Of a stretch of DNA of 64,000 bases, positions 1 through 64,000 are shown piece after piece. How positions within the stretch are numbered: position 1 is the stretch's first letter; each line of letters starts with the position of its first letter. Where the stretch lies: the NCBI RefSeq assembly GCF_014204895.1, contig NZ_JACHMF010000001.1, positions 3,968,001-4,032,000 of the forward strand, given 5' to 3'. The notes beneath the pieces were generated by a model. That model searched no databases and was not told the origin of the DNA. It worked only from the letters and a program-made list of their open reading frames with translations. Position numbers and translations under genes: made by a program. Source of the DNA: Paractinoplanes abujensis (GTDB lineage Bacteria > Actinomycetota > Actinomycetes > Mycobacteriales > Micromonosporaceae).

Positions 1-170
1 CCGGCGATTCCGAGACACGTCGCCCGGTCACCTGACGGGCCTTGACTGCGCCGAGCCCCCGTACGGGTGGCGTCCGTCCGGCGAGGTAGTCCCACCCCTA
101 CCCGAGGGTGATCCGCAACGGCTCCGTGGGCTGACGCCGCAGCCGGTACCGCGCGCCCACGCTTCGGTGC

Positions 171-923
171 ATGGATCTGATGCACCTGATCGACCCGGTG
201 ATGTCCGCGCCGCTGCTCTACCCGCTGCTGGCGGGCCTGAGCAGTCTGGACGGCGTCGTGCCGGTCGTCCCGTCCGAGGCGGCGGTCCTGACGGCGGGTG
301 TGCTGGCCCGCACCGGGTCGGCGAGCCTGGTGCTGGTCGTCGTGGCCACCGCTGCCGGAGTGTTCATCGGCGACCACCTCGCGTACGGCCTGAGCCGCAG
401 CGCTTCCAGCCCGCGGTTGCTCGGCCGGTCACCGCGCTTTCGCCGTGCCGTGACCGAAGCGGGCCGGCAGCTCGAGCACCGGGCAGGCCCATTGATCGTG
501 GCCTCACGGTTCCTGCCCGGTGGTCGCGTGACGATGAACGTCGCCGCCGGCACGGCCGGGGTGCCACTGTCGCGGTTCAGCCCGGCCTCGGCGATCGCGG
601 CGCTGGCCTGGGCGGCGTACATCGCCGGTCTGGGCGTGCTGGGCGGCACGGCGTTCGCTGAGCGGCCGTTGCTCGGCGTCGCTGTCGGGCTGGGGGCGTC
701 GCTTCTGGTCGGCAGCATCGTGGAACTGACCCGGCGTCGCCTCACCGCTCGACCCCACCGCCATGCCGGGAAGCCGGCCGGGGCCGGGAAACGCGAGCTT
801 CGGGCCTCGGTCGCGACGATGACGGTCGCGGCCGTGCTGGCCGCACCCGGCGCAGCAGTTGCCGGGCCGGTCGGCCGGATCCCCGAGCATGCGGCCGTCG
901 CATCGTCGGCGGTGACCCGATGA
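171..923 (+). CDS. DedA-family membrane protein
   Basis: Predicted integral membrane protein of the DedA/SNARE-associated family (250 aa), a family linked to lipid carrier or phospholipid flipping. The signature arginine/glycine stretch RFLPGGR is near residue 113 and is followed by an AAGTAGV glycine/alanine segment, as in other DedA proteins. Hydrophobic segments lie near residues 12-75 and 140-185. A second hydrophobic stretch near the C-terminus (about 213-232) follows a basic linker and is unusual for the family. The stop codon overlaps the start of the next gene in an ATGA, so the two are probably co-translated. No clear ribosome binding site precedes the ATG; the same frame has a second ATG three codons in. 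Confidence 0.8.
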   Translation: MDLMHLIDPVMSAPLLYPLLAGLSSLDGVVPVVPSEAAVLTAGVLARTGSASLVLVVVATAAGVFIGDHLAYGLSRSASSPRLLGRSPRFRRAVTEAGRQLEHRAGPLIVASRFLPGGRVTMNVAAGTAGVPLSRFSPASAIAALAWAAYIAGLGVLGGTAFAERPLLGVAVGLGASLLVGSIVELTRRRLTARPHRHAGKPAGAGKRELRASVATMTVAAVLAAPGAAVAGPVGRIPEHAAVASSAVTR

Positions 924-2089
924 CCCGGGCAACCGGCTCGAACGACGTCGTGCGGCAGCGCGACCGGTTCATAGACGGGCTCCGGGCCCTGGCCATCCTG
1001 GGCGTCGTGAGCGGCCACTGGCTGGTCGGCGCCTTGGTCGAGACCCGAGCGGGTGGTCTGCGGATCGACAGTCCGATGCGATATCTGGAGTGGCTGCATC
1101 CGGCTACCTGGTTTCTGCAGATGCTGGGCTTGTTCTTTCTCGTCGGCGGTTACACGGCGGCGCAGGGACTCCACCGGGCGAGGGCCCGTGGTGAGACCGA
1201 CATCGCCTGGGTGCGCCGCCGGCTGTGGCGGATCGGGCGGCCGGTTGTCGCCGCGACAATGATCCTGGCCGTGGCGCTGCCCTTGCTCGGTCTTCTCGGG
1301 CTCAGCGCGGGCACCGCGCGGACCACCGTCGTGCTGTTCGTGCAGCCGCTGTGGTTCATGGGCGTCTACGCGGTGACAACCTCCCTCACGCCGTACGCGT
1401 TACGGCTGGACCGCCGTGGTGGGCTCTGGGTGATTCCGGCGTTCGCGGCCGCGGTGGCGGCGGTGGACCTGGCGCGCTTCGGCCTGGACGGCACGCCGGC
1501 CGCGGTCGGATATCTGAGTGTGCTGCCGGCCTGGGCCTTCGCCTACCAACTGGGCGTGGCCTGGTCCAGCGGGCGTGTCGACCGGCGGATCGCGGGCGGT
1601 CTGCTCGCCGGCGGACTGGCTCTTTTCGTGGTCCTGCTGGTCGTGCTGAAGTATCCGGTGAGTCTGGTGAGTGTGCCCGGCGCCATGCGCTCCAACTCGA
1701 ACCCGCCGTCGCTGATGGTGCCGGCCCTCGCCGCGATCCAGGCGGGTGGCGCGCTGCTGATGCGCGAGCGCATCGAGCGGTTGCTGCGCCGGCCCCGGGT
1801 CTGGGCCGTCGTGGCTGCGCTCAACCTGAGCGCGATGAGCATCTTCTGCTGGCACCAAGTGGCGCTCGTCGGCGTCTCGGAGGTGGCGCGCCGGTTCGGC
1901 ACACTGCCCGGCCTCGGCGACGCGCCCGGCGACGGCGGCTGGGTCGCCGCCCGGCTCGCCTGGTATCCGGTGCTCGCGGTCGTGCTGGCCGGCCTGGTGG
2001 TGCTGGTACGCCGGTACGAGCACCCGGTGCCCCGGGGTCCCGTACAACCAGCGAAGACTGCGGCGTCGACCGAACCGGTCAGCCACTGA
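920..2089 (+). CDS. Acyltransferase-3 family membrane protein
   Basis: Membrane-bound O-acyltransferase of the acyltransferase-3 family (389 aa). These proteins transfer acyl groups to sugars, lipids or secondary metabolites at the membrane. The N-terminus has the family pattern of an arginine/aspartate-containing motif (RFIDGLRALAIL) followed by a conserved histidine (GHW, near residue 33). About ten hydrophobic segments follow. The start overlaps the stop of the DedA gene by 4 bases (ATGA), which indicates an operon. The acceptor cannot be read from the sequence. A hairpin directly at the stop codon may end the transcript. Confidence 0.8.
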   Translation: MTRATGSNDVVRQRDRFIDGLRALAILGVVSGHWLVGALVETRAGGLRIDSPMRYLEWLHPATWFLQMLGLFFLVGGYTAAQGLHRARARGETDIAWVRRRLWRIGRPVVAATMILAVALPLLGLLGLSAGTARTTVVLFVQPLWFMGVYAVTTSLTPYALRLDRRGGLWVIPAFAAAVAAVDLARFGLDGTPAAVGYLSVLPAWAFAYQLGVAWSSGRVDRRIAGGLLAGGLALFVVLLVVLKYPVSLVSVPGAMRSNSNPPSLMVPALAAIQAGGALLMRERIERLLRRPRVWAVVAALNLSAMSIFCWHQVALVGVSEVARRFGTLPGLGDAPGDGGWVAARLAWYPVLAVVLAGLVVLVRRYEHPVPRGPVQPAKTAASTEPVSH

Positions 2090-2151
2090 GTCCGGGCCGG
2101 TCGGATCAGTGGCTACCCCACCGATGAATGCCTGATTCCCGGCTCAGGCAT
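2081..2151 (+). terminator. Two tandem hairpins after the acyltransferase gene
   Basis: Two inverted repeats follow one another. AGCCACTGA at 2081-2089 pairs with TCAGTGGCT at 2106-2114, and ATGCCTGA at 2128-2135 pairs with TCAGGCAT at 2144-2151. They lie between the convergent acyltransferase and MerR genes. Neither is followed by a clear T-run, which is common for high-GC actinobacterial terminators. The terminator role is inferred. Confidence 0.4.
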
Positions 2152-2235
2152 CGTGCCCGTGCGGGCTCTGCGGCGTCCCCTTACGGTCCATCGCCTCCGC
2201 CGCCGGCGGATCCGCGCCGGGGCCCAGGACAGGTC

Positions 2236-2979
2236 CTAGTTCAGCTCAGGCACCTTCAGGCCCAATTGCCGGAACGCGATGGTGTTCGCGCGGCGCAGCA
2301 CGTCGATCTGAGCGGCGTTGTAGAACACGGCCATGGCGTCGGCCAGGGTCTGCCGGTTGCTGTGCTTGCCGGTCGACAGCCGAGCCACCGGATCTCGCAT
2401 CCAGGGATAGTCGACCAGGCGTTGCACAAGGGCCGGCACGAGTCGCTCGACCAGGTGCCGGCGAGCCGCCTCATCGGCGTCCGGCGGTAGGGCCTCGAGC
2501 TCGCGGCCGATCAGATCGGTATCGGCTTCGGCCATCCGGCGGAAGTCTTTCAGTACGTCGTCGTCATACAGCTGGCCGTAGACGTGCAGAAGCGACGTGT
2601 CGATCTCCGACAATCGCGACGCCACGGATTCAAAGCCCGCCGGGACATGAGCCGGGGCGTCGCCACGGATGATTGTCGCGATCGTCGACCGCATCTCCCC
2701 GAGCTGCTCGACCTTGGCCGAGAGGGCGGCGTCGAGCTGTCGCATCATCTCCGGGTCGAGGTCGCCGTCCCGGTCGAGCTCAGCGATCTGGGCCAGAGAC
2801 AGCCCCATGTCGGCGAGTTGCCGGATGCGCAGCAGGGTGACCAGATGCTGAACGTCGTACTGCTTGTAGCCGTTGTGCCGGCGCTCCGGTTCCGCGAGCA
2901 GGCCCACTCGGTGGTAGTGCCGGACGGCATTGACCGTCGTGCCGGCCAGTTCAGCGACCTCACGGGTACTCCAGGCCAC
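2236..2979 (-). CDS. MerR-family transcriptional regulator
   Basis: MerR-type DNA-binding regulator (about 247 aa). The N-terminal winged helix-turn-helix reads WSTREVAELAGTTVNAVRHY and is followed by the typical RHNGYKQYD wing and a dimerisation helix (LRIRQLADMGLSLAQI). The C-terminal 150 residues are helical and match no effector-binding domain I recognise; they contain no cysteine pair of the metal-sensing type. The start chosen is GTG at 2979 with a strong AGGAGG-like site upstream; an in-frame ATG further upstream would add an unrelated 80-residue extension. The gene is divergent from the S33 hydrolase gene, whose promoter has the long 19-bp spacer typical of MerR targets. It is the natural candidate controller of that promoter and of the similar copies elsewhere in the window. 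Confidence 0.85.
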   Translation of the reverse strand: MAWSTREVAELAGTTVNAVRHYHRVGLLAEPERRHNGYKQYDVQHLVTLLRIRQLADMGLSLAQIAELDRDGDLDPEMMRQLDAALSAKVEQLGEMRSTIATIIRGDAPAHVPAGFESVASRLSEIDTSLLHVYGQLYDDDVLKDFRRMAEADTDLIGRELEALPPDADEAARRHLVERLVPALVQRLVDYPWMRDPVARLSTGKHSNRQTLADAMAVFYNAAQIDVLRRANTIAFRQLGLKVPELN

Positions 2980-3101
2980 TTCTCCCCCTCCTGCAGCCGA
3001 CGATCCGGCGGCAACCTTACTGATCTTCTCGCCGGCTGGACGGGATAGTACTGCCGCCGGAGCCGAGGTCGCCGGCAGCAGCCTTCCAGGCCGGCGCGGT
3101 C

Positions 3102-3132
3102 TTGACTGTGTTGCGGCAACACACTGTTTGCT
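3102..3132 (+). promoter_or_regulatory. MerR-type promoter, copy A (S33 hydrolase)
   Basis: The -35 box TTGACT (3102-3107) is followed by a 19-bp spacer and a -10-like TTTGCT (3127-3132). The spacer holds the dyad GTGTT-GCGGC-AACAC. The long spacer with a centred dyad is the hallmark of promoters untwisted by MerR proteins. It lies 42 bases before the hydrolase start and just upstream of the divergent merR gene. It matches copies B-F in arrangement and bases. Confidence 0.75.
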
Positions 3133-3173
3133 CGTGATCAGCATGGGTTGCTCGCCGACGAAGGAGAGACGCC

Positions 3174-4820
3174 GTGAAGGTCGGACAATGGCTTGTCGTC
3201 GCAGGTGTGGCCGTCGCACTGGCCGGCGCGACCCCGGCTCAAGCCACGGTTGCCCCGGATCGGAGCGGCGCAGCGGAGAGCCGCAAGGTGGACGCGGTAC
3301 CGACGCCCCGGCTGAGCTGGGCGGCCTGTCTGGAGATCGCCGAGTGCGCCACCGTGCAGCTGCCGCTCGATTACGACCAGCCGCGCGGCGCCACCACCGA
3401 CGTGGCCGTCCTGCGGGTCAAGGCCCGCGACCAGGCCAACCGGATCGGCAGCCTGTTCCTGAACCCGGGCGGGCCCGGCGTCTCGGCCACCCAGATCGCC
3501 CGTCTCGCGCCTTTCTTCCTGAGCGACGAGCTGCTCGATCGCTTCGACATCGTCGGCGTGGATCCGCGCGGTGTCGGCTCCAGCCGGCCCGTGCGGTGTT
3601 TCGCGTCGGCCGAGCAGCAGGCGCCGGCCCTGCGCGACCTGGGCGAGTTGTTCCCGGTCACGGAGGCGGAGAAGCGAGCGTTCGTCCGAGGTTCCCAGCG
3701 GTACGGCCGGGCGTGCTCGACCACCGGGCGGCCACTGGCCGGGTCGATGTCCACCGCCGAAGTAGCCCGTGATCATGACGTGCTGCGCCGCGCGGTCGGC
3801 GACGACAAGCTGACCTTCCTCGGCCTCAGCTACGGCAGTGTCCTCGGCCAGTACTACGCCAACATGTTCCCTGACCGCTTTCGCGCCCTGGTTGTCGACG
3901 GCGTGCTCGACGCGCGCGCTTGGGTCGGCAACACCCGGCAGATCCTCGATGAGCGGATCAACTCCTCCGGCGCCGCGTCCCGGGCGTTGTTCGAGATTCT
4001 GCGGCGGTGCGACCGGGCCGGCGAGACGGCCTGTGCCTTTGCGGCGGGCGACCCCGTACGCAACTTCGACACGATCGCCCGGCGGCTCAAGTCCAAGCCC
4101 CTGGTGATCGGAGACCGGACGATCACGTACGCGAGGTTCATCACCGACGTCCACACGGCCATGTACCTGCCGACGGCGGGCGAAGAGGTCACCGCCCTCG
4201 CCGCCGAGGTCCGGGACGCGCTCGACGGCGACACCGCGGCTCTGCTGAAGCGGCTCCGGACGGCCGGCGACCGGCCCTATGACAACAGCCGGGAAGCTGT
4301 CTTCGGCGTCCTCTGCACCGACGGCCGCTTCCCCGCCCGGGCCGCGCACTGGCCGGCCGCCGTAGCCGCCCGGGAGAAGAATGCCCCGTACTTCGGCGGC
4401 GGCGACCTGGTCTGGAAGGACAATGCGTGCGCGAGCAGCACGTGGACGGTGCGCGACGAGGACGCGTACACCGGCCCGTTCCATCGCCGCACCGCGGCAC
4501 CCGTGCTGGTGGTGGGCAACTTCTGGGACCCGTCGACCAACTACGCGGGCGCGGTCTCCACGAGCCGGCTGTTGCCCAACTCACGGCTGCTGTCCAGCAA
4601 CAACTGGGGCCACACCGCGTACGGGCGCGGTGCCTGTGCCACCGCCCTGATCGACGCCTACCTGCTGACCGGCACGCCGCCGGCCGGGAACCCGGTTTGC
4701 GCCGACGCTCCGCAGCCGTTCACGGGGAACACCGAAACGTTCGCCGAGAGCCGGGGCAAGCAACTGATTCCTGTCGTCGACCGGGCGTTCGCCCCCATTG
4801 CGGGGAACCAGGGAGCTTGA
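3174..4820 (+). CDS. Secreted alpha/beta-hydrolase, S33 tripeptidyl aminopeptidase type
   Basis: Secreted serine hydrolase (548 aa) of the Streptomyces tripeptidyl-aminopeptidase / SlpD-SlpE type (peptidase family S33). The signal peptide covers about residues 1-25 (hydrophobic core, then TPAQA). The oxyanion-hole segment NPGGPG is near residue 100, the nucleophile motif GLSYGS has Ser219, and the C-terminal TAP-like domain carries the acidic residue in DPSTNY and the histidine in WGHTAYG. The start GTG at 3174 follows an AAGGAGAG site. The family removes N-terminal tripeptides or hydrolyses small esters/amides; the substrate here is unknown. It sits behind the MerR-type promoter A and has a paralogue at 54618-56189 behind the same kind of promoter. 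Confidence 0.85.
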   Translation: MKVGQWLVVAGVAVALAGATPAQATVAPDRSGAAESRKVDAVPTPRLSWAACLEIAECATVQLPLDYDQPRGATTDVAVLRVKARDQANRIGSLFLNPGGPGVSATQIARLAPFFLSDELLDRFDIVGVDPRGVGSSRPVRCFASAEQQAPALRDLGELFPVTEAEKRAFVRGSQRYGRACSTTGRPLAGSMSTAEVARDHDVLRRAVGDDKLTFLGLSYGSVLGQYYANMFPDRFRALVVDGVLDARAWVGNTRQILDERINSSGAASRALFEILRRCDRAGETACAFAAGDPVRNFDTIARRLKSKPLVIGDRTITYARFITDVHTAMYLPTAGEEVTALAAEVRDALDGDTAALLKRLRTAGDRPYDNSREAVFGVLCTDGRFPARAAHWPAAVAAREKNAPYFGGGDLVWKDNACASSTWTVRDEDAYTGPFHRRTAAPVLVVGNFWDPSTNYAGAVSTSRLLPNSRLLSSNNWGHTAYGRGACATALIDAYLLTGTPPAGNPVCADAPQPFTGNTETFAESRGKQLIPVVDRAFAPIAGNQGA

Positions 4821-4847
4821 CCCTGTTCCCGGAACACAGTGTCTGAT
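4817..4847 (+). promoter_or_regulatory. MerR-type promoter, copy B (DUF2255/hydrolase operon)
   Basis: TTGACC at 4817-4822, a 19-bp spacer with the dyad CTGTT-CCCGG-AACAC, and the -10-like TCTGAT at 4842-4847. The -35 box overlaps the TGA stop codon of the upstream S33 hydrolase gene, so the promoter is embedded at the end of that gene. It lies 36 bases before the next start codon. Confidence 0.7.
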
Positions 4848-4882
4848 GGGTCGAGGCTGCTCATTCCGTACAAGGGGAACTC

Positions 4883-5272
4883 ATGAGCACTGGAACACCA
4901 CCCACCCGGGCTTGGGACGCGGCCGAGTTGGCAGCTCTCGACGACGCGCCGCTGATTCGGGTCGCGGGGGCACGACCGGACGGGACACTTCGCTCCTTCG
5001 TCCTGATCGGGCATGTCCGCGTCGGCGACGACGAACTCATCCGCTCGCTGAACGGGACCGGCGGCAGTTGGTACCGGGGAGCCACCCGCACCGGTCAGGG
5101 CGCGATCGAGGTCGACGGCCGGCGGATCAAAGTGGCCTTCATCGTCGACCACGGGCGCGAGGACGAGGTCGACCACGCCCTGCGGGCCCGCTACGGCCGC
5201 GGCTTCGGCGTCCGCCGGATGACCAGACCATCAGCCCGAGAGGCGACGCTCCGCGTGGCACCGCTCGTCTGA
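4883..5272 (+). CDS. DUF2255-family protein
   Basis: Small soluble protein (129 aa) resembling the DUF2255 family, which is of unknown function and often annotated near F420- or flavin-dependent enzymes. Recognisable features are the tryptophan/acidic N-terminus (RAWDAAELAAL), an arginine-rich IRV strand and the SWYRGA motif near residue 62. It starts 36 bases after promoter B, with an AAGGGGAA site before the ATG, and is followed after 32 bases by an alpha/beta-hydrolase gene in the same direction. The two probably form one operon under the MerR-type promoter. The function cannot be stated. Confidence 0.65.
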   Translation: MSTGTPPTRAWDAAELAALDDAPLIRVAGARPDGTLRSFVLIGHVRVGDDELIRSLNGTGGSWYRGATRTGQGAIEVDGRRIKVAFIVDHGREDEVDHALRARYGRGFGVRRMTRPSAREATLRVAPLV

Positions 5273-5304
5273 GCCACCATTTCCGAACAGAAAGGCGCTG
5301 TCCC

Positions 5305-6213
5305 ATGCACCTGACCATTCCTCGCGGACCGATCACGCTCGACGCCGAGCTGCACCTGCCGTATGAGCTCGACCAGACGAGGCCGCTGCCCGCGGTGGTG
5401 CTCTCCACACCCGGCAGCAGTGTCAAAGAGCAGATCGGCGCCAACTACGCCTCCCGCCTCGCCGCCCGGGGCATCGCCGCGCTGGTCTTCGACCCCGCAT
5501 ACCAGGGTCAGAGCGGCGGCGAACCCCGCGACCTGGAAGATCCGTACCAGCGGGGCGAGGACATCTCGTACGCCATCGACGCTCTCACCGCCCTGCCCGG
5601 CATCGACCCGCACCGCATCGGTGTGCTCGGCATCTGCGCCGGTGGCGGCTACGCGATTCACACGGCCCGCACCGACCACCGCATCAAAGCCGTCGGTGCG
5701 GTCGACCCGGGTGAGATCGGGGCCTCGTTCCGCAGCTTCCAGGCCGACGGACCGGTGGCCGCCCTCGACGCCATGGCCGAGGCCCGCCTCGAGGAGGTCC
5801 GCACCGGCGTGCTGCACCGGGACAACTGGCTGCCCGACACGATGGCCGAGGCCGAAGCGGCCGGCATCACCGACGTCGACCTGCTGCAGGCCATCAGGTA
5901 CTACCGAACGGAACGGGGCATCAACGAGCACTCGACCAACCGCCGGCTCTCCCGCGGCGACACGCTCCTGCTCGGTTACGACGCCTTCCACCTGGTCGAC
6001 CAGCTCATGACCCAGCCCCTGCTGCTCATCCTGGCCGAGAACCTCGAGGGCACCGGGTTCGACACCGCCGGCGAGCGGCTCTGGAAGCTCGCGCCCAACC
6101 CGGTCGAGCGCGTGATCGTCCCCCGGGCCCGCCACTACGAGATGTACGACATCCCCGAGTACGTCGACGCCGCCGTCGACCGGCTCGCCACGTTCTACGC
6201 CGACAGGCTGTGA
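5305..6213 (+). CDS. Alpha/beta-hydrolase, dienelactone-hydrolase-like (cysteine nucleophile)
   Basis: Cytosolic alpha/beta-hydrolase (302 aa) related to the dienelactone hydrolase / YcjY group. The nucleophile elbow reads GICAGGGY (near residues 112-119), with cysteine in place of the usual serine, as in dienelactone hydrolases. A likely catalytic histidine is in RARHYEMYD near residue 276. The ATG at 5305 fits the start of the conserved domain; the open frame extends upstream but shows no homology there. It probably shares the transcript of the DUF2255 gene. The substrate is unknown. It ends 1 base before the end of the convergent exporter gene, with no room for a separate terminator. Confidence 0.8.
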   Translation: MHLTIPRGPITLDAELHLPYELDQTRPLPAVVLSTPGSSVKEQIGANYASRLAARGIAALVFDPAYQGQSGGEPRDLEDPYQRGEDISYAIDALTALPGIDPHRIGVLGICAGGGYAIHTARTDHRIKAVGAVDPGEIGASFRSFQADGPVAALDAMAEARLEEVRTGVLHRDNWLPDTMAEAEAAGITDVDLLQAIRYYRTERGINEHSTNRRLSRGDTLLLGYDAFHLVDQLMTQPLLLILAENLEGTGFDTAGERLWKLAPNPVERVIVPRARHYEMYDIPEYVDAAVDRLATFYADRL

Positions 6214-6214
6214 C

Positions 6215-6841
6215 TCAGCTCAGGTCGTCGACGGCCAGAAAGCCGGCCAGGCCGAGGAAGACAACACCGGTGCCCAGGTCGACCCGTCGTTGCGTACGGG
6301 CCGGGATGCCGGTGGCGCCCAGGCGGCGGCCGAGGCCGATGTAACCGAGCCCCACGACCAGTTCGATCAGCAGATAGACGGCGCCGAGCAGGGCCAGGTC
6401 GAGGCTCGCGCCCGGCGCCGTCGTGTCGGTGAACTGGGGCAGCAGCGCGGCGAACAACAGCAGCGCCTTGGGGTTGCTGATCGCCACCGCGAACTCGCGG
6501 GTGACGATCGATCGCCAGGCCCCACCCGCGTCCGCCGGCGCGACGCCCGGGCCGGCCGGGCGCAGGCCGCTGCGCAGGCTGGACACACCGAGCCAGGCCA
6601 GGTAGACCACGCCTACCCATTTGATCGTTTCGAGGGCCGTGCCGGACGCGATCAGCACCGCGCCCAGCCCGGCCACGACCAATCCGATCAGGACGACGAA
6701 CGCGGCGAGGCGCCCGGCCACCCCGGCCATGGCCCGTGCGGCGCCGTACCGGACCGCGTTGCCGAGACCGAGCAGCTGGTTGGCCCCCGGGATCAGGGAC
6801 ACCAGCACGGCCGCGCCGAGGTATCCGGCCCAGTCAGTCAT
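6215..6841 (-). CDS. LysE/RhtB-family exporter
   Basis: Membrane exporter of the LysE/RhtB superfamily (about 208 aa), proteins that expel amino acids or similar small molecules. The N-terminus has the family pattern (SLIPGANQLLGLGNAVRYG, near residues 15-33), with about six hydrophobic segments and the conserved NPKALL motif near residue 124. The start is the ATG at 6841, preceded by GGGAGAA; a GTG seven codons upstream is the alternative. A weaker copy of the MerR-type promoter lies 42 bases upstream, so the exporter may belong to the same regulon. Confidence 0.8.
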   Translation of the reverse strand: MTDWAGYLGAAVLVSLIPGANQLLGLGNAVRYGAARAMAGVAGRLAAFVVLIGLVVAGLGAVLIASGTALETIKWVGVVYLAWLGVSSLRSGLRPAGPGVAPADAGGAWRSIVTREFAVAISNPKALLLFAALLPQFTDTTAPGASLDLALLGAVYLLIELVVGLGYIGLGRRLGATGIPARTQRRVDLGTGVVFLGLAGFLAVDDLS

Positions 6842-6882
6842 TTCTGCGTTCTCCCGCACCACCGTTGATCACTGTCCGGCCC

Positions 6883-6913
6883 ACCCGACCACACGTTCCC
6901 ACCACAGGGTCAA
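6883..6913 (-). promoter_or_regulatory. Possible MerR-type promoter, weak copy G (LysE exporter)
   Basis: On the minus strand TTGACC (6913-6908) is followed by a 19-bp spacer and TCGGGT (6888-6883). The left half of the spacer (CTGTGGTGGGAAC) matches the other copies, but the right arm of the dyad is degenerate (GTGTGG in place of ACACGG) and the -10 box is poor. Position and orientation fit the LysE gene. Confidence 0.35.
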
Positions 6914-6916
6914 GGG

Positions 6917-8125
6917 TCACACCCCCGCCACATCCATCGATTTCTCGCGGAACTGCCGGGAGATGACGCCCTTCATCACGCGTTTGACAACGGGGTTGCG
7001 GAGCAGGTTCAGGGTGACGGTCCGGGCAGTCCGGTCCCGCCTGGTCTGCGGTACGAACATCACCAGGTCCCGGTGGGCGGTCGTCTGCACGGCACCGATG
7101 AAGGGCCGCAGCTTCTGCTCCCATTCACGCAGCGCCCGGACCGGATTACCGGGATTGCGCTGGAGTGTGGTTCCCAGCAGGTCCGCCCCCGCGAGCGCGC
7201 TGCTGGCGCCCATGCCGGAATAGAGCGTCAAGGACCAGGCGGCATCGCCCAGGAGGACTACCCGGCCGGTGTGCCAGGACGGCATGCGTACCTGGTAGGC
7301 GGCGTCGAACAGCGCGTCCCCGGCCGCCCCGAACTGGTGCACCAGATCCTCGAGCACGGGCCCCAGCGGTTCGGGGCCGAAGGCCCGGCGGATCGACTCG
7401 ACCGGCGGCCGGCCGAACTCGGCCTGTTCGTCGGTCGTACGGTAGTTGAACAGCACTCCCGGCTGGTGGTCGGCGAAGGCGAAGACCCAGGCCGACCGTC
7501 CGGGCTCGGCCAGCACGAAGCCGTCACTGGCGCGGAACCCGGTCACCGGGCGCTGGAGGATGGTCGCACCGATCATGTGCCGGAACGGCAGCAGAAAGTC
7601 CTCGGGCGGGCCGAAGTGCAGGCTGCGCACCGTGGAGCGCAGCCCATCGGCGCCGACGACGAGGTCGAACCGTTCGGAGACGTCAGCCGGCCCGACCGGC
7701 GTCGTGGTCCGCAGAGTCACGAGCACGCCGTCGGCGTGCTCGTCGATCCTGACCGGTGTGGTCGCGTAGCGGATCTCGGCCCAGGGCGATACCGCGTCGA
7801 ACAGCGCCGACTCGACGTCGCCGCGCAGGACGAGCCGGGGCGCGCCGGGCAGGTCGGCATGGCCCATCCCGGGCCGACGCCGCCCGGACCGGTCGATGTC
7901 GTAGTTGCGGGCGTCGTCGTCCAGGCGGTTGCCGATGGCGTCCAGAACACCGAGCCGTTCGGCCGCGGCCCGGCCGGTGCCGAAGAGGGCGATGAAGTAG
8001 CCGGGAGCCCGGCGTTCGGCCGCTCGCTCCACGAGCACGGTCTCCCACCCGATGTCGTGCAGGCGAAGAGCGGTGGCCAGGCCCCCGATCCCCATGCCGA
8101 CGATGAGGGCACGCTGGGTCTTCAT
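6917..8125 (-). CDS. FAD-dependent monooxygenase (PHBH fold)
   Basis: Flavoprotein hydroxylase of the p-hydroxybenzoate hydroxylase group (402 aa). The Rossmann motif GMGIGG is at residues 10-15, the DG motif is in VVGADGLRSTVR, and the GD motif is in VVLLGDAAW, which binds the FAD ribityl chain. Such enzymes hydroxylate or epoxidise aromatic or polyketide-like molecules using NAD(P)H and O2; TetX-type antibiotic inactivation is also in this fold. The start ATG at 8125 has an AGAGGAA site. The gene is divergent from a TetR regulator, the usual arrangement for substrate-induced monooxygenases. The substrate is unknown. Confidence 0.85.
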   Translation of the reverse strand: MKTQRALIVGMGIGGLATALRLHDIGWETVLVERAAERRAPGYFIALFGTGRAAAERLGVLDAIGNRLDDDARNYDIDRSGRRRPGMGHADLPGAPRLVLRGDVESALFDAVSPWAEIRYATTPVRIDEHADGVLVTLRTTTPVGPADVSERFDLVVGADGLRSTVRSLHFGPPEDFLLPFRHMIGATILQRPVTGFRASDGFVLAEPGRSAWVFAFADHQPGVLFNYRTTDEQAEFGRPPVESIRRAFGPEPLGPVLEDLVHQFGAAGDALFDAAYQVRMPSWHTGRVVLLGDAAWSLTLYSGMGASSALAGADLLGTTLQRNPGNPVRALREWEQKLRPFIGAVQTTAHRDLVMFVPQTRRDRTARTVTLNLLRNPVVKRVMKGVISRQFREKSMDVAGV

Positions 8126-8154
8126 GACTGTTCCTCTACGGGCGATACCGGTTA

Positions 8155-8197
8155 TTGACCAGAAAGCTATCACGAGTCATAAACTCTGTTCGATAGC
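8155..8197 (+). promoter_or_regulatory. Divergent promoter/operator between monooxygenase and tetR
   Basis: A promoter toward tetR can be read as TTGACC (8155-8160), 18 bp, ATAAAC (8179-8184). Overlapping it are the inverted repeats GCTATC (8166-8171) with GATAGC (8192-8197), and GAGT (8174-8177) with ACTC (8183-8186). This is a plausible TetR operator controlling both genes. Confidence 0.45.
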
Positions 8198-8227
8198 ATG
8201 CGGTCAGACGAGAGAAGGGGTCGCGAG

Positions 8228-8944
8228 GTGGCGCGTCCGGCACAGGACCGAACCGAGGTCATTCTGGCCGCGGCCCGGGCGCAGTTCCGCGAAGCCGGCG
8301 TCGACCGGGCCACTGTGGACGAGATCGCGGCCCGCGCCGGTGTGGGCAAGGGGACAGTTTTCCTCTACTGGCCGTCAAAAACGCGGCTGCACGAGGCGGT
8401 CGTCGGCCTCGAGGTGGCCCGGACGCTGGCCTCACTGGCCACGGGCCTGCGGCGCGACGAACTGCGCCTGAGTCTGGGCGCCATCGCCCGGCACGAGATC
8501 ACCGCCGGCCTCGACCACCCGTCGACGGCGCCGTTACTGGCGAACCAGCTGACGTCCGCCCCCGCGCTGGCCGTCGCCCCGAGGCGTGCGCTCCGCCGCA
8601 TCGTCGACGTCATGCGGTCGTACGACCTCGTCCGGGACCTCGACACCGACGACGTCATCGCGGGCATGGAAGTGGCCATGACGGGCGCCCTGGTGCGGGC
8701 GCTCGGCGAGCCGCCGGAGCGGCCGACGATCCTGACGGCGCTCGAACACCTCGTGTCCTCGGCCTACGACCGGCTCGACGGACCCGTCGAGAGTGTCGCG
8801 GCCGCGGTGCCCGAGGTGCTCGAGGCCCTGGAGGACGCCGTCGACGCCCTCGTCGCCGCCGCCGCGCCCGACCGGCCCACCACGGCCCGGCTGCGGCCGT
8901 ACGAACGCCCACCGGCCGAGGCCCCCACCGGAGCCAGGCATTGA
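8228..8944 (+). CDS. TetR-family regulator
   Basis: TetR-type repressor (about 238 aa). The helix-turn-helix reads ATVDEIAARAGVGKGTVFLYW near residues 27-47, followed by the usual SKTRL helix. The C-terminal ligand domain ends in an acidic, proline-rich tail. I prefer the GTG at 8228, which has GAGAAGGGG at good spacing; an in-frame ATG at 8198 lies only a few bases after the predicted -10 box. It is divergent from the FAD monooxygenase, which it probably represses together with itself. Confidence 0.8.
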   Translation: MARPAQDRTEVILAAARAQFREAGVDRATVDEIAARAGVGKGTVFLYWPSKTRLHEAVVGLEVARTLASLATGLRRDELRLSLGAIARHEITAGLDHPSTAPLLANQLTSAPALAVAPRRALRRIVDVMRSYDLVRDLDTDDVIAGMEVAMTGALVRALGEPPERPTILTALEHLVSSAYDRLDGPVESVAAAVPEVLEALEDAVDALVAAAAPDRPTTARLRPYERPPAEAPTGARH

Positions 8945-8997
8945 CCGGCGTTCTCAGTCCCTGAGCGGCTGCACCGGGAAGTAGCCGACCGCCCGGG

Positions 8998-9028
8998 TTG
9001 ACCGTGTGGCACGAACACGGTTTCCAAT
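8998..9028 (+). promoter_or_regulatory. MerR-type promoter, copy C (lipoprotein/SnoaL unit)
   Basis: TTGACC (8998-9003), a 19-bp spacer with GTGTG-GCACG-AACAC, then TCCAAT (9023-9028). It lies 45 bases before the lipoprotein start. The sequence after the dyad (GGTT, then TCC) is shared with copies D and E. Confidence 0.7.
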
Positions 9029-9073
9029 GCATCTGCGCGGCCGACGAACTCGACGAGACCCGGGAGGACTGCG

Positions 9074-9748
9074 ATGTTCCGTACCCATGCCCACAACGCC
9101 TTGCTGGTGGCCGGGGTCGCCCTGACCATGTGCGGATGCGGCTCGGCAAGTCCGACGGACGCCGCGGCGCCGGTGTCGCCGGAGGCGCCGGCCTCAGCCA
9201 CGACCGCGCCCACGACGAGGCCCGCGCCCGAGCCCACCACGACCACCGGCCGGCCGACCCGCACCCCAGCCGCGGGCAGCGGCGGTGACGGACCGATCCT
9301 CAGCGGCCGGCGGCAGGTCGCCATCCGGCCGGCGGGTGGCCCCGAGGGTGTCCTGGCCGTCGACGGGCGGGGCCGGCTCAACCTCACCGACGGGGGGTCC
9401 GACTTCGCGCTCTTCGTCTTGGTGCCGGTCCGCGACGGGCTGCACCAGATCCGTACGGCCAGGGCCGGCGCCGGCGGGGAGCCGTCCTGCATGGGCGTCA
9501 AGAACAACGGGGCCGATCCGCTTACCGTCGTCGCCGCGGCTTGCGACACGCGGCGCGCGGGGCAACTGTTCCGGGTACGCACGGCGCCCGAGGCGTCAGC
9601 GGACGGCTACGGCATCAGCAACCAGGGTGCCTACCTGCAGATCTCCCCCGAGCGCGGCCTCATCGCGGAGGAACTGAGCGACGCCCCGCTGCGGACCGTC
9701 TACACGTTCGTCGACAACGGCGCGGCACCGGCACAACCCGGCAGCTGA
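9074..9748 (+). CDS. Putative secreted lipoprotein, Pro/Thr-rich linker
   Basis: Probable exported protein (224 aa) with a hydrophobic N-terminus (ALLVAGVALTM) ending in a cysteine pair that could serve as a lipobox (MCGCGS). A proline/threonine-rich linker follows (about residues 35-75), then a globular beta-rich domain of about 140 residues with repeated Gly-x-Leu/Gln-x-x-Leu patterns (for example ISNQGAYLQI), loosely like a beta-trefoil. I do not recognise a family. It is the first gene after MerR-type promoter C and is followed 32 bases later by a SnoaL-like gene, so both probably belong to the same transcript. Confidence 0.65.
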   Translation: MFRTHAHNALLVAGVALTMCGCGSASPTDAAAPVSPEAPASATTAPTTRPAPEPTTTTGRPTRTPAAGSGGDGPILSGRRQVAIRPAGGPEGVLAVDGRGRLNLTDGGSDFALFVLVPVRDGLHQIRTARAGAGGEPSCMGVKNNGADPLTVVAAACDTRRAGQLFRVRTAPEASADGYGISNQGAYLQISPERGLIAEELSDAPLRTVYTFVDNGAAPAQPGS

Positions 9749-9780
9749 CCTCTCCCGCTTCCTCGGAAGGACATCGTCAC

Positions 9781-10155
9781 ATGACTGAGGCTTCGCCTCT
9801 GACGCTCGACCGCTACCTCGCCGCCACCGACCGCGCGGTCGCCGACAAGGCGGCCCTGGACGACCTGCTCGGCCTGTTCGCTCCGGATGCCGTGGTGCAG
9901 ATCGACGACACCCCGGTCCAGGGCGCGGCGGCCATCCGTGAGTTCTATCAGGGGTTCGTCGCTTTCCACACCGCGACCAAGCACTACTGGAACACCACGG
10001 TGCTGCCGGACGGCCGCCAACGGGTGGAGTGGGTGTGCGCGGCCCGCACGATCGACGGCGCGGTCATCACCGTCGCCGGCATCGAGCACGCGGTCATCGG
10101 GCCGGACGGGCGCATCGTCGAACTGCGCAACACCTTCACCCGCCGGCCCGGTTGA
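9781..10155 (+). CDS. SnoaL-like / NTF2-fold protein
   Basis: Small NTF2-fold protein (124 aa) of the SnoaL-like group, whose members are polyketide cyclases, isomerases or binding proteins. The family shape is visible: an N-terminal helix (LDRYLAATDRAVADKAALDDLLGLFAPDA, given here in part), the strand VQIDDTPVQGAAAIREFY, and a final strand ending ELRNTFTRR. The ATG at 9781 has a GGAAGGA site 11 bases upstream. Candidate catalytic residues cannot be assigned with confidence. It is probably co-transcribed with the preceding lipoprotein gene. Confidence 0.75.
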   Translation: MTEASPLTLDRYLAATDRAVADKAALDDLLGLFAPDAVVQIDDTPVQGAAAIREFYQGFVAFHTATKHYWNTTVLPDGRQRVEWVCAARTIDGAVITVAGIEHAVIGPDGRIVELRNTFTRRPG

Positions 10156-10168
10156 CCGGAACGCCGGT

Positions 10169-11386
10169 TCAGGGCGCGGCGATGCCGCCGTCGGCATGCC
10201 GGTCGCGGTCGCCCGAGCCGGCCGCTGGCTCGACTTTCGGTTCCTGCCAGACGAGCACGACGACCACGGCGATCAGGAAGACGGCCGTCAGTGCGGTCGG
10301 AACGGGGATGATCGGGTCGATGAGGACGAGGAGGGCCCCCGCCGGAACAACCGCGTTGATGACGCCGTTGGCCACGGGGCGGATCACGAGCAGCCAGACG
10401 CCGAGCATGAAGACGGCAATCGGGACGGTGTAGGCGAAGGACGCGCCTGGCGGGTGCAATTCGCTGTGACCGGTGAGGACGTCGATCTCCACTTCGATTC
10501 CGGCCGAGAAGGCGCCGGCCGCGGCGAAGATGAAGTAGTGGCCGTAGCCGTACAAGAAGGTCTTGGAGAACCCGTCGATGGTGTGGTGATGCGGGGCCCA
10601 GAAGTAGATCCACCACAGCCCCGCGGTGACGATCAGGGTGAGCGCCGAGATCATGATGAGCGGGCCGAGAGAATCCGCCTCGCGAAGCGCCTCGATGATG
10701 GCGTTCGCCGAAGCGAGCAGGCTCTCACCCAGCAGAATGAGGGCGAAGAGCCCGTGCCGCTCGGCCAGGTGGTGCGGGTGCCACGGAGTCCCGCCGCGGC
10801 GCTCGGCCACCACGGGCACGGTGAGCTCGGCCGCCACCAGGATCAGGAACACTACGGGCAGGGCGTCGGCAGGAAGCAGCAGACTGGTCAGCCAGAGGAT
10901 CTGCACCAGGGTGACGCCGGTCGCATAGGTGAGGGCGGAGCGGCGCGTGTCCGAAGCCGCCCGCGCAGCGCGGAGCCACTGCCCGACCAGCGCGAACCGC
11001 ATGAGCACGTACGACAGGACGACGAGGGCGAAGTCGTGGTCGGAAAAGACGGGTTCGATGCCGGAGGCGAGGACGAGGACGCCGCCCATCTGGACGATGG
11101 TCATCAGCCGGTAGAGCCAGTCGCCGGTGTCGAACGAGGTGGCGAACCAGGTGAAGTTCACCCAGGCCCACCAGATGCCGAAAAACACGAAGGCGTACGT
11201 GAGGACGCCCTCGAAGATGTGCCCCTCGGTCAGCTCATGGTGGAGCTGAACCGAGGCGATACTGACGGCGACGACGAACACCAGGTCGAAGAACAGCTCA
11301 AGATTGGACGCGCTTCGGCCGGGCTCGTGGGGGTTGCGCGGCCGCATCGGCACGAGCCGGTAACGACTGTGGGGTGCTGCCATCAT
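10169..11386 (-). CDS. Low-temperature-requirement A (LtrA) family membrane protein
   Basis: Polytopic membrane protein (405 aa) of the LtrA family, of unknown biochemical role. The N-terminus carries the family signature NLELFFDLVFVVAVS near residue 28. About ten hydrophobic segments follow, with the conserved ERHGLFALILLGESL near residue 208. The first of two adjacent ATGs is chosen, with a TAAGGGCAG site. A strong MerR-type promoter (copy D) lies 92 bases upstream in the correct orientation. The gene converges on the SnoaL-like gene with a 13-base gap. Confidence 0.8.
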   Translation of the reverse strand: MMAAPHSRYRLVPMRPRNPHEPGRSASNLELFFDLVFVVAVSIASVQLHHELTEGHIFEGVLTYAFVFFGIWWAWVNFTWFATSFDTGDWLYRLMTIVQMGGVLVLASGIEPVFSDHDFALVVLSYVLMRFALVGQWLRAARAASDTRRSALTYATGVTLVQILWLTSLLLPADALPVVFLILVAAELTVPVVAERRGGTPWHPHHLAERHGLFALILLGESLLASANAIIEALREADSLGPLIMISALTLIVTAGLWWIYFWAPHHHTIDGFSKTFLYGYGHYFIFAAAGAFSAGIEVEIDVLTGHSELHPPGASFAYTVPIAVFMLGVWLLVIRPVANGVINAVVPAGALLVLIDPIIPVPTALTAVFLIAVVVVLVWQEPKVEPAAGSGDRDRHADGGIAAP

Positions 11387-11477
11387 CTGCCCTTACTCGG
11401 ATTGCGAAGGTTGAGGACCGCAGACGACCGGAGCGCCCGTCGTAGGTCAGCCCCCTTGTCGCGGCCGGACGGCTCCT

Positions 11478-11508
11478 ACTGAAAACCGTGTTCCCACAAC
11501 ACAGTCAA
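11478..11508 (-). promoter_or_regulatory. MerR-type promoter, copy D (LtrA)
   Basis: On the minus strand TTGACT (11508-11503) is followed by a 19-bp spacer with the perfect dyad GTGTT-GTGGG-AACAC and the -10-like TTCAGT (11483-11478). Transcription would run into the LtrA gene. The spacer is nearly identical to copy F at 54542. Confidence 0.75.
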
Positions 11509-11541
11509 GAAACTGCGCCACGCCACCGCGGCCGGACGGTG

Positions 11542-12405
11542 TCACCGGCGGCCCCAGAACAGACGGCAGGTCGTCGGGAACCGGTAGCCGCCGTCCGGCT
11601 CCCGGTAGGTGCCAGCCCTCTCGATGATGCGGGACACGGCCTCCGCTCGGCCGGCGGGCTCCAGCGACGTGAAGAAGGCGCCGAAAGGAGTGTGCTCGAG
11701 CACGTCGACGAGTGAGTCCCGGTCCGGGATGCGGGTGTCCCAGCTGAGCGGGGCCTCCTCGACAGTGGTGACGCCGGCGCGCAGCAGAAGGTCAGCTCGA
11801 TGTCCCGGATCCGCCAGGTAGTTGATCGCCGACGGGTCAGGGAGCGACTCACCCCCGGGAAAACCGCTCAGGACCGATCGGAACAACGTGATCAGGGTGT
11901 TCAGCTCGCTTCGGTCCCACACCGCGAACGAGTAGGCGGCGCCGGGCCGCAACACCCGGGTCGCCTCGGCCAACGACAGGTCGAGGGTCTGATGATCCAG
12001 CATCAGGAAGGCAAAACGGGAGACGAGCAGGTCGACCGACGCCGACGCGACGGCCGTGTCACTCATCAGCCTGGTCTCGAACGTCGTGTTGTCGAAGCCG
12101 AGGCTGCGGGCCTTGGCCCGGGCGATCTCGACCATCAGGTCCGCCCGGTCGACGCCCAGCAACCGGACCGCCGGGTGACGCGTCCTGACCGTCAACCCCG
12201 GCTCGCCGGTACCGCACCCCAGGTCGAGGACGAACGCACCCGGCGCCGGGTCGGGCAATCGTTCCACAATCGCTTCGGCGACCGGCCGGATGAGGAACTC
12301 GAGCCGGTCCCAACCCCGGGCGGCCTCGTTGTAGTCGGGTTGGCCGAGGCTGGAGGGCGAGATCTGCCGGGCGAGTTGCCGCCGGCGATGAGCATCACCG
12401 CCCAT
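11542..12405 (-). CDS. Class I SAM-dependent methyltransferase
   Basis: Soluble methyltransferase (287 aa). Motif I is DLGCGTG at residues 61-67, with the acidic residue of the second strand in GVDRADL and the motif-IV-like stretch VDLLVSRFAFLML. The family methylates small molecules using S-adenosylmethionine; the acceptor is not readable. The start overlaps the end of the epoxide hydrolase gene by 11 bases, which implies translational coupling and a joint task, probably successive modification of the same or related compounds. Confidence 0.8.
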   Translation of the reverse strand: MGGDAHRRRQLARQISPSSLGQPDYNEAARGWDRLEFLIRPVAEAIVERLPDPAPGAFVLDLGCGTGEPGLTVRTRHPAVRLLGVDRADLMVEIARAKARSLGFDNTTFETRLMSDTAVASASVDLLVSRFAFLMLDHQTLDLSLAEATRVLRPGAAYSFAVWDRSELNTLITLFRSVLSGFPGGESLPDPSAINYLADPGHRADLLLRAGVTTVEEAPLSWDTRIPDRDSLVDVLEHTPFGAFFTSLEPAGRAEAVSRIIERAGTYREPDGGYRFPTTCRLFWGRR

Positions 12406-13525
12406 AGTGCCGGAACGCGTTTCTGATCTCCGTGACCAGCACCGCGGGCTGCTCCCAGCCCGGGAAGTGGCCGCCCCGCTCCATCTCGTTCCAGCTGATC
12501 AGTTTGCGGAACCGGCGCTCGGCCCATCGCCGGGCGATCGGGTACGGCTCGCCGGGGAACAGCGAACACGCCGTGGGAACCTCGATCGGGCGGGCGTTCT
12601 CCGCCTCCGCGCCCAGCGGTGTGTCGCGGCGGGCCTCCCAGTACCACCGAGAACTGGAAGCTCCGGTACGGGTGAACCAGTACAGCGCGATGTTGTCCAC
12701 CTGCCGTTGCAGCGGCACCCCGTCGTCGTCCGCGAACGCGGTCAACCTCTCACCCAGCCACGCGGCCAGCCCGGCCGGCGAGTCCAGCAGCGAATAGCCG
12801 ATCGTCTGCGGTTTGGCACCGAGAACGATCGAGTGGGTGCCGTCCACGAACAGGAACTGATCGCGCTGGGCGATCATCGCCTGCTCCTTGGGGTCGGCGC
12901 TCTGGCGATCCTCGGGAAGGGGGGACGCGACGGGCATTGTCAGGTGCAGGCCGACCAGACGCTCGGGCACCTGGGTGGCGAGCTCGATGGTGACGAAAGC
13001 GCCCCAGTCGCCGCCGTGCGCGGCGAACCGCGAGTAGCCCAGTTCCGTCATCAGCGTGGCCCAGGCCCGCGCGGTCCGGGCCAATCCCCAGCCGGTTTCA
13101 GCGGGGCGGCCGCTGAAGCCGTACCCCGGCAGCGACGGAATCACCACGTGGAAGGCGTCCTCGGCCGAGCCGCCGTGCGCGACCGGATCGGTCAGCGGCC
13201 CGATCAGATCCTCGAACTCCAGCACGGACCCGGGCCAGCCGTGGGTCAGCAGCAGCGGTACGGCCGACGGCTCGGGCGACCGCACATGCCAGAACGCGAT
13301 GTCCAGTCCGTCGATGTGCGCCCGGTGGTGACCGATCGTGTTGAACCGTTCTTCCAGCTTCCGCCAGTCGTGGCCGCGCCAGGCCTCGAGCAGTGTCCGC
13401 AACCGGTCCAGGGAGACGCCTTGCGAGGGATCGGTCTCGAGCTCCGGCAGCCTCACCCGGTCGAGGCGCCGGGTCAGATCCACCAAGTCATCCTCGGGGA
13501 TGTGGACGGGATAGGACTCGATCAT
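12395..13525 (-). CDS. Epoxide hydrolase (EHN-domain alpha/beta-hydrolase)
   Basis: Epoxide hydrolase of the microsomal type (376 aa). It has the N-terminal EHN lid domain (residues 1-90), the oxyanion motif HGWPGS (95-100), the aspartate nucleophile in GGDWG (Asp173) and the catalytic histidine in GGHFPGWEQP near residue 356. It adds water to epoxides through an aspartyl ester. It is transcribed from the right and overlaps the methyltransferase gene. Promoter E lies 280 bases upstream, leaving an unusually long leader. Alternative: juvenile-hormone-type or limonene-type substrates cannot be separated by sequence alone. Confidence 0.85.
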   Translation of the reverse strand: MIESYPVHIPEDDLVDLTRRLDRVRLPELETDPSQGVSLDRLRTLLEAWRGHDWRKLEERFNTIGHHRAHIDGLDIAFWHVRSPEPSAVPLLLTHGWPGSVLEFEDLIGPLTDPVAHGGSAEDAFHVVIPSLPGYGFSGRPAETGWGLARTARAWATLMTELGYSRFAAHGGDWGAFVTIELATQVPERLVGLHLTMPVASPLPEDRQSADPKEQAMIAQRDQFLFVDGTHSIVLGAKPQTIGYSLLDSPAGLAAWLGERLTAFADDDGVPLQRQVDNIALYWFTRTGASSSRWYWEARRDTPLGAEAENARPIEVPTACSLFPGEPYPIARRWAERRFRKLISWNEMERGGHFPGWEQPAVLVTEIRNAFRHYGR

Positions 13526-13804
13526 GCGGCGCTCCTCGGTCAGTGCGAAATCGGTGTGCCGCCACCTCTGAAGCGGGCAGCAGGCCGGAGACGGCGCGTC
13601 TGTCCGCCGGCCCCCAGAAGATCAACTTTGCGCCTCGGTGGTCGCGTGAAGCTCACACGTGCGCGGCTCCCGCGCTGCCGGACGCGCCTCGGGTGTCCTG
13701 AAGACCGCCACGGGCATCGCCGTCCGTCCTTCCACTAGGTACGCCGTCGGCCACGAACTCGGCGGACCGTCCCCGTCCGAGCCGAGCCGCTCTTGTGCCT
13801 CTCC

Positions 13805-13835
13805 AGTGGAAACCATGTCGTTGCGACACAGTCAA
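13805..13835 (-). promoter_or_regulatory. MerR-type promoter, copy E (epoxide hydrolase/methyltransferase)
   Basis: On the minus strand TTGACT (13835-13830), a 19-bp spacer with GTGTC-GCAAC-GACAT, then TCCACT (13810-13805). The dyad is imperfect but the -35 box, spacing and GGTT-TCC end agree with the other copies. The leader to the epoxide hydrolase start is about 270 bases and contains a possible 31-codon reading frame at 13622-13717. Confidence 0.6.
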
Positions 13836-13973
13836 GCCGAGTGAGCCGCGACAACGCCGCCCGGCGCTCGCCCCAGGTGGGCCGCGTGTCGCCGAGACTG
13901 CTAGCGGCCCGTCTTTCGCTGGTGAGCGCGCCAGGTCGTGGCCCGAGTGTCCGGGTCGCCGGTCGCACGGGCT

Positions 13974-14177
13974 TCAGCCGGTGAGCCACTTGTTTTGTGC
14001 GGCGCCGAAAGGCGCGAGCTCGGCCGAGCAGCCGTAGGCGCCGGCCGCAGGTCCGCCGACGCCGCGCTGGGGCGCCCCGAACGTCTTGTGGAGCCTGAAC
14101 ATGCAGACGTCGAACCCGAGTTTGCGGGGCCGGAGCTTGCCGATGACACCGTTGCAGTCGGCGCGGTCAGGGTGACG
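13974..14177 (-). pseudogene. Fragment of glycine dehydrogenase (GcvPB-like)
   Basis: A 67-codon stretch reads like the PLP-binding region of glycine decarboxylase subunit 2: GFDVCMFRLHKTFGAP, with the lysine that would hold PLP in HKTF, then a degraded glycine run (RGVGGPAAG, where intact genes have GGGGP) and AELAPF. Nothing before or after continues the enzyme. No start codon of its own is evident. It is a decayed remnant and abuts another remnant at its 5' side. Confidence 0.55.
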
Positions 14178-14488
14178 ACCTTGAACCCCGCCGGCCGCGG
14201 CGCGGCGCCCGGATCTGATCCAGCGCGACTTCACCGTGGACGCGGCGGCACTGGATGCTTGCCCCGCCCGCCTGCCCGGTGCGGATCGAGGGGCCGCCGG
14301 ACGGCGTGCACGGCCGAGCCGTCGACCACGGCGATGTGCAGGTGACACAGCTGCAGCCGGACTGTCAGCGACATCATGGTATGAGCGTGCGCGGCTACGT
14401 TGGTCACCAGCTCACTGACGACCCGAGCCGCCGAGCCGATCAGCTCGACGTCGATGAGGTTCCGTTCGCGTTGAGCGACGGTCTGATC
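14165..14488 (-). pseudogene. Fragment of RsbW-like ATPase (HATPase) gene
   Basis: A 107-codon frame on the minus strand, opened directly after an in-frame TGA at 14489-14491 and without a start codon. It contains an N-box like those of anti-sigma ATPases (AARVVSELVTNVAAHA) followed by the strand LHIAVVDGS. The downstream GRGL-type glycine box is missing. It looks like the middle of an RsbW-type serine kinase whose two ends have been lost. It overlaps the GcvPB fragment by a few bases in another frame. Confidence 0.55.
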
Positions 14489-14571
14489 TCACTGCCGCAC
14501 CACTTCTTGTCGAGCGGTGGCAGCCCTCGCGAGATCAGGCGTGAGAGGCCGGGCGGCGGGTGCGGCACGCA

Positions 14572-16266
14572 TCAGGCCTCGTCCGTTGACAGCGGACGCG
14601 TCCACTGGTGGGTCCAGGTGGCGAGCAGCCGGTCGAGGTCGGCCGGGTCGAGGGGTTTGGCCAGGTGGGCGTCGAAGCCGGCGGTACGGCTGCGGGCGCG
14701 ATCGGTGTCGGTGCTGAAGCCGGAGACGGCGATCAGGCGGGTGTGGCGGTGGGTCCTGCTGCGGCGTAGCCGGCGGGCGACGGTGTAGCCGTCGTTGTCC
14801 GCGCCGAGGGCGAGGTCGCACAGGATCAGGTCGTAGGGGGTACGGCGGGCGGCGGTCAGCGCAGCGGTGGCGGTGGCGGCGACGGTGACGGTGTCGCCGC
14901 GTTCGGTGAACAGCCGTTCGTACATGGCGGCGAGGTCTTCGTTGTCGTCGACGAAGAGGATGCGTAGCGGGGGCCGGGCCGGCGGGCCGGCCGGGCGCGG
15001 GCCGGTGACGGGGCCGCGGGTCAGCGGCAGGCGGACGGTGAAGGTGGCGCCGGCACCGGGGCCGTCGCTGTGGGCGGTGGCGGTGCCGTCGTGGGTTTCG
15101 GCGATGCCGCGTACGACGGCCAGTCCGAGCCCGAGCCCGGTGGAGGCGCGGTGGCCGGCGGTGGCGGCGCGGACGAACGGGTCGAACAGGGTCGCGGCTA
15201 CCTCGGGGGTGAAGCCCGCTCCGGCGTCGTGGACGTCGATCCGAGCGTGGCCGTCGGCGGTGCTGACCTCGACGGTGACGGGGGTGCCGGCGGGGGTGTG
15301 TTTGTGGGCGTTGTCGAGCAGGTTGGTCAGCATCTGGGCGAGCCGGACGGGGTCGCCGTCGACGACGACGGCGGTGTCGGGCTGGATCAGCCGGATCTCT
15401 TGCTCGTTCTCGACGCCGGCGGCGCGTATGGCGTGGGCGTCGCGGACGGTGGCGGCGACCAGGAGGCGCAGGTCGAGTGGATGGCGGCTGGCGTGCAGCC
15501 GGCCGGTGACGACTCGGGCGGCGTCGAGCAGGTCGTCGGTCATGCGGGTCAGCGCGGTCAGTTGCCGGTCCAGGACGGCCCGGGCCGGATGGTCGGGAAT
15601 GTCCAGGCCGAGCACGTCGAGGGCGGCGCGGGCGGAGGCGAGCGGGTTGCGCAGTTCGTGGGAGAGGGTGGCGATGAACTGGTCCTTGGCCTGCTGCTGG
15701 GCCCGCAGTGCGGCGCTGGTGGCGGCGAGTTCGGCGTTGACCTGCTGCAGTTGCCGGTTGGAGTCCTGCAGTTCGCGGCCGCGGGTGAACAGGTCGGCTT
15801 CCATCTGGTCGACACGGGTGCGCAGCGCGTCGGCGGCCTGCTGATGTTCGCGGCCGGCGCGGCGCAGTTCGACGAGGTCGGTGACGTCCTGCACCCGGTG
15901 CACGATGTAGGCAACGGTGCCGTCCTCGGCCGGCAGCGGGGTGTTGACCGGGCTCCAGTAGCGTGGCACGAACGTCCCGTCCGGGGCGCGCACGTCGTAG
16001 CGCTGCAACGCGAGGGCATCAGGTTTACCGGTGTCGACCACGGTCTGCAGGGATCGGCGCAGGTTGCGGACCCCGTCGGCCTCCGGATCGTCCGGGTTGT
16101 CGGGGAACACCTCGAACATCGGCCGCCCGACCACCGACTCCCGGTCGATCATGGTGGCGGCGGCGTAAGCGTCGTTGATGGTGACGATGGTGAAGTCCGC
16201 CGTCATGATCAGGTACGGCGACGGCAGCGCGTCGAAGAGCCGCTGATAGTCGACCACCGGCGTCAT
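14572..16266 (-). CDS. PAS-domain hybrid sensor histidine kinase
   Basis: Soluble hybrid kinase (564 aa). Domains in order: PAS (about 5-130), a coiled coil (about 130-195), HisKA with the phospho-accepting histidine in SHELRNP (His203), HATPase with N-box NLLDNAHKH and G-box TGLGLGLAVV, and a C-terminal receiver domain (about 415-540, VDDNEDL with phospho-aspartate in LILCDLALG). No transmembrane segment is visible, so a cytosolic signal is likely. The ATG at 16266 has a GGAGGCG site. It follows the OmpR-type regulator gene by 22 bases, so the two form an operon. The terminal receiver could act as a phosphate sink or relay. Confidence 0.85.
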   Translation of the reverse strand: MTPVVDYQRLFDALPSPYLIMTADFTIVTINDAYAAATMIDRESVVGRPMFEVFPDNPDDPEADGVRNLRRSLQTVVDTGKPDALALQRYDVRAPDGTFVPRYWSPVNTPLPAEDGTVAYIVHRVQDVTDLVELRRAGREHQQAADALRTRVDQMEADLFTRGRELQDSNRQLQQVNAELAATSAALRAQQQAKDQFIATLSHELRNPLASARAALDVLGLDIPDHPARAVLDRQLTALTRMTDDLLDAARVVTGRLHASRHPLDLRLLVAATVRDAHAIRAAGVENEQEIRLIQPDTAVVVDGDPVRLAQMLTNLLDNAHKHTPAGTPVTVEVSTADGHARIDVHDAGAGFTPEVAATLFDPFVRAATAGHRASTGLGLGLAVVRGIAETHDGTATAHSDGPGAGATFTVRLPLTRGPVTGPRPAGPPARPPLRILFVDDNEDLAAMYERLFTERGDTVTVAATATAALTAARRTPYDLILCDLALGADNDGYTVARRLRRSRTHRHTRLIAVSGFSTDTDRARSRTAGFDAHLAKPLDPADLDRLLATWTHQWTRPLSTDEA

Positions 16267-16288
16267 GTCGGTTCGCCTCCTTGCCAGG

Positions 16289-17041
16289 TCACGGGTCGAG
16301 GCGGTAGCCGACGCCACGGACGGTGACGATCCGCGGCCGGACGACGCCGGCCCGGGTGAGTTTGCGGCGCAGCCGGTAGACGTGCTCGGCGACCGCGGAA
16401 CGCTCGCGCCCCCCGGAGGTCGAGCCCCACACCGCGGCCAGCAGCTGACCGGCCGTGAACACTTGCCGGGGCGCCGCGGCGAATGTGGCCAGCAGGTCGA
16501 ACTCCAGCGGGGTCAGGTCGACGGCCCGGCCGTCGACGCCGGCCTGCCGCGACCGGGTGTCCACGGTCAGGGTGCCGACGCGGTGCACCGTCTCGGCGCC
16601 GGCGGACTGGGCCCGGCGCAGCACCGCCCGGATACGCGCCCCCAGTTCGGGCAGGGAGAACGGTTTGACGACATAGTCGTCGGCGCCGAGCTCGAGGCCC
16701 ACGATCCGCTCGTGTTCCTCGGCCCGCCCGGTCAGGATGATCACCGGTAGGTGCCGGCCGGCGATCACCCCGCGCAGCAGATCCAGCCCACTGCCGTCGG
16801 GCAGCATCAGATCGAGGACCAGCAGATCGAGGGGATGCGCTCGCAGCAGCGCGTCGGCACCGCGGACGTCACCGGCTGTCACCACCGAGAACCCGTCCCG
16901 GATCAGGTAGTCGGCGCTCATCGCGACCAGGTCGGACTCGTCGTCGACAAACCCGATCACTGGACGCCGTGCCCGCGCTGACAGCTGCCGAGCGTCGTCG
17001 GTGCCGACCTGCTGTGGATTCGCCGACGATGCCGTGGCCAT
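16289..17041 (-). CDS. OmpR-family response regulator
   Basis: Two-component response regulator (250 aa). The receiver domain spans about residues 27-140 with acidic pocket DDE (33-35), phospho-aspartate Asp77 in LDLMLPDG and the conserved lysine in VVKPFSL. The winged-helix DNA-binding domain follows (EHVYRLRRKL, VRGVGYRLDP). A 26-residue N-terminal extension precedes the receiver. Its partner is the hybrid kinase encoded 22 bases downstream. It is divergent from a small gene and a CheB-like gene, with dyad sequences between them. Confidence 0.85.
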   Translation of the reverse strand: MATASSANPQQVGTDDARQLSARARRPVIGFVDDESDLVAMSADYLIRDGFSVVTAGDVRGADALLRAHPLDLLVLDLMLPDGSGLDLLRGVIAGRHLPVIILTGRAEEHERIVGLELGADDYVVKPFSLPELGARIRAVLRRAQSAGAETVHRVGTLTVDTRSRQAGVDGRAVDLTPLEFDLLATFAAAPRQVFTAGQLLAAVWGSTSGGRERSAVAEHVYRLRRKLTRAGVVRPRIVTVRGVGYRLDP

Positions 17042-17057
17042 CTACGCACCGTATACC

Positions 17058-17075
17058 GGAACAGTTCCCTACTGT
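17058..17075. promoter_or_regulatory. Dyads between response regulator and cheB-like operon
   Basis: The short divergent gap contains GGAACAGTTCC (17058-17068) and, overlapping it, ACAGT-TCCCT-ACTGT (17061-17075). They could be an operator for the adjacent response regulator, acting on both directions. This is inference from position and symmetry. Confidence 0.3.
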
Positions 17076-17094
17076 CAGCTGCAGAGGTGCGATC

Positions 17095-17394
17095 ATGCCT
17101 GAGCAGGAAAGCCCAGCCCGGCCCTCGGTCACGGCCGGTGAGCAGGCTTCGCAGACGACTGTGCCTGAGTGCGACGGGCAATCGGCGCCGGCCCCCGCGA
17201 GCGGCCCCGTCCAGCAGGCCAAAGAGCTGCGCCGGAGGGTGGCCGCCGTGCTGCGAAGCGCCGATACCCGCCTGCGCCGCTCCGAAGTCGTGCTCGCCTC
17301 GTCGAACCACCGGCTGAGAGCGCATTCGTACGCTGCGTTACCGGCCACGAACCGCCCGGCAGAGGTGCCGTCCCGAGCCAGTGGCCGTCCGTGA
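17095..17394 (+). CDS. Small uncharacterised protein coupled to the CheB-like gene
   Basis: Short protein (99 aa) with a Pro/Ala-rich N-terminal half and a basic helix in the C-terminal half (ELRRRVAAVLRSADTRLRRS). I do not recognise the family. An AGAGGTG site precedes the ATG at 17095. Its stop overlaps the GTG start of the CheB-like gene (GTGA), so the pair is very likely co-translated and the small protein may be a partner or adaptor of it. Confidence 0.55.
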   Translation: MPEQESPARPSVTAGEQASQTTVPECDGQSAPAPASGPVQQAKELRRRVAAVLRSADTRLRRSEVVLASSNHRLRAHSYAALPATNRPAEVPSRASGRP

Positions 17395-18410
17395 CCGATG
17401 TGCTGCGCCACATGGTGCGACGCGATGTCGTGGTCATAGGTGGTTCTGCCGGTGCCCACGCGGCACTGCGCAAGCTGCTGGCGCGATTGCCGAGGGACCT
17501 TCCCGCGGCCGTACTGGTGGTCACTCACCTGGGGCCGGAAAGCCCCAGCACGCTCGCGCAGACACTGAACAAGGACTGCGTGTTGCCCATCACCACCGCG
17601 ACCGACGGTGAGCGCGCGCTTCCCGGTCACGTCTATGTGGCGGTGCCCGATCGGCATCTGATTGTCGTCGCCGAGGGGGTGCTGCGGTTGACGGCCGGGC
17701 CGCGGGAAAACCGGGTACGACCAGCAGTGGACACACTGTTCCGCTCGGCAGCGCGATGGTACGGCCCGCGCGTGACCGGTGTCGTACTGTCCGGAACCCT
17801 GGACGACGGGGCGGCCGGCCTGTCAGCCATCACCCAGCACGGCGGCGTGGCACTGGTCCAGGACCCGAAGGACGCCCGGTTCCCGGGCATGCCGACCGCG
17901 GCGCTGACGGCAGTGCCGACCGCGGTCACCGCGCCGGCAGCCGAACTCGCCCGGCTGGTCGGTGACATGGCCGGGCAGCCGGTCGACGACATCGGAGCGC
18001 CGCAGGACGGCTTGATCTGGGAGACGGACATGATCGCCGGAAGCTGTACGCACGGTGCCGTGCCGGGCAGGCCGATCGGCCTGGGTTGCCCCGAGTGCGG
18101 TGGCGGCATGTACGAGATCCGCACCGGGCAAGCCGTGCACTATGCCTGTCATGTGGGCCATTCCTACTCCCCGCAGACATTCATCGCTGCCAGTGACGAC
18201 GGCATCGAGGCAGCGTTGTGGACCGCGATCAGCGCCATGCAGGAGAAGGCCACGATGTTGCTGACCCTCGCCGCGAGCGCCGAGAGCACCGGGAGGCAAC
18301 AGGCCGGCCGGTCCTATCGTGACGAGGCCGACCGGGTCCGCCACGACGCCGAGATGATCCACAAGCGCCTCCTCACCAGGCGGCCTTCGGCCGGGCAACG
18401 CCCGCAGTGA
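17391..18410 (+). CDS. CheB-type protein-glutamate methylesterase with zinc-ribbon-like tail
   Basis: Receiver-less CheB-like protein (339 aa). The methylesterase domain shows the catalytic serine in IGGSAGA (Ser19), the histidine in VVTHLGPES, and the acidic residue in SGTLDDGAAG. After it comes a C-terminal domain with CPECGGGMYEI and YACHVGH cysteines that could bind zinc, followed by a helical tail. Stand-alone CheB proteins of this kind in actinobacteria are not tied to a classical chemotaxis operon and may act in signalling. GTG at 17391 overlaps the preceding stop; an ATG at 17412 is an alternative start. Confidence 0.8.
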   Translation: MTDVLRHMVRRDVVVIGGSAGAHAALRKLLARLPRDLPAAVLVVTHLGPESPSTLAQTLNKDCVLPITTATDGERALPGHVYVAVPDRHLIVVAEGVLRLTAGPRENRVRPAVDTLFRSAARWYGPRVTGVVLSGTLDDGAAGLSAITQHGGVALVQDPKDARFPGMPTAALTAVPTAVTAPAAELARLVGDMAGQPVDDIGAPQDGLIWETDMIAGSCTHGAVPGRPIGLGCPECGGGMYEIRTGQAVHYACHVGHSYSPQTFIAASDDGIEAALWTAISAMQEKATMLLTLAASAESTGRQQAGRSYRDEADRVRHDAEMIHKRLLTRRPSAGQRPQ

Positions 18411-18432
18411 CGTATGGCGTCACTCTTCCTTG

Positions 18433-18634
18433 TGCCGGGGTCCGGTGCATGACCTCGTACGGGAAACGGAGCCGGACCGAGGTGCGGCCCGGCCCGAGTT
18501 TCCACTGTGCGCCGAGCCCGTACGCCGGTCAGGCTCGCATGCCGCGCTCCGGGAACGGTGTCGATGGCGGCCGCGACCATGGCGTCCACCGTGGCCGCCG
18601 GCACAGCTGAGGCGTCTCTACAATTTCTGCTCAT
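18433..18634 (-). pseudogene. GAF-domain fragment joined to a HATPase C-terminus
   Basis: On the minus strand the first part (about 18610-18490) reads like the start of a GAF/ANTAR regulator (AAAIDTVPGARHASLTGVRA). The frame then breaks, and in the next frame GRTSVRLRFPYEVMHR appears (about 18497-18440), almost the C-terminal end of the MEDS/HATPase protein encoded at 18953-19948 (GRTSVRLHFPYEIMHR). This segment is therefore a partial duplicate of that gene's end fused to a GAF remnant. Neither part is a complete gene. Confidence 0.5.
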
Positions 18635-18926
18635 GGAAGGCCACTTGACCAGCCGGCGGAACCGTCACTTCGACCGCCGACGGGTCATCGCCGTCGTGCT
18701 CTCCGGCCAAGGCAACGACGCCGCCACCGGCGCCACCGCCGTCCACCACTTCGGCGGCACCGTCATCGCCACCAGCACCGAAACCTCCACCGCCCCGGCC
18801 ATGCCCGAAGCCACCATCAACCGTGACTCCATCACCGACCATGTCGTCCCGCTCGGCGGAGTGGCCGAACTGCTGCTTGCCATGGCTACCGTCCCTGTCC
18901 TGGAGCCGGCGACCGAGCTGACGTGA
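18633..18926 (+). pseudogene. C-terminal fragment of a CheB methylesterase
   Basis: About 98 codons corresponding to the C-terminal half of a CheB domain: VIAVVLSGQGNDAATGATAVHHFGGTVIA is the segment around the catalytic aspartate (shown here only in part of its length as VVLSGQGNDAATG). Serine and histidine halves of the active site are absent and there is no ribosome binding site before the ATG at 18633. It resembles, but is not identical to, the same region of the intact CheB at 17391-18410, so it may be left over from a second cheB-like gene. Confidence 0.5.
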
Positions 18927-18952
18927 TCCTGAGCCGCCTGCTCAAGGAGGCG

Positions 18953-19948
18953 TCATGCAGCCGGGGGCCGATGCATGATCTCGTACGGAAAATGCAGCCG
19001 CACCGAGGTGCGGCCCGGCTCGGAGTCGGTGATCACGACGTCGGCGAGTTGCCGGGCCAGCCACAGCCCGCGACCGCCCGGAGTGGCGGCGGCCGGGCTG
19101 GGGCGGCGGTAACCGGCCGCGGCCGGGATCGGGCGGCCTGCGGTGTCGTCGCACTGGACGATGAGGGTGTCGTGGCGATGCCAGGCCCGCACGCGGACCG
19201 GGGTGGCGCCGTGACGCAGGCCGTTGGCGGCCACTTCGACGGCGGCTACGACCAGGTCATCGGCGGGCTCGTCGGCGAAGTGGTGCCGGTCGGCCCACGG
19301 GTGCAGCATCGCACGTAGCCGGCTGAGGCCGGCGACCTCGGTCACGGTGATGTCATGGTCGACATCGTCCGGTACGGGCGGCAGCGGCAGAACGTGCCGT
19401 TCGGCCAAGTAGCGCTCAGGGTCGAGGTAGGCCGGGGACGGCACGCGGCCGGCGGGCGACAGCAAGTACTGGTGGGCGGCGCCGACTCCGTCGAGGACAT
19501 CTGCTGAATGATGCCGCCGATGCCAGATACAGGTGACCGTCGCGTCATAAGGGGCGTAGGTGTCGTTGCAGACCGCCTCGTATGCCAGGTAGGCGATCGA
19601 GCGGGTCGTGTGCGAGCCGCTGCTCCCGCCCAGGTCGGGCTCGGCGATCACGTGCACCCGGCGACCGGCGGCGTGCTGCTGGGCCAGGTAGCGGCGGAAG
19701 CCTTCATAGGCCATGCCGAGCCGCTGGTAGAAACCCGACGGGTCGCCCCACCGCAGCGCACCACCGCCATCGCCGATGTGCTCGGCCAGCGCCATGCGGG
19801 TGTCTTGGCCGACCACGAGCAGGATTTCGTCGTAGCGGCCGGCTGAGCGGCGCAGCTCCGGTATCAGCACGGTGGACAGCTCGTCGTCGGAGCCGACAAT
19901 GAGTGCGGAATGGGCCGTGCCGTCGCTTCGTTGCTGTGCCGACGTCAT
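18953..19948 (-). CDS. MEDS-domain anti-sigma-type ATPase
   Basis: Protein of 331 aa with an N-terminal MEDS/DcmR-type sensory domain (about 10-185; HSALIVGSDDEL, DPSGFYQRL) and a C-terminal HATPase domain of the RsbW kind (about 200-325). The ATP site is visible as N-box VVAAVEVAANGLRHG and G-box GGRGLWLARQLADVV. In actinobacteria such fusions act as switch kinases/anti-sigma factors in SigB-like partner switching, with the MEDS domain as sensor. The nearby RsbU-type phosphatases and SigB/SigF-type sigma factor fit. Part of its C-terminal coding sequence is duplicated at about 18440-18497. Confidence 0.75.
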   Translation of the reverse strand: MTSAQQRSDGTAHSALIVGSDDELSTVLIPELRRSAGRYDEILLVVGQDTRMALAEHIGDGGGALRWGDPSGFYQRLGMAYEGFRRYLAQQHAAGRRVHVIAEPDLGGSSGSHTTRSIAYLAYEAVCNDTYAPYDATVTCIWHRRHHSADVLDGVGAAHQYLLSPAGRVPSPAYLDPERYLAERHVLPLPPVPDDVDHDITVTEVAGLSRLRAMLHPWADRHHFADEPADDLVVAAVEVAANGLRHGATPVRVRAWHRHDTLIVQCDDTAGRPIPAAAGYRRPSPAAATPGGRGLWLARQLADVVITDSEPGRTSVRLHFPYEIMHRPPAA

Positions 19949-20345
19949 GATCGTTTCGCAGGCGGCCCGGCTGTCACCGTTGCCTCACCGATGATCGTGC
20001 ACGTCATGTCCTGCAGTCCTTCGCACGGGTGCGCGGCGATCCGGCGTCGCCGTGCACATCGTTGAACCATACGAGAAGTGCGCTACCCGTAACCGTCGGC
20101 CTGCCCGCCGGGCGGCCGGACGGTTCGGCCAGGAACGCCGGCTCGCTGACGGGCACAAGATCTCCATCAAGGCTGTCGAAAGGGGCGAAGTGCTTCACCA
20201 CCAGTACCCCGACCGCGGGTCACCAACCGCAGGTTGCCCTTTCGTATCGTCCGGCAGGCCGTACCGAACGCCCCGCCATGTCGAGGCCGGCGGTTCCGCT
20301 CCGTCATACTGACCTCGGCAACCGGCTGACGAAGGGGTAGGGATC
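19949..20345. other. Intergenic region before the receiver-phosphatase gene
   Basis: About 400 bases between the divergent MEDS/HATPase and receiver/phosphatase genes. I see no convincing gene, hairpin or promoter consensus. The only clear signal is GAAGGGGTAGGG just before the GTG start at 20346. Confidence 0.5.
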
Positions 20346-21575
20346 GTGACCGCTGACGGGCGTGGTGTCGTCACGTCAGCGCCGGTTACCGGTGGCTTGC
20401 CGCAGGGCGTTTCCGAGGCTGACGCGTCGGTCGCCGGGGTGGTGATCCTGCTGGTCGAGGACGACCTCGGCGACGCCGTCCTGGTACGCGAATACCTGGC
20501 CGACAGCGACCTCGACGCCCGCCTGCATGACGTCGGTACCCTGCGGCAGGCTGAGGACTTCGCCGGCGAGCCGGAGTGCATCCTGCTGGACCTGCATTTG
20601 CCTGACGGCCAGGGCCTGGACGCGCTACGGCAGGTGCTGTTGCGCTGGCCGCAGGCCGCTGTGGTGGTCTTGACCGGTCTGAACGACGCCGCGACCGGCT
20701 CGGCCGCTGTCGCCGCGGGCGCCCAGGACTACCTGGTCAAAGATCAGGTCGACGAGGCGGTGCTGGCCCGCACCGTCCGGTACGCGGTGCAGCGCAAACG
20801 CGTCCAGACCGCCGAACGCCGGCTCAGTGACAGCCGGCTGCAAGCCGACGAGAACACCCGGCTGCAGCGCGGCCTGCTCCCCACACCGCTGCTGAGCGAC
20901 CCCACCGTGACCGTCGCCAGCCGCTACCTGCCCGGCCAGCAGCGATCACTGCTCGGCGGCGACTTCTACGACGTCGTGCAGACCCCCGACGGCACCTTGC
21001 ACGCACTCATCGGTGACGTCTGCGGCAACGGGCCCGACGAAGCCGCGCTCGGCGTCGGACTCCGCTACGGCTGGCGCACCCTGACCCTGGCCGGTCTGCG
21101 CAAGGCCGACCGGATGCGGCTGCTCGAACAGGTGCTGGTCGCCGAACGGCCCCACGACGGCATGTTCGCCACCGCGTGCACCGTCGGCATCACGCCCGGC
21201 CGCGACGAGGTGATCCTGCTCAGCGCCGGACATCCCGCGCCGCTGATCATCAGCGCGGAGGGCGCCCACCCCGCCCCGATCACCTACGGTCCAGGTTTGG
21301 GGATGGCACCCGGGCGGGCCCGGTGGCGGGAGTCGCGGATCACCGTTCCGGCGGGAGCGGGCCTGCTGCTGTTCACCGACGGCGTCATCGAGAGCTTCGC
21401 CGACGACGGCACCCGGCTCGGCGAGGAACGCTTCATCGAGATCGCCGGCCACCTGGCCGGCATCGCAGACCCGGACGAGTACGTCGACGCCCTGCTCGCT
21501 GACATTCAACGCGTCGACGCCGGGCGGCACAGCGACGACACCGCCGTGCTCTACCTGCGCTGGCCCACCGCCTGA
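20346..21575 (+). CDS. Receiver-PP2C phosphatase (RsbU/RssB-like)
   Basis: Response-regulator-controlled serine phosphatase (409 aa). The receiver domain (about 30-150) has acidic residues EDD and phospho-aspartate in ILLDLHLPDG. A coiled-coil linker leads to the SpoIIE/PP2C domain (about 195-405) with the metal-binding aspartates in GGDFYDV, IGDVCGNG and HSDDTAVL. Such enzymes dephosphorylate anti-anti-sigma factors and so release a stress sigma factor. The adjacent sigma gene and MEDS/HATPase protein support this. GTG start with GAAGGGG upstream. The gene converges on the sigma factor gene across a shared terminator. Confidence 0.85.
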   Translation: MTADGRGVVTSAPVTGGLPQGVSEADASVAGVVILLVEDDLGDAVLVREYLADSDLDARLHDVGTLRQAEDFAGEPECILLDLHLPDGQGLDALRQVLLRWPQAAVVVLTGLNDAATGSAAVAAGAQDYLVKDQVDEAVLARTVRYAVQRKRVQTAERRLSDSRLQADENTRLQRGLLPTPLLSDPTVTVASRYLPGQQRSLLGGDFYDVVQTPDGTLHALIGDVCGNGPDEAALGVGLRYGWRTLTLAGLRKADRMRLLEQVLVAERPHDGMFATACTVGITPGRDEVILLSAGHPAPLIISAEGAHPAPITYGPGLGMAPGRARWRESRITVPAGAGLLLFTDGVIESFADDGTRLGEERFIEIAGHLAGIADPDEYVDALLADIQRVDAGRHSDDTAVLYLRWPTA

Positions 21576-21601
21576 CCGGCGGCCATGGCCGCCGGTCAGG
21601 C
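21570..21601. terminator. Perfect 32-bp palindrome, bidirectional terminator
   Basis: GCCTGACCGGCGGCC at the left is followed by its exact complement, with only AT at the centre. It begins inside the last codons of the phosphatase gene and ends at the base before the sigma-factor stop codon, so it can terminate both convergent transcripts. Confidence 0.65.
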
Positions 21602-22411
21602 TCAAACGGTGGCGCCCAGGTGGCCGCGCATCTTGGCCAGAGCCTTGGTCAGCAGCCGCGAGACGTGCATCTGCGAGACACCGACCTGCTCGGCGATCTG
21701 CGACTGGGTCAGGTTTCCGTAGAACCGCAGACTGACGATTTTTTGCTCCCGCTCGTCCAGCGCCGCCATCGCCGGGGCCAGGGCCAGCCGGGTCTCGGCG
21801 ATTTCGTACTCGCGGTCCTCGCCGCCGAGGGTCTCCCCCAGCTCCGTGGTGCCGTCGGCGCTCACCGGCGTCGACAGGCTGGTCGCGTTGTACGCGCGAG
21901 CGCCCTCGAGGCCTTCCAGAACGTCTTCCTCGCTGACGTCGAGGTAGGCCGCGATGTCAGCAACCGTCGGCGAACGACCCAGGGTGTGGCTCAGCGTGGT
22001 GTTGGCGCCGGTGATCGCCAAGCGCAGTTCCTGCAGCCGGCGCGGCACCCGGATCGACCAGGTGCGGTCGCGGAAATGCCGCTTGAGCTCCCCCACGATC
22101 GTCGGGATGGCGAACCCGGCGAACTCCACCCCGCGGTCGGCCTCGAACCGGTCCACCGACTTGATCAAGCCGATCATAGCCACCTGGAACAGGTCGTCGC
22201 TCGGCTCGCCCCGCCCGGCGTAACGGTTCGCGAGGTGCCGGGCCATCGGCATCCACGCCTCGATGGTCCGTTCCCGCACCGCCGGCCGCGACGGGTGCCC
22301 GGCCGGCAGCGCCGCCAGTGCGGCGATCAGCTCACTGGCCCGGTCGGTCGTCGACGGCCCCTCGGCAGCATCAACGGTGCTGATGGCAGGGCTGGCGTCG
22401 ACAACCGTCAT
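21602..22411 (-). CDS. SigB/SigF-type RNA polymerase sigma factor
   Basis: Alternative sigma-70 factor of the SigB/SigF/SigG group (269 aa). Region 2 is recognisable (DLFQVAMIGLIKSVDRFE, then FAIPTIVGELKRHFRD), region 3 covers about 145-190, and region 4 has the helix-turn-helix LTQSQIAEQVGVSQMHVSRLL. No domain 1.1 is present. The ATG at 22411 has a GAGGAG site. Such factors drive general stress or sporulation genes and are held by RsbW-like anti-sigma factors. Here the neighbours are two RsbU-like phosphatases and a MEDS/HATPase protein, so control by partner switching is likely, though no STAS-domain antagonist is seen in the window. Confidence 0.88.
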   Translation of the reverse strand: MTVVDASPAISTVDAAEGPSTTDRASELIAALAALPAGHPSRPAVRERTIEAWMPMARHLANRYAGRGEPSDDLFQVAMIGLIKSVDRFEADRGVEFAGFAIPTIVGELKRHFRDRTWSIRVPRRLQELRLAITGANTTLSHTLGRSPTVADIAAYLDVSEEDVLEGLEGARAYNATSLSTPVSADGTTELGETLGGEDREYEIAETRLALAPAMAALDEREQKIVSLRFYGNLTQSQIAEQVGVSQMHVSRLLTKALAKMRGHLGATV

Positions 22412-22639
22412 GGAAAAACTCCTCGTGATCCAGGCGCCGCCCAACAGCCAGGCGCGTCCCACCGTTATGCCCACCTTGATCACCTGCTCAAACTCATCCG
22501 AACAGCTCGACGACGCCACCGAACGGTGGATGCCGAGCGAGCCGCCGGCGCCGACTGCTGTGATGTTCACGCCAGCAGACCCGGTCGCGGACCGCCGGAA
22601 GGCACCATCGACGGGTCCAACCGAAGCTGAGGAGTATTG

Positions 22640-23869
22640 ATGAGCGGTGTGGAGGTGCTGCGGCACCTGTTGCGGCAGTCGCATCACGCCCGGCCGGAGG
22701 ACCTGCCGGAGATGGCGATGCGCGCCGCGGGCCCGGTCGGCGCCACCGCGATGATCATCTACCTGGTGGATCACCAACAGCGCCGGCTGTTGCCACTGCT
22801 GGCCGGCACGGCACCGGCCCGCGAGCCGATCGGCGTCGACGGCACCCTGGCGGGTCGGGCATAACCCTGCACCGGCTACGCCGACGACGGACCGGCACAC
22901 CTGTGGCTTCCGTTGCTCAACGGCAGTGAACGCATGGGAGTCCTCGAAGTCGTCTCTGAGGCACCCCTGGACGACGGCGCTGTCGAGGACTGCTCGGCGG
23001 TCGCTTCCCTGCTGGCCGAACTGGTGGTCACGCGCGGCCACTACAGCGACACCATCGAACGGAACCGCCGGCTGCAGCCGATGCAGCTGGCCGCCGAAAT
23101 CCTGCGCGCCCAGCTGCCCCCGCTGACGTTCTCCACCGGCCATCTGCTCATCAGCGGCATCCTGGAGCCGTGCCACGACGTGGGCGGCGACGCCTTCGAC
23201 TACGCCGTCAACGGTGACACCGCCCACCTGGCCTTGTTCGATGCCGCCGGGCACGGTTCGGCCGGCGGCATGCGCGCGGTCATCCTCGCCTCGCTGGCCC
23301 TGGGCGCCTACCGCAACGCCCGCCGCTCCGGCCTCGACCTCATCGACACCTACCACCACATCGACCAGGCCGTCCGCGCCCACGACCGCTACGGCATGAT
23401 CACCGCCGTGCTCGCCGAGATCGACCAGCGCACCGGGCTGCTGCGGGTCATCTCGGCCGGGCACCCCAGCGGGATAGTGCTGCGCGACGGCAAGGTCGTC
23501 AAGGTTCTGCCCACCCCGACCGCCCTGCCCGTCACTCTCGGCGACAAGCGACCGCCCGTCGTGGTGGAGGAAGCCCTCGAACCCGGCGACCGGCTGCTGC
23601 TCTACACCGACGGCATCATCGAGGCCCGCAACCCGCAGGGCGAGCACTTCGGGATCGACCGGCTCATCGACTTCGCCGTCAAAGCCATGGCCGACGACCT
23701 GCCCGCCCCCGAGGCCACCCGGCGGCTGGTCCACGCGATCCTCGGCTACCAGGACGACCGCCTGCAGGACGACGCCACCGTCCTGCTCGCCGAATGGCGC
23801 AGCCCCGCACCACCACACTCCGACACCGAACTGATCGTCCCGCCCGCCGGCGACCCGCTCCGCAGCTGA
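22640..23869 (+). pseudogene. PP2C (RsbU-like) phosphatase interrupted by an in-frame TAA
   Basis: The reading frame from ATG 22640 (GAGGAG site) runs through a GAF-like N-terminus (LAGTAPAREPIGVDGTLAGRA), meets TAA at 22862-22864, and continues in the same frame with YADDGPAHLWLPLLNGSERMGVLEVV-type GAF sequence and a full SpoIIE/PP2C domain (GGDAFDY, LFDAAGHG, DDATVLLAEW). Without the stop it would be one 409-residue phosphatase. The catalytic part is intact over its whole length. It may be a pseudogene, a recent mutation, a sequencing error, or re-initiation at ATG 22934 giving a phosphatase without its sensor domain. Confidence 0.75.
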
Positions 23870-23917
23870 ACCGGCCCCATCCGAGCCGGCTGGCGACGCA
23901 CCCGGAAAGACCAGACG

Positions 23918-24556
23918 TCAGGCCTGCGTGCGGAAGTCGTCGCATGTCGTCGGCGGTGCGGTGAGACCGCCGACGATCCAGGTGACGAGCTGTTCGGGGA
24001 TGGCGGCCGGATCGGTGCCGGCGAGCACAGCGGTGAAGCTTCCGTTGTTCAGGGCGCCCAACGCGGCGATCACGGCGGCGTGCCGCAGCCGCAGCTCGGC
24101 GGGGGACACCTCAGGGATGAAGTGCGAGATGCGGTTCAGCAGGTGCTCCTGGACCGGTCCGGCCATCTCCTCCAACAGGGCGGTGGTGGCCGGCGAGGGC
24201 GCCGCCAGCACGTGCTGCAGGACCTGGTGCCGGCGACGGTCGTGCTCGCGGGGGCCGCCTTCGCCGGTGGGGAAGCTCGGCAGCACCCAGGCGCGGACGA
24301 TGTCGGCGAGATCCGCGTCATCGGGCAGCTGAGCCAACCGGGCCCGCCGGTGCTCGAACACCTCGGTCAGAGCGCCGCGCATGACTTCGTCGAGCAGAGC
24401 GTCCTTGGATCCGAAGTGGTACCCCACGGATGCGACGTTGGCCCCGGCCGCCTCGGTGATGTCGCGCAGGGAGATGCGGGCGGCAGGGCGGTCGGCGAGC
24501 AGACGCTCGGCCGCGTCGCGCAGACGGCTAGGAGTGTCCCGCATGATGACATTCAA
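23918..24556 (-). CDS. TetR-family regulator of the MMPL exporter
   Basis: TetR-type repressor (212 aa) with helix-turn-helix ISLRDITEAAGANVASVGYHFGSKDAL near residues 28-54 (shown in part). I use TTG at 24556, which has GGAGGTG at good spacing; the ATG four codons later has no such site. It lies 66 bases downstream of the MMPL gene on the same strand. A perfect 12-bp-arm palindrome ahead of the MMPL gene is its likely operator. Confidence 0.8.
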   Translation of the reverse strand: MNVIMRDTPSRLRDAAERLLADRPAARISLRDITEAAGANVASVGYHFGSKDALLDEVMRGALTEVFEHRRARLAQLPDDADLADIVRAWVLPSFPTGEGGPREHDRRRHQVLQHVLAAPSPATTALLEEMAGPVQEHLLNRISHFIPEVSPAELRLRHAAVIAALGALNNGSFTAVLAGTDPAAIPEQLVTWIVGGLTAPPTTCDDFRTQA

Positions 24557-24622
24557 TCATCGGCACCTCCGCTCCCCCTCCGGGCAAGGTTCCGGCCGGC
24601 CCGGGCGGCTCCGCACCCCTGC

Positions 24623-26785
24623 TCAGTGCCCCACCGGCGCCACATGGGGCAACCGGCGGTCCAGCCAGCGGGGCACCCACCAGGCGCGCTCGCCGAGCAC
24701 CTCGAGGATGGCGGGGGCGAGCACGAGACGTACCAGGGTGACGTCGATCAGCACCGCCGTGGCCAGTCCGAGGCCGATCATCTTGACCTCGGTCTCGCCA
24801 TCGGCTACGAACCCGACGAACACGAGCGTCATGATGGCTCCGGCAGTCCCGATGAGCCCAGCCGTGCGACCCACGGCGCGGACGACCGCCGTGCCCGCGG
24901 CGACGCCGGGCCGCCGCTCGTCGCGTACCGCGGACAGCAGGAAGACGTTGTAGTCCATGCTGAGGCCGAAGAGGATCGCGAACATCAGCATCGGCACGAA
25001 CGAGACGATCGGCTGCTGCGAGACGCCCAGCAGCGCGGTGCCCCAGGACGTCTGGAAGGCCAGAGTGACGACCCCGTACGCCGCGCCGATCGACAGCAGG
25101 TTCAGCACGGCGCTGACCACGGGCAGCAGCACCGAGCGGAACACGACGCCGAGCAGGATGAGCGACAGGCCGATGACCACCGTGAGCAGGAGCGGAAGCC
25201 GTTCGGCGACCCGGGCGGCAAGATCGTCGAAGGTGGCGGTGGCACCACCGACGTATGCACGGGCACCGGTGCCGGCCAGGGCGTCCGGCGCGATCTCCTC
25301 GTTCAGAGCGCCGACCAGGTCAGAGGTGGCCCGCGCCTGAGGGGCGCTCCTGGGAATGACCGTCAGCACGGCCGTGTCTCCGGTCGCGTTGGCTTGCGCC
25401 GGGCCGACAGCGGCCACGTCGGGGTTGCGCGTGATGGCGTCACTGAGCTTCCTGACGGCGCCTTGGCGGTCGGCGCTGCCGCGCAGGTCGGCCACGACCA
25501 GGAGCGGCCCGTTGAAGCCAGGGCCGAAGCCCTCGGCCAGCCGGTCGTAGGCGGTGCGCATGGTGTCCCCGGCCGGGCGCGTGCCGTCGTCCGGCTGACC
25601 CAGCTGCAGGTTCAGCGTGGGCGAGGCGAGGGCCAGCAGGGCGACGATCACCGCGGTGGCCCAGGTCCAGGGACGCCGGGCGACCAGCACGGCCAACCGG
25701 GCAGCCCACGAATGGTGTGCCGCGTCGGCCGCTGCGGGGGACGCCACCGGGACGGTGCCGGCGCCGGCCAGCGGAACCGACCGCTCGGCACGTGGCAGGA
25801 CCCGCCGGCCCGCGAGGCGCAGAAGCGCCGGGACCAGAACCACGGCTGTCATCGCGGCCACCGCTACGACCAGCGCGGCCGCCATGCCCATCCGGCCGAT
25901 GACCGGGATGCCGGTGACGTAGAGACCGCAGATGCTGATGACCACGATGGCCCCGGCAGTGAGCACGGATACGCCGACGGTGCCGGTGGCGTTCGCGGCG
26001 GCACGGACGGGGTCGTCGCCGGCTCGCAAACGGTCACGGAAGCGGGCCACCACGAACAACGCGTAGTCCACCCCAGCACCCAGACCCAGCATCACCGCGA
26101 TGGTCGGGGCGACGCTGGGCACATCGACGAAGCCCGCGACGACGGTCAGGGCCACCACGCCGACCATGAGGGCGACCAGGGCAGCGGCCAGCGTGACGAC
26201 GGTCGCCCAGAACGACCGGAAGAGCAAGGTGACCAGGACCAGCGCGGCCAGCAAGCCGATGACTTCACCGACGGGGGCGGCGCGTTCCCGCAACTGGTTG
26301 ACGACCGGTCCGCGCAAGGAGGTCTCCAAGCCGGCACGAGCGGCCACGGTCTGCGCCTCCTCCAATCTCTTCAGGCTCGACGGTTCGAGGTCGGCTGCGA
26401 CCTTGGTGTATTGCACGGTGGTGTAGGCGATGCGACCGTCGGCCGAGACCTGCAACGGGGCCACGGCGGCGACCTCGGGCTGGGTGCGCACTCGCGCCAG
26501 CACCTGTTCGACGGCGCTCACCTGAGCGCCGGGCTGCTGGAGGGCGTTCGCGGCGTCCGAGGCGAACACGAGCGTGGCGGTGTCGCCGGCCTGAGCCGGG
26601 AAGCGCTCGGACACCAGGTCCGCGGCCTTCTGCGAGTCGGTCCCGGGCAGGCTGATGCCGTTGCTGAAAGCGGCCCCGGCTCCACCGGCCGCCCCGCCCA
26701 GAACGACGAGCAACAGGACGAAACCGACGATGATGCGGACGGGATGGCGCGCGGCTCCCTCACCCCATCGGGACAACCACTTCAT
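24623..26785 (-). CDS. MMPL/RND-type transporter
   Basis: Large membrane transporter of the MMPL family (720 aa) with two repeats: TM1 near residue 15, an external domain, five TM segments (about 180-370), then a second TM/external domain/TM set. Typical motifs include GAGVDYALFVVARFRD in the first half and FGLSMDYNVFLLSAVRDE in the second, with the aspartate-tyrosine pairs used in proton transfer. These proteins export lipids, siderophores or drugs. ATG 26785 has a GGAGCTCGG site. It forms a unit with the TetR gene downstream. Substrate unknown. Confidence 0.85.
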   Translation of the reverse strand: MKWLSRWGEGAARHPVRIIVGFVLLLVVLGGAAGGAGAAFSNGISLPGTDSQKAADLVSERFPAQAGDTATLVFASDAANALQQPGAQVSAVEQVLARVRTQPEVAAVAPLQVSADGRIAYTTVQYTKVAADLEPSSLKRLEEAQTVAARAGLETSLRGPVVNQLRERAAPVGEVIGLLAALVLVTLLFRSFWATVVTLAAALVALMVGVVALTVVAGFVDVPSVAPTIAVMLGLGAGVDYALFVVARFRDRLRAGDDPVRAAANATGTVGVSVLTAGAIVVISICGLYVTGIPVIGRMGMAAALVVAVAAMTAVVLVPALLRLAGRRVLPRAERSVPLAGAGTVPVASPAAADAAHHSWAARLAVLVARRPWTWATAVIVALLALASPTLNLQLGQPDDGTRPAGDTMRTAYDRLAEGFGPGFNGPLLVVADLRGSADRQGAVRKLSDAITRNPDVAAVGPAQANATGDTAVLTVIPRSAPQARATSDLVGALNEEIAPDALAGTGARAYVGGATATFDDLAARVAERLPLLLTVVIGLSLILLGVVFRSVLLPVVSAVLNLLSIGAAYGVVTLAFQTSWGTALLGVSQQPIVSFVPMLMFAILFGLSMDYNVFLLSAVRDERRPGVAAGTAVVRAVGRTAGLIGTAGAIMTLVFVGFVADGETEVKMIGLGLATAVLIDVTLVRLVLAPAILEVLGERAWWVPRWLDRRLPHVAPVGH

Positions 26786-26832
26786 CCGAGCTCCGTTCCG
26801 CACTGACGGGGCAAGGATCAGGCGTTGGCTGA

Positions 26833-26860
26833 CATGGTGCGCAACGATGTGCGCACCATG
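26833..26860 (-). repeat. Perfect hairpin in the MMPL leader
   Basis: CATGGTGCGCA (26833-26843) and its exact complement (26850-26860) enclose the 6-base loop ACGATG. It lies between the palindromic operator and the MMPL start codon. It could be a second operator or an RNA structure in the 5' leader. Confidence 0.4.
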
Positions 26861-26880
26861 GCCGCAGCCGCCTCGCCGAC

Positions 26881-26909
26881 TCAATCAACTGATTAACTCA
26901 GTTGATTGA
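26881..26909. promoter_or_regulatory. TetR-type operator upstream of the MMPL gene
   Basis: Perfect inverted repeat: TCAATCAACTGA (26881-26892), TTAAC, TCAGTTGATTGA (26898-26909). It is AT-rich against a very GC-rich background. Size and symmetry fit a TetR operator, and the only regulator beside it is the TetR gene at 23918-24556. A second symmetric sequence (TCAAGCA-GT-TGCTTGA, 26930-26945) lies 20 bases further upstream. Confidence 0.65.
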
Positions 26910-26984
26910 ACGGGACGCCGGGACATCCGTCAAGCAGTTGCTTGAATTCGCCTGCCCGGAGAGCCCGCGACTCGTCGACCCTGC

Positions 26985-27488
26985 TCAGCCGCGATTGTCC
27001 GGCGCCAACGTCGTGATCAGCGCTTCGATGCGGCGTCGCCGTGTCGCCTCCTGGGTGGCGTTCTCGATCGGCTGCAGGAGCCGCCGGCGTTCGGCGGGAC
27101 GGCGGCGCGCGAAGGCGGCGGTGCCGCCCGAAGCGTCGAGGGCGGCTTGGACGTCGTCGGGCACCGGCACATGATCGGGGTCGGCCGGTCGCAGCCGGCA
27201 CGTCACCACGTCGCCCGCCCGGGCGTCCAGTCGGCGCTGCAGCGCGGCCCCGACGTACAGGAACGGGTTCGGCGCGACGTCGGCTTTGTTGACCCCGAGA
27301 TTGACCGCGACCGCGTCGAACCACCCCTCCACACGCCGGGTGGCCGCCGCGACGACAGCGTCCCGCAGCGAGCCGTCGAGGTACACGACGGTGTACGTGT
27401 TACGACCCCACGCAAGCACCTCGAGCGGCCCGTCGAACTCGATCCACCCGCCCCCGCCGCCGGTCGGCGGGGTTTCCCGCTCGTCCAC
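26985..27488 (-). CDS. DUF1905/YdeI-like protein
   Basis: Soluble protein (167 aa) with an N-terminal DUF1905 beta-barrel-like domain (WIEFDGPLEVLAWGRNTY) and a C-terminal YdeI/OmdA-type helix pair (DVQAALDASGGTAAFARRRPAERRRLL, in part). Such proteins have no firm biochemical role; a link to bacteriocin resistance has been proposed for the C-terminal family. The start chosen is GTG 27488 with AGGTGGAG upstream. It follows the GAP-family gene by 53 bases on the same strand. Confidence 0.7.
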   Translation of the reverse strand: MDERETPPTGGGGGWIEFDGPLEVLAWGRNTYTVVYLDGSLRDAVVAAATRRVEGWFDAVAVNLGVNKADVAPNPFLYVGAALQRRLDARAGDVVTCRLRPADPDHVPVPDDVQAALDASGGTAAFARRRPAERRRLLQPIENATQEATRRRRIEALITTLAPDNRG

Positions 27489-27541
27489 TGCTCCACCTGC
27501 CTTCCGGTTCCCCGCGGGCCGAGCCCGGCGGGGGGCTCGCA

Positions 27542-28207
27542 TCACGCCAGCACAGCTATGACGAATACGCCCGCGGCAGCGATGAGATACCCGGCCGCGA
27601 TGGGCACGCTGCGCGGCTGCTTCTTCTCCGCTCCGAGCCTGTCGTAGAGGCGGCCGAGACGCCGGCGCACCCGGTCGCCGCGGGCGGCGCCGGCGATGAG
27701 CAACAGCACGCAGGGCAGGCAGTAGACCACTGCGTAACCGGCGATGATCAGCAACGAGCGGAGGGCGCCGGCGCCGGCGTTGACGATGCGTTCGATGGCG
27801 ATGAAGTAAGGGAACGCGTTGGGCAGATCCGCTCCGGTCATGACCACCCCGAGCAGCGCGGCGCTGCCCGGGTTGACCCAGCCCGGCACGGTGACCGCCG
27901 GGCGGATCCTGGCCCGCAACCGGCGCAGCCCGGCCACGGCCAGCCCCACCGCCGCCACCGTGAACGCGATGCGGCGCACCCAGACCAGACCGTTGCCGAC
28001 GGCGCCGGCCGCGACATCAGCGCCGGCGTACACCGCGGCGCCGAGCGCGAGCACCGTCAGGTAGGCGCCGGAAACGAACCCGGCCGCCGCCCGGACCGGG
28101 TGTGCCATGGGGGCCAGCAGCAGCAAGGCCACCCCGGCGATCGTCGCGGGGTTCAGCGCGTCGAGCAGGGCCAGGCCGACGACCCCGGCCAGCAGCCCGG
28201 CAGTCAC
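27542..28207 (-). CDS. GAP-family (Sap/LysE-like) membrane protein
   Basis: Membrane protein (221 aa) with six predicted transmembrane segments. The family pattern DALNPATI near residue 16 and the matching half-motif GADLPNAFPYF near residue 124 are characteristic of GAP/Sap proteins, which are involved in export of glycolipids such as sulfolipid-1 or peptidoglycolipids in mycobacteria. The GTG start overlaps the stop of the TetR gene (GTGA), so it is translationally coupled to that regulator and is its probable target. Confidence 0.75.
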   Translation of the reverse strand: MTAGLLAGVVGLALLDALNPATIAGVALLLLAPMAHPVRAAAGFVSGAYLTVLALGAAVYAGADVAAGAVGNGLVWVRRIAFTVAAVGLAVAGLRRLRARIRPAVTVPGWVNPGSAALLGVVMTGADLPNAFPYFIAIERIVNAGAGALRSLLIIAGYAVVYCLPCVLLLIAGAARGDRVRRRLGRLYDRLGAEKKQPRSVPIAAGYLIAAAGVFVIAVLA

Positions 28208-28734
28208 GAACCGGCCTCGCCCGTGGTCACGCTCAGGCCGAGGTGGTCAAGCAGCTCCTCCACCTCGGCTGACGTCGGAGGCGGGCCGGTCAGCGCGGCC
28301 AGGAACAACCCGTCGCCGACCAGCCGCACCAGCCGGGCCCGGACCGGGTCACCCAGCTCGGCCGTCAGCATCTGCTGCCAACGCCGTTCGGCGGCGCCCA
28401 CCTCGCCCGGCAGGTCCAACTCACCCGTGGCGGTCAACCGCATCATCGACATGATCGCCCGGTACATTGTGCGCTCCCCCGGCGTGGGGACCGACAACCG
28501 CAACCAGGCCACGGCCATCAGCCCCTGCGCCGCAGCCGCCGTCAACCGTTCGTCGAACCGGTGCACCGCCCGCGTCACCAGCGCCTGCAACAGCGTCTGT
28601 TTGTCGAAGTGATAGAGCAGCCCGCCCTTGCTCACACCCGCCGCCGCAGCCACCGCGTCCAATGGCGGCGGCACCTGACCCGCGGTGATCAGCTCCTCAG
28701 CGGCATCCAGAATGCGCTCCCGTGCCGTTCCCAT
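28204..28734 (-). CDS. TetR-family autoregulator of the GAP gene
   Basis: Compact TetR regulator (176 aa). The helix-turn-helix reads PLDAVAAAAGVSKGGLLYHF near residues 24-43, and LLYHFDKQ is the usual family continuation. ATG 28734 lies only 5 bases from a perfect 26-bp palindrome. The AGGAG ribosome site overlaps that palindrome and is just 1 base from the ATG, so bound repressor would block both transcription and the start region. The gene overlaps the GAP-family membrane gene. Confidence 0.8.
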   Translation of the reverse strand: MGTARERILDAAEELITAGQVPPPLDAVAAAAGVSKGGLLYHFDKQTLLQALVTRAVHRFDERLTAAAAQGLMAVAWLRLSVPTPGERTMYRAIMSMMRLTATGELDLPGEVGAAERRWQQMLTAELGDPVRARLVRLVGDGLFLAALTGPPPTSAEVEELLDHLGLSVTTGEAGS

Positions 28735-28739
28735 ACTCC

Positions 28740-28765
28740 TACTGTACCGTCCGGACGGTACAGTA
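28740..28765. promoter_or_regulatory. Perfect 26-bp palindromic operator
   Basis: TACTGTACCGTCC (28740-28752) is followed directly by its exact complement (28753-28765). It contains the sequence TACCGTCCGGACGGTA, similar in style to operators of TetR drug-efflux regulators. It lies between the 3' end of the MFS exporter gene and the tetR start, so it can control only the tetR-GAP unit directly. Confidence 0.75.
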
Positions 28766-28807
28766 GAGCTGGTGCACCCGACCCGGCGTGAGCTGGGCCG
28801 ATCTCGC

Positions 28808-30313
28808 TCAGCCGACGTGGACGGCGGTCTCCCCGCTCGGCAGATCATCCTTGCTGACCTTGATGAGGACCGCGGTGATGACGCCGGCCAGCAGGATCAG
28901 TCCCGCGGCCCAGGTGAACGCGTCGGCATAGCCGTCGACCTGCGCCTCCAGCTGCACCTGCGGCGACGGCGGCTGGTTGGCGGTGAGGTGACTCGCGATG
29001 TACGCCGTGATGGCGCTGGTCGCGATCGTGTTCAACAGGGCCGTGCCCAGGGAGCCGCCGACCTGCTGGGTAGCGTTCAGCGTGGCGCTGGCCGCGCCTG
29101 CGTCGTGGGCGGGCACGCCCACCAGCGCCAGGCTGGACAGCGGCACGAAGGTGAAGCCCAGACCCAGACCCAGCAGGAGCTGCGCGGGCATCAGATGAGC
29201 CCAGAAGGACGTGTCCAGATCGATGAAGCGCAGCGAGATCATGCCGGCCGCGGCGAGCACCGGCCCGACCAGCATCGGGATCTTGGGACCGATCCGGGGA
29301 AGCAGGCTGGAGGCCACGGCCGCCGAGATCAGCACGCCCACCGTGGTCGGCAGCGAGGCGAAGCCGGCCTTCAACGGGGTGTAGCCGAGCACGTTCTGCA
29401 GGAAGAGCGTGAGGAACAGGAACGCCCCGAACAGGCCCGCACCCACCAGCATCGAGGTCAGGTAGGCCCCGCCGCGGTTGCGGTCGAGCACGATCCGCAG
29501 CGGGAGCAGGGGGTTGCGGCTGGACCGCTCGATCAGCACGAAGATGACCAGCAGGGCCAGGCCCGCGCCGATGAAGGCCCAGGTGGTGCCGGAGTTCCAG
29601 CCCTTCTCCGGCTTGGCCGCCTCGGTGAAGCCGTAGACCAGCGAGGCCAGGCCCAGCGTGACGACAACCGCGCCGGGGATGTCGTAGGAGGTGTCGCCGT
29701 CGGCCTTGCTCTCGGGCACCAGCGGGATGGCCAGGATCAGGGCGAGCAGAGCGATCGGGATGTTGACCAGCAGGCACCAGCGCCAGCTCGCGTACTCGGT
29801 CAGCACGCCACCCAGCAGCAGGCCGACCGCCGAACCACCGCCGGCGATGGCGCCGTACACCGCGAAGGCCTTGGCCCGCTCCCGAGCCTCGGTGAAGAGC
29901 ACGGTGAGCAGCGCCAGGGAAGCCGGAGCCAGCAGCGCACCGAAGACACCCTGCAAGGCTCGGGCGCCGAAGAGCAGCGGCCCCGTGGTGGCGAGGCCGC
30001 CCACCGCGGACGCGGCCGCGAAGCCGACGGCGCCGACCATGAAGGTCCGCTTGCGGCCCCAGTAGTCGGCGATGCGGCCGCCGAGCAGCAGCAGCCCACC
30101 GAACGCCAGCGTGTAAGCCGTGACGACCCACTGCTGGTCGGCCACCGTGATGCCCAGGTCGGCCCGGGCGCTGGGCAGGGCGATGTTCACGATGGTGGCG
30201 TCGAGCACCACCATGAGCTGGGAGATGGCGATCACGCCGAGTGCGGCCCAGCGACGGGGGTGCAGCTGAGGTACGTGATCGGGGCGTACCCCTGACGTTT
30301 CGGCGGCCATCAT
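28808..30313 (-). CDS. MFS drug exporter, DHA2 (EmrB/QacA) type
   Basis: Proton-driven multidrug exporter with 14 predicted transmembrane segments (501 aa). The DHA2 motifs are visible: LDATIVNIALP in TM1 (near residue 37), GGRIADYWGRKR between TM2 and TM3 (motif A), and a conserved helix-5 proline/glycine region (GSAVGLLLGGVL). The ATG at 30313 has GAAGGGA upstream; a second ATG follows directly. It stands alone on its transcript. The TetR gene 73 bases downstream is on the same strand and could regulate it, though the palindromic operator is not in front of this gene. Confidence 0.88.
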   Translation of the reverse strand: MMAAETSGVRPDHVPQLHPRRWAALGVIAISQLMVVLDATIVNIALPSARADLGITVADQQWVVTAYTLAFGGLLLLGGRIADYWGRKRTFMVGAVGFAAASAVGGLATTGPLLFGARALQGVFGALLAPASLALLTVLFTEARERAKAFAVYGAIAGGGSAVGLLLGGVLTEYASWRWCLLVNIPIALLALILAIPLVPESKADGDTSYDIPGAVVVTLGLASLVYGFTEAAKPEKGWNSGTTWAFIGAGLALLVIFVLIERSSRNPLLPLRIVLDRNRGGAYLTSMLVGAGLFGAFLFLTLFLQNVLGYTPLKAGFASLPTTVGVLISAAVASSLLPRIGPKIPMLVGPVLAAAGMISLRFIDLDTSFWAHLMPAQLLLGLGLGFTFVPLSSLALVGVPAHDAGAASATLNATQQVGGSLGTALLNTIATSAITAYIASHLTANQPPSPQVQLEAQVDGYADAFTWAAGLILLAGVITAVLIKVSKDDLPSGETAVHVG

Positions 30314-30543
30314 GTGATCCCTTCGGTACGCGGAGCCGTGCGGGATGCCTTCCCGCGCGAACCGCACCTCGGACCCTACTGAGATCCGCTGCTCCGCATA
30401 GGCCTTGAGCTGGGAGTGAGACGCGACTCGCATCCTCGCGTCAGGATGATCTCCGGTGACGGCAGGACGTGGCGCACCCTTCGGGGAACGCATGGTGAGG
30501 AGGCGCGGACCATGCCGTCCGCGCCCCCTCGGTGCGAGCAAGG

Positions 30544-31185
30544 TCAGGGCAGGTCGATCGGGCGCAGGACCCGGTCGATGCCGTGGGCGATCTGCTTGTT
30601 GCCCTTGTTGATGTCGAAGCGGTTGATCCGCGGGTTGCGGTCGCTGCGGTCGGCGTCGATCAGCGCGATCCGCTTGTGCCAGCGGCCGTAGACGTCCACC
30701 TTGATCGTGGCGCCGGTCGCGGTCTTGAGCTTGGCGCCGTCCGACTTGAGCGCGGCCTTGCGGGTGATCGTGGCGCCGGGGACGACGTGGTAGAGCAGCA
30801 CCGACTCGACGGTGTTGATGCCCAGGCCGGCCACGGCGGTGAAGGCGGCCTTCTCGCCGGGCAGCCGCTTGGTGTGCTGGATGTCGGCCACGAGGCGGCG
30901 GAAGGCCAGGTCGTTGGGGATGAAGGCGGTGACCGGGGTCTTGCCGTCGGCCAGCACCTTGACCGGGCTGGCCGGCTTGGCCTTGAGGACGGCCTGCACG
31001 GCGGCGGTGAGGATGTCGTAGTCGTGGCCGTTGCGGTCGAAGCCGCTCTTGTCCGCGGTCAGCACGGCCGCGAGGGACTTGGTGCCCAGCGGTTTGGTCT
31101 TGCCGTGCGCGGAGGCCGGTGCGGCGGTGAGGGCGGAGGCGACGATCGCGGCGGTTGCGACGGCGGCGGCTCGGGTGAACCTCAT
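30544..31185 (-). CDS. Secreted fasciclin-domain protein
   Basis: Exported protein (213 aa) with a signal peptide (about 1-27, ending APASAHG) and one FAS1 (fasciclin) domain. The two conserved blocks are seen: VTAFIPNDLAFRRL (H1 region) and VLLYHVVPGATI (YH motif, H2). Such domains mediate adhesion to surfaces or other cells. The protein is unusually basic in its C-terminal half. ATG 31185 follows a GAAAGGA site. No partner gene is adjacent. Confidence 0.85.
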   Translation of the reverse strand: MRFTRAAAVATAAIVASALTAAPASAHGKTKPLGTKSLAAVLTADKSGFDRNGHDYDILTAAVQAVLKAKPASPVKVLADGKTPVTAFIPNDLAFRRLVADIQHTKRLPGEKAAFTAVAGLGINTVESVLLYHVVPGATITRKAALKSDGAKLKTATGATIKVDVYGRWHKRIALIDADRSDRNPRINRFDINKGNKQIAHGIDRVLRPIDLP

Positions 31186-31414
31186 CTTCAGGCGTCCTTT
31201 CCGGATACGGGACGGCGGCACCGGTGCCGCCACCCCGTACTTCGCACCGGGTGTCCCGGATGGATGCACCGGATCGGAGAATTTCCGGTACTACGCGTTG
31301 CGGAGGGGGGCTCGGCCCGACCGGCGTGTGCGTTCCTCCCGGCGGACTCGGTTTCCGCGTTCGAGCAACCACGGTGGCCTGGGCCGGCGCCGGGGCGGTT
31401 AGGCTGCACTGACC

Positions 31415-32002
31415 ATGACGACCAAGGCCTCCGTACGCGACATCAACCGCACCAGACTTCGCGAATCGGTGGTCGCCGCCGCACGCGATCTGACCGCCGC
31501 TCACGGCTGGGACGGCGTTCGCATGGCGGATGTCGCCGCCGCGGTCGGGGTCAGCCGCCAGACGGTGTACAACGAGTTCGGCGACCGGGCCGGGCTGGCC
31601 GAGCAGTTGGCCCTCGCCGAGGTGCAACGCTTCGCGGAGATGGTCGGCCGGGAGTTGTCCGCTCACGGTGACGACGTGCACGCCGCGGTCCACGCCACCA
31701 TCCAGCGCGTGCTGACCGAAGCAGCCGCCAACCCTCTGGTGCGCGCCATCCTCACCGGTGATCGTGGCGGTGGCGAGCTGATGCCTTATCTGACCACCCG
31801 ATCGAACATCGTGCTGCACGCCGCCGGCGAGGTTGTTGCCGGATGGGTACGTGTCCAGCGGCCGGAACTGGACGACGGCGCGGCGGCAGCGGCCGCCGAC
31901 GTGATCATTCGCCTTGTCATCAGCCACATCGTCATGCCGGGTGAGTCGTCAGCAGCCTCGGCTGAGGCCTTGTCCGGCGTGTTCATGCGTTTGCTGGGAT
32001 AG
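31415..32002 (+). CDS. TetR-family regulator upstream of alkB
   Basis: TetR-type regulator (195 aa) with helix-turn-helix VRMADVAAAVGVSRQTVYNEFGDRAGL near residues 29-55 (in part). The C-terminal part resembles regulators found next to alkB genes in actinobacteria (AlkU/AlkX-like). It lies 99 bases before alkB on the same strand, separated by a likely promoter, so it probably controls alkB in response to alkanes or fatty acids. Confidence 0.8.
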   Translation: MTTKASVRDINRTRLRESVVAAARDLTAAHGWDGVRMADVAAAVGVSRQTVYNEFGDRAGLAEQLALAEVQRFAEMVGRELSAHGDDVHAAVHATIQRVLTEAAANPLVRAILTGDRGGGELMPYLTTRSNIVLHAAGEVVAGWVRVQRPELDDGAAAAAADVIIRLVISHIVMPGESSAASAEALSGVFMRLLG

Positions 32003-32101
32003 ACGGCACCCTCCGGCCGGTCGTCGTCCGCCCGCCCGTACCGGCGCACGATCTTGGCAAAAGAGTTGACACGGCGGCATTGCGTGTAAAGCATTCAGAG
32101 C

Positions 32102-33262
32102 ATGGACAGCGTTGCTGCCGCCTGGCGCGACACCAAACGCCCGCTCTGGCCGCTGGCATTGGTGGTACCCGGCTTGCCGTTCGCGTCTCTGCTGCTGGTC
32201 ACAGTCAGCGGCGCGTCGTGGGGGTGGTGGCTGACACCGGTGGTCGTCCTCGGCGTCATTCCCGTGATCGATCTGCTGGTGGGCGATGATCACGCCAACC
32301 CGCCGGAAGAGGTCGTGCCGGCCCTCCAGTCCTCGCCGTACTACCGCTGGATCACCTACCTCTTTCTGCCGGCGCAGTTCGCCGCCCTCGTGCTCACCTG
32401 CCTGGCGTGGCTGCGGAACCCGGGACTGACCGGGGGCGCGGGCCTGGTGCTGACCGCGGGATTGGTCAATGGCATCGCCATCAACACCGCGCACGAGCTG
32501 GGCCACAAGAGGGAGAAGGCCGAGCGGTGGCTGTCCAAGATCGCCTTGGCACCGGCGGGTTACGGGCACTTCTTCGTCGAGCACAACCGTGGTCACCATG
32601 TCCGGGTGGCCACCCCGCAAGACCCCGCGAGTTCCCGTCTGGGCGAAAGTTATTGGCGGTTCTGGCCGCGGACCGTGGTGGGCAGCCTGCGCTCGGCGTG
32701 GCATCTGGAGTCCTCGAAACACCGCCTGCGCGGGCGCAGCCGGTGGACCTGGCGCAACGATGTCCTCAACGCGTGGGCCATGACCGTGGTGCTCTACGGC
32801 ACCCTCACAGCCGTCATGGGTCCCGGCGTTCTGCCCTTCCTCGTGGCGCAGGCGCTCGTCGGGATATCGATACTGGAAGCCGTCAACTATCTCGAGCACT
32901 ACGGGCTGTTGCGGCAACACAACGCGGCGGGCCGCTACGAGAAGGTCGACCCACGCCACAGCTGGAACAGCGACCGTCTCACGACCAATGTCTTCCTGTT
33001 CCAGCTTCAGCGTCACAGTGACCACCACGCCAATCCCTTGCGCCGTTATCAGACCCTGCGCAGCTTCGACGTCTCGCCACAGTTGCCGGCCGGCTACGCA
33101 ACCATGCTGCTGGCCGCACTGATTCCGCCGGTGTGGCACCGGATCATGGACGAACGGGTCATCGCCCACTATCGAGGCGACGTGTCATCGGCCAACGCCG
33201 TGCCCGGCTATCGACCGCGACCGGCGCATCCCCGCTACAACCTTCACGGCGACAGTCGGTGA
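32102..33262 (+). CDS. alkB: Alkane 1-monooxygenase
   Basis: Integral-membrane di-iron alkane hydroxylase (386 aa). All histidine boxes are present: HELGHK (131-136), EHNRGHH (160-166) and LQRHSDHH near residue 303, plus the AlkB signature NYLEHYGL near residue 262. Six hydrophobic segments carry the boxes on the cytoplasmic side. It hydroxylates terminal carbons of medium-chain alkanes using electrons from rubredoxin. No rubredoxin gene or rubredoxin domain is present in the window, so electron transfer must come from elsewhere. The ATG at 32102 lies 35 bases after a TTGACA box (32067-32072). Confidence 0.92.
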   Translation: MDSVAAAWRDTKRPLWPLALVVPGLPFASLLLVTVSGASWGWWLTPVVVLGVIPVIDLLVGDDHANPPEEVVPALQSSPYYRWITYLFLPAQFAALVLTCLAWLRNPGLTGGAGLVLTAGLVNGIAINTAHELGHKREKAERWLSKIALAPAGYGHFFVEHNRGHHVRVATPQDPASSRLGESYWRFWPRTVVGSLRSAWHLESSKHRLRGRSRWTWRNDVLNAWAMTVVLYGTLTAVMGPGVLPFLVAQALVGISILEAVNYLEHYGLLRQHNAAGRYEKVDPRHSWNSDRLTTNVFLFQLQRHSDHHANPLRRYQTLRSFDVSPQLPAGYATMLLAALIPPVWHRIMDERVIAHYRGDVSSANAVPGYRPRPAHPRYNLHGDSR

Positions 33263-33700
33263 TCCGGCGGCGAGCTGGCGTAGGCCGCCCGTGCGCACGG
33301 TGGTGAACGAGCCGGCGTCGGCCATGCGGTACGGACCGCCGGCACGCCGAGGATCCGGCACTCGCAGCCGAGATCCTGGGCCGCTTCGATCCACCGCCCG
33401 CAACGCAAGGGGCGGTCGGCGCGGAGCACCGTGGCGGCAACTGAGGAACCGCGCCGACCGCCTGCCCGGCTGACACGTCCGAGCATCTCCCTGACAGATC
33501 GGGGGGCGGGTGATCTGTCAGGACAGCCGCAACGCTCTCGTCGTCAGCGATTACTCGCTTTACACAGAGCGCCTAGCCGTCAATCATCTTTACACACATC
33601 GGTTGCATGTCAAGGTGAGGCCAGGTCGTAGAGGCACGCCCAGGGCCACCGGGCAGGAGTCGGCTGGACGTTATAGGCATTGGCATTCATCTATGTATGA
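33263..33700. other. Intergenic region between alkB and the sugar dehydrogenase
   Basis: About 440 bases without a supportable gene. Local AT content is higher near 33540-33700, with the -10-like TATGAT at 33696-33701. No terminator-type hairpin is obvious after alkB. Confidence 0.45.
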
Positions 33701-33714
33701 TGGGAGCGCTCCCG
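33701..33714. promoter_or_regulatory. LacI-type operator before the sugar dehydrogenase
   Basis: TGGGAGCGCTCCCG contains the perfect palindrome GGGAGCGCTCCC. It is the common operator of LacI-family sugar regulators in actinomycetes, for example CebR in Streptomyces. It overlaps a TATGAT -10-like hexamer and lies 37 bases before the start of a secreted sugar dehydrogenase. No LacI gene is in the window. Confidence 0.65.
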
Positions 33715-33750
33715 GAACGTGTAACCCACCCCCGCTCGAGGAGCCCTACC

Positions 33751-34953
33751 ATGACGCTCGGACGTAGTCGTACGGTCGCTGTGCTGGCCGGCCTGCTGTT
33801 ACTGGTGCTGTCGGCACCGCTGTCGAGCGCGGGGCCGGCGGCCGGCGCGCCCCGTGTCCGCCCCGTCCCCCTGACCGAACTGACCGTGGTGTCCGAGCAG
33901 GTGGCCTTCGGTCTGCAGCGTCCGATCGCCATCACCGGGCTCCCGGACGGGCGGATGCTGATCGCCGAGAAGGACGGCACCGTCCGCTCCTACCACCCGG
34001 ACACCGGCCTGGCCGCCGACCCGGTGCTCGACCTGAGCGCCCTGATCGAGACGTCCGACAACGAACGCGGCCTGCTCGGCATCACCCCGGCCCCGGACTT
34101 CGCTCGCACCGGCATGCTGTACGTGTCGTACACGAGCCGGCCGGCCGGCGCGCTGACGGTGGCCCGGCTGCCGATCAGCGCCCCGGAGCGGTTGCAGGTG
34201 CTGCTGACGCAGGAGCACGCCGAGTACGGCAACCACAACGGCGGACAGGTGGCGTTCGGCCGCGACGGCTACCTTTACTGGTCCACCGGCGACGGCGGCT
34301 ACTCCGGCGACCCGTTCAAGTCCGGTCAGGACCTCGGCACCCTGCTCGGCAAGATCATCCGGATCGACGTGAACCGGGCCTGCGGGTCGCGGCCGTACTG
34401 CGTTCCCGCGAGCAACCCGTTCGTCCGTAAGCCGGGCGCCCGTCCGGAGATCTGGCTTTACGGTCTGCGCAACCCGTGGCGTTTCTCCATCGACGTCGAC
34501 AACTCGCTGTGGATCGGGGACGTCGGCCAGGGCCTGGTCGAGGAGGTCAACCACGTCCGCCCCGGGCAGGGTGGGGCCAACCTGGGCTGGTCGTGCAAGG
34601 AGGGCACTCCGATATTCGACCCTGAGCAGTGCCGGCCGGGTGTGCGTTACGTCGACCCGGTTTTCGAGTACGAGCATTTCATGACCGAGGGCTGCTCGGT
34701 CACCGGCGGCGTGGTGTATCGAGGATCCCGCACGCCCGAGGCGCGGGGCGTCTACCTCGCGAGCGACTACTGCAACACTCGCGCGTTCGCGGTGCGTCCC
34801 CGGGCCGGGGGCGGCTACGACTCGGCCACGATCGGCACCTTCCCCACCCAGCCGACCGCCTTCGCCGCCGACGTGCACGGCGAGCTGTACGTGCTCAGCG
34901 ACCTCCCCGGCTTCCTGAGCCGCATTCGGATCGAGCACGTTCCGCCCGCCTGA
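33751..34953 (+). CDS. Secreted PQQ-dependent sugar dehydrogenase (GSDH family)
   Basis: Secreted soluble quinoprotein of the glucose/sorbosone dehydrogenase family (400 aa). The signal peptide covers about residues 1-33. The six-bladed propeller pattern is visible: the N-terminal LQRPIAITGLPDGRMLIAEKDG-type blade (in part), the catalytic-region NHNGGQVAFGRDGYLYWSTGDGG with its histidine, then GLRNPWRFS. Such enzymes oxidise aldose sugars with PQQ; many actinobacterial members have unknown substrates. ATG 33751 has a GAGGAG site. The LacI-type operator suggests sugar-dependent control. No PQQ synthesis genes are seen here. Confidence 0.87.
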   Translation: MTLGRSRTVAVLAGLLLLVLSAPLSSAGPAAGAPRVRPVPLTELTVVSEQVAFGLQRPIAITGLPDGRMLIAEKDGTVRSYHPDTGLAADPVLDLSALIETSDNERGLLGITPAPDFARTGMLYVSYTSRPAGALTVARLPISAPERLQVLLTQEHAEYGNHNGGQVAFGRDGYLYWSTGDGGYSGDPFKSGQDLGTLLGKIIRIDVNRACGSRPYCVPASNPFVRKPGARPEIWLYGLRNPWRFSIDVDNSLWIGDVGQGLVEEVNHVRPGQGGANLGWSCKEGTPIFDPEQCRPGVRYVDPVFEYEHFMTEGCSVTGGVVYRGSRTPEARGVYLASDYCNTRAFAVRPRAGGGYDSATIGTFPTQPTAFAADVHGELYVLSDLPGFLSRIRIEHVPPA

Positions 34954-35090
34954 CGCCCCACCCCGGGCCGCTCCGCGCGCGACCGGAGCCGGACTGCCGA
35001 TCAGCACGCCGGCGCGGCCCCGGGGCCTGGTCCGGGGCCACACGCCCGTCGAGCCGGCCTGCCTTCGGCCGCCCGGATGCGCCGCGCTCG

Positions 35091-36287
35091 TTACGGTTGA
35101 TCGGTGCGACCGTTTCTGACCTGATTGATGGCGGCCTGCAGGCGCAGCCACGTCGGGTCGTGGTCATGGGTCTCGACGACGCGGTCAAGGTCGCCGTGAC
35201 GCCATGTGCGCACGCCGTCGGTGCGCTCGAGCTCGTCCCACAGGTAGCCGGTGGCGTCGATCGGCTCGGTACCCGCGAGGAAGGCGGCTACTCCGGCGGC
35301 ATCCGGGGTGACCGGGGCACCCGGAACAGACAACAGGACGAGGCCGCCGTCGCGGTCAGCCATGACCAACTGGCCACTCGCCGTACGGGCCAGCGCGGTT
35401 ACTCCAGCGCCGCCCACGGGGTGAACGGTGGCTGTCCCGGCGGCCAGGCCGAGCGCGAGCAGTGCGCCCTCAGGAGTGCCCATCCACAGGACGTCCGGGT
35501 CGGGGCCGAACGCGATGTCGTTCCGCAGCCAGTTCAGCGCGAACTCAGTCCAATCCGGCGGAGTCGATACCGGAGCCGGCTCCCGCAGCGTGAGGGCCAC
35601 CTGCCGCTCCAGCGCCGGAAACGAATACACCTCCAGTGACTGCCCGTAGGCGTTGCCGCGCACGGCGAAGTGCCGCCCGTCCGGACTCCATACCGGTGTC
35701 TCGTAGCCATCAGCGTCGAGCACGAGCGCTCGGCTGCGGATCCGCATCCTTCGATCCTCGGCCCGGGCGAACAGGACCAGCGTCGCGCCCTGGTCGCTGG
35801 CCAGGGTGAGGACGAGGCCACCGGCGGGATGCTCGGCAACGCCGGTGTCCCAGCGCGGCCCGGCGCCGACCACGCCGGCGTCATGCTCGACCACGTCCGA
35901 GGCCAGCCAGGCGTCCTCACCGCCGTCACTGGCGGGTGATGCCCACACAGTGCCGCCGTCCGGGCTGAAGGCCAGGCTCCCGTATTCGGTGGGCCAGGTC
36001 GTAACCCCGTCGGGCGTCCACCGCCACAGCACGCCGCCCGCGGTAACCAGGAGCACCGGCTCGTACGGGTGCCACGCGAGTTCCGGTACTTGTTTGCGCC
36101 GCTCCCAAGCAGGCAAGTTGCCGTAGCTGTCCGCGTCGCCGCTGACTGTGCCGACCGGCCGCAGGCTGAGATCCCACACGTTCACCGCCGGCCGGGTCAC
36201 ATCCACGCCGGCGACCAGAGCCAGGCGCGGATGGGCAACCAGCCGTTCCACCGGCGTGGCGAGCAGGGTCCGGTGCACCGTCTCCAT
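35091..36287 (-). CDS. Uncharacterised beta-propeller protein
   Basis: Soluble protein (398 aa) with repeated WD-like or PQQ-like beta-propeller elements, for example LAFSPDGGTVWAS, PVWSPDGRHFAVRGNAYG and DVLWMGTPEGALLALGL. There is no signal peptide. I do not recognise a defined family. ATG 36287 is chosen (a GTG lies one codon upstream). It follows the redoxin gene by about 20 bases on the same strand and is likely the last gene of the DUF4331-redoxin-propeller operon. Confidence 0.7.
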   Translation of the reverse strand: METVHRTLLATPVERLVAHPRLALVAGVDVTRPAVNVWDLSLRPVGTVSGDADSYGNLPAWERRKQVPELAWHPYEPVLLVTAGGVLWRWTPDGVTTWPTEYGSLAFSPDGGTVWASPASDGGEDAWLASDVVEHDAGVVGAGPRWDTGVAEHPAGGLVLTLASDQGATLVLFARAEDRRMRIRSRALVLDADGYETPVWSPDGRHFAVRGNAYGQSLEVYSFPALERQVALTLREPAPVSTPPDWTEFALNWLRNDIAFGPDPDVLWMGTPEGALLALGLAAGTATVHPVGGAGVTALARTASGQLVMADRDGGLVLLSVPGAPVTPDAAGVAAFLAGTEPIDATGYLWDELERTDGVRTWRHGDLDRVVETHDHDPTWLRLQAAINQVRNGRTDQP

Positions 36288-36310
36288 CACCGTGTGACGG
36301 TACCGGCGCC

Positions 36311-36850
36311 TCAGCTGCAGACGCCATCCACGCTGCAGAAGGATGCTTCAGTCGCACCGGCCGGGACGGTCCCCGGCACAGGCGCGGACTTGGCGTCGAT
36401 GAGCCGGGTGACCGCCGAGGCGATCTCCATGTCGTCCACCGCGCCGAAGTGGTGCGCGCGCAGCACGCCGTCGCGGTCGATCAGCAGCAGAGTGGGGGTT
36501 CCACGCATCCCGTACCGGCCGAAGGTGACCGGCGTGGGGTTGCCCTCCTCGTGTGCGTCGACGCCGACCGGGAAGGTGACCCGGTACTCGTGCAGGAAGG
36601 CTTCGAGGCTGACCGGCGTCATCGCCTGGTGATGCTCGAAGACGCTGTGCAGTCCGACGACGGCCAGGTCGCCGCCGAACACGCGGGCCAGCTTGGCGGC
36701 CTGCGGCAGGCCGTGTGCCACGCAGCCCGGGCACAGCATCTGGAATGCCTCGACGACGATCACCTGGCCGCGCAGCGCGGTCAGGCTCAGCGGCTCGCTG
36801 TTGAACCACTGCGTGGTGGTCCACTCGGGCGCCTCGGTTCGGGTGTTCAC
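36311..36850 (-). CDS. Thioredoxin-like/TlpA-type redoxin
   Basis: Thioredoxin-fold protein (179 aa). The active-site motif is CPGC (in FQMLCPGCVAHG), and the cis-proline is in GTPTLLLID. There is no signal peptide. The C-terminus has two further cysteines (FCSVDGVCS) that could form an extra redox pair. The start is GTG 36850 with GGAAGGA upstream. It lies 54 bases downstream of the DUF4331 gene and 23 before the propeller gene, suggesting one transcript. Confidence 0.8.
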   Translation of the reverse strand: MNTRTEAPEWTTTQWFNSEPLSLTALRGQVIVVEAFQMLCPGCVAHGLPQAAKLARVFGGDLAVVGLHSVFEHHQAMTPVSLEAFLHEYRVTFPVGVDAHEEGNPTPVTFGRYGMRGTPTLLLIDRDGVLRAHHFGAVDDMEIASAVTRLIDAKSAPVPGTVPAGATEASFCSVDGVCS

Positions 36851-36904
36851 GCGGTCAGATTCCTTCCCGTACGGCCGTACACGGTCCACCGTCCTGACAC
36901 GTGA

Positions 36905-37909
36905 TCAGGCCGGGATCACGTACGGGAACTGCTCGGATGAAGCGGTCGCCGTCAGACCCGTGCTGACCGCGGCATTGGTCACCAGCGAGAACATCACCTC
37001 GGGTGCGTTGTCGCCGAGCCGGCGGCCGTTGAAGCCGGCGAACGAGAAGGCGGCCGCGGTGCCCGTGACGTACGGGAGGGTGTCGGGGAAGATGCGCTCC
37101 ACCACCGTGGCCGCGTACGCATCGGGCCTGGTCGTGGTGCCGAGCAGCTGGACCGTCGCGCGGATCAGGTTCTCGGTCGCCTTGCCGTAGGCATCGCGGT
37201 CGCCGGCGGGCTGCGTCTCGTTGGCGCGGCTGGACACCTCGGAGTCATGGTCGCGGAAGATCGGCCAGATCATCGGCAGCCCGGCCCGGTTGATCTGCCG
37301 CCAGCCGCCCGCGTCGGTGGCGAGCTTGGCCACGCTCCACACCCGGATACTGCGCCCGGCGCTGAGGTCGGCGTCGGTGTCCGGCACCTGAAGGACGATG
37401 GTGGACACGGTGGAGCCGGCGAAGGTGCTGGCCACGTCGGCCGGCGGGGCAAGATCAACGCTCTGCCCGTGCTGGACGACCTGGTCGATCGCGCCGAGTT
37501 GGCGCAGGTCCAGGGAGAAGGGTTCGGCCGCGCGCCCGGCCCAGACGCGCAGGCCACCGTCGCCGGCCACCGCCTCGCCGGTGCGGCCGCCGGCGATCTC
37601 GACACCGGTGGCGGTGTCATCGGTCGCGTCGGCGCCACTGAGCCGGAACACCCGGTAGCTCTGCCCGGCGTCGTCCTGGGCGTCGAAGACGATGCGGAAG
37701 GTCAGGTTCTCGACAGTCGAGCCGTCGAGGTGGACCTTGAACTCGTAGCGGCCCTCGTCGTGGAAGCCGAGCGGCACGCCGTCCCCGGCCAGCGAGGTAC
37801 GGACGTTCATGGCGAACACCGTCGCGCCGGGCGCGTCGAAGACGTACTGGTCGGTGATGTTCAGCCGCGGGTCCTGGCGAGCGAGCGGGGAATCGAGATG
37901 GTGAGACAT
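36905..37909 (-). CDS. DUF4331-family protein
   Basis: Protein of 334 aa beginning MSHHLDSPLARQDPR, the characteristic start of the DUF4331 family (function unknown). The rest is beta-rich with a histidine/aspartate-rich N-terminus that could bind metal. No signal peptide is visible. ATG 37909 has a GGAGGTAGAGG site. The gene is the first of a likely three-gene operon with a redoxin and a propeller protein. Two symmetric sequences lie upstream. Confidence 0.8.
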   Translation of the reverse strand: MSHHLDSPLARQDPRLNITDQYVFDAPGATVFAMNVRTSLAGDGVPLGFHDEGRYEFKVHLDGSTVENLTFRIVFDAQDDAGQSYRVFRLSGADATDDTATGVEIAGGRTGEAVAGDGGLRVWAGRAAEPFSLDLRQLGAIDQVVQHGQSVDLAPPADVASTFAGSTVSTIVLQVPDTDADLSAGRSIRVWSVAKLATDAGGWRQINRAGLPMIWPIFRDHDSEVSSRANETQPAGDRDAYGKATENLIRATVQLLGTTTRPDAYAATVVERIFPDTLPYVTGTAAAFSFAGFNGRRLGDNAPEVMFSLVTNAAVSTGLTATASSEQFPYVIPA

Positions 37910-37970
37910 GACCTCTACCTCCGGTGAGTTACTGGGAACGACAGTCAGCGCCACCGCCGCCACCATTTTG

Positions 37971-38041
37971 TTGGCAGTGCCAAACATACTCGCCCGTGCC
38001 CGCATCGCAACCCCCGAGGGTGTGTGCACTAGGGCACACAC
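37971..38041. promoter_or_regulatory. Two dyads upstream of the DUF4331 operon
   Basis: TTGGCA-G-TGCCAA (37971-37983) and GTGTGTGC-N6-GCACACAC (38020-38041) are perfect inverted repeats in the roughly 400-base gap between the DUF4331 and DGPF genes. They may be operators for the minus-strand operon. No regulator gene is adjacent, and the rest of the gap holds nothing else I can identify apart from the ECF-type promoter at 38230. Confidence 0.4.
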
Positions 38042-38229
38042 GAGACGCCGTCCATCTGAGCTCAGCAAGCCGGCACGGCATTGCCGGTCCTACCGCCGTT
38101 CGGGACCTCGATCAGCGGCGACTGGTCCGGTTTATCGCACAGAAGGGGCCGCTGGCATGAACTTCAGTACGTAAAGCGGACTCCGCACATACGGCGGCGC
38201 GGAGAATCTTGAAGAAATGCAGGTCTGGC

Positions 38230-38256
38230 TGTCGATCCGGACGCACGATGTTCGTC
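38230..38256 (+). promoter_or_regulatory. ECF42-type promoter (TGTCGA-N17-CGTC)
   Basis: TGTCGA (38230-38235) is followed after 17 bases by CGTC (38253-38256). ECF42 sigma factors are known to recognise TGTCGA at -35 and CGTC/CGAC at -10, usually in front of their own DGPF-sigma operons. Position and orientation fit autoregulation of the DGPF-sigma pair. Confidence 0.55.
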
Positions 38257-38313
38257 GTCGCTGATGACGGAGCCGGACAGGCCGGCCCGCGACCCAGTGC
38301 AGGAGGCAGCTCC

Positions 38314-38670
38314 ATGGCCAAGTACGCGATCCTCATCTACGAAGACCCGGCCTTCTACGCGAACGCATCGCCCGAGGCGTGGGCCGCGGTGCTCGACGCG
38401 CACAGCACGTTCGTCAAGCAGGTCTCCGAGCTCGGCGGGTCCCTCGCGGGCGGAGAGGCGCTCGCGCCCACGACGACGGCCACCACGATCAAAGGCGCCG
38501 GCACGGTGACGGACGGCCCGTTCGTCGAGACCAAGGAAGCCTTCGGCGGCTACTACGTCGTCGAGGCGCGCGACCTCGACCACGCCATCGAGATCGCCAA
38601 GCTGTGCCCGGCCCCCGGCGGCGGCGTCGAGGTCCGCCCGGTCGTGGACGCGACGACCAACCCGTTCTGA
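38314..38670 (+). CDS. DGPF/YCII-related protein
   Basis: Small ferredoxin-like-fold protein (118 aa) of the YCII-related DGPF family. The signature DGPFVETKE is near residue 69 and is followed by GGYYVVEARD. Proteins of this family are always found with ECF42 sigma factors, and this one directly precedes such a gene. The biochemical role is unknown; related YCII proteins have hydrolase-like active sites. ATG 38314 has AGGAGG upstream. The stop overlaps the apparent start of the sigma gene. Confidence 0.85.
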   Translation: MAKYAILIYEDPAFYANASPEAWAAVLDAHSTFVKQVSELGGSLAGGEALAPTTTATTIKGAGTVTDGPFVETKEAFGGYYVVEARDLDHAIEIAKLCPAPGGGVEVRPVVDATTNPF

Positions 38671-39983
38671 TCACTCCCCACGACGAGCCGGCCGCGTCCG
38701 CCAGGCAAGCGGACGCGGTCGCTGCCGCGCTGGCGCAAGCCCACCGCTCCGAGTGGGCCTTCGTGCTGTCCGCCACGGTGCGCGTCGCGGGCGACCTGGA
38801 CGTCGCGGAGGAGTGCGCGCAGGAGGCGTACGTCCGCGCGCTGCAGACCTGGACCCGCGACGGCGTCCCGGAGCGGCCCGGCGCGTGGCTGACCACGGCG
38901 GCGCGGAATCAGGCGCTGGACCGGTTGCGTCGCGAAATCACCCTCCGGCGCAAGCTCCCGCTGCTCGTGGAGCCGGCGACCGTCGATCCGCACAACCCGG
39001 CCGACCTTGACCGGCCCGACGCCACGGTGCCGGACGACCGGCTCCGGCTGGTGTTCACCTGCTGCCACCCCGCCCTCGCCCCCGAGGCCCGCGTCGCCCT
39101 CACCCTGCGCCTGGTCTGCGGCGTTCCCACGCCCGACGTTGCCCGGGCCTTCCTGGTGTCCGAGCCGACGATGGCGGCACGGATCACCCGGGCCAAGAAG
39201 AAGATCGCCGAAGCACGGATCCCCTACCGGGTTCCCGGCCGGGCGGAGCTGCCCGAACGCCTGGACAGCGTGCTCACTGCTGTCCACCTGCTCTTCAGCA
39301 CCGGCCACACGGCCGGCAAGGGCGACACGCTCGTCGATGAGGAAATCTGCGACCGGGCCATGCACCTCGCGCGCACCCTCGCCGCGCTGCTCCCCGAGCA
39401 GCCCGAGACCCGCGGCCTGCTGGGCCTGCTGCTCCTCACCGACGCGCGCCGGGCCACCCGGACCGACCAGCAGGGCCGGCTGCTCCTGCTCGCCGACCAG
39501 GACCGGACGCGCTGGGACCAGCGCGCGATTCTGGAGGGGCTCACGGTGACGGCCGGGGCACTGGCGTCCGGCCCACCGGCGCGGTTCACCCTGCAGGCGG
39601 CGATCGCCGGCGTGCACGCGACGGCGCCGTCGCTGGAGCAAACCGACTGGCCGCGCGTCGTGCATCTCTACGACCGGCTGCTGGCGGTGTGGAACACCCC
39701 GGTGGTCGCGCTCAACCGGGCCGCCGCCGTGGCGTTCGCCGACGGTCCGGCCGCCGCCCTGCCGCTCCTCGACGAGCTGGCGGCCGATCCCCGGCTCGCC
39801 GACTACCCTTACCTTCCCGCCACCCGCGCCGACCTGCTGCGCCGCCTCGGCGACGCCGCCGGAGCGGCGAGCGCGTACCGGCGCGCGATGGAACTCACGG
39901 CGAACTCCGCGGAGCGCGCTTTCCTGGAGCAGCGCCTGGCCGAGGTCAGCCGCGCCGCCGGCGCCAGGCCCGCCCCCGGCTGA
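38667..39983 (+). CDS. ECF42-type RNA polymerase sigma factor, probable CTG start
   Basis: Extracytoplasmic-function sigma factor (about 438 aa). Region 2 (ECAQEAYVRALQTW, AARNQALDRLRRE) and region 4 (TPDVARAFLVSEPTMAARITRAKKKIAEA, in part) are followed by a roughly 200-residue C-terminal extension with TPR-like helices (DEEICDRAMHLARTLAAL, PVVALNRAAAVA). This layout and the DGPF neighbour identify the ECF42 group, which lacks an anti-sigma factor and is probably controlled by its extension. No ATG, GTG or TTG is available near the N-terminus; CTG at 38667, overlapping the DGPF stop (CTGA), is the most plausible start. A GTG about 65 bases upstream is the alternative. Confidence 0.82.
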   Translation: MITPHDEPAASARQADAVAAALAQAHRSEWAFVLSATVRVAGDLDVAEECAQEAYVRALQTWTRDGVPERPGAWLTTAARNQALDRLRREITLRRKLPLLVEPATVDPHNPADLDRPDATVPDDRLRLVFTCCHPALAPEARVALTLRLVCGVPTPDVARAFLVSEPTMAARITRAKKKIAEARIPYRVPGRAELPERLDSVLTAVHLLFSTGHTAGKGDTLVDEEICDRAMHLARTLAALLPEQPETRGLLGLLLLTDARRATRTDQQGRLLLLADQDRTRWDQRAILEGLTVTAGALASGPPARFTLQAAIAGVHATAPSLEQTDWPRVVHLYDRLLAVWNTPVVALNRAAAVAFADGPAAALPLLDELAADPRLADYPYLPATRADLLRRLGDAAGAASAYRRAMELTANSAERAFLEQRLAEVSRAAGARPAPG

Positions 39984-40020
39984 GGTCGGCGGGCTCGGCG
40001 GTCGTCGACAACACCGGCTT

Positions 40021-40863
40021 TCAGGCTCCCCCGTTGATGGCGCCGGTGCGCAGGGCGCCCTCCTTGACCTTCCACTTGGTGAGCAGGGCGTCGTACGTGC
40101 CGTCGTTGATCATCGCGTACAGCGCTGTCTGAATGGCGGCGGTGAGCGGCTTACGATCTTTCGCCACGCCGATGCCGTACGGGATGGCTTCGATCTGCGG
40201 TCCGGAAAGCTCCAACGTGGTCATCTTCTCCACGTCGAGCGCCGCGATGGGAAAGTCGTTGAGCGCGGCGTCGGCTTTCCCGTCACGGACGGACGCAGAG
40301 GGCCGGTCGGTGCTGACCACCGTGAGCTTGCGACGGCCGCACGCTTTGCCCTGCGCAGTCGCCATCTCCACGAAGACAGTGTCCGGCTGAGCCGCCACCC
40401 GCCGGCCACACAGGCCCGGCATGCCGCCGATGTCGCCCGTGCCCTTGCGCACGACGATGGACGTGCCGGCGTTGAGGTAGTCCACGAAGTCGACCTTCTT
40501 CTGCCGTTCGGCCCGGTCGAACATCGACGAGATCGACGCGTCGATCTTCTTGCTCCTGACCTGCTCGAGCAGATCGCCGAAGGCCACGGTGCGCCATTCG
40601 ACGCGGGCACCGAGTTTGGCCGCGACGGCCTGCGCGACGTCGATGTCGAGCCCGGCGTAGGCGGAGCCACGCTTGAAGGTCATCGGTTCGAAGGTCGGGT
40701 CGGTTCCGAACACCAGAACGTCGCCTCGGTCGACCGAGCCGGCCAGAGCCGCCCGGGCTTCCGCGAGCCGGTCGACGGGCTGCTCGACCGGCTCGGTTCC
40801 GGCGCATCCGGTCAAGGCGACGATTGCGGCGACGAGGAGCACCGGAACGTTGACGATTCGCAC
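40021..40863 (-). CDS. Amino-acid-type ABC solute-binding lipoprotein (orphan)
   Basis: Extracellular solute-binding protein of family 3 (280 aa). The lipobox is ALTGC (cysteine near residue 20). The domain shows FGTDPTFEPMTF near residue 52 and GLDIDVAQAVAAKLG, typical of amino-acid-binding proteins. Two extra cysteines (GLCGRR and KACGRR) could form a disulphide. GTG start with AGAGGGG upstream. No permease or ATPase gene is next to it; instead it is divergent from a chemoreceptor gene with a 121-base gap. Confidence 0.85.
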   Translation of the reverse strand: MRIVNVPVLLVAAIVALTGCAGTEPVEQPVDRLAEARAALAGSVDRGDVLVFGTDPTFEPMTFKRGSAYAGLDIDVAQAVAAKLGARVEWRTVAFGDLLEQVRSKKIDASISSMFDRAERQKKVDFVDYLNAGTSIVVRKGTGDIGGMPGLCGRRVAAQPDTVFVEMATAQGKACGRRKLTVVSTDRPSASVRDGKADAALNDFPIAALDVEKMTTLELSGPQIEAIPYGIGVAKDRKPLTAAIQTALYAMINDGTYDALLTKWKVKEGALRTGAINGGA

Positions 40864-40984
40864 GACGGACCCCTCTCCGGAACGCCTTCCCGGCTCTTAT
40901 CGACCGTCGGCGGCAGGCCCTTAGCCGATCCGGTCATGCCGGACCAGTAACGGCGATAGCGTGCGTCGAAGGAGAGGAGACGAC

Positions 40985-42559
40985 GTGAAATTCACCATTC
41001 GCCGTCAGATCGGTACCCTCGCGGTGGCCGGCTTCGTGCTGGTCATCGCGGCCGGAGCCATCGGGTACCAAGGCACCTCTTCCATCGCCGACCAGCAGAA
41101 GCTGGCCGGTGCGGCCGCTCGCGGCCTGCAGGCGGCGCAGTCGATCGACATCGCCCGGGCGCTGTTCCGAGGCAATGTGCTGGCGACGCTCGTGGCCAAC
41201 AACGCGACGGAACGTCAGACATCTCTGGATCGCCTCGGGGACAATGTCACCCAGGCCCGCGCCGGTGTCGACCAGGTGATCCGCTTCGTACCCGATCTGC
41301 GCGCGCCCGCCGACGCGGTGCTGCCGGTCCTCGACGAGCTGATCGCCTCCGGCCAGCGTATGGTCACGCTGGCCAGCCGGGTGGCCTCCGACCCCCGCCG
41401 TACGGCTGCACTGGCCGCTCGACCCGCGTACGACAAGGTCGACGCTGAGGCCGGGCAGGCGGTGGCCACCCTCACCGCGGCCATCAACGAACGAGTAGAG
41501 CAGGCGTCCGCACACGCGGCGACGGTGGCGGCCAACGCCCAGCGGCTCACCTTGGTGACCGGCCTCCTCTCCGCTCTTCTGCTGGGCGGGGCGGCGCTGC
41601 TGCTCGCGCGCCGTATCGCCCGGCGGGTCCACCACAGCCTCACGGCCGCACGCGCCATTGCCGGCTATGACTTGACCGCCGACCCGACGCTCGCGGGCGG
41701 CGATGAGCTTTCGCAGCTGGGCACCAGCCTCAACGACATCGTTCATTCCCTGCGGGGCGCCATGACCGACATCGGGGGCAACGCCAATGCGGTGGCTGCG
41801 GCGTCCGAGGAGCTGACCGCCACCAGCCGTCAGCTGTCCGGGGGCGCGGGCACCGCCTCGTCGGAGGCGGCTCAGGCCAGCGCGCAGATCACCGAGGTCA
41901 CGGCCAGCGTGGACGGCGCCACCGCCGCCGCGCAGGGCCTCGAGATGTCGATCGGCGACATCACCGCGGCGGTCGCCGAGGCCGGTTCCGTCGCCCGCGA
42001 GGCAGTCGAGCTGGCCAACGTCACCAACCAGACGATCGAGCATCTGCGTGTCTCCAGCGAGCAGGTGTCCGCAGTCGTCAGCATCATCACCGCCATCGCC
42101 GAGCAGACCAACCTGCTGGCCCTCAACGCCACGATCGAAGCGGCTCGGGCCGGCGAGCAAGGCAAAGGCTTCGCGGTGGTCGCCGGGGAAGTCAAGGATC
42201 TGTCGAGGGAGACCGCCACGGCCACCGGCGACATCACCGCCAAGGTGGCAGCCATGCAACGCGACACCACCAGCGCCTTGGAGGCGATCACCAGGATCAC
42301 CGAGGTGATCGATCGCGTGGACAATTTGCAAGGCACCATTTCGGCGGCGGTCATGAGCCAGTCGCAGGCGACCGGTCAGATCGTCACGAGCATCAATTCC
42401 GCAGTCCGCTCGGCGACGGACGTGTCGGATTCGATCGGCCGGGTGGCCAGCACCACGACACTCACCCACGAGGCCGCCACGCAGACCGAAGCGGCCGCCA
42501 CCGAGCTGGCATCTCTGGCCCAGCAGCTGCGCTTGCTCTCCCAGCGGTTCCGCCAGTAG
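40985..42559 (+). CDS. Methyl-accepting chemotaxis protein
   Basis: Transmembrane chemoreceptor (524 aa). TM1 is at about 9-31, a roughly 150-residue four-helix-type ligand domain follows, TM2 at about 186-208, HAMP at 208-260, then the signalling coiled coil with the conserved hairpin tip [20 protein letters not shown] from residue 373. No CheR-tethering pentapeptide is at the C-terminus. GTG 40985 has GGAGAGGAG upstream. It is divergent from the orphan solute-binding protein, which might present ligand to it. Presence of an MCP fits an organism with motile spores; that is inference. Confidence 0.9.
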
Positions 42560-42732
42560 GCACATTCGCGGCCGGCGTGCCGGGTGAATGTCCTCGACGA
42601 GCAGTGGTACGTGACCCGCCTCAGGGCTGAGCGGATTCACCCTCGGTCATCGGGAATTAACGCGGCGGAACCTGGCCGAAACGATGTCGAACCGCCGGCG
42701 GAACACCCGGAATCCAACCTCAGGCTCATTAC

Positions 42733-42746
42733 CTGTCATCCGACAG
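42733..42746. promoter_or_regulatory. Dyad upstream of the permease-carboxylase operon
   Basis: CTGTC-ATCC-GACAG is a perfect short inverted repeat 25 bases before the permease start. It could be an operator for the TetR regulator encoded at the end of the operon. No guanidine-I (ykkC) riboswitch sequence is recognisable in the 211-base leader region. Confidence 0.35.
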
Positions 42747-42770
42747 TTAAGACCCGCCGGAGGTGGAGTC

Positions 42771-44333
42771 GTGAGCGCAACCCCCCTCGATCCTGGTCAT
42801 ATCGGCTACAAACAAGAACTGCACCGGGGCGTCGGGACGTTCGCGTCCTTCGCCGCGGGTTTCTCCTTCGTCTCGATCCTGACCACGGTGTTCCAGCTGT
42901 TCGGGCTGGGCTTCCTGTTGGGCGGGGCATCCTTTTTCTGGTCCTGGCCGGTGGTGTTCGCCGGCCAGCTGTGTGTCGCGTTGTGCTTCGCCGAACTGGC
43001 GGGTCGCTGGCCGGTCTCCGGGGCGATCTTCCAGTGGTCGAGCCGGCTGGCCGGGGTGAGCTGGGGCTTCTTCACCGGCTGGATCATGGTGATCGGCCAG
43101 ATTCTGACCTTGGCTGTCGCCGCGATCGCCATGCAGGCTGTGCTCCCGGCGATCTGGTCGGGCTTCCAGATCGTCGGCGGCTCGGGCGCCGACTCGTCGA
43201 TCCTGTCCGCGACCGGGGCGCAGAACGCCATCATCCTCGGCGTCGTCCTGCTGGCCGTCACCACACTGGTGAACGTGCTGGGCATCCGGCAGATGGCCGC
43301 GGCCACCAGCTTCGGCGTCGCGATCGAGATAGTCGGGGTGGTTGTCCTCATCGGTGTGCTGTTCGCGCTCTCCGAGCGGGGCCCGGCAGTGGTTCTGCAC
43401 CACACCGGCTGGACCGGGAGTGGGAGCTACTTCTTCGCCTGGCTGGCTTCGGGCTTGATGGCCGCGTACGTCATGGTCGGTTTCGACTCGGCCGGTGAGC
43501 TGGCCGAGGAGACTCACGCGCCTCGCAAGACCACGCCGAAGACGATCATCCGTGCGCTGACCACCTCGGGCCTCGGCGGTGGCCTGCTGATCCTGGCCGC
43601 CCTGATGGCCGCGCCGAGCCTGACCGACGGCAACCTCTCCTCGTTCGGCCTGTCCTGGGTGCTCACCGAGCGGCTCGGCGGTGTGCTGGGCCGGCTGCTG
43701 CTCTGCTGTGTCGCCGTCGCGGTCTTCGCCTGCACGCTGGCTTGCCAGACCGCCGGTGCTCGGATGATGTTTTCCATGTCGCGCGAAGGCGCCTTCCCCT
43801 TCGCGAGGGCGCTGAGCAGGGTGTCGCCGCGTACGGGAACGCCGATTCTCACCTCGATCGTCGTGGGCGCGGGCGCGGTGATCGCGTTGCTCGTCAACAT
43901 CAACTCCACGACGATCTTCACCGCGCTGTCCAGCATCTGCATCGCGATGCTCTACATCGCCTACCTCGGGGTCACGTTGCCGCTGCTCGTGGTGCGCATC
44001 CGGCACCGCCGCACCGATCGGTTCCCGGCCGGTGTCGACGAGGAGGGCAGGCCACTGTTCTCGATGGGCCGGTTCGGGCCGGCGGTCAACATCGTCGCGG
44101 TGATCTATCAGGCGATCATGGTGGTCAACCTGATGTGGCCGCGGGCGGAGATCTACGACCTCTCCCCCGACGGGAACTGGGCTCTGCAGTACAGCGCGCT
44201 GCTGTTCGTCGCGGCCGTGGTGGCGGTCGGTGCCGGCTACTTCGGATTCAAGCGGCTGCACAAGAACGTCGAGCTGATCCACGTTCCGCACAGCCACACG
44301 CCGGCCCCGGTCGCGCAGACGGCCCACTCATGA
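42771..44333 (+). CDS. APC-family permease of the urea/guanidine operon
   Basis: Amino acid-polyamine-organocation transporter (520 aa) with about 12 hydrophobic segments. The family pattern GVGTFASFAAGFSFVSILT opens TM1 near residue 23, and FDSAGELAEETHAPRKTTPK is the conserved loop after TM6. GTG 42771 follows GGAGGTGGAG. It is the first gene of a run of six coupled genes; the next start overlaps its stop (ATGA). Context indicates that it imports the operon substrate (urea, guanidine or a related amide), but the family usually carries amino acids or amines. Confidence 0.83.
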   Translation: MSATPLDPGHIGYKQELHRGVGTFASFAAGFSFVSILTTVFQLFGLGFLLGGASFFWSWPVVFAGQLCVALCFAELAGRWPVSGAIFQWSSRLAGVSWGFFTGWIMVIGQILTLAVAAIAMQAVLPAIWSGFQIVGGSGADSSILSATGAQNAIILGVVLLAVTTLVNVLGIRQMAAATSFGVAIEIVGVVVLIGVLFALSERGPAVVLHHTGWTGSGSYFFAWLASGLMAAYVMVGFDSAGELAEETHAPRKTTPKTIIRALTTSGLGGGLLILAALMAAPSLTDGNLSSFGLSWVLTERLGGVLGRLLLCCVAVAVFACTLACQTAGARMMFSMSREGAFPFARALSRVSPRTGTPILTSIVVGAGAVIALLVNINSTTIFTALSSICIAMLYIAYLGVTLPLLVVRIRHRRTDRFPAGVDEEGRPLFSMGRFGPAVNIVAVIYQAIMVVNLMWPRAEIYDLSPDGNWALQYSALLFVAAVVAVGAGYFGFKRLHKNVELIHVPHSHTPAPVAQTAHS

Positions 44334-45175
44334 GCGTCCGCGCCGAGCACCGGACCGACAGTGTCCTCAACTCACGGAACGACGCCCGCGCCCAGAGCGG
44401 GCTGACCAGCGAGTGGATGCCCTATCTGCCCGCGTCGAGCAGCCCGCACGTGCCGGCCGGGGTGGATCCGGCCGGGCTGACCTGGGCCGAGACCGTGGCG
44501 CCGGGCGGGTACACGCACAAGGTGCTGGCCCGGGGCACACGCCTGCGGCTGGACGATCCGACCGGGCAGGCGTGTGCGCACCTGCTCGTCTACAACGCGC
44601 TGGAACCGGTGGAGCGGCTGAACGTGGCCGACACACTGAAGATTCCATGGCAGGCGTATCTGGCTGCGGGCACGCCGCTGCTCTCCGGCGACGGGCGGGT
44701 GCTGGCCAGCCTGGTCGAGGACACGTCGGGGCGCCACGACGCGTTCTGTGGCACCACTACCGAGGCTTGGAACGCGGCGAAGTACGGTGACGCCCGGCCG
44801 GAAGGCCCCTCCCCGGCCGGGCGCAGCCTGTTCGTCAAGGCCGCCGCCAAGCACGGCCTCACCCGCCGTGACCTGCCGCCCAGCGTCAGCTTCTTCCAGG
44901 GGGTCCGGGTCGCCGCGGACGGTTCGCTGGACTGGCTCGGCTCGGCCGGACCCGGTACGCACGTGACGTTGGTGGCCGAGCTTCCGCTGCTGGTGCTGCT
45001 GGCCAACGTCGCCCATCCGCGCGACCCCCGGCCCGAGTACGTGGCCGGGCCGCTGCGGGTGCACGCCTGGCGGGGGAAGGCCACCGGCCCGGCCGACCCG
45101 CGATTCGACGCCACCCCCGAGCTGAATCGCGCCTACCTGAACACCATCGACTACGCGGAGGCACGAGGACTATGA
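44330..45175 (+). CDS. DUF1989 protein, urea-amidolyase-associated protein 1 (CgdA/CgdB-like)
   Basis: Soluble protein of the DUF1989 family (281 aa), formerly UAAP1. The family repeat is visible as TGQACAHLLVYNA and the later DTSGRHDAFCG segment with a conserved cysteine/histidine cluster. Recent work on guanidine catabolism assigned such pairs as the two subunits of carboxyguanidine deiminase (CgdAB), which converts carboxyguanidine to allophanate and ammonia. Its partner gene and the carboxylase follow with 4-base overlaps. Start ATG 44330 overlaps the permease stop. Confidence 0.82.
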   Translation: MSVRAEHRTDSVLNSRNDARAQSGLTSEWMPYLPASSSPHVPAGVDPAGLTWAETVAPGGYTHKVLARGTRLRLDDPTGQACAHLLVYNALEPVERLNVADTLKIPWQAYLAAGTPLLSGDGRVLASLVEDTSGRHDAFCGTTTEAWNAAKYGDARPEGPSPAGRSLFVKAAAKHGLTRRDLPPSVSFFQGVRVAADGSLDWLGSAGPGTHVTLVAELPLLVLLANVAHPRDPRPEYVAGPLRVHAWRGKATGPADPRFDATPELNRAYLNTIDYAEARGL

Positions 45176-45801
45176 CGGAGTCGCTCGTCGAAGGCACCGC
45201 CGTCAAGAACGAACTGGTGGTGCCGAACGCGCCCTGGTCGGGTGTCGTCGCGGCCGGGCAGGTGCTCACGATCGTCGACGTGGGCGGCAACCAGTCGGCC
45301 GACTGCCTGATCTACAACGCGCACGATCCGCAGGAGCGCTACAGCGTGCCCGACACCCTCGCCTGGCAAGGCAACGCGTACGTCCGTACCGGAACGGTTT
45401 TGCGCAGCAACGAGGGCCGCCCGCTGATGACCGTCGTCGCCAACGAGATCGACCGGCAGGACACCATCGGCGGGGCCTGCGGCAAAGAATCGAACACCCT
45501 GCGGTACGGGCACCACGTCATGTTCCACCACGGCTGCCGGGAGAACTTTCTCAGTGAAGGGTCCAAGCACGGTTTGGGCGTACGGGACCTGGTCTCGAAT
45601 CTGAACTGGTTCATGAACGTCCCCATCGAACCGGACGGCGCGCTCGGGATCGTGGACGGGATGTCGGGGCCGGGCAAGCGGGTGGCCGTGCGAGCCGAGA
45701 TGGACGTGCTCGTGGTGGTCTCCAACTGCCCGCAGATGAACAACCCGTGCAACGACTTCAACCCCACGCCGCTGCGCATGATCGTGACGGAGCCTTCATG
45801 A
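45172..45801 (+). CDS. DUF1989 protein, urea-amidolyase-associated protein 2 (CgdA/CgdB-like)
   Basis: Second DUF1989 protein (209 aa), formerly UAAP2. Shared landmarks with its neighbour are GNQSADCLIYNA and DTIGGACGKESNT, including the metal-site-like cysteine. It probably forms the hetero-oligomeric carboxyguanidine deiminase with the preceding protein. Starts and stops overlap on both sides (ATGA), which should keep expression stoichiometric. Confidence 0.82.
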   Translation: MTESLVEGTAVKNELVVPNAPWSGVVAAGQVLTIVDVGGNQSADCLIYNAHDPQERYSVPDTLAWQGNAYVRTGTVLRSNEGRPLMTVVANEIDRQDTIGGACGKESNTLRYGHHVMFHHGCRENFLSEGSKHGLGVRDLVSNLNWFMNVPIEPDGALGIVDGMSGPGKRVAVRAEMDVLVVVSNCPQMNNPCNDFNPTPLRMIVTEPS

Positions 45802-48800
45802 GTACGGTTCTCGTCGCGAACCGGGGCGAGATCGCGCGGCGGATCATCCGGACCGCACGCCGGCTCGGCCTGGCCACGGTCGCGGTGTTCTCCGACGCCG
45901 ACCGGGCCGCGCCGCACGTGCGCGAAGCCGACACCGCGGTCCGGCTCGGCCCGGCGCCCGCCCGCGACTCGTACCTGCGCCGCGACCTGATCCTGGCCGC
46001 CGCCCGGACCAGCCGTGCCGAAATCGTCCATCCCGGTTACGGGTTCCTCTCCGAGAACGCCGCGTTCGCCCGCGAGGTGGAGGAGGCCGGGCTACGGTTC
46101 GCCGGGCCGACGCCCGAGCAGATCGTCGCGTTCGGGGCCAAACACACGGCCCGGGCCATCGCCGAGCAGGCCGGCGTGGCGCTGCTGGCCGGGACCGGGC
46201 TGCTCGGCTCGGCCGACGAGGCGGTGGCCGCGGCCGAGGCGATCGGCCTGCCGGTGATGCTCAAGGCAACCGGCGGTGGGGGCGGCATCGGCATGCAGGC
46301 CTGCACCTCGGCCGACGAGGTACGCGCGGCCTTCGCCCGGGTCGAGGCGCTGGCCCAGGCCAACTTCGATTCCGCCGGGGTCTTCCTCGAACGCCTCGTA
46401 CGGCCCGCTCGTCACGTCGAGGTGCAGGTCTTCGGCGACGGCGCGGGCCGGATCGCGGTGCTCGGCGACCGGGACTGCTCGCTGCAGCGGCGCAACCAGA
46501 AGGTGCTCGAGGAAGCACCCGCGCCCGGACTGCCCGAGCCCGTACGGGAAAGGCTGCACAGCAGTGCCCGGGCACTGCTGGCCACGGTGAACTACCGGGG
46601 AGCGGGCACGGTCGAGTTCGTGTACGACCCCGTACGCCAGGAGGCCGCTTTCCTGGAGGTCAACACCCGGCTGCAGGTCGAGCACCCGGTGACCGAGGAG
46701 GTCTTCGGGGTCGACCTGGTGGCCTTGCAGCTCGAGCTGGCCGGCACGGGCTCGGTCGATCCCGCGGTGTTCGAGCGGGACTGGCAGCCGTCGGGGTTCG
46801 CGGTGGAGGCGCGGGTGTACGCGGAGGACCCGGCCAAGGACTCCCTGCCCTCTTCCGGCCTGGTCACCCGCGCGGAGTTTCCCGCGGACGTGCGGGTGGA
46901 CGCCTCCATCGAGACCGGCCTGGAAGTGTCGCCGTACTACGACCCGATGCTGGCGAAGGTCATCGCCACCGGCGCCACCCGCGACGAGGCCCTCGACCGG
47001 CTCGGTGAGGCGCTGGACGCGACCCGCATCGACGGCATCGTCACCAACGTGGGGCTGCTGCGCTCACTGACCGACGACACCGACCTGCGCGCCGCCGCCC
47101 ACTCCACCACGACATTGCAGTTCACGACCGACCCACGGCCGCGGATCGACGTGCTTGCGCCCGGCCCGATGACCACCGTCCAGGAATTGCCCGGACGGCT
47201 GGGGTACTGGCACGTCGGGGTGCCACCGAGCGGGCCGTTCGACGCCGTCTCGTTCGCCGAGGCCAACCTGGCCGTCGGCAACCCGGCGGGCAGACCGGCC
47301 CTCGAAGTCACCGCCGGTGGCCTGTCGGTCCGGTTCTCCACGCCGTCGCTGGTCGCGGTGACGGGCGCCGCGGCGCCGCTCACGCTCGACGGCGAGCCGG
47401 TCGGGCTGTGGACCGCGCTCGAGGTCCCGGCCGGCGGCGTCCTCACCCTCGGCTCGCCCGCCGGGCCCGGACTGCGCACCTACGTCGCTGTGCGTGGGGG
47501 TCTGGACGTGCCGTCCTATCTGGGCAGCGCCGCCACTTTCACCCTGGGCGGGTTCGGCGGCCACGGCGGGCGGGCGCTGCTCGCCGGCGACGTGCTGCGT
47601 CCCGGCCCGCCCGACGATCTCGACGATCCGCCCGGCCCGACTCCGGCCGCACGACGGCCGCACCTGACCGGCAGCTGGCAGATCGGCGTCACCGAGGGTC
47701 CCCACGCCGCGCCGGAGTTCTTCACCCGCGCGGACATCGACACGCTCTATGCCACCGACTACCAGGTGCACCACAATTCCGCACGGACGGGCATCCGGCT
47801 GATCGGCCCGAAGCCGCAGTGGGCGCGTACCGACGGCGGCGAGGCGGGCCTGCACCCGTCGAACATCCACGACACCCCGTACGCGGTCGGGGCCCTCGAC
47901 TTCACCGGCGACACGCCGATCATCCTCGGACCCGACGGCCCCTCCCTGGGCGGCTTCGTCTGCCCGGCCGTGGTGGCCAGCGGGGAGCTGTGGAAGCTGG
48001 GCCAGCTACGTCCCGGCGACACCGTACGGTTCGTGGCCGTGCGGGAGGCGGACGCGGCCGGCCTCGTCGAGCGGCGCAGCGCCCCCACGGTCACCACTCG
48101 CGGCGGCGACGGCGACGACGGCGTACTGGGCAGGGCCGAAGGGGACGCGAACCGCCCGGCCGTCACCTACCGGCGTGACGGCGACGACAACGTGCTGGTC
48201 GAGTACGGGCCGATGGAGCTCGATCTGGCGTTGCGCATGCGGGTGCACGCCTTGCAGGAGACCCTGGCCCGGCACCGGCCCGCCGGCATCCTCGACGTCA
48301 CGCCCGGCATCAGGTCGCTGCAGGTCCACACCGACGCGAGCGTGCTGAAGGCCCGCGACGTCGCCCGCCTGCTGCGTGAGCTCGAGGCGGAGGTGCCGCC
48401 CACACATGAGCTGGTCGTGCCCTCGCGCACCGTGCGGCTGCCGCTGAGCTGGGACGATCCGGCCACCCGGCTGGCCATCGAGCGGTACATGGCCGGCGTC
48501 CGCGACGACGCGCCCTGGTGCCCGTGGAACATCGAGTTCATCCGCCGCATCAACGGCCTGGACACGCCCGACGACGTCTACCGCACGGTCTTCGACGCCA
48601 GCTATCTCGTGCTCGGGCTGGGCGACGTCTACCTGGGCGCGCCGGTCGCGACCCCCCTGGACCCCCGGCACCGGCTGGTCACCACGAAATACAACCCGGC
48701 CCGGACGTGGACGGCGGAGAACTCGGTCGGCATCGGCGGGGCCTACCTGTGCATCTACGGCATGGAGGGGCCCGGCGGCTACCAGTTCGTCGGCCGTACG

Positions 48801-49352
48801 GTCCAGATCTGGAACCGTTTCCGCTATCGCGAGCAGCCGTGGGCGCTGCGGTTCTTCGACCGGATCGAGTGGTACCCGGTCACGCCGGACGAGCTGCTCG
48901 AACTGCGGGCCGAAAGCGACGCCGGACGCCTACCCCTGGACGCCACCGAGGGGACGTTCTCGCTGGCCGACTACAACGCGTTCCTGGCGGCCAACGCGTC
49001 GTCGATCGCGGACTTCCGAGCCCGGCAGACGGCCGCCTTCGAGGCCGAGAAGGAACGGTGGCGGGTCTCCGGCGAGTTCGACCGGCGCGATACGGAACCG
49101 GTGGCGCCGGCCTCGGAGGTGACGCTGCCCGAGGGCGCCACGGCGGTGACCGCACCGTTCACGGCCACCGTCTGGCAGCTGTCCGCCGCACCCGGCGACG
49201 TGCTGTCGGCCGATGATCCTGTGCTGTCCCTGGAAGCGATGAAGATGGAGGCGAAGGTGACCACACCGGTGAGCGGCACCCTGGTGGAGCTGTACGTGAA
49301 GGCCGGCGAGCAGGTAGCGCCGGGCCAGATCCTCGCGGCGGTGCGGCCGTGA
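45798..49352 (+). CDS. Biotin-dependent urea/guanidine carboxylase
   Basis: Large single-chain carboxylase (1184 aa). Domains in order: biotin carboxylase (1-450; glycine-rich ATP loop TGGGGGIGM near 157, EVNTRLQVEHPVTEE near 290), the AHS2/KipA-like domain (about 465-780), the AHS1/KipI-like domain (about 800-1030), and a biotinyl domain with biotin-carrying lysine in EAMKMEAK (Lys1149). It carboxylates urea or guanidine with bicarbonate and ATP. The DUF1989 pair beside it favours guanidine as the substrate, since urea carboxylase operons alone would not need a deiminase. ATG 45798 overlaps the previous stop. Confidence 0.88.
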   Translation: MSTVLVANRGEIARRIIRTARRLGLATVAVFSDADRAAPHVREADTAVRLGPAPARDSYLRRDLILAAARTSRAEIVHPGYGFLSENAAFAREVEEAGLRFAGPTPEQIVAFGAKHTARAIAEQAGVALLAGTGLLGSADEAVAAAEAIGLPVMLKATGGGGGIGMQACTSADEVRAAFARVEALAQANFDSAGVFLERLVRPARHVEVQVFGDGAGRIAVLGDRDCSLQRRNQKVLEEAPAPGLPEPVRERLHSSARALLATVNYRGAGTVEFVYDPVRQEAAFLEVNTRLQVEHPVTEEVFGVDLVALQLELAGTGSVDPAVFERDWQPSGFAVEARVYAEDPAKDSLPSSGLVTRAEFPADVRVDASIETGLEVSPYYDPMLAKVIATGATRDEALDRLGEALDATRIDGIVTNVGLLRSLTDDTDLRAAAHSTTTLQFTTDPRPRIDVLAPGPMTTVQELPGRLGYWHVGVPPSGPFDAVSFAEANLAVGNPAGRPALEVTAGGLSVRFSTPSLVAVTGAAAPLTLDGEPVGLWTALEVPAGGVLTLGSPAGPGLRTYVAVRGGLDVPSYLGSAATFTLGGFGGHGGRALLAGDVLRPGPPDDLDDPPGPTPAARRPHLTGSWQIGVTEGPHAAPEFFTRADIDTLYATDYQVHHNSARTGIRLIGPKPQWARTDGGEAGLHPSNIHDTPYAVGALDFTGDTPIILGPDGPSLGGFVCPAVVASGELWKLGQLRPGDTVRFVAVREADAAGLVERRSAPTVTTRGGDGDDGVLGRAEGDANRPAVTYRRDGDDNVLVEYGPMELDLALRMRVHALQETLARHRPAGILDVTPGIRSLQVHTDASVLKARDVARLLRELEAEVPPTHELVVPSRTVRLPLSWDDPATRLAIERYMAGVRDDAPWCPWNIEFIRRINGLDTPDDVYRTVFDASYLVLGLGDVYLGAPVATPLDPRHRLVTTKYNPARTWTAENSVGIGGAYLCIYGMEGPGGYQFVGRTVQIWNRFRYREQPWALRFFDRIEWYPVTPDELLELRAESDAGRLPLDATEGTFSLADYNAFLAANASSIADFRARQTAAFEAEKERWRVSGEFDRRDTEPVAPASEVTLPEGATAVTAPFTATVWQLSAAPGDVLSADDPVLSLEAMKMEAKVTTPVSGTLVELYVKAGEQVAPGQILAAVRP

Positions 49353-51010
49353 ACCGCGTCGACGCGGCCTTCGACCGCATCGCCACGGCCGACCGGCCCG
49401 AGATCTGGATCTCGCTGCGCGACCGGGCCTCCGTGCTCGCCGAGGCCTCCGCGGTGGACCCGTCGTTACCCCTGGCCGGGCTGGTGTTCGCGGTCAAGGA
49501 CAACATCGATGTGTACGGTCTGCCCACGACCGCCGCCGCCCCCTCCTACGCCTACCGCCCGGCCGCGGACGCGACCGCGGTGGCCCGGCTCAGGGCGGCG
49601 GGCGCCGTGGTCATCGGCAAGACCAACCTCGACCAGTTCGCCACCGGCCTGGTCGGCACGCGGAGCCCGTACGGGGCTGTCCGCAACGCCTGGGACCCGG
49701 CCCGCATCTCCGGCGGATCCTCGTCCGGGTCCGCGGTGGCGGTCGCACTCGGCCAGGTCGACTTCGCCCTGGGTACGGACACCGCAGGCTCCGGACGGGT
49801 ACCGGCCGCGCTCAACGGGATCGTCGGCGTGAAACCGACCAAGGGGCTGGTCCCGGTCACGGGCGTGGTGCCCGCCTGCTACACGCTCGACTGTGTGACC
49901 GTCTTCGCCCGCGACCTCGCTCTCGCCCGTACGGTCGCCGAGATCATGGAGGGCGTCGACCCGTCGGATCCGCTGTCCCGGGCCGCGTCCCCACCTCTGG
50001 CCGCGCCGGCCCGGCCCCGGCTCGCCACCCCCACCGCCGAGCACCTCGAGGGCATGGCTCCGGGGTGGCGGGAAGCGTTCGCGGCGGCGGTGCGGCAGTT
50101 CGCCCTCAGCGGTGCCGAGATCGTCGAGGTCGACGTCACGCCCCTGCTGGAAGCCGCTTCCCTGTTGTACGGGGGCGCGTTCGTGGCGGAACGCTACGCC
50201 GGCGTCGGAGCCCACCTGGAGAAGCACGCCGACCTCATCGGCTCCGGCCTCGACCCGACCGTGGCCGGCATCATCCTCGGCGGCAAGGAGCGCACCGCCG
50301 CCGACTGGGCCACCGACACCGCCCGGCTCGCCGCCCTGGCCGCCGCCGGCCGGGAGGTGCTGGACGGCTGCGATGCCCTGCTCACTCCCACCACCACCTG
50401 GCACCCCACCCTGGCCGAGGTGGCGGCCGACCCGGTGGGGGCCAACGCGCGGATGGGTCGCTTCACCAACTTCGCCAACCTGCTCGACTACGCCTCCCTG
50501 GCCGTGCCCGCCGGGTTCGTCGACGGGCTGCCGTTCGGCGTCATGCTCACCGGGGCGGCCTGCACCGACCGCGCGCTGGCCGAGCTGGCCCGCCGGGCCG
50601 CCAACCCGGGCATCGACCTGTTCGTGGTCGGCGCCCACCTCACCGGCCAACCCCTGAACGTCCAGCTCACCACGGCCGGTGGCACCTTCGTCGCGGCCAC
50701 CGCCACCGCACCGGCCTACGCGCTGCACGCGCTCGACACCGACCCGCCCAAGCCGGGACTCGTCCGGGTCGGTGACGGCGGCTGCAGCATCGAGGGCGAG
50801 CTGTGGCGGCTCCCGGCGGACGGCTTCGGAACGTTCGTCGCGGCGATCCCGGCCCCGATGGCCATCGGCAAGGTCATGCTGATCGACGACACCTCGGTCA
50901 GTGGGTTCTTGGTGGAACCGGCCGCCCTGTCGAGCGCCCCCGACATCAGCCACCTGGGCGGGTGGCGCGCCTACCTCGCCTCCCCCACCGGGACCCCCGT
51001 GCGAAAATGA
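49349..51010 (+). CDS. atzF: Allophanate hydrolase
   Basis: Amidase-signature enzyme (553 aa) that cleaves allophanate to ammonia and CO2, finishing the pathway. The catalytic triad is in place: Lys50 (FAVKDNID), the cis-serine pair in SGGSSSGS (about 124-125) and nucleophile Ser148 in TDTAGSG. The C-terminal domain (about 440-553, starting NVQLTTAGG) is the second catalytic domain typical of AtzF that handles the carboxylate intermediate. GTG start overlaps the carboxylase stop, and the ATGA at its end overlaps the TetR gene. Confidence 0.9.
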   Translation: MNRVDAAFDRIATADRPEIWISLRDRASVLAEASAVDPSLPLAGLVFAVKDNIDVYGLPTTAAAPSYAYRPAADATAVARLRAAGAVVIGKTNLDQFATGLVGTRSPYGAVRNAWDPARISGGSSSGSAVAVALGQVDFALGTDTAGSGRVPAALNGIVGVKPTKGLVPVTGVVPACYTLDCVTVFARDLALARTVAEIMEGVDPSDPLSRAASPPLAAPARPRLATPTAEHLEGMAPGWREAFAAAVRQFALSGAEIVEVDVTPLLEAASLLYGGAFVAERYAGVGAHLEKHADLIGSGLDPTVAGIILGGKERTAADWATDTARLAALAAAGREVLDGCDALLTPTTTWHPTLAEVAADPVGANARMGRFTNFANLLDYASLAVPAGFVDGLPFGVMLTGAACTDRALAELARRAANPGIDLFVVGAHLTGQPLNVQLTTAGGTFVAATATAPAYALHALDTDPPKPGLVRVGDGGCSIEGELWRLPADGFGTFVAAIPAPMAIGKVMLIDDTSVSGFLVEPAALSSAPDISHLGGWRAYLASPTGTPVRK

Positions 51011-51696
51011 CCGACATGGCACAGCAGGCTCGACCCGGGCGGCCACGCCACGCCCCCGGCTCGGGCCCGGCCACCGCCACCCCGCGCGAGCAGATCCTGG
51101 ACGCCGCGGCCGCCCTCTTCGCCGAGCGCGGCTTCGCCGCCACCACGACGCGGCTGATCGCCGAGCGGGTCGGCATCCGGCAGGCCTCGCTGTATTACCA
51201 CTTCGCCGGGAAGGACGAGCTGCTCATCGAACTGCTGCACACCTCGGTTCGTCCCAGCCTGGAAGCCGTACGCCGGATCGAGGCGCTCGTCCCCGACCGG
51301 GCCACCGCCGCCGCGGCGCTGTACCTGCTCGCTCTGATCGACGTCGAGACCCTCAGCCGTACGCCCCACAACGTCGGCACGCTCTATCTGCTCCCCGAAG
51401 TGCAGCACGAACGCTACGACTCCTTCCGCGCCGAACGGCAAGAGCTGCAGGACGCGTACAGCCGTCTGGGCGCCCAGGCGGCATGGCCCGCCGTCCGGGA
51501 CGGCACCGGCCCGCAACGTCTCGGCGAACTCCTCATCCAGCTCACCGAGGTCGTGATCCAGATCCGCCGCTCGCGCGAGCCGGACAACACCGACGCTCAG
51601 ACCATCGCAGCCTCTTGCCTGCGCTTGTGCGGCTGTTCCCAGCCCGAGATCGACCAAGCACGCTCCGAGGCCGGCGACCTCCTCGCCCGAACCTGA
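51007..51696 (+). CDS. TetR-family regulator ending the operon
   Basis: TetR regulator (229 aa) with helix-turn-helix FAATTTRLIAERVGIRQASLYYHF near residues 42-65 (in part) followed by GKDELLIELL. The ATG overlaps the allophanate hydrolase stop, so it is made from the operon transcript. It probably responds to the substrate or an intermediate and controls the promoter before the permease. C-terminal domain pattern (VQHERYDSFRAER) resembles other operon-terminal regulators of amide degradation in actinobacteria. Confidence 0.8.
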   Translation: MTDMAQQARPGRPRHAPGSGPATATPREQILDAAAALFAERGFAATTTRLIAERVGIRQASLYYHFAGKDELLIELLHTSVRPSLEAVRRIEALVPDRATAAAALYLLALIDVETLSRTPHNVGTLYLLPEVQHERYDSFRAERQELQDAYSRLGAQAAWPAVRDGTGPQRLGELLIQLTEVVIQIRRSREPDNTDAQTIAASCLRLCGCSQPEIDQARSEAGDLLART

Positions 51697-51903
51697 CCGG
51701 GTCGGCTGATCGCACTCCGCGATGCCGTCAGCCGGCTCGTGGCGTTCCGGCAACCGGACATCCGCAGCCCGCACACCGCGGTCCTCGCCGACCTGGACAG
51801 CCACGAGGACTCGCGCCGCCGGCGCCTGCCGGAACGGGGTGCCGTCTCAGAGGCGTTGCCGCTGATAGGGTCCGGCTCTGTCGAACCACCGGAAGGAGCA
51901 CCG

Positions 51904-52389
51904 ATGCGTCCGCTGCGGTTGACGGCCGTCCTGCTGGTCATCGGCGGCTCGGCCGGAGCTTGCACTTATCGGACCGAGGTGGCCGCACCCCCGGCAAACG
52001 TCGCTGCTCCCGCCTTCACGTCCGGGGCGCCCACCCCCGCTGATCCCTGCGGCAAGTTCGTGGCCTGGCTCGCAGACCTCCCCGGGGACAGGAGCCAAAC
52101 CGCCGTCGGTGAGTACGACCACATGCGACACAACCCCGATGCCTACACGCTCCAGCAGAAGACAGCCGTGCGGCAGGCCTACTACGCGCACCACGAGCAG
52201 CTGATGCGCGACCTGGCGACAACTGGCGAACCCGCACAGCGCAAGGCGTTCCTGAGCTTCGCGGACGAGTTGGCCGAGTATGCCAGCAATGCCGGCGAGA
52301 CCGGCCCGGCCAGGATCTTCCCGGAAGGCAAGGAAATCGCGAAGGTGTGCAACCTCCGGTCACGCATCGACGTCCAGCCCATCGGATAG
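51904..52389 (+). CDS. Small putative lipoprotein
   Basis: Exported protein (161 aa) with a short hydrophobic leader (LTAVLLVIGGSAGACTY) ending in a lipobox-like SAGAC (cysteine near residue 20). The mature part is hydrophilic with one CGKF cysteine and helical segments (KTAVRQAYYAHHEQLMRDLA). I do not recognise a family. ATG 51904 has GGAAGGAG upstream. The 207 bases before it show no clear gene. Confidence 0.6.
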   Translation: MRPLRLTAVLLVIGGSAGACTYRTEVAAPPANVAAPAFTSGAPTPADPCGKFVAWLADLPGDRSQTAVGEYDHMRHNPDAYTLQQKTAVRQAYYAHHEQLMRDLATTGEPAQRKAFLSFADELAEYASNAGETGPARIFPEGKEIAKVCNLRSRIDVQPIG

Positions 52390-52457
52390 GCGAGCTTCCC
52401 GCTTCCGGAGTCCCTGGGGCTGCGGGAGCACCAGCAGGACTGGAGGGGAGCCTGCCG

Positions 52458-52544
52458 ATGCCCTGGGGAAAGAGCGGTGGCGATCAGGCGGCGGTCCACG
52501 AGCGCGAGCCGCGCGGCGAAGGAGTGAGTAGGTCGGACGGCTGA
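52458..52544 (+). CDS. Possible 28-residue small protein
   Basis: A short frame (ATG 52458 to TGA 52544) with a good GGAGGGGAG site 8 bases upstream. The peptide is charged (MPWGKSGG..., HEREPRGEG). No family is recognised and it may be chance. The rest of the 282-base gap between the lipoprotein and peroxidase genes holds a weak MerR-type promoter match at 52541-52572. Confidence 0.2.
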   Translation: MPWGKSGGDQAAVHEREPRGEGVSRSDG

Positions 52545-52671
52545 ACCTGGCCGGGGGAACACATGGTCAGACATTTGGCCCATCGTGTCCTTTATCGGAA
52601 AGACGCGTTTCTCCCAGCAACGCCAGTACCTGCGGCAGAGCTGCCGCTGACGTGACTTCGGGAGAAGCAAG

Positions 52672-54261
52672 ATGGACGAGCAGATCACGGAGCCTTCCCA
52701 CAACCGCGAGGCAGCTCCGGCACGGTGTCCGATGGCGGCAGCCGCCGTGCCTCGGAGGGCACTGCTGGCCGGGGCGACCGGTGCGGTGGTGGCGGCGTCG
52801 GTGGGTGGCTTGAGTTCACATGCCGGTGCCGCCACCGTTTCCGCGGCCGGCCCCGGACCGGCAGGCGCGGCCAAGCCCTGGACCCACGCGGCAGGAGTGC
52901 TTCGCGGCAGCGACGTGGCGGTGCGGGCCGGGCGCGACAAGGAAGGCCGCTTCGGCGTGATGTTCAAGAACGCCGAGGGCTTCGCTCCGCCGGACGACCT
53001 GCTCAAGTCGCTGGCCGCACAGATGGGCGAACCGGCCGGCCTCACCCCGGCTTTGGACAATCCGCGTGTCCCGGCCGGTTTCACGTTCCTGGGTCAGTTC
53101 ATCGACCACGACATGACCCTCGATCGCACGCCGGTGCCGGAGCAGGAGGTCGACCCGCTGGCGCTGACGAACTTCGACACCCCGCTGTTCGACTTGGGAT
53201 CCCTCTACGGCCGCGGGCCCGACCGCGACCCCGCCCTGTACGAGCCCGGCGGCTCCGGCCGCATGCGGGTGGTCCGCAACGAGCACGGCGTCGACGACCT
53301 GCCGCGGCAGGCGGACGGCACCGCCTTGATCGGTGACCACCGCAACGACGAGAACCTCATCATCAGCCAGCTGCACCTGCTGTTCGCCAAGTTCCACAAC
53401 CGGTGCCTCGACACCGGACTCGCCCGCTCCCTGGCCGAGGCGCAGCGGCTCACCCGCTGGCACTTCCAGTGGGTCATCGTGCACGACTTCCTCGACCGCC
53501 TCGTCGGCGCCGACGTGGTCCCCCGCTTCCTCGACGGGCGCGGGAAAGTCAAACGGGAGTTCTACAAGCCCAAGAACCCGCACCGGCCGATGATGCCGAT
53601 CGAGTACTCGGTGGCGGCCTACCGGTTCGGCCACAGCATGGTCCGGGCGGCCTACCTGATGAACGCTCGCACCACCCCGCCCGTGATCGCCCCGATCTTC
53701 GGCGCCGAAGACACAGACTTGCGTGGTTCGCGACCGCTACCCGCGCGGCTGGAGATCGACTGGTGGCATTTCTTCGAGGTGCCGGGCCGGGCGGCCGGCC
53801 CGCGCAACCAGGCCCGCCGCATCGACACGAAGCTCTCGCTCCCCCTGTTCGACCTGCCCCCGACGGTCGTATCCGACGCCATGACCTCGCTGGCCGAACG
53901 CAACCTGATCCGCGGCAAGCGACTGGGGCTGCCCGCCGGGCAGGACGTCGCCACCCGCATGGGCGTCACCGCGCTGACCAACACCCAGCTCGGCCTGCCC
54001 GACCCGGCGAACCCGGGCTGGTCCGGCAAGGCACCGCTGTGGTTCTACATCCTGCGCGAATCCGAACTGCAAACCGGCGGCGAACGCCTCGGCACGGTCG
54101 GAGGCCGCCTGGTCGCCGAGGTCATCCTGGGCATCCTCGAGGCCGACAAGGCCTCCTACCTCCACGCGAAACCCCCATTCACCCCGGCGGCGCCCATCGC
54201 GACCACCAAGGGCGAATTCCGCATGGGCGACCTCATCGCCTTTGCTCAAGGCCTCGGATAG
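52672..54261 (+). CDS. Animal-type haem peroxidase (secreted, Tat-like signal)
   Basis: Haem peroxidase of the animal/cyclooxygenase-like superfamily (529 aa). The distal histidine is in FIDHDMTLD (His146) and the proximal histidine in YRFGHSMVR (His321), with the conserved arginine/asparagine region (GDHRNDENLIISQLHLLF, in part) between. The N-terminus has a twin-arginine pattern (VPRRALLAGATG) followed by a hydrophobic stretch, suggesting Tat export. Such bacterial enzymes (LPO-like or peroxidase-dioxygenase types) oxidise halides, phenols or lipids with H2O2. It is followed by a MerR-type promoter and the second S33 hydrolase. Confidence 0.85.
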   Translation: MDEQITEPSHNREAAPARCPMAAAAVPRRALLAGATGAVVAASVGGLSSHAGAATVSAAGPGPAGAAKPWTHAAGVLRGSDVAVRAGRDKEGRFGVMFKNAEGFAPPDDLLKSLAAQMGEPAGLTPALDNPRVPAGFTFLGQFIDHDMTLDRTPVPEQEVDPLALTNFDTPLFDLGSLYGRGPDRDPALYEPGGSGRMRVVRNEHGVDDLPRQADGTALIGDHRNDENLIISQLHLLFAKFHNRCLDTGLARSLAEAQRLTRWHFQWVIVHDFLDRLVGADVVPRFLDGRGKVKREFYKPKNPHRPMMPIEYSVAAYRFGHSMVRAAYLMNARTTPPVIAPIFGAEDTDLRGSRPLPARLEIDWWHFFEVPGRAAGPRNQARRIDTKLSLPLFDLPPTVVSDAMTSLAERNLIRGKRLGLPAGQDVATRMGVTALTNTQLGLPDPANPGWSGKAPLWFYILRESELQTGGERLGTVGGRLVAEVILGILEADKASYLHAKPPFTPAAPIATTKGEFRMGDLIAFAQGLG

Positions 54262-54283
54262 CCGGCGCCGCCAGGAGGAAAAC

Positions 54284-54520
54284 TCAGGCTGCAGGCGGGT
54301 CGGTCACGATCTCGCACTGCGCGGCCTCAGCGGTGAACGCGCGTCCGAGCTTGCTCGGACGCGCGGTGGCCGACGCGACGATGAATGCCTCGTCGACCAG
54401 CACGGCCTTCGGGTCCCCGTCATAGCCAGTGACGTACTGCCATCCGGACGTCCCCAAGGGACGTCGGCCGAGCGGCAGAGGAGGGTGGCCGACGTCGATG
54501 CCACCTTGGTACTGGAACAG
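54284..54520 (-). pseudogene. Coding-like remnant without start codon
   Basis: An open frame on the minus strand ends with TGA at 54286-54284 and has G/C-rich third positions and protein-like composition (GWQYVTGYDGDPKAVLVDEAF). There is no ATG, GTG or TTG that would give a sensible start, and the frame runs into promoter F. I do not recognise the family. Inside it, CGCGCGTCCGAGC (54338-54350) and its exact complement (54353-54365) form a strong hairpin that may terminate the peroxidase transcript. Confidence 0.3.
54338..54365. terminator. Strong hairpin downstream of the peroxidase gene
   Basis: Perfect 13-bp arms (CGCGCGTCCGAGC and its complement) separated by TT. It lies 77 bases after the peroxidase stop and could end that transcript; there is no T-run. 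Confidence 0.45.
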
Positions 54521-54541
54521 GGTCGAATGCCGCTGCTCGGC

Positions 54542-54572
54542 TTGACTGTGTTGTGGGAACCCCGTTTCTCAT
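54542..54572 (+). promoter_or_regulatory. MerR-type promoter, copy F (second S33 hydrolase)
   Basis: TTGACT (54542-54547), a 19-bp spacer with GTGTT-GTGGG-AACCC, then TCTCAT (54567-54572). The left 16 bases from TTGACT are identical to copy D at 11.5 kb. The right dyad arm has one mismatch. It lies 45 bases before the hydrolase start. Confidence 0.7.
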
Positions 54573-54617
54573 GTCGGAAGACGTCACGGTGATGAATCCT
54601 TCTGACAGGAGATCCCG

Positions 54618-56189
54618 ATGCCCCGTGTTCTTCATCGCGTCCTGGCGGCCCTGCTGACCGTCGGCGCCGGCCTCGTCGCCGCGCCCGCGGCCCACGCCGG
54701 CACCTCCCCCGTCCAGCGCACTGTGGACGCGGTGTCCACGTTGCGGTGGGGTGCCTGTCCCACCGGTGCGCCGGCTCCACAGGAGTGTGCAACGCTGCAG
54801 GTGCCGCTCGACTACCGCCACCCGCACGGCCGGGCCATCTCGGTGGAGGTGTCGCGCATCCCGGCAGCCGATCCGGGGAAACGCAAAGGCGTCCTGATGC
54901 TCAACGGCGGGGGCCCCAGCGCGGGCCTCGACGTGCCGGCCTCCCTCGGCGCCCTGTTGCCCGCCGAAGTGCGTGACCGCTATGACCTGGTGGCCTTCGA
55001 CCCGCGCGGTATCGGCTACAGCACGCCGATGAGCTGCGGCCGCGGCGCCGACGAGCTGATCCGTGACGTGCAGCTGTCACTGCTTTCCTTCCCCGCCGCC
55101 GACGGCTCGATCGGCGCGAACGTGTCGTTCGCGAAGCGGATGGCCAAGCAGTGCGCCGCGAACTCCGGTGACCTGCTGAGGCACATCACCACCGCGAACG
55201 TCGCCCGCGACATGGACCGGATCCGCCGGGCGCTGGGTGAGCGCACGGTTTCCTACTACGGCCTCTCCTGGGGTACGTACCTCGGCTCGCTCTATCGGGC
55301 CCTGTTCCCGCGCACCGTCGACCGGATGGTGCTCGACAGCTCGGTCGATCCGTATGTCCGCGGCTACGACGATTTCCGGACTTTCAGCGTCGCGCTGGAG
55401 GACCGCTGGCCTGACCTCGCCGCGTTCGGCGTCGCCAACGCCGGCTCCGTACGTCTGGGCACCACCGCACGACAGGTGCGGAAGAACTATCTGGCGCTGA
55501 CGGCGCAGCTCGACCGCCACCCAGTCATGCTGACCGAGACCCTGGCTCCGATCAACGGCAACTTCGTCCGGCTGTTCACGTGGCTGCTGTCTTACAACGA
55601 CGCCGCCCTCATCGCCACCGAGGAAGAGCCACTTCCGCAGATGGCTCAGCTGTGGCGCGCTGCCGGTGCTGTTGCCGCGGGACACGCCACCAGCGCCGAT
55701 CGTGCGTTCCTGGCCGGCCTGGCCAACGGCCTGGTCGCCGGCGGCACGCTCCCGAACGTCCCGCAGGACAACCTCCTCTCGGTCGGGTGGGCGTACAGCT
55801 GCGGCGACAAGGCCTGGCCCCGGAACGTCGGAACGTACGCCCGCAACGTCGCGGCCGACCGGGCCGCGTTCCCACTGACCGCCGGTGCTCCCGCGAACGT
55901 CGCACCCTGCTCGGCGTGGGCCGTGCAGCCGGCCGGACCGGAGCCGGCGGTCGAGCCGATCGGCCGGCGTGACGTGCTGATTCTGCAGAACGAGCGGGAC
56001 CCGTCCACCCCGCTCAACGGGGCCCGCGGCATGCGCCGGGCGATGGGTTCGGACGCCGTGCTGGTCACCGTCGACGCCGGCGGCCACGGCGTGCTGATCC
56101 ACCCGAAGCCGAACGCCTGCGCGATCGGCGCCCTCACTTCCTATCTCACCACCGGAGCTTTGCCCGCCACCGACAAGGCCTGCGCGTAA
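54618..56189 (+). CDS. Secreted alpha/beta-hydrolase, S33 tripeptidyl aminopeptidase type (paralogue)
   Basis: Second secreted S33 hydrolase (523 aa). Signal peptide about 1-27 (ends AAHAG), oxyanion segment NGGGPSAG near residue 95, nucleophile Ser217 in GLSWGTYLG, acidic residue in ERDPSTPL and histidine in GGHGVL. It is clearly related to the protein at 3174-4820 (matching LRWGACP, CATLQVPLDY, FDPRGIGYS) but diverged. ATG 54618 has an AGGAGA site. The shared promoter type suggests joint induction of both enzymes. Confidence 0.85.
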   Translation: MPRVLHRVLAALLTVGAGLVAAPAAHAGTSPVQRTVDAVSTLRWGACPTGAPAPQECATLQVPLDYRHPHGRAISVEVSRIPAADPGKRKGVLMLNGGGPSAGLDVPASLGALLPAEVRDRYDLVAFDPRGIGYSTPMSCGRGADELIRDVQLSLLSFPAADGSIGANVSFAKRMAKQCAANSGDLLRHITTANVARDMDRIRRALGERTVSYYGLSWGTYLGSLYRALFPRTVDRMVLDSSVDPYVRGYDDFRTFSVALEDRWPDLAAFGVANAGSVRLGTTARQVRKNYLALTAQLDRHPVMLTETLAPINGNFVRLFTWLLSYNDAALIATEEEPLPQMAQLWRAAGAVAAGHATSADRAFLAGLANGLVAGGTLPNVPQDNLLSVGWAYSCGDKAWPRNVGTYARNVAADRAAFPLTAGAPANVAPCSAWAVQPAGPEPAVEPIGRRDVLILQNERDPSTPLNGARGMRRAMGSDAVLVTVDAGGHGVLIHPKPNACAIGALTSYLTTGALPATDKACA

Positions 56190-56200
56190 GCCTGTCATCC

Positions 56201-56232
56201 GGCCCGGCCTGAGATTCGTCTCAGGCCGGGCC
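56201..56232 (+). terminator. Intrinsic terminator after the S33 hydrolase
   Basis: GGCCCGGCCTGAG (56201-56213) pairs exactly with CTCAGGCCGGGCC (56220-56232) around the 6-base loop ATTCGT, starting 11 bases after the stop codon. Confidence 0.7.
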
Positions 56233-56310
56233 TCCAGTACTACGAGTCGGTCGAGCGCCGGCCGCGTCGCACGAGTCGGCCACCGACCACGCGCGGATCA
56301 CATCGCGTGC

Positions 56311-56622
56311 TCAGGGCACCGATCGCGGCGGCGAGCCGGGTTCTCCGAAACCCGGGGTGAATCGTTCGGCGGGAGCGCCCGGTTCGGCCCACCAACGCCC
56401 ACCCCGCACCTGCGTTCCTGGAACGCCCTGCAGCATCCGGTCCGGCTCGACCAGGCTCGCCAGGGCCTGCGAAAGGTCCTCCCGGATCTCGGCAACCGCC
56501 CCCTCCAGGGAGTCCCGCTCCGCGGACCAGTCGATGTCCGCCTCTCGCAGCGTCTGAGCCGCCCGCTCCGCGACGGCAACCGGATCGTCGACAACAACCT
56601 CGATCCGGCAGTACACCTGCAT
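56311..56622 (-). CDS. Small uncharacterised protein
   Basis: Protein of about 103 aa beginning MQVYCRIEVVVDDPVAVAERA, with a beta strand, a long helix and an acidic second half (DSLEGAVAEIREDLSQALASL), ending in a Gly/Pro-rich tail (PGTQVRGGRWW). No family is recognised. ATG 56622 has a GAGGGAC site; an upstream ATG at 56646 is an alternative start. It is divergent from the Ser/Thr kinase gene. Confidence 0.5.
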   Translation of the reverse strand: MQVYCRIEVVVDDPVAVAERAAQTLREADIDWSAERDSLEGAVAEIREDLSQALASLVEPDRMLQGVPGTQVRGGRWWAEPGAPAERFTPGFGEPGSPPRSVP

Positions 56623-56899
56623 CACGACCCGTCCCTCGCCTGCCATGAACGACAGCGTCGCACGACCGGAGCCGGTAGAACCACGAAGGCCGCCCGCCGG
56701 CAACCGTCAACGTTTGCAGCCATGGCACCAGCTCGCACACCGGGACCCTTCGCAGCCGATGTGGTGCTGCCGACAGCGCCCCGGAAGCCTGGAGTGTCCC
56801 CCACCCATCGGGCGTCCACCTGGGCCGGAAGGCGGGGCGCCGGGGGACGGGTATCGTTTCGTCCGTCGTGATCGACCGGACCCGGGGAGCGGCGACCGG

Positions 56900-58552
56900 A
56901 TGAGGAGTCCGTTGAGGCGGGCGGATCCCCGCCGGCTCGGGCAGTACCGGCTGGAGGCGCGCCTCGGGCAGGGCGGCATGGGCACGGTCTATCTGGGCCG
57001 CGGCCGCGACGGCCGCGCGGTCGCGATCAAAGCCGTCAAAGCCGAGTTCGCGTACGACGAGGAGTTTCGCGCCCGGTTCCGCAGCGAGGTCAACCGGGCC
57101 CGCCAGGTGCCGCCGTTCTGTACGGCCGAAGTGCTCGACGCGGACGCCGACCACGAGATCCCCTACCTGGTCACCGAGTACGTCGACGGGCCCAGCCTGG
57201 CCGAGGTGGTGGCCGAGCAGGGCCCGCTGACCGGCGGGAACCTGCACAGTGTGGCGGTCGGGGTGGCGACCGCACTGGCCGCCATCCACGGCGCCGGGGT
57301 CATCCATCGTGACTTGAAACCCCGTAACGTCCTGTTCGCGCTCGGACACCCGAAGGTGATCGACTTCGGCATCGCGCGGGCGTTCGAGGCGACCAGCCAT
57401 CACACCGCCACCGATCAGATGGTCGGGACGGTGGCGTACATGGCACCGGAGCGGTTCGACACCGCCACCGACCGGGTCGCCGGGCCGGCCGCCGACGTCT
57501 TCGCCTGGGGCGTCGTCGTGACCTACGCCGGCACCGGGCGTACCCCGTTCGCCGCCGACTCCCCGGTAGCAACCGCAGCCGGCATTCTCACCCAGCCGCC
57601 GGATCTCGGTGACCTGCCGACTCCCCTGCGTGACCTGGTCGCCGCCGCGCTGGCCAAGGACCCGGGCCGGCGACCGACCGCGGCGCAGCTCATCGACGCT
57701 CTCGTGGCCTACGGCGGGCCACCGGCACCGGCGGCGGTGATCCGGCCGAGCCCGCCGGCCGGGAGCCCCGCGGCCGCTGTCGCCGCGGAGCGCGGGCCGA
57801 GGCGCCGGCGCTGGGTGGTCCCCGTGCTGGCGGCCGGGTCGGTCGCCACGGTCGCCGCCGCGATGCTGGCCATCGGCTTGGGACGCGACCTGGCTGCGGA
57901 AGGCCGTCCGGAAGCGGGTGGCCTCGTCGCCCCACCGCCCTCCAGCGGCGCTCCGTCCCCGGCCGGCCCGGCCACGACGACCCGCCCGGCCACACCGACG
58001 CGCTCGGCCACACCGGACGGCTCGCCCACCCCGGCCCGCCCAGCCACGACAAAGCCGGCGGGCGCCGGGGTGACGGCCGAGCCATTGCCGTCCGCCACGG
58101 CCCGGCTGTGCACCAACGCCGACATCGAGGTCTCGATCAGCGCCCAGAACGAGAACCCCACCGCCGTCGGCACCCAGCGCGGGCTCATCTCGGTCGCCAA
58201 CCGGTCGGGCACGCCGTGCCGGGTCGACGGCCGGGCCTTCGTACGGCTCTACAACGCCGCCGACGAGCCGGTGACCGTGCCGACCACAACGGTCGACGAA
58301 CCCGGACCGGCCGTCGACATCCTCCTGGAGCCCGGCGGCGGGGCCTTCCAGGGGATGAAGTGGCAGGCCTGTGACCGGGACAGCAGCGACTGCCCGACCG
58401 GCAACACGCTGCGCGGCAGCCTGGACCGGTCGTCACCGGGAGTCGTGGCCGAACTGCTGGGCTTCCCCGACCCCAGCCGTAGCCAGATCACCATCGGCTC
58501 GCTGCGGCTGGGCACCCTGCAACCGAGCACCCAAGGCGTGGTGGCCTGGTGA
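56900..58552 (+). CDS. Transmembrane Ser/Thr protein kinase with DUF4232 domain
   Basis: Hanks-type kinase (550 aa). The kinase domain spans about 15-270: glycine loop GQGGMG (23-28), Lys44, HRDLKPRN (136-143), DFG (155-157), APE (182-184). A transmembrane segment lies at about 305-327 after a basic cluster, followed by a Pro/Thr-rich linker (340-400) and an extracellular DUF4232 domain (about 410-550, beginning LCTNADIEVSI, with several cysteines). This layout implies sensing of an outside signal. ATG 56900 follows a GGGGAGCGG site. The gene converges on the DUF2382 gene. Confidence 0.85.
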   Translation: MRSPLRRADPRRLGQYRLEARLGQGGMGTVYLGRGRDGRAVAIKAVKAEFAYDEEFRARFRSEVNRARQVPPFCTAEVLDADADHEIPYLVTEYVDGPSLAEVVAEQGPLTGGNLHSVAVGVATALAAIHGAGVIHRDLKPRNVLFALGHPKVIDFGIARAFEATSHHTATDQMVGTVAYMAPERFDTATDRVAGPAADVFAWGVVVTYAGTGRTPFAADSPVATAAGILTQPPDLGDLPTPLRDLVAAALAKDPGRRPTAAQLIDALVAYGGPPAPAAVIRPSPPAGSPAAAVAAERGPRRRRWVVPVLAAGSVATVAAAMLAIGLGRDLAAEGRPEAGGLVAPPPSSGAPSPAGPATTTRPATPTRSATPDGSPTPARPATTKPAGAGVTAEPLPSATARLCTNADIEVSISAQNENPTAVGTQRGLISVANRSGTPCRVDGRAFVRLYNAADEPVTVPTTTVDEPGPAVDILLEPGGGAFQGMKWQACDRDSSDCPTGNTLRGSLDRSSPGVVAELLGFPDPSRSQITIGSLRLGTLQPSTQGVVAW

Positions 58553-58595
58553 GCGGCACTCACCGATCAGGCAGGTGAGGTTGCCGGTCGATCGA

Positions 58596-58615
58596 CGGCT
58601 GAGCCGGCTCAGCCG
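58596..58615. terminator. Palindrome between kinase and DUF2382 genes
   Basis: CGGCTGAGCC-GGCTCAGCCG is a perfect 20-bp palindrome overlapping the DUF2382 stop codon. A smaller hairpin (GGTGAG-N5-CTCACC) lies just before it at 58548-58564. Together they may end both convergent transcripts. Confidence 0.45.
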
Positions 58616-59064
58616 AGCGTTGTCGGTGGACGACCGGGCACATCGACCTCGATACGTTCCTTCAACACCTCACCGGAGGCGACGTGCTGCTCGGTCCGCA
58701 CGATCTTCGTGAGGTGGACCCGCTCCACCGGCACGATCTCGGTGGTGATGACGGGGCGCTCCTCGTGCAGGGTGACCGTGAAGATGACGCCGCCGTCGGG
58801 GCCGCCGAACTCGTCCAAGGTGCCGAATACGTCGGGGTCCTCGACCGGTGTGCGGTGATTCTCACCGATCGGCTCGCGCTCCAGACGGAGCTCCTCACGG
58901 CGGACCTGCACGGTGATCTGCACGTCTTCGGTGACGACGTGCTTGCGCAGCCGGGCCCGGCCGATCTCGAACACCTCGGTACCTGTTACGAGGCGTTGCT
59001 CGGAACGGGTCATCGCGTCGTCGGTGTCGGCGCCGGTCGTCGTCTCGGGTTCTGTGGGGTCCAT
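58609..59064 (-). CDS. DUF2382-domain protein (stand-alone)
   Basis: Small protein (151 aa) consisting of one DUF2382 domain: MTRSEQRLVTG, then RLRKHVVTEDVQ and ERVHLTKIV, a pattern of alternating charged beta strands. The family is of unknown function and is common in stress-tolerant actinobacteria and cyanobacteria. It lacks the PRC-barrel domain of its neighbour. It lies 99 bases downstream of the PRC-barrel/DUF2382 gene and shares its strand, so it may be a partial duplicate in the same transcript. Confidence 0.75.
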   Translation of the reverse strand: MDPTEPETTTGADTDDAMTRSEQRLVTGTEVFEIGRARLRKHVVTEDVQITVQVRREELRLEREPIGENHRTPVEDPDVFGTLDEFGGPDGGVIFTVTLHEERPVITTEIVPVERVHLTKIVRTEQHVASGEVLKERIEVDVPGRPPTTLG

Positions 59065-59163
59065 GTCATCTCCGCCGGTCGTCGGACTGTCCTCGTGACG
59101 CCATTGCCGATGCCGGTGTCTCGCCGCCGCAGCAATGAGACACCGGCCGATGAAGGTGCGGGA

Positions 59164-59952
59164 TCAGCGCCGGCTGTCGGGGCCGTCGAACTCGATCTGC
59201 TCCTTGCGGACCTCGCCGCTGACGGTCTCTTCGTCGCGCACGGTCTCCTTGCCCAGCCGGACCCGCTCGACGGGCACTGTCTCGGTGTCGACCACGGGTC
59301 GCTCGGCCCGCAGGGTCACCTCGTGCTCGGCCTCCGTGATCTCGGCACCGGCGTACGCGTCACCACGGTTGGCCTCGGTGATCGGCTCGCGCTCCAGGCG
59401 AACTTCCTCGTGCGCCACCGGTACGCGAACCTGCTGCTGCTCGGTGACGACATACTTGCGCAACCGGGCCTTGCCGGCGTCCTCGGTACGGGTGTCGGTG
59501 ACCAGGCGCTCCTCCGAGCGCGTCATGGCGTCGTCGCCGGCCGACGACTGGCTCCGGTGGCCGGTGTCGTCCTGCCGGGCGTAACCCGTACGCTCGGCGG
59601 TGCCGGTGTCGTAGCTGCTGCTTCCCGACTCGGCGCCGGTCGACTGCACCCCGTAGTAGGTGTACAGCTCGTTCTCCTCGGTGTAGCTGAGGGCGCCGTC
59701 CGGTTCGATCCGCGGGGCGTCCTTCACGGTGGCCTTGTCGTAGGCGACCGTGATCCGGTCGTCGGAAAGCGTGGCCCGCTGCAGCGGGATGAAGGTCTCC
59801 TTGGTGCCGAACAAACCGGTGCGGACCGCCACCCACTCCGGGTCGCCGGAGTCGGTGTCGAGGTAGATCTGGCCGACCGAACCGATCTTGTCACCGTCGG
59901 GGCCGTACACGTCGGCGTCGTTGAGCCGGGCGAGGTCGTTCTGCGTGATCAC
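59164..59952 (-). CDS. PRC-barrel plus DUF2382 protein
   Basis: Protein of 262 aa with an N-terminal PRC-barrel domain (about 1-80; NDADVYGPDGDKIGSVGQIYLD) and a C-terminal DUF2382 domain (about 140-260; MTRSEERLVTD, RLRKYVVTE, ERVRLGKE). PRC barrels bind RNA-associated or photosynthetic partners in other settings; here the role is unknown, perhaps stress related. GTG 59952 has GGAAAGGA upstream. Two similar dyads flank the neighbouring TetR gene. Confidence 0.82.
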   Translation of the reverse strand: MITQNDLARLNDADVYGPDGDKIGSVGQIYLDTDSGDPEWVAVRTGLFGTKETFIPLQRATLSDDRITVAYDKATVKDAPRIEPDGALSYTEENELYTYYGVQSTGAESGSSSYDTGTAERTGYARQDDTGHRSQSSAGDDAMTRSEERLVTDTRTEDAGKARLRKYVVTEQQQVRVPVAHEEVRLEREPITEANRGDAYAGAEITEAEHEVTLRAERPVVDTETVPVERVRLGKETVRDEETVSGEVRKEQIEFDGPDSRR

Positions 59953-60074
59953 AGTCTGTCCTTTCCGAGGGATTGACACAGGCGCGGAACGAGGGTTCCG
60001 ACAGCGTCGGAGACGATGAAATAATCGCCATCGATGGTGTCGCAGCGCCTTGACTCTCGGAGAGGTGCCCGGCC

Positions 60075-60089
60075 GTTTACGTGATAAAC
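60075..60089. repeat. Dyad GTTTA-N5-TAAAC, copy 1
   Basis: GTTTA-CGTGA-TAAAC lies just downstream of the TetR gene, in the gap that also leads to the PRC-barrel gene. A second copy with the same arms is at 61053-61067 upstream of the TetR gene. AT-rich arms stand out in the GC-rich sequence, so both may be binding sites of that TetR protein. Confidence 0.4.
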
Positions 60090-60126
60090 AGCAGGCGGAA
60101 GATTTTCCCTCCCGGCCCGCTCGGCT

Positions 60127-60894
60127 TCATTTTCCTTCGGTCAGCCGGGGTGGCCGGCGCCGGCGCGGCAGCAACAGGGCGACCCGGTCGAGCAAAGCCT
60201 CGAGGGCTTCCTCGAAGTCCTGAGCGGCGACGTCGACCGACAGGTGAGGCTCGAGGCGCTGCAGAAGCGGGTAGCCGGCGAGGTCCTCCATCGGCGTGAC
60301 GTCAGGTTCCTCGACCGGACCGGTCTCCACACCTCGGCCGGAGACCTCCAGGAGCAGGTAGCCGAGCAGGAAGCTGCTGAACGCCCGGTACACCGCGGCG
60401 GCGTTCTCGTCGGAGAAGCCCGCGTCGGTCATGACTTCGAGCATCGACTCGATCCAGCGAAGGCTGCGCAGCGGCGGTCGTACCCACGGTGCCGCGGGCG
60501 GACGGGTCGCCACCAGCGGGAAGACCTCGGGATGGGCGAGCGCGATGCGGCGCAGACCGTGGGCCAGCCGTTGCAGGTAGTCCACCCACCCGGCGTGGGC
60601 CTCCAGGTGCACGTCGGGGTCGCCGAACAGTTCGTCGACGACCGACTCCACCACCCCGTCGAGCAACGCCTCGCGTCCGGGCACGTGCCGGTAGAGCGCC
60701 ATGCCCTCGACGCCCAGGTAGGCGCCCAGGCGTTGCATCGTCAGCATCCGCAGGCCGTGCTCGTCGATGAACCGCACCGCGGCGTCGATGATGCGCCGCT
60801 GGTCCAGGGCGCTGCGCCCGGATCCTGAGCCGCCACCGGTGAACGGCACGGCCGCAGGCCCTCCGTGTGCTTCAGGCGGGTTGGGCTCGGTCAC
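60127..60894 (-). CDS. TetR-family regulator (TetR_C-type C-terminal domain)
   Basis: TetR repressor (255 aa). After a 30-residue Gly/Pro-rich leader the DNA-binding domain has LTMQRLGAYLGVEGMALYRHV near residues 51-71, with ALYRHV of the TetR/AcrR group with a C-terminal TetR_C domain. It is flanked by two GTTTA-N5-TAAAC dyads. It could control itself, the PRC-barrel gene, or the BrkB operon, all within a few hundred bases. Confidence 0.8.
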   Translation of the reverse strand: MTEPNPPEAHGGPAAVPFTGGGSGSGRSALDQRRIIDAAVRFIDEHGLRMLTMQRLGAYLGVEGMALYRHVPGREALLDGVVESVVDELFGDPDVHLEAHAGWVDYLQRLAHGLRRIALAHPEVFPLVATRPPAAPWVRPPLRSLRWIESMLEVMTDAGFSDENAAAVYRAFSSFLLGYLLLEVSGRGVETGPVEEPDVTPMEDLAGYPLLQRLEPHLSVDVAAQDFEEALEALLDRVALLLPRRRRPPRLTEGK

Positions 60895-61286
60895 GATGCG
60901 CCTCTCCCACCACGTCGGCTACGGCATGCCGTCCAAGTCTGCCAGAGCTTGCCCAGGCGGCGCCGGGCGACGCTGCAACCGGGTCACCGGCCCCCGATCG
61001 AGTCGGCCCGGCGCCTCCCGGCTCCCCCTATGCGATTCATTCTCAGGTCTGTGTTTAGGACATAAACTCTACGGCGGATCACCTCGCCTCTCAGCGTTCA
61101 AGATCGTGGCAATGTGGACTTGACGACGCCACGGAAAATGTCGCCGCAACGGGATTAGCGAATTGACCGGGTGGGGACTCCTACGAGCATCGACGGCCGC
61201 CGCCGACGACAACTGTGAGTAACCATCGACCGGCGAGGGGCCGCGCTGCCTCAGTGCAGCGAGCACCACGCCCGGAGGACATTGCC
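60895..61286. other. Intergenic region with second GTTTA-N5-TAAAC dyad
   Basis: About 390 bases between the divergent tetR and BrkB genes. It contains GTTTA-GGACA-TAAAC at 61053-61067. The bases just before the BrkB start hold CGGAGGAC as the ribosome site. I see no further gene or clear promoter. Confidence 0.45.
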
Positions 61287-62348
61287 ATGAACTCTGACCG
61301 GAGACCGGCCCGCGACGACCTCGACCTCGACGCGGCCGCCACCACCAAGACCGGCGACGACAGGCCGAACGACCTGACCGCCGTCTCCCCCGATGCCGGC
61401 CCCGACAATCCGGCCAAGCTCGGCGGCAAGGGTCTGTTCGCCGCACTGAAGCGCACCTTCAAGCAGTTCTCGCAGGACAACGTGTCGGATTGGGCGGCCG
61501 CCCTGACCTACTACGGCGTGTTGTCGATCTTCCCCGGCGTGCTCGTGCTCGTCTCCGTGCTCGGCATGCTCAGCAACAACGGCCAGCAGACGGTCCAGGA
61601 AGCAGTCGGGCAGGTCGCCCCCAACGAGCAGCTGCAGAACCTCGTCCAGACAGTGCTCGGGCAGGTCAAGGATCCGGGGACCGCCGGCATCGCTGCCGTC
61701 ATCGGTATCGTCGCCGCGTTCTGGTCCGCGTCCGGCTACATCGCGGCGTTCATGCGGGCGTCCAACGCCATCTACGACGTACCCGAGGGCCGTCCGATCT
61801 GGAAGACGCTGCCGATCCGGGTCGGCGTCACCGCGGTCGTCGGCCTGATGCTGGTCGTCTCGGTGGCCATCGTCATCCTCACCGGCGACCTGGCCCGGGT
61901 GGTCGGCGACCAGATCGGTCTCGGTTCGGCCGCGGTCACCACCTGGAACATCGCCAAGTGGCCGGTGCTGATCATCCTGGTCGGCCTCATGTTCGCGATC
62001 CTCTACTGGGCCTCGCCCAACGCCAAGACCGGCGGGTTCCGCTGGGTCAGCCCGGGCGGCATCTTCGCCGTCATGCTGTGGCTGCTGGCCTCGGTCGCGT
62101 TCGCGATCTACCTCGCCAACTTCGCCAACTACAACAAGACGTACGGGGCCCTCGGCGGTGTCATCGCCTTCCTCGTCTGGCTGTGGATCAGCAACATCGC
62201 CGTCCTGCTCGGCGCCGAGCTCGACGCCGAACTCGAACGCGGCCGCGCCATCGCCGCCGGTCAGGACCCCACCGATGAGCCGTTCCTCCAGCTGCGCGAC
62301 GACCGCAAGATCAAGAAGGGCAGCGAGCAAGGCCTCGGCTCCGCCTGA
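61287..62348 (+). CDS. YihY/BrkB-family membrane protein
   Basis: Integral membrane protein (353 aa) of the YihY/BrkB (ribonuclease BN-like) family. After a charged N-terminus the family start is seen (DNVSDWAAALTYYGVLSIFP near residue 70), followed by about six transmembrane segments and the conserved PNAKTGGFRWVSPGG near residue 247. The family is of uncertain function, possibly a transporter. ATG 61287 has CGGAGGAC upstream. It heads a cluster of small envelope proteins on the same strand. Confidence 0.85.
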   Translation: MNSDRRPARDDLDLDAAATTKTGDDRPNDLTAVSPDAGPDNPAKLGGKGLFAALKRTFKQFSQDNVSDWAAALTYYGVLSIFPGVLVLVSVLGMLSNNGQQTVQEAVGQVAPNEQLQNLVQTVLGQVKDPGTAGIAAVIGIVAAFWSASGYIAAFMRASNAIYDVPEGRPIWKTLPIRVGVTAVVGLMLVVSVAIVILTGDLARVVGDQIGLGSAAVTTWNIAKWPVLIILVGLMFAILYWASPNAKTGGFRWVSPGGIFAVMLWLLASVAFAIYLANFANYNKTYGALGGVIAFLVWLWISNIAVLLGAELDAELERGRAIAAGQDPTDEPFLQLRDDRKIKKGSEQGLGSA

Positions 62349-62383
62349 CCGCATCGGCAAGACGCCAACTCGGGAGACCGGCC

Positions 62384-62578
62384 ATGAAGTTGATGGTGAA
62401 GAAGATCAGCCACGGGCAGCTGCAGTTCCTCCTGCTCGCCCCCACCGGCCGGGTCGTCGCCAGCAGCACGTCCCGCACCCGGAGACGCTCGGCGGCGGAG
62501 GCCACCGCGTCCGTCCGGAACGTACGACCCACGCCTCCGAGAGGGGATGAACACCATGTCGCAAGAATCATTTCGTGA
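62384..62578 (+). CDS. Small DUF1508/YegP-like protein
   Basis: Short protein (64 aa). The first part reads as the beta-hairpin of the DUF1508/YegP family (LQFLLLAPTGRVVASS), then a helix (SAAEATASVRN); the second half is less conserved. ATG 62384 has CGGGAGACC upstream. It overlaps the start of the holin-family gene by 23 bases. The assignment is tentative. Confidence 0.5.
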   Translation: MKLMVKKISHGQLQFLLLAPTGRVVASSTSRTRRRSAAEATASVRNVRPTPPRGDEHHVARIIS

Positions 62579-62984
62579 GCCGCCGCCGTCGTCAGCCTCC
62601 ACGTCCGATCTGGTCAGCCAGGCCGCCGCGCAGGTGTCGACGCTGGTGCGCGACGAACTGGCGCTGGCCAAACTGGAGCTGACCGAGAAGGGCAAGCGGG
62701 CCGGTCTGGGCGGCGGCCTGTTCGGAGGCGCCGCGGTCCTCGCCCTGTACGGGCTGGGCCTGCTGCTGGTCCTCGCCGTCGTCCTGCTCGACCTGGCCTG
62801 GCCGCTCTGGCTGGCCGTCCTGGTCGTGATGGTGGTCGTTTTCGCCGCGGCCGGAGTCGCAGCCCTGCTGGGCAAGCAGAAGCTCGCGGCGGCGACACCG
62901 CCGATGCCCAGCGACGCCATCGCCAGCGCCCAGGCCGATGTGCAAACCGTGAAGAACGCCGTCCAGGAAGGACGCTCGTCATGA
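62556..62984 (+). CDS. Phage-holin-III-like (DUF1469) membrane protein
   Basis: Small membrane protein (142 aa) of the actinobacterial holin-superfamily-III/DUF1469 group. An amphipathic N-terminal helix (QVSTLVRDELALAKLEL) precedes two transmembrane segments (about 55-110). Despite the name, these proteins are chromosomal and found with DUF3618 and DUF4235 genes, probably acting in the envelope. I chose ATG 62556, which has GAGAGGGG at proper spacing; ATG 62547 is an alternative. The stop overlaps the next start (ATGA). Confidence 0.8.
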   Translation: MSQESFREPPPSSASTSDLVSQAAAQVSTLVRDELALAKLELTEKGKRAGLGGGLFGGAAVLALYGLGLLLVLAVVLLDLAWPLWLAVLVVMVVVFAAAGVAALLGKQKLAAATPPMPSDAIASAQADVQTVKNAVQEGRSS

Positions 62985-63337
62985 CCGACCCCGACACGCC
63001 CACCGATCCGGAGCAGCTACGTGCCGAGATCGAACAGACCCGCGCCGAGCTCGGCGAGACGGTGCAGGAACTCGCGGCCAAGGCCGACGTCAAAGCCCGC
63101 GCCAAGCAGGCGGCCGGTGACACCGCGGCCAAGGTGCGCCAGAAGCTCAGCGACGTCAAGGGTCAAGCCGGGCAGGCCACCGGCGCAGTAGCCGAGCGGG
63201 CTTCGACGGTCAAACAGCAACTCGCCGGCTCCGACCTGCCCGCCCCCATGCGCCGGCCCTTGCCGCTGGCCGCCATCGCCGCCGCAGTGGCCGCCGTAGT
63301 CGTCGTCATCGTCGTGGCCCGGCGGAGGACAGCATGA
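62981..63337 (+). CDS. DUF3618-domain protein
   Basis: Protein of 118 aa with the DUF3618 signature (EQLRAEIEQTRAELGETVQEL, in part) in the first 35 residues, an Ala/Lys-rich helical middle similar to LEA-type stress proteins, and one C-terminal transmembrane helix (about 94-114) followed by arginines. It overlaps both neighbours by 4 bases and is likely made with them in a fixed ratio. Confidence 0.85.
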   Translation: MTDPDTPTDPEQLRAEIEQTRAELGETVQELAAKADVKARAKQAAGDTAAKVRQKLSDVKGQAGQATGAVAERASTVKQQLAGSDLPAPMRRPLPLAAIAAAVAAVVVVIVVARRRTA

Positions 63338-63606
63338 GCGGTAAAGCCGCCAAGATCGCCTACAAGCCGGTCGGGTTGCTGCTCGGCGCGAGCGCCGGCG
63401 TCATCTCCGGTCTGATCTTCAAGCAGGTCTGGAAAATCGCCGGGCACGACGACGACGCGCCCAACGCCACCGACGAGGACCGCGGCTGGAGCGAGGTCCT
63501 GCTCGCCGCGGCGATTCAGGGCGCGATCTTCGCCGCCGTGAAGGCCACGGTCGAGCGGGCCGGCGCGGCCGGCATCCGCAAAGCCACCGGCCGATGGCCG
63601 GCCTGA
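63334..63606 (+). CDS. DUF4235-domain membrane protein
   Basis: Small membrane protein (90 aa) of the DUF4235 family. The pattern YKPVGLLLGASAGVISGLIF opens near residue 10, an acidic loop follows (GHDDDAPNATDEDR), then EVLLAAAIQGAIFAAVKATVERAG. It completes the holin-III/DUF3618/DUF4235 trio and begins at the DUF3618 stop (ATGA). Confidence 0.85.
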   Translation: MSGKAAKIAYKPVGLLLGASAGVISGLIFKQVWKIAGHDDDAPNATDEDRGWSEVLLAAAIQGAIFAAVKATVERAGAAGIRKATGRWPA

Positions 63607-63645
63607 GTCAACCCGGCAGACCGTCGAGGGGAAACCGGTTGTGGT

Positions 63646-63679
63646 GCCGCCTGACGAGCGCGAAAGCCTGTCAGGCGGC
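63646..63679. terminator. Hairpin between convergent genes
   Basis: GCCGCCTGAC (63646-63655) pairs exactly with GTCAGGCGGC (63670-63679) over a 14-base loop. It lies between the DUF4235 gene and the convergent secreted-protein gene and could terminate both. Confidence 0.5.
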
Positions 63680-63686
63680 GGCAGGC

Positions 63687-64000
63687 TCAGTCGCCGAGCG
63701 CGTAGACCCAGGCCGAGTCGATCGACCGGATCTGGGTGCCGCTGCTGTTGTAGGCGACGAGCCGGGCCTTGACCAAGCCGTTGCCGAACTGGCCGTCCCA
63801 CACCTCGACCGGCTTGACCGAAGCGACGACGCAGGGCCGGGCGCTCGTGGAGAACCGCGGGGTGTTGTTCTCGTCGACGATGTACACCCGGACCGTGGAG
63901 CACGCGCTCGGCCGGGCGTAGATGTGGCCGAACCCGGAGACGGTCTCGTAGCAGGCCTGGCCGGCCGGACACTCCGACGTCTGGTTGGAGATGCAGACAT
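63687..64000 (-). CDS. Cysteine-containing secreted-type protein, 5' end outside the window
   Basis: C-terminal 104 residues of a protein cut by the window edge. The segment has paired cysteines (CISNQTSECPAGQAC, SACSTV, RPCVV) and beta-strand-rich sequence ending IDSAWVYALGD, as in small disulphide-stabilised exported proteins. The signal peptide, if any, lies beyond the window. I do not recognise a family. Confidence 0.6.
   Translation of the reverse strand, partial: VCISNQTSECPAGQACYETVSGFGHIYARPSACSTVRVYIVDENNTPRFSTSARPCVVASVKPVEVWDGQFGNGLVKARLVAYNSSGTQIRSIDSAWVYALGD

Follow-up and report, generated by a model that had tools for sequence, protein, structure and literature searches.

A candidate MerR-type operator-promoter set in Paractinoplanes abujensis and its probable link to a MerR subfamily of paralogous regulators

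In known MerR operators, the AC of the -35 element and the matching GT form the ends of the dyad, and most of the characterised MerR activators serve one or few promoters. TipAL of Streptomyces is an actinobacterial MerR protein with an added C-terminal domain, and BldC, also of Streptomyces, is a MerR-like regulator which, as described in PMC5859096, has neither a dimerisation nor an effector domain and recognises direct repeats. According to PMC8113463, promoters controlled by the MerR family have a spacer of 19-20 bp with the dyad inside it. In the present study, promoters with a dyad inside a 19-bp spacer were observed in a stretch of 64,000 nucleotides from Paractinoplanes abujensis (the window), and we propose that they are very probably the operator-promoters of a MerR subfamily, herein designated MerR-A, one member of which is encoded in the window. 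TipAL is the best single-sequence match in the PDB to the N-terminal domain of MerR-A (2vz4; CueR also matched) and resembles MerR-A in its added C-terminal domain. However, no TipAS match was found in Pfam for the window MerR, and in the alignment Arg occupies the specificity position of TipAL where MerR-A has Asn. BldC is likewise a regulator of an actinobacterium, and MerR-A differs from it in the domains and in the proposed mode of binding.

A sequence-only reading of the window had proposed five promoters, and all of them were recovered, by pattern and by profile, at the positions and on the strands that it gave. The first (3102..3132, +) lies ahead of the gene for a TAP-like alpha/beta hydrolase (3174..4820, +; PF00561 and PF08386; probably exported) and is divergent from the merR gene (2236..2979, -), as had been noted. 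The second (4817..4847, +), whose -35 element overlaps the stop codon of the upstream hydrolase gene, precedes the genes for a DUF2255 protein (4883..5272, +) and a dienelactone-hydrolase-like alpha/beta hydrolase (5305..6213, +). The third (8998..9028, +) precedes the genes for a putative lipoprotein without Pfam match (9074..9748, +) and a SnoaL-like protein (9781..10155, +). On the minus strand, the site at 11478..11508, which has no mismatch to the pattern, is ahead of the gene for an LtrA family membrane protein (PF06772; 10169..11386, -), and the site at 13805..13835 is ahead of the genes for an epoxide hydrolase (EHN and abhydrolase; 12395..13525, -) and a SAM-dependent methyltransferase (11542..12405, -). 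The distances from site end to start codon, namely 42, 36, 46, 92 and 280 bp in this order, bear out the suggestion that every site points into the start of a transcription unit. The TTGACY element, the 19-bp spacer and GTGTT-N5-AACAC or a near match were also found in all five sites as described. The proposed -10-like TCnnAT did not hold: it fits two of the five sites (4817 and 8998) and 40 of 200 unique sites from this and related genomes, the other window sites read TTTGCT (3102), TTCAGT (11508) and TCCACT (13835), and the common feature is TnnnnT. Moreover, the five promoters were real but incomplete as a set, since a sixth was found by the pattern at 54542..54572 (+), ahead of the gene for a second TAP-like alpha/beta hydrolase (54618..56189, +), and 22 were counted genome-wide. 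A weak, possibly decayed site ahead of a LysE-like gene (6883..6913, -; score 17.3, E 0.39) was sub-threshold and left out of the count. With up to three mismatches, the pattern has six matches in the window, compared with none in 100 shuffles.

Aligned, the sites read TTGACY-N19-TnnnnT with a 21-bp dyad, ACYSTGTT-N5-AACANNGT, to which the AC of the -35 element belongs. Pairing within the dyad is best at 4, 5, 6, 9 and 10 bases on either side of its centre, reaching 88-99% among the 200 unique sites, percentages that are not unbiased as this set was chosen with the pattern and the profile. In the 9.33-Mb genome, the pattern with at most three mismatches has 21 matches, and the backwards pattern has one. 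The matrix scan of the genome that had been suggested gave a similar picture: a sequence-only profile, built from 60 sites, finds 21 sites at E<=0.0066. The site at 54542 has E=0.067 in this search and was counted because it has one mismatch to the pattern, giving the total of 22. At E<=1, the profile has 36 matches, and the 14 beyond the 22 are opposite-strand readings or weak partial matches, the best of the latter (genome position 1606370, E 0.030) being left out of the count. In six congeners without MerR-A, the profile has 11 matches at E<=1 and none at E<=0.1, where weak sites might have been missed because 150 first-look candidates were scored per genome. Of the 22 sites, 20 lie between 3.448 and 4.241 Mb (7e-20 under an even spread, for a range picked after the sites had been seen).

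The position of the dyad relative to the -35 element was also determined with a free offset, by seeking TTGAC in the 30 bases before each TGTT-N5-AACA palindrome. Counted by strand, there were 12 such palindromes in loci of this genome, 118 in relatives and 86 in named loci (approximately 6, 59 and 43, each on both strands). Where TTGAC was present, it started 7 bp before TGTT in 5/5, 54/55 and 37/38 cases, respectively; most loci had been fetched for holding a site or a MerR gene, which biases the number of palindromes and leaves the fixed offset unbiased. A score of at least 30 is reached by 205 sites (in 27 genomes) across the 81 loci, which come from 28 genomes. A gene start lies within 600 bp of 191 of these sites, at a median of 46 bp (quartiles 31 and 73), while 14 have none within that distance and 4 are inside called genes.

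The window MerR carries an N-terminal winged HTH (MerR HTH, residues 5-69; PF13411, E=5e-15, and PF00376, E=1.3e-10, both above cut-off) with the recognition helix TTVNAVRHYHR, followed by a predicted dimerisation helix and an all-helical C-terminal domain of ~135 residues. No Pfam match and no relative were recognised for this putative sensor domain, and a model of it gave no ligand clue. Against 12 NCBIfam families, including CueR, CadR, MerR, ZntR, HspR and NmlR, the protein stayed below every cut-off, with a best score of 41.7 bits for CueR, where the cut-off is 147.4. Two paralogues are present in the genome (207279-208004 and 3721412-3722131), each 57% identical to the window MerR, and the closest site is 1.1 kb away for one of them and 0.8 kb away for the other. 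The three proteins share TTVN(A/T)(V/I)RHYHR and a near-identical wing, and they probably have at least some operators in common. As for the earlier attribution of all sites to the window MerR, the link is very probable for the MerR subfamily, and with three paralogues of nearly the same helix the window MerR may be one of several regulators involved.

A variant compatible with the MerR-A explanation follows this line further: the five window sites would be served mainly by one of the other two paralogues, and the window MerR would act only on the divergent hydrolase promoter. The common helix and wing agree with this variant, as do the long branch of the window MerR in a quick tree and the location of several genome sites far from any MerR-A gene. 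However, in one relative (G011), a MerR protein that groups with the window MerR (60% identity) is again found together with this target block, and we regard the variant as rather unlikely. In that genome, the window genes recur at 60-96% identity within ~35 kb, partly rearranged, with the merR and hydrolase genes moved to the other end of the block. As in the window, there are sites ahead of the genes for the hydrolase, the DUF2255 protein, the lipoprotein, LtrA and the epoxide hydrolase, and one extra site precedes the methyltransferase gene. LtrA homologues in 60 congeners gave 32 matches in 25 genomes, of which 30 loci were scanned. Six homologues, including that of P. abujensis itself, have an identity of 70% or more, and all six come from MerR-A genomes. 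Each has a site that begins 64-122 bp upstream of the match, and one of these sites is weak (score 29). None was found in three homologues of 62-63% identity from genomes without MerR-A, or in 21 homologues of at most 50% identity (5 in MerR-A genomes and 16 in others). Thus, the comparison with relatives that had been recommended, using LtrA homologues and the G011 block, showed the sites to be kept ahead of the same orthologues.

MerR-A and the motif also occur together across genomes. Among 250 genomes of the family, MerR-A (E<=2e-55, ~48% identity or more; the cut between subfamilies A and B was set after seeing the list) was found in 27 and the motif (at most two mismatches, 10 candidates scored per genome) in 29; 26 have both and 220 neither (Fisher p 7e-31, treating genomes as independent of kinship). 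The backwards control pattern was absent from all 250 genomes. The lone MerR-A genome without a strict motif (G159) has an in-frame TGA in the gene and one weaker site nearby. The three motif-only genomes all hold MerR-A fragments, corresponding to residues 2-95 directly before the site (G149), residues 1-110 at ~4 kb from it (G264) and residues 59-125 at ~15 kb (G188). Around 97 MerR genes of the Asn type (see below) in longer loci, a site scoring at least 27 lies within 300 bp in 48, within 1 kb in 68 and within 4 kb in 89, with no site anywhere in the locus in 5. In addition, genomes with more MerR-A copies have more sites (Spearman 0.82), as calculated for 25 of the 26 genomes in which both occur, without the partial G086. 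In a GTDB scan, the best 80 loci among the matches listed comprised 26 from Micromonosporaceae, 21 from Microbacteriaceae, 10 from Micrococcaceae, 9 from Promicromonosporaceae, 4 from Streptosporangiaceae and others, and a strict site was present in 59 of them compared with 0 of 400 shuffled (resampled) sequences. The MerR-A-type sensor proteins form a small family that is present in many actinobacteria.

A sister subfamily, MerR-B (37-45% identity), occurs alone in 16 further genomes. The 20 MerR-B loci that were read comprise these 16 plus 4 from genomes in which both subfamilies occur. By a strict scan, 16 of the 20 contain a promoter with TTGAC and the same 19-bp spacer whose inner dyad is GTGCC-like, GTGCC..GGCAC taking the place of the GTGTT..AACAC of MerR-A; one of these 16, the locus L207 with a Lys-type MerR, has the half-site GTGTC. 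No TGTT-N5-AACA palindrome was found in the 20 loci (118 kb). The MerR-B promoter precedes a TAP-like hydrolase gene in 11 loci and the MerR gene in 6; all 8 of these hydrolases that were checked in Pfam have PF08386 and PF00561. The exact B motif is present in 13 of the 16 genomes that have MerR-B only, and in none of the 18 that have MerR-A only or the 19 that have neither; when one mismatch is allowed, it also appears in 2 of these 18 and 3 of these 19.

Residue 17 of the recognition helix is Asn in MerR-A and Lys or Arg in MerR-B. For 119 MerR proteins, the nearest candidate promoter within 3 kb was picked blind to the varying bases. The half-site was T/A for 74, C/G for 1, mixed for 7 and not found for 16 of the 98 Asn17 proteins, and C/G for 18, T/A for 1 and mixed for 2 of the 21 Lys/Arg17 proteins. 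Of the 16 Asn-type genes without a promoter within 3 kb, 9 sit in short 3.7-kb loci, and the mixed cases are mostly chance matches with a better site slightly further off. Fisher's test on the two clear classes gave 4e-17 with kinship left in, and such values overstate independence because the pairing rests on two independent switches in a quick tree of moderate support. This tree, which has 118 rows, requires two changes of the helix label. The second concerns L236, a protein from Promicromonospora that falls on the A side and has GTGCC..GGCAC in its promoter; SH-aLRT values at the relevant forks are 89 and 85. In metal-sensing MerR proteins, one helix position is best correlated with the half-site bases, with C-K and G-K (CueR type), T-E and A-E pairs (PMC5045206, Section 15). 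By alignment, this position corresponds to residue 17, the Lys of CueR aligning with Asn17 of MerR-A. Asn is not among the residues given for it in PMC5045206, and MerR-A differs further in its long C-terminal domain. Arg is not tied to C/G in that paper, because a T-R pair (9 counts) is overrepresented in its table as well.

The pairing of residue 17 with the half-site is the strongest evidence that MerR-A proteins would read these sites. The MerR link, which the sequence-only reading had offered as an inference, is supported by this pairing together with the co-occurrence in 250 genomes, gene adjacency and orthologue conservation. The dyad alone names no protein, and a TetR-like gene (8228-8944) lies within the block; a reading in which this or another regulator, or an alternative sigma factor, uses the sites is nevertheless highly improbable, as the co-occurrence, the adjacency and the helix/half-site pairing favour MerR and the placement of the dyad within a 19-bp spacer is MerR-like. 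A reading of the sites as copies left by a spreading repeat rather than as operators, which the many near-identical 31-mers in one genome region might suggest, has a negligible probability given the narrow distance to start codons, the orthologous sites that are kept and the lack of likeness beyond 31 bp in the oriented flanks of 21 own-genome copies (by eye).

For the MerR-A explanation, the following mechanism is proposed. First, a MerR-A dimer would sit on the 21-bp dyad inside the over-long 19-bp spacer. Second, the all-helical C-terminal domain would sense a signal. Third, the protein would distort the spacer, and the main sigma factor would then use the -35 and -10 elements. The promoter architecture, the distribution in genome and species, the co-occurrence with MerR-A and the residue 17/half-site pairing were obtained directly by computation; binding, activation by distortion and the signal are what we infer.

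The first genes after the 191 sites encode TAP-like hydrolases (40), GPP34 proteins (16+3), MerR-A itself (10), an orphan RFRWWQ protein (10), epoxide hydrolases or ankyrin-epoxide-hydrolases (10), ABC ATPases (9), CAAX proteases (8), Zn-dehydrogenases, carboxylesterases, AAA-LuxR and LtrA proteins (7 each) and GNAT proteins (6), followed by smaller groups and 20 genes outside any group. A hydrophobic run near the N-terminus was observed, by a crude test, in 35 of 41 members of the TAP-like hydrolase cluster. In the best 80 GTDB loci, 117 sites score at least 27, of which 68 are outside Micromonosporaceae. Of these 68, 29 precede one small membrane protein family, 12 an unclustered gene, 5 MerR-A, 4 an epoxide hydrolase and 3 GPP34, 8 have no gene within 600 bp, and the others are varied; as the small membrane protein leads there, the core target differs between families. 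Sub-threshold likeness of this protein to PF06695/VTT was seen in 4 of 10 checked, and these families are related to DedA according to PMC7818093. The proposed role in hydrolysis and modification of a small molecule is too narrow, because the wider set also has ABC exporters, membrane proteins, GPP34 and regulators. Taken together, the TAP-like hydrolases, carboxylesterases, epoxide hydrolases, ABC exporters, GPP34, CAAX protease and LtrA suggest that the cell responds to a toxic lipophilic compound or to envelope stress, a functional reading that has a little less than an even chance and is far less certain than the regulatory one. The targets may serve to export and hydrolyse a lipophilic compound, or to repair membrane stress. 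A broader hypothesis of many sensors and one operator is put forward with more doubt than confidence: 2-5 MerR-A paralogues in Actinoplanes, with one conserved helix, might feed ~20-45 shared promoters in a global envelope/toxin response including GPP34 and small membrane proteins, and the recurrent short MerR-A forms without sensor domain might be competitors or constitutive activators.

No earlier description of the MerR-A subfamily, its motif or its regulon was found among the papers listed. Bacterial GPP34 (Golgi phosphoprotein 3-like) proteins had not previously been described in prokaryotes, in the words of the authors of PMC12402492, and the regulon would give them a regulatory context. 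Any of the 22 promoters is a ready reporter for finding the inducer of the MerR-A sensor domain. Compared with CueR, BmrR, EcmrR and MtaN, which are activators at 19-bp spacers, MerR-A is alike in the MerR HTH, in the dyad within the spacer and in the -35 AC and matching GT that end this dyad, and differs in a C-terminal domain without recognised relative and in having 22 promoters, with several paralogues apparently on one operator type; in the regions read of one relative, 44 sites have a profile score of at least 30. The MerR architecture seems to have expanded here to 22 promoters that form one regulon and are used by more than one paralogue, and the sister subfamily indicates how MerR specificity switched. 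A MerR regulon is of a known kind; what sets this one apart is how large it is, the operator that its paralogues apparently have in common and the switch between two subfamilies.

Several further observations concern the MerR-type sites and the MerR genes. First, the ankyrin-epoxide hydrolase fusion gene L171:3559-5673 (genome 3723058-3725172, minus strand), encoding a 704 aa protein that joins ankyrin repeats to an epoxide hydrolase, begins 7 bp past a MerR-type site. In addition, the tandem GPP34-like genes of locus L167 (the first at 10442-11128, the second at 9743-10378) differ from one another and have one separate site each; the Pfam search covered the first gene itself and, for the second, a cluster mate. 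Among weaker sequences, a half-site upstream of a LysE-like gene (window 6883-6913, minus strand) is perhaps a decaying member of the site set, and a partial match located outside the main site clusters in the profile search of the P. abujensis genome (G000:C1:1606370-1606392, minus strand; E 0.030) was left out of the site count.

Second, short versions of MerR-A (117-151 aa, lengths from the gene caller) are recurrent, with the HTH and dimer helix retained and the sensor domain absent (L130:8880-9266, L147:7776-8201, L150:12308-12712, L128:7576-8031, L186:3108-3485 and L126:12430-12783). These forms might be competitors, constitutive activators or decayed copies. More distant MerR paralogues, showing approximately 40% identity across the matched part, were observed close to site clusters (L144:16944-17684 and L025:1498-2223), and the own-genome member of this pair is 6 kb away from the 4240779 site.

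Third, in five MerR-B loci of one genus, g20 (L190, L193, L194, L197 and L201), the closest candidate was TTGAG..GTGCC..GGCACACC..TAAT, 0.7-1.1 kb from the MerR-B gene. This dyad variant may not belong to the same type of promoter.
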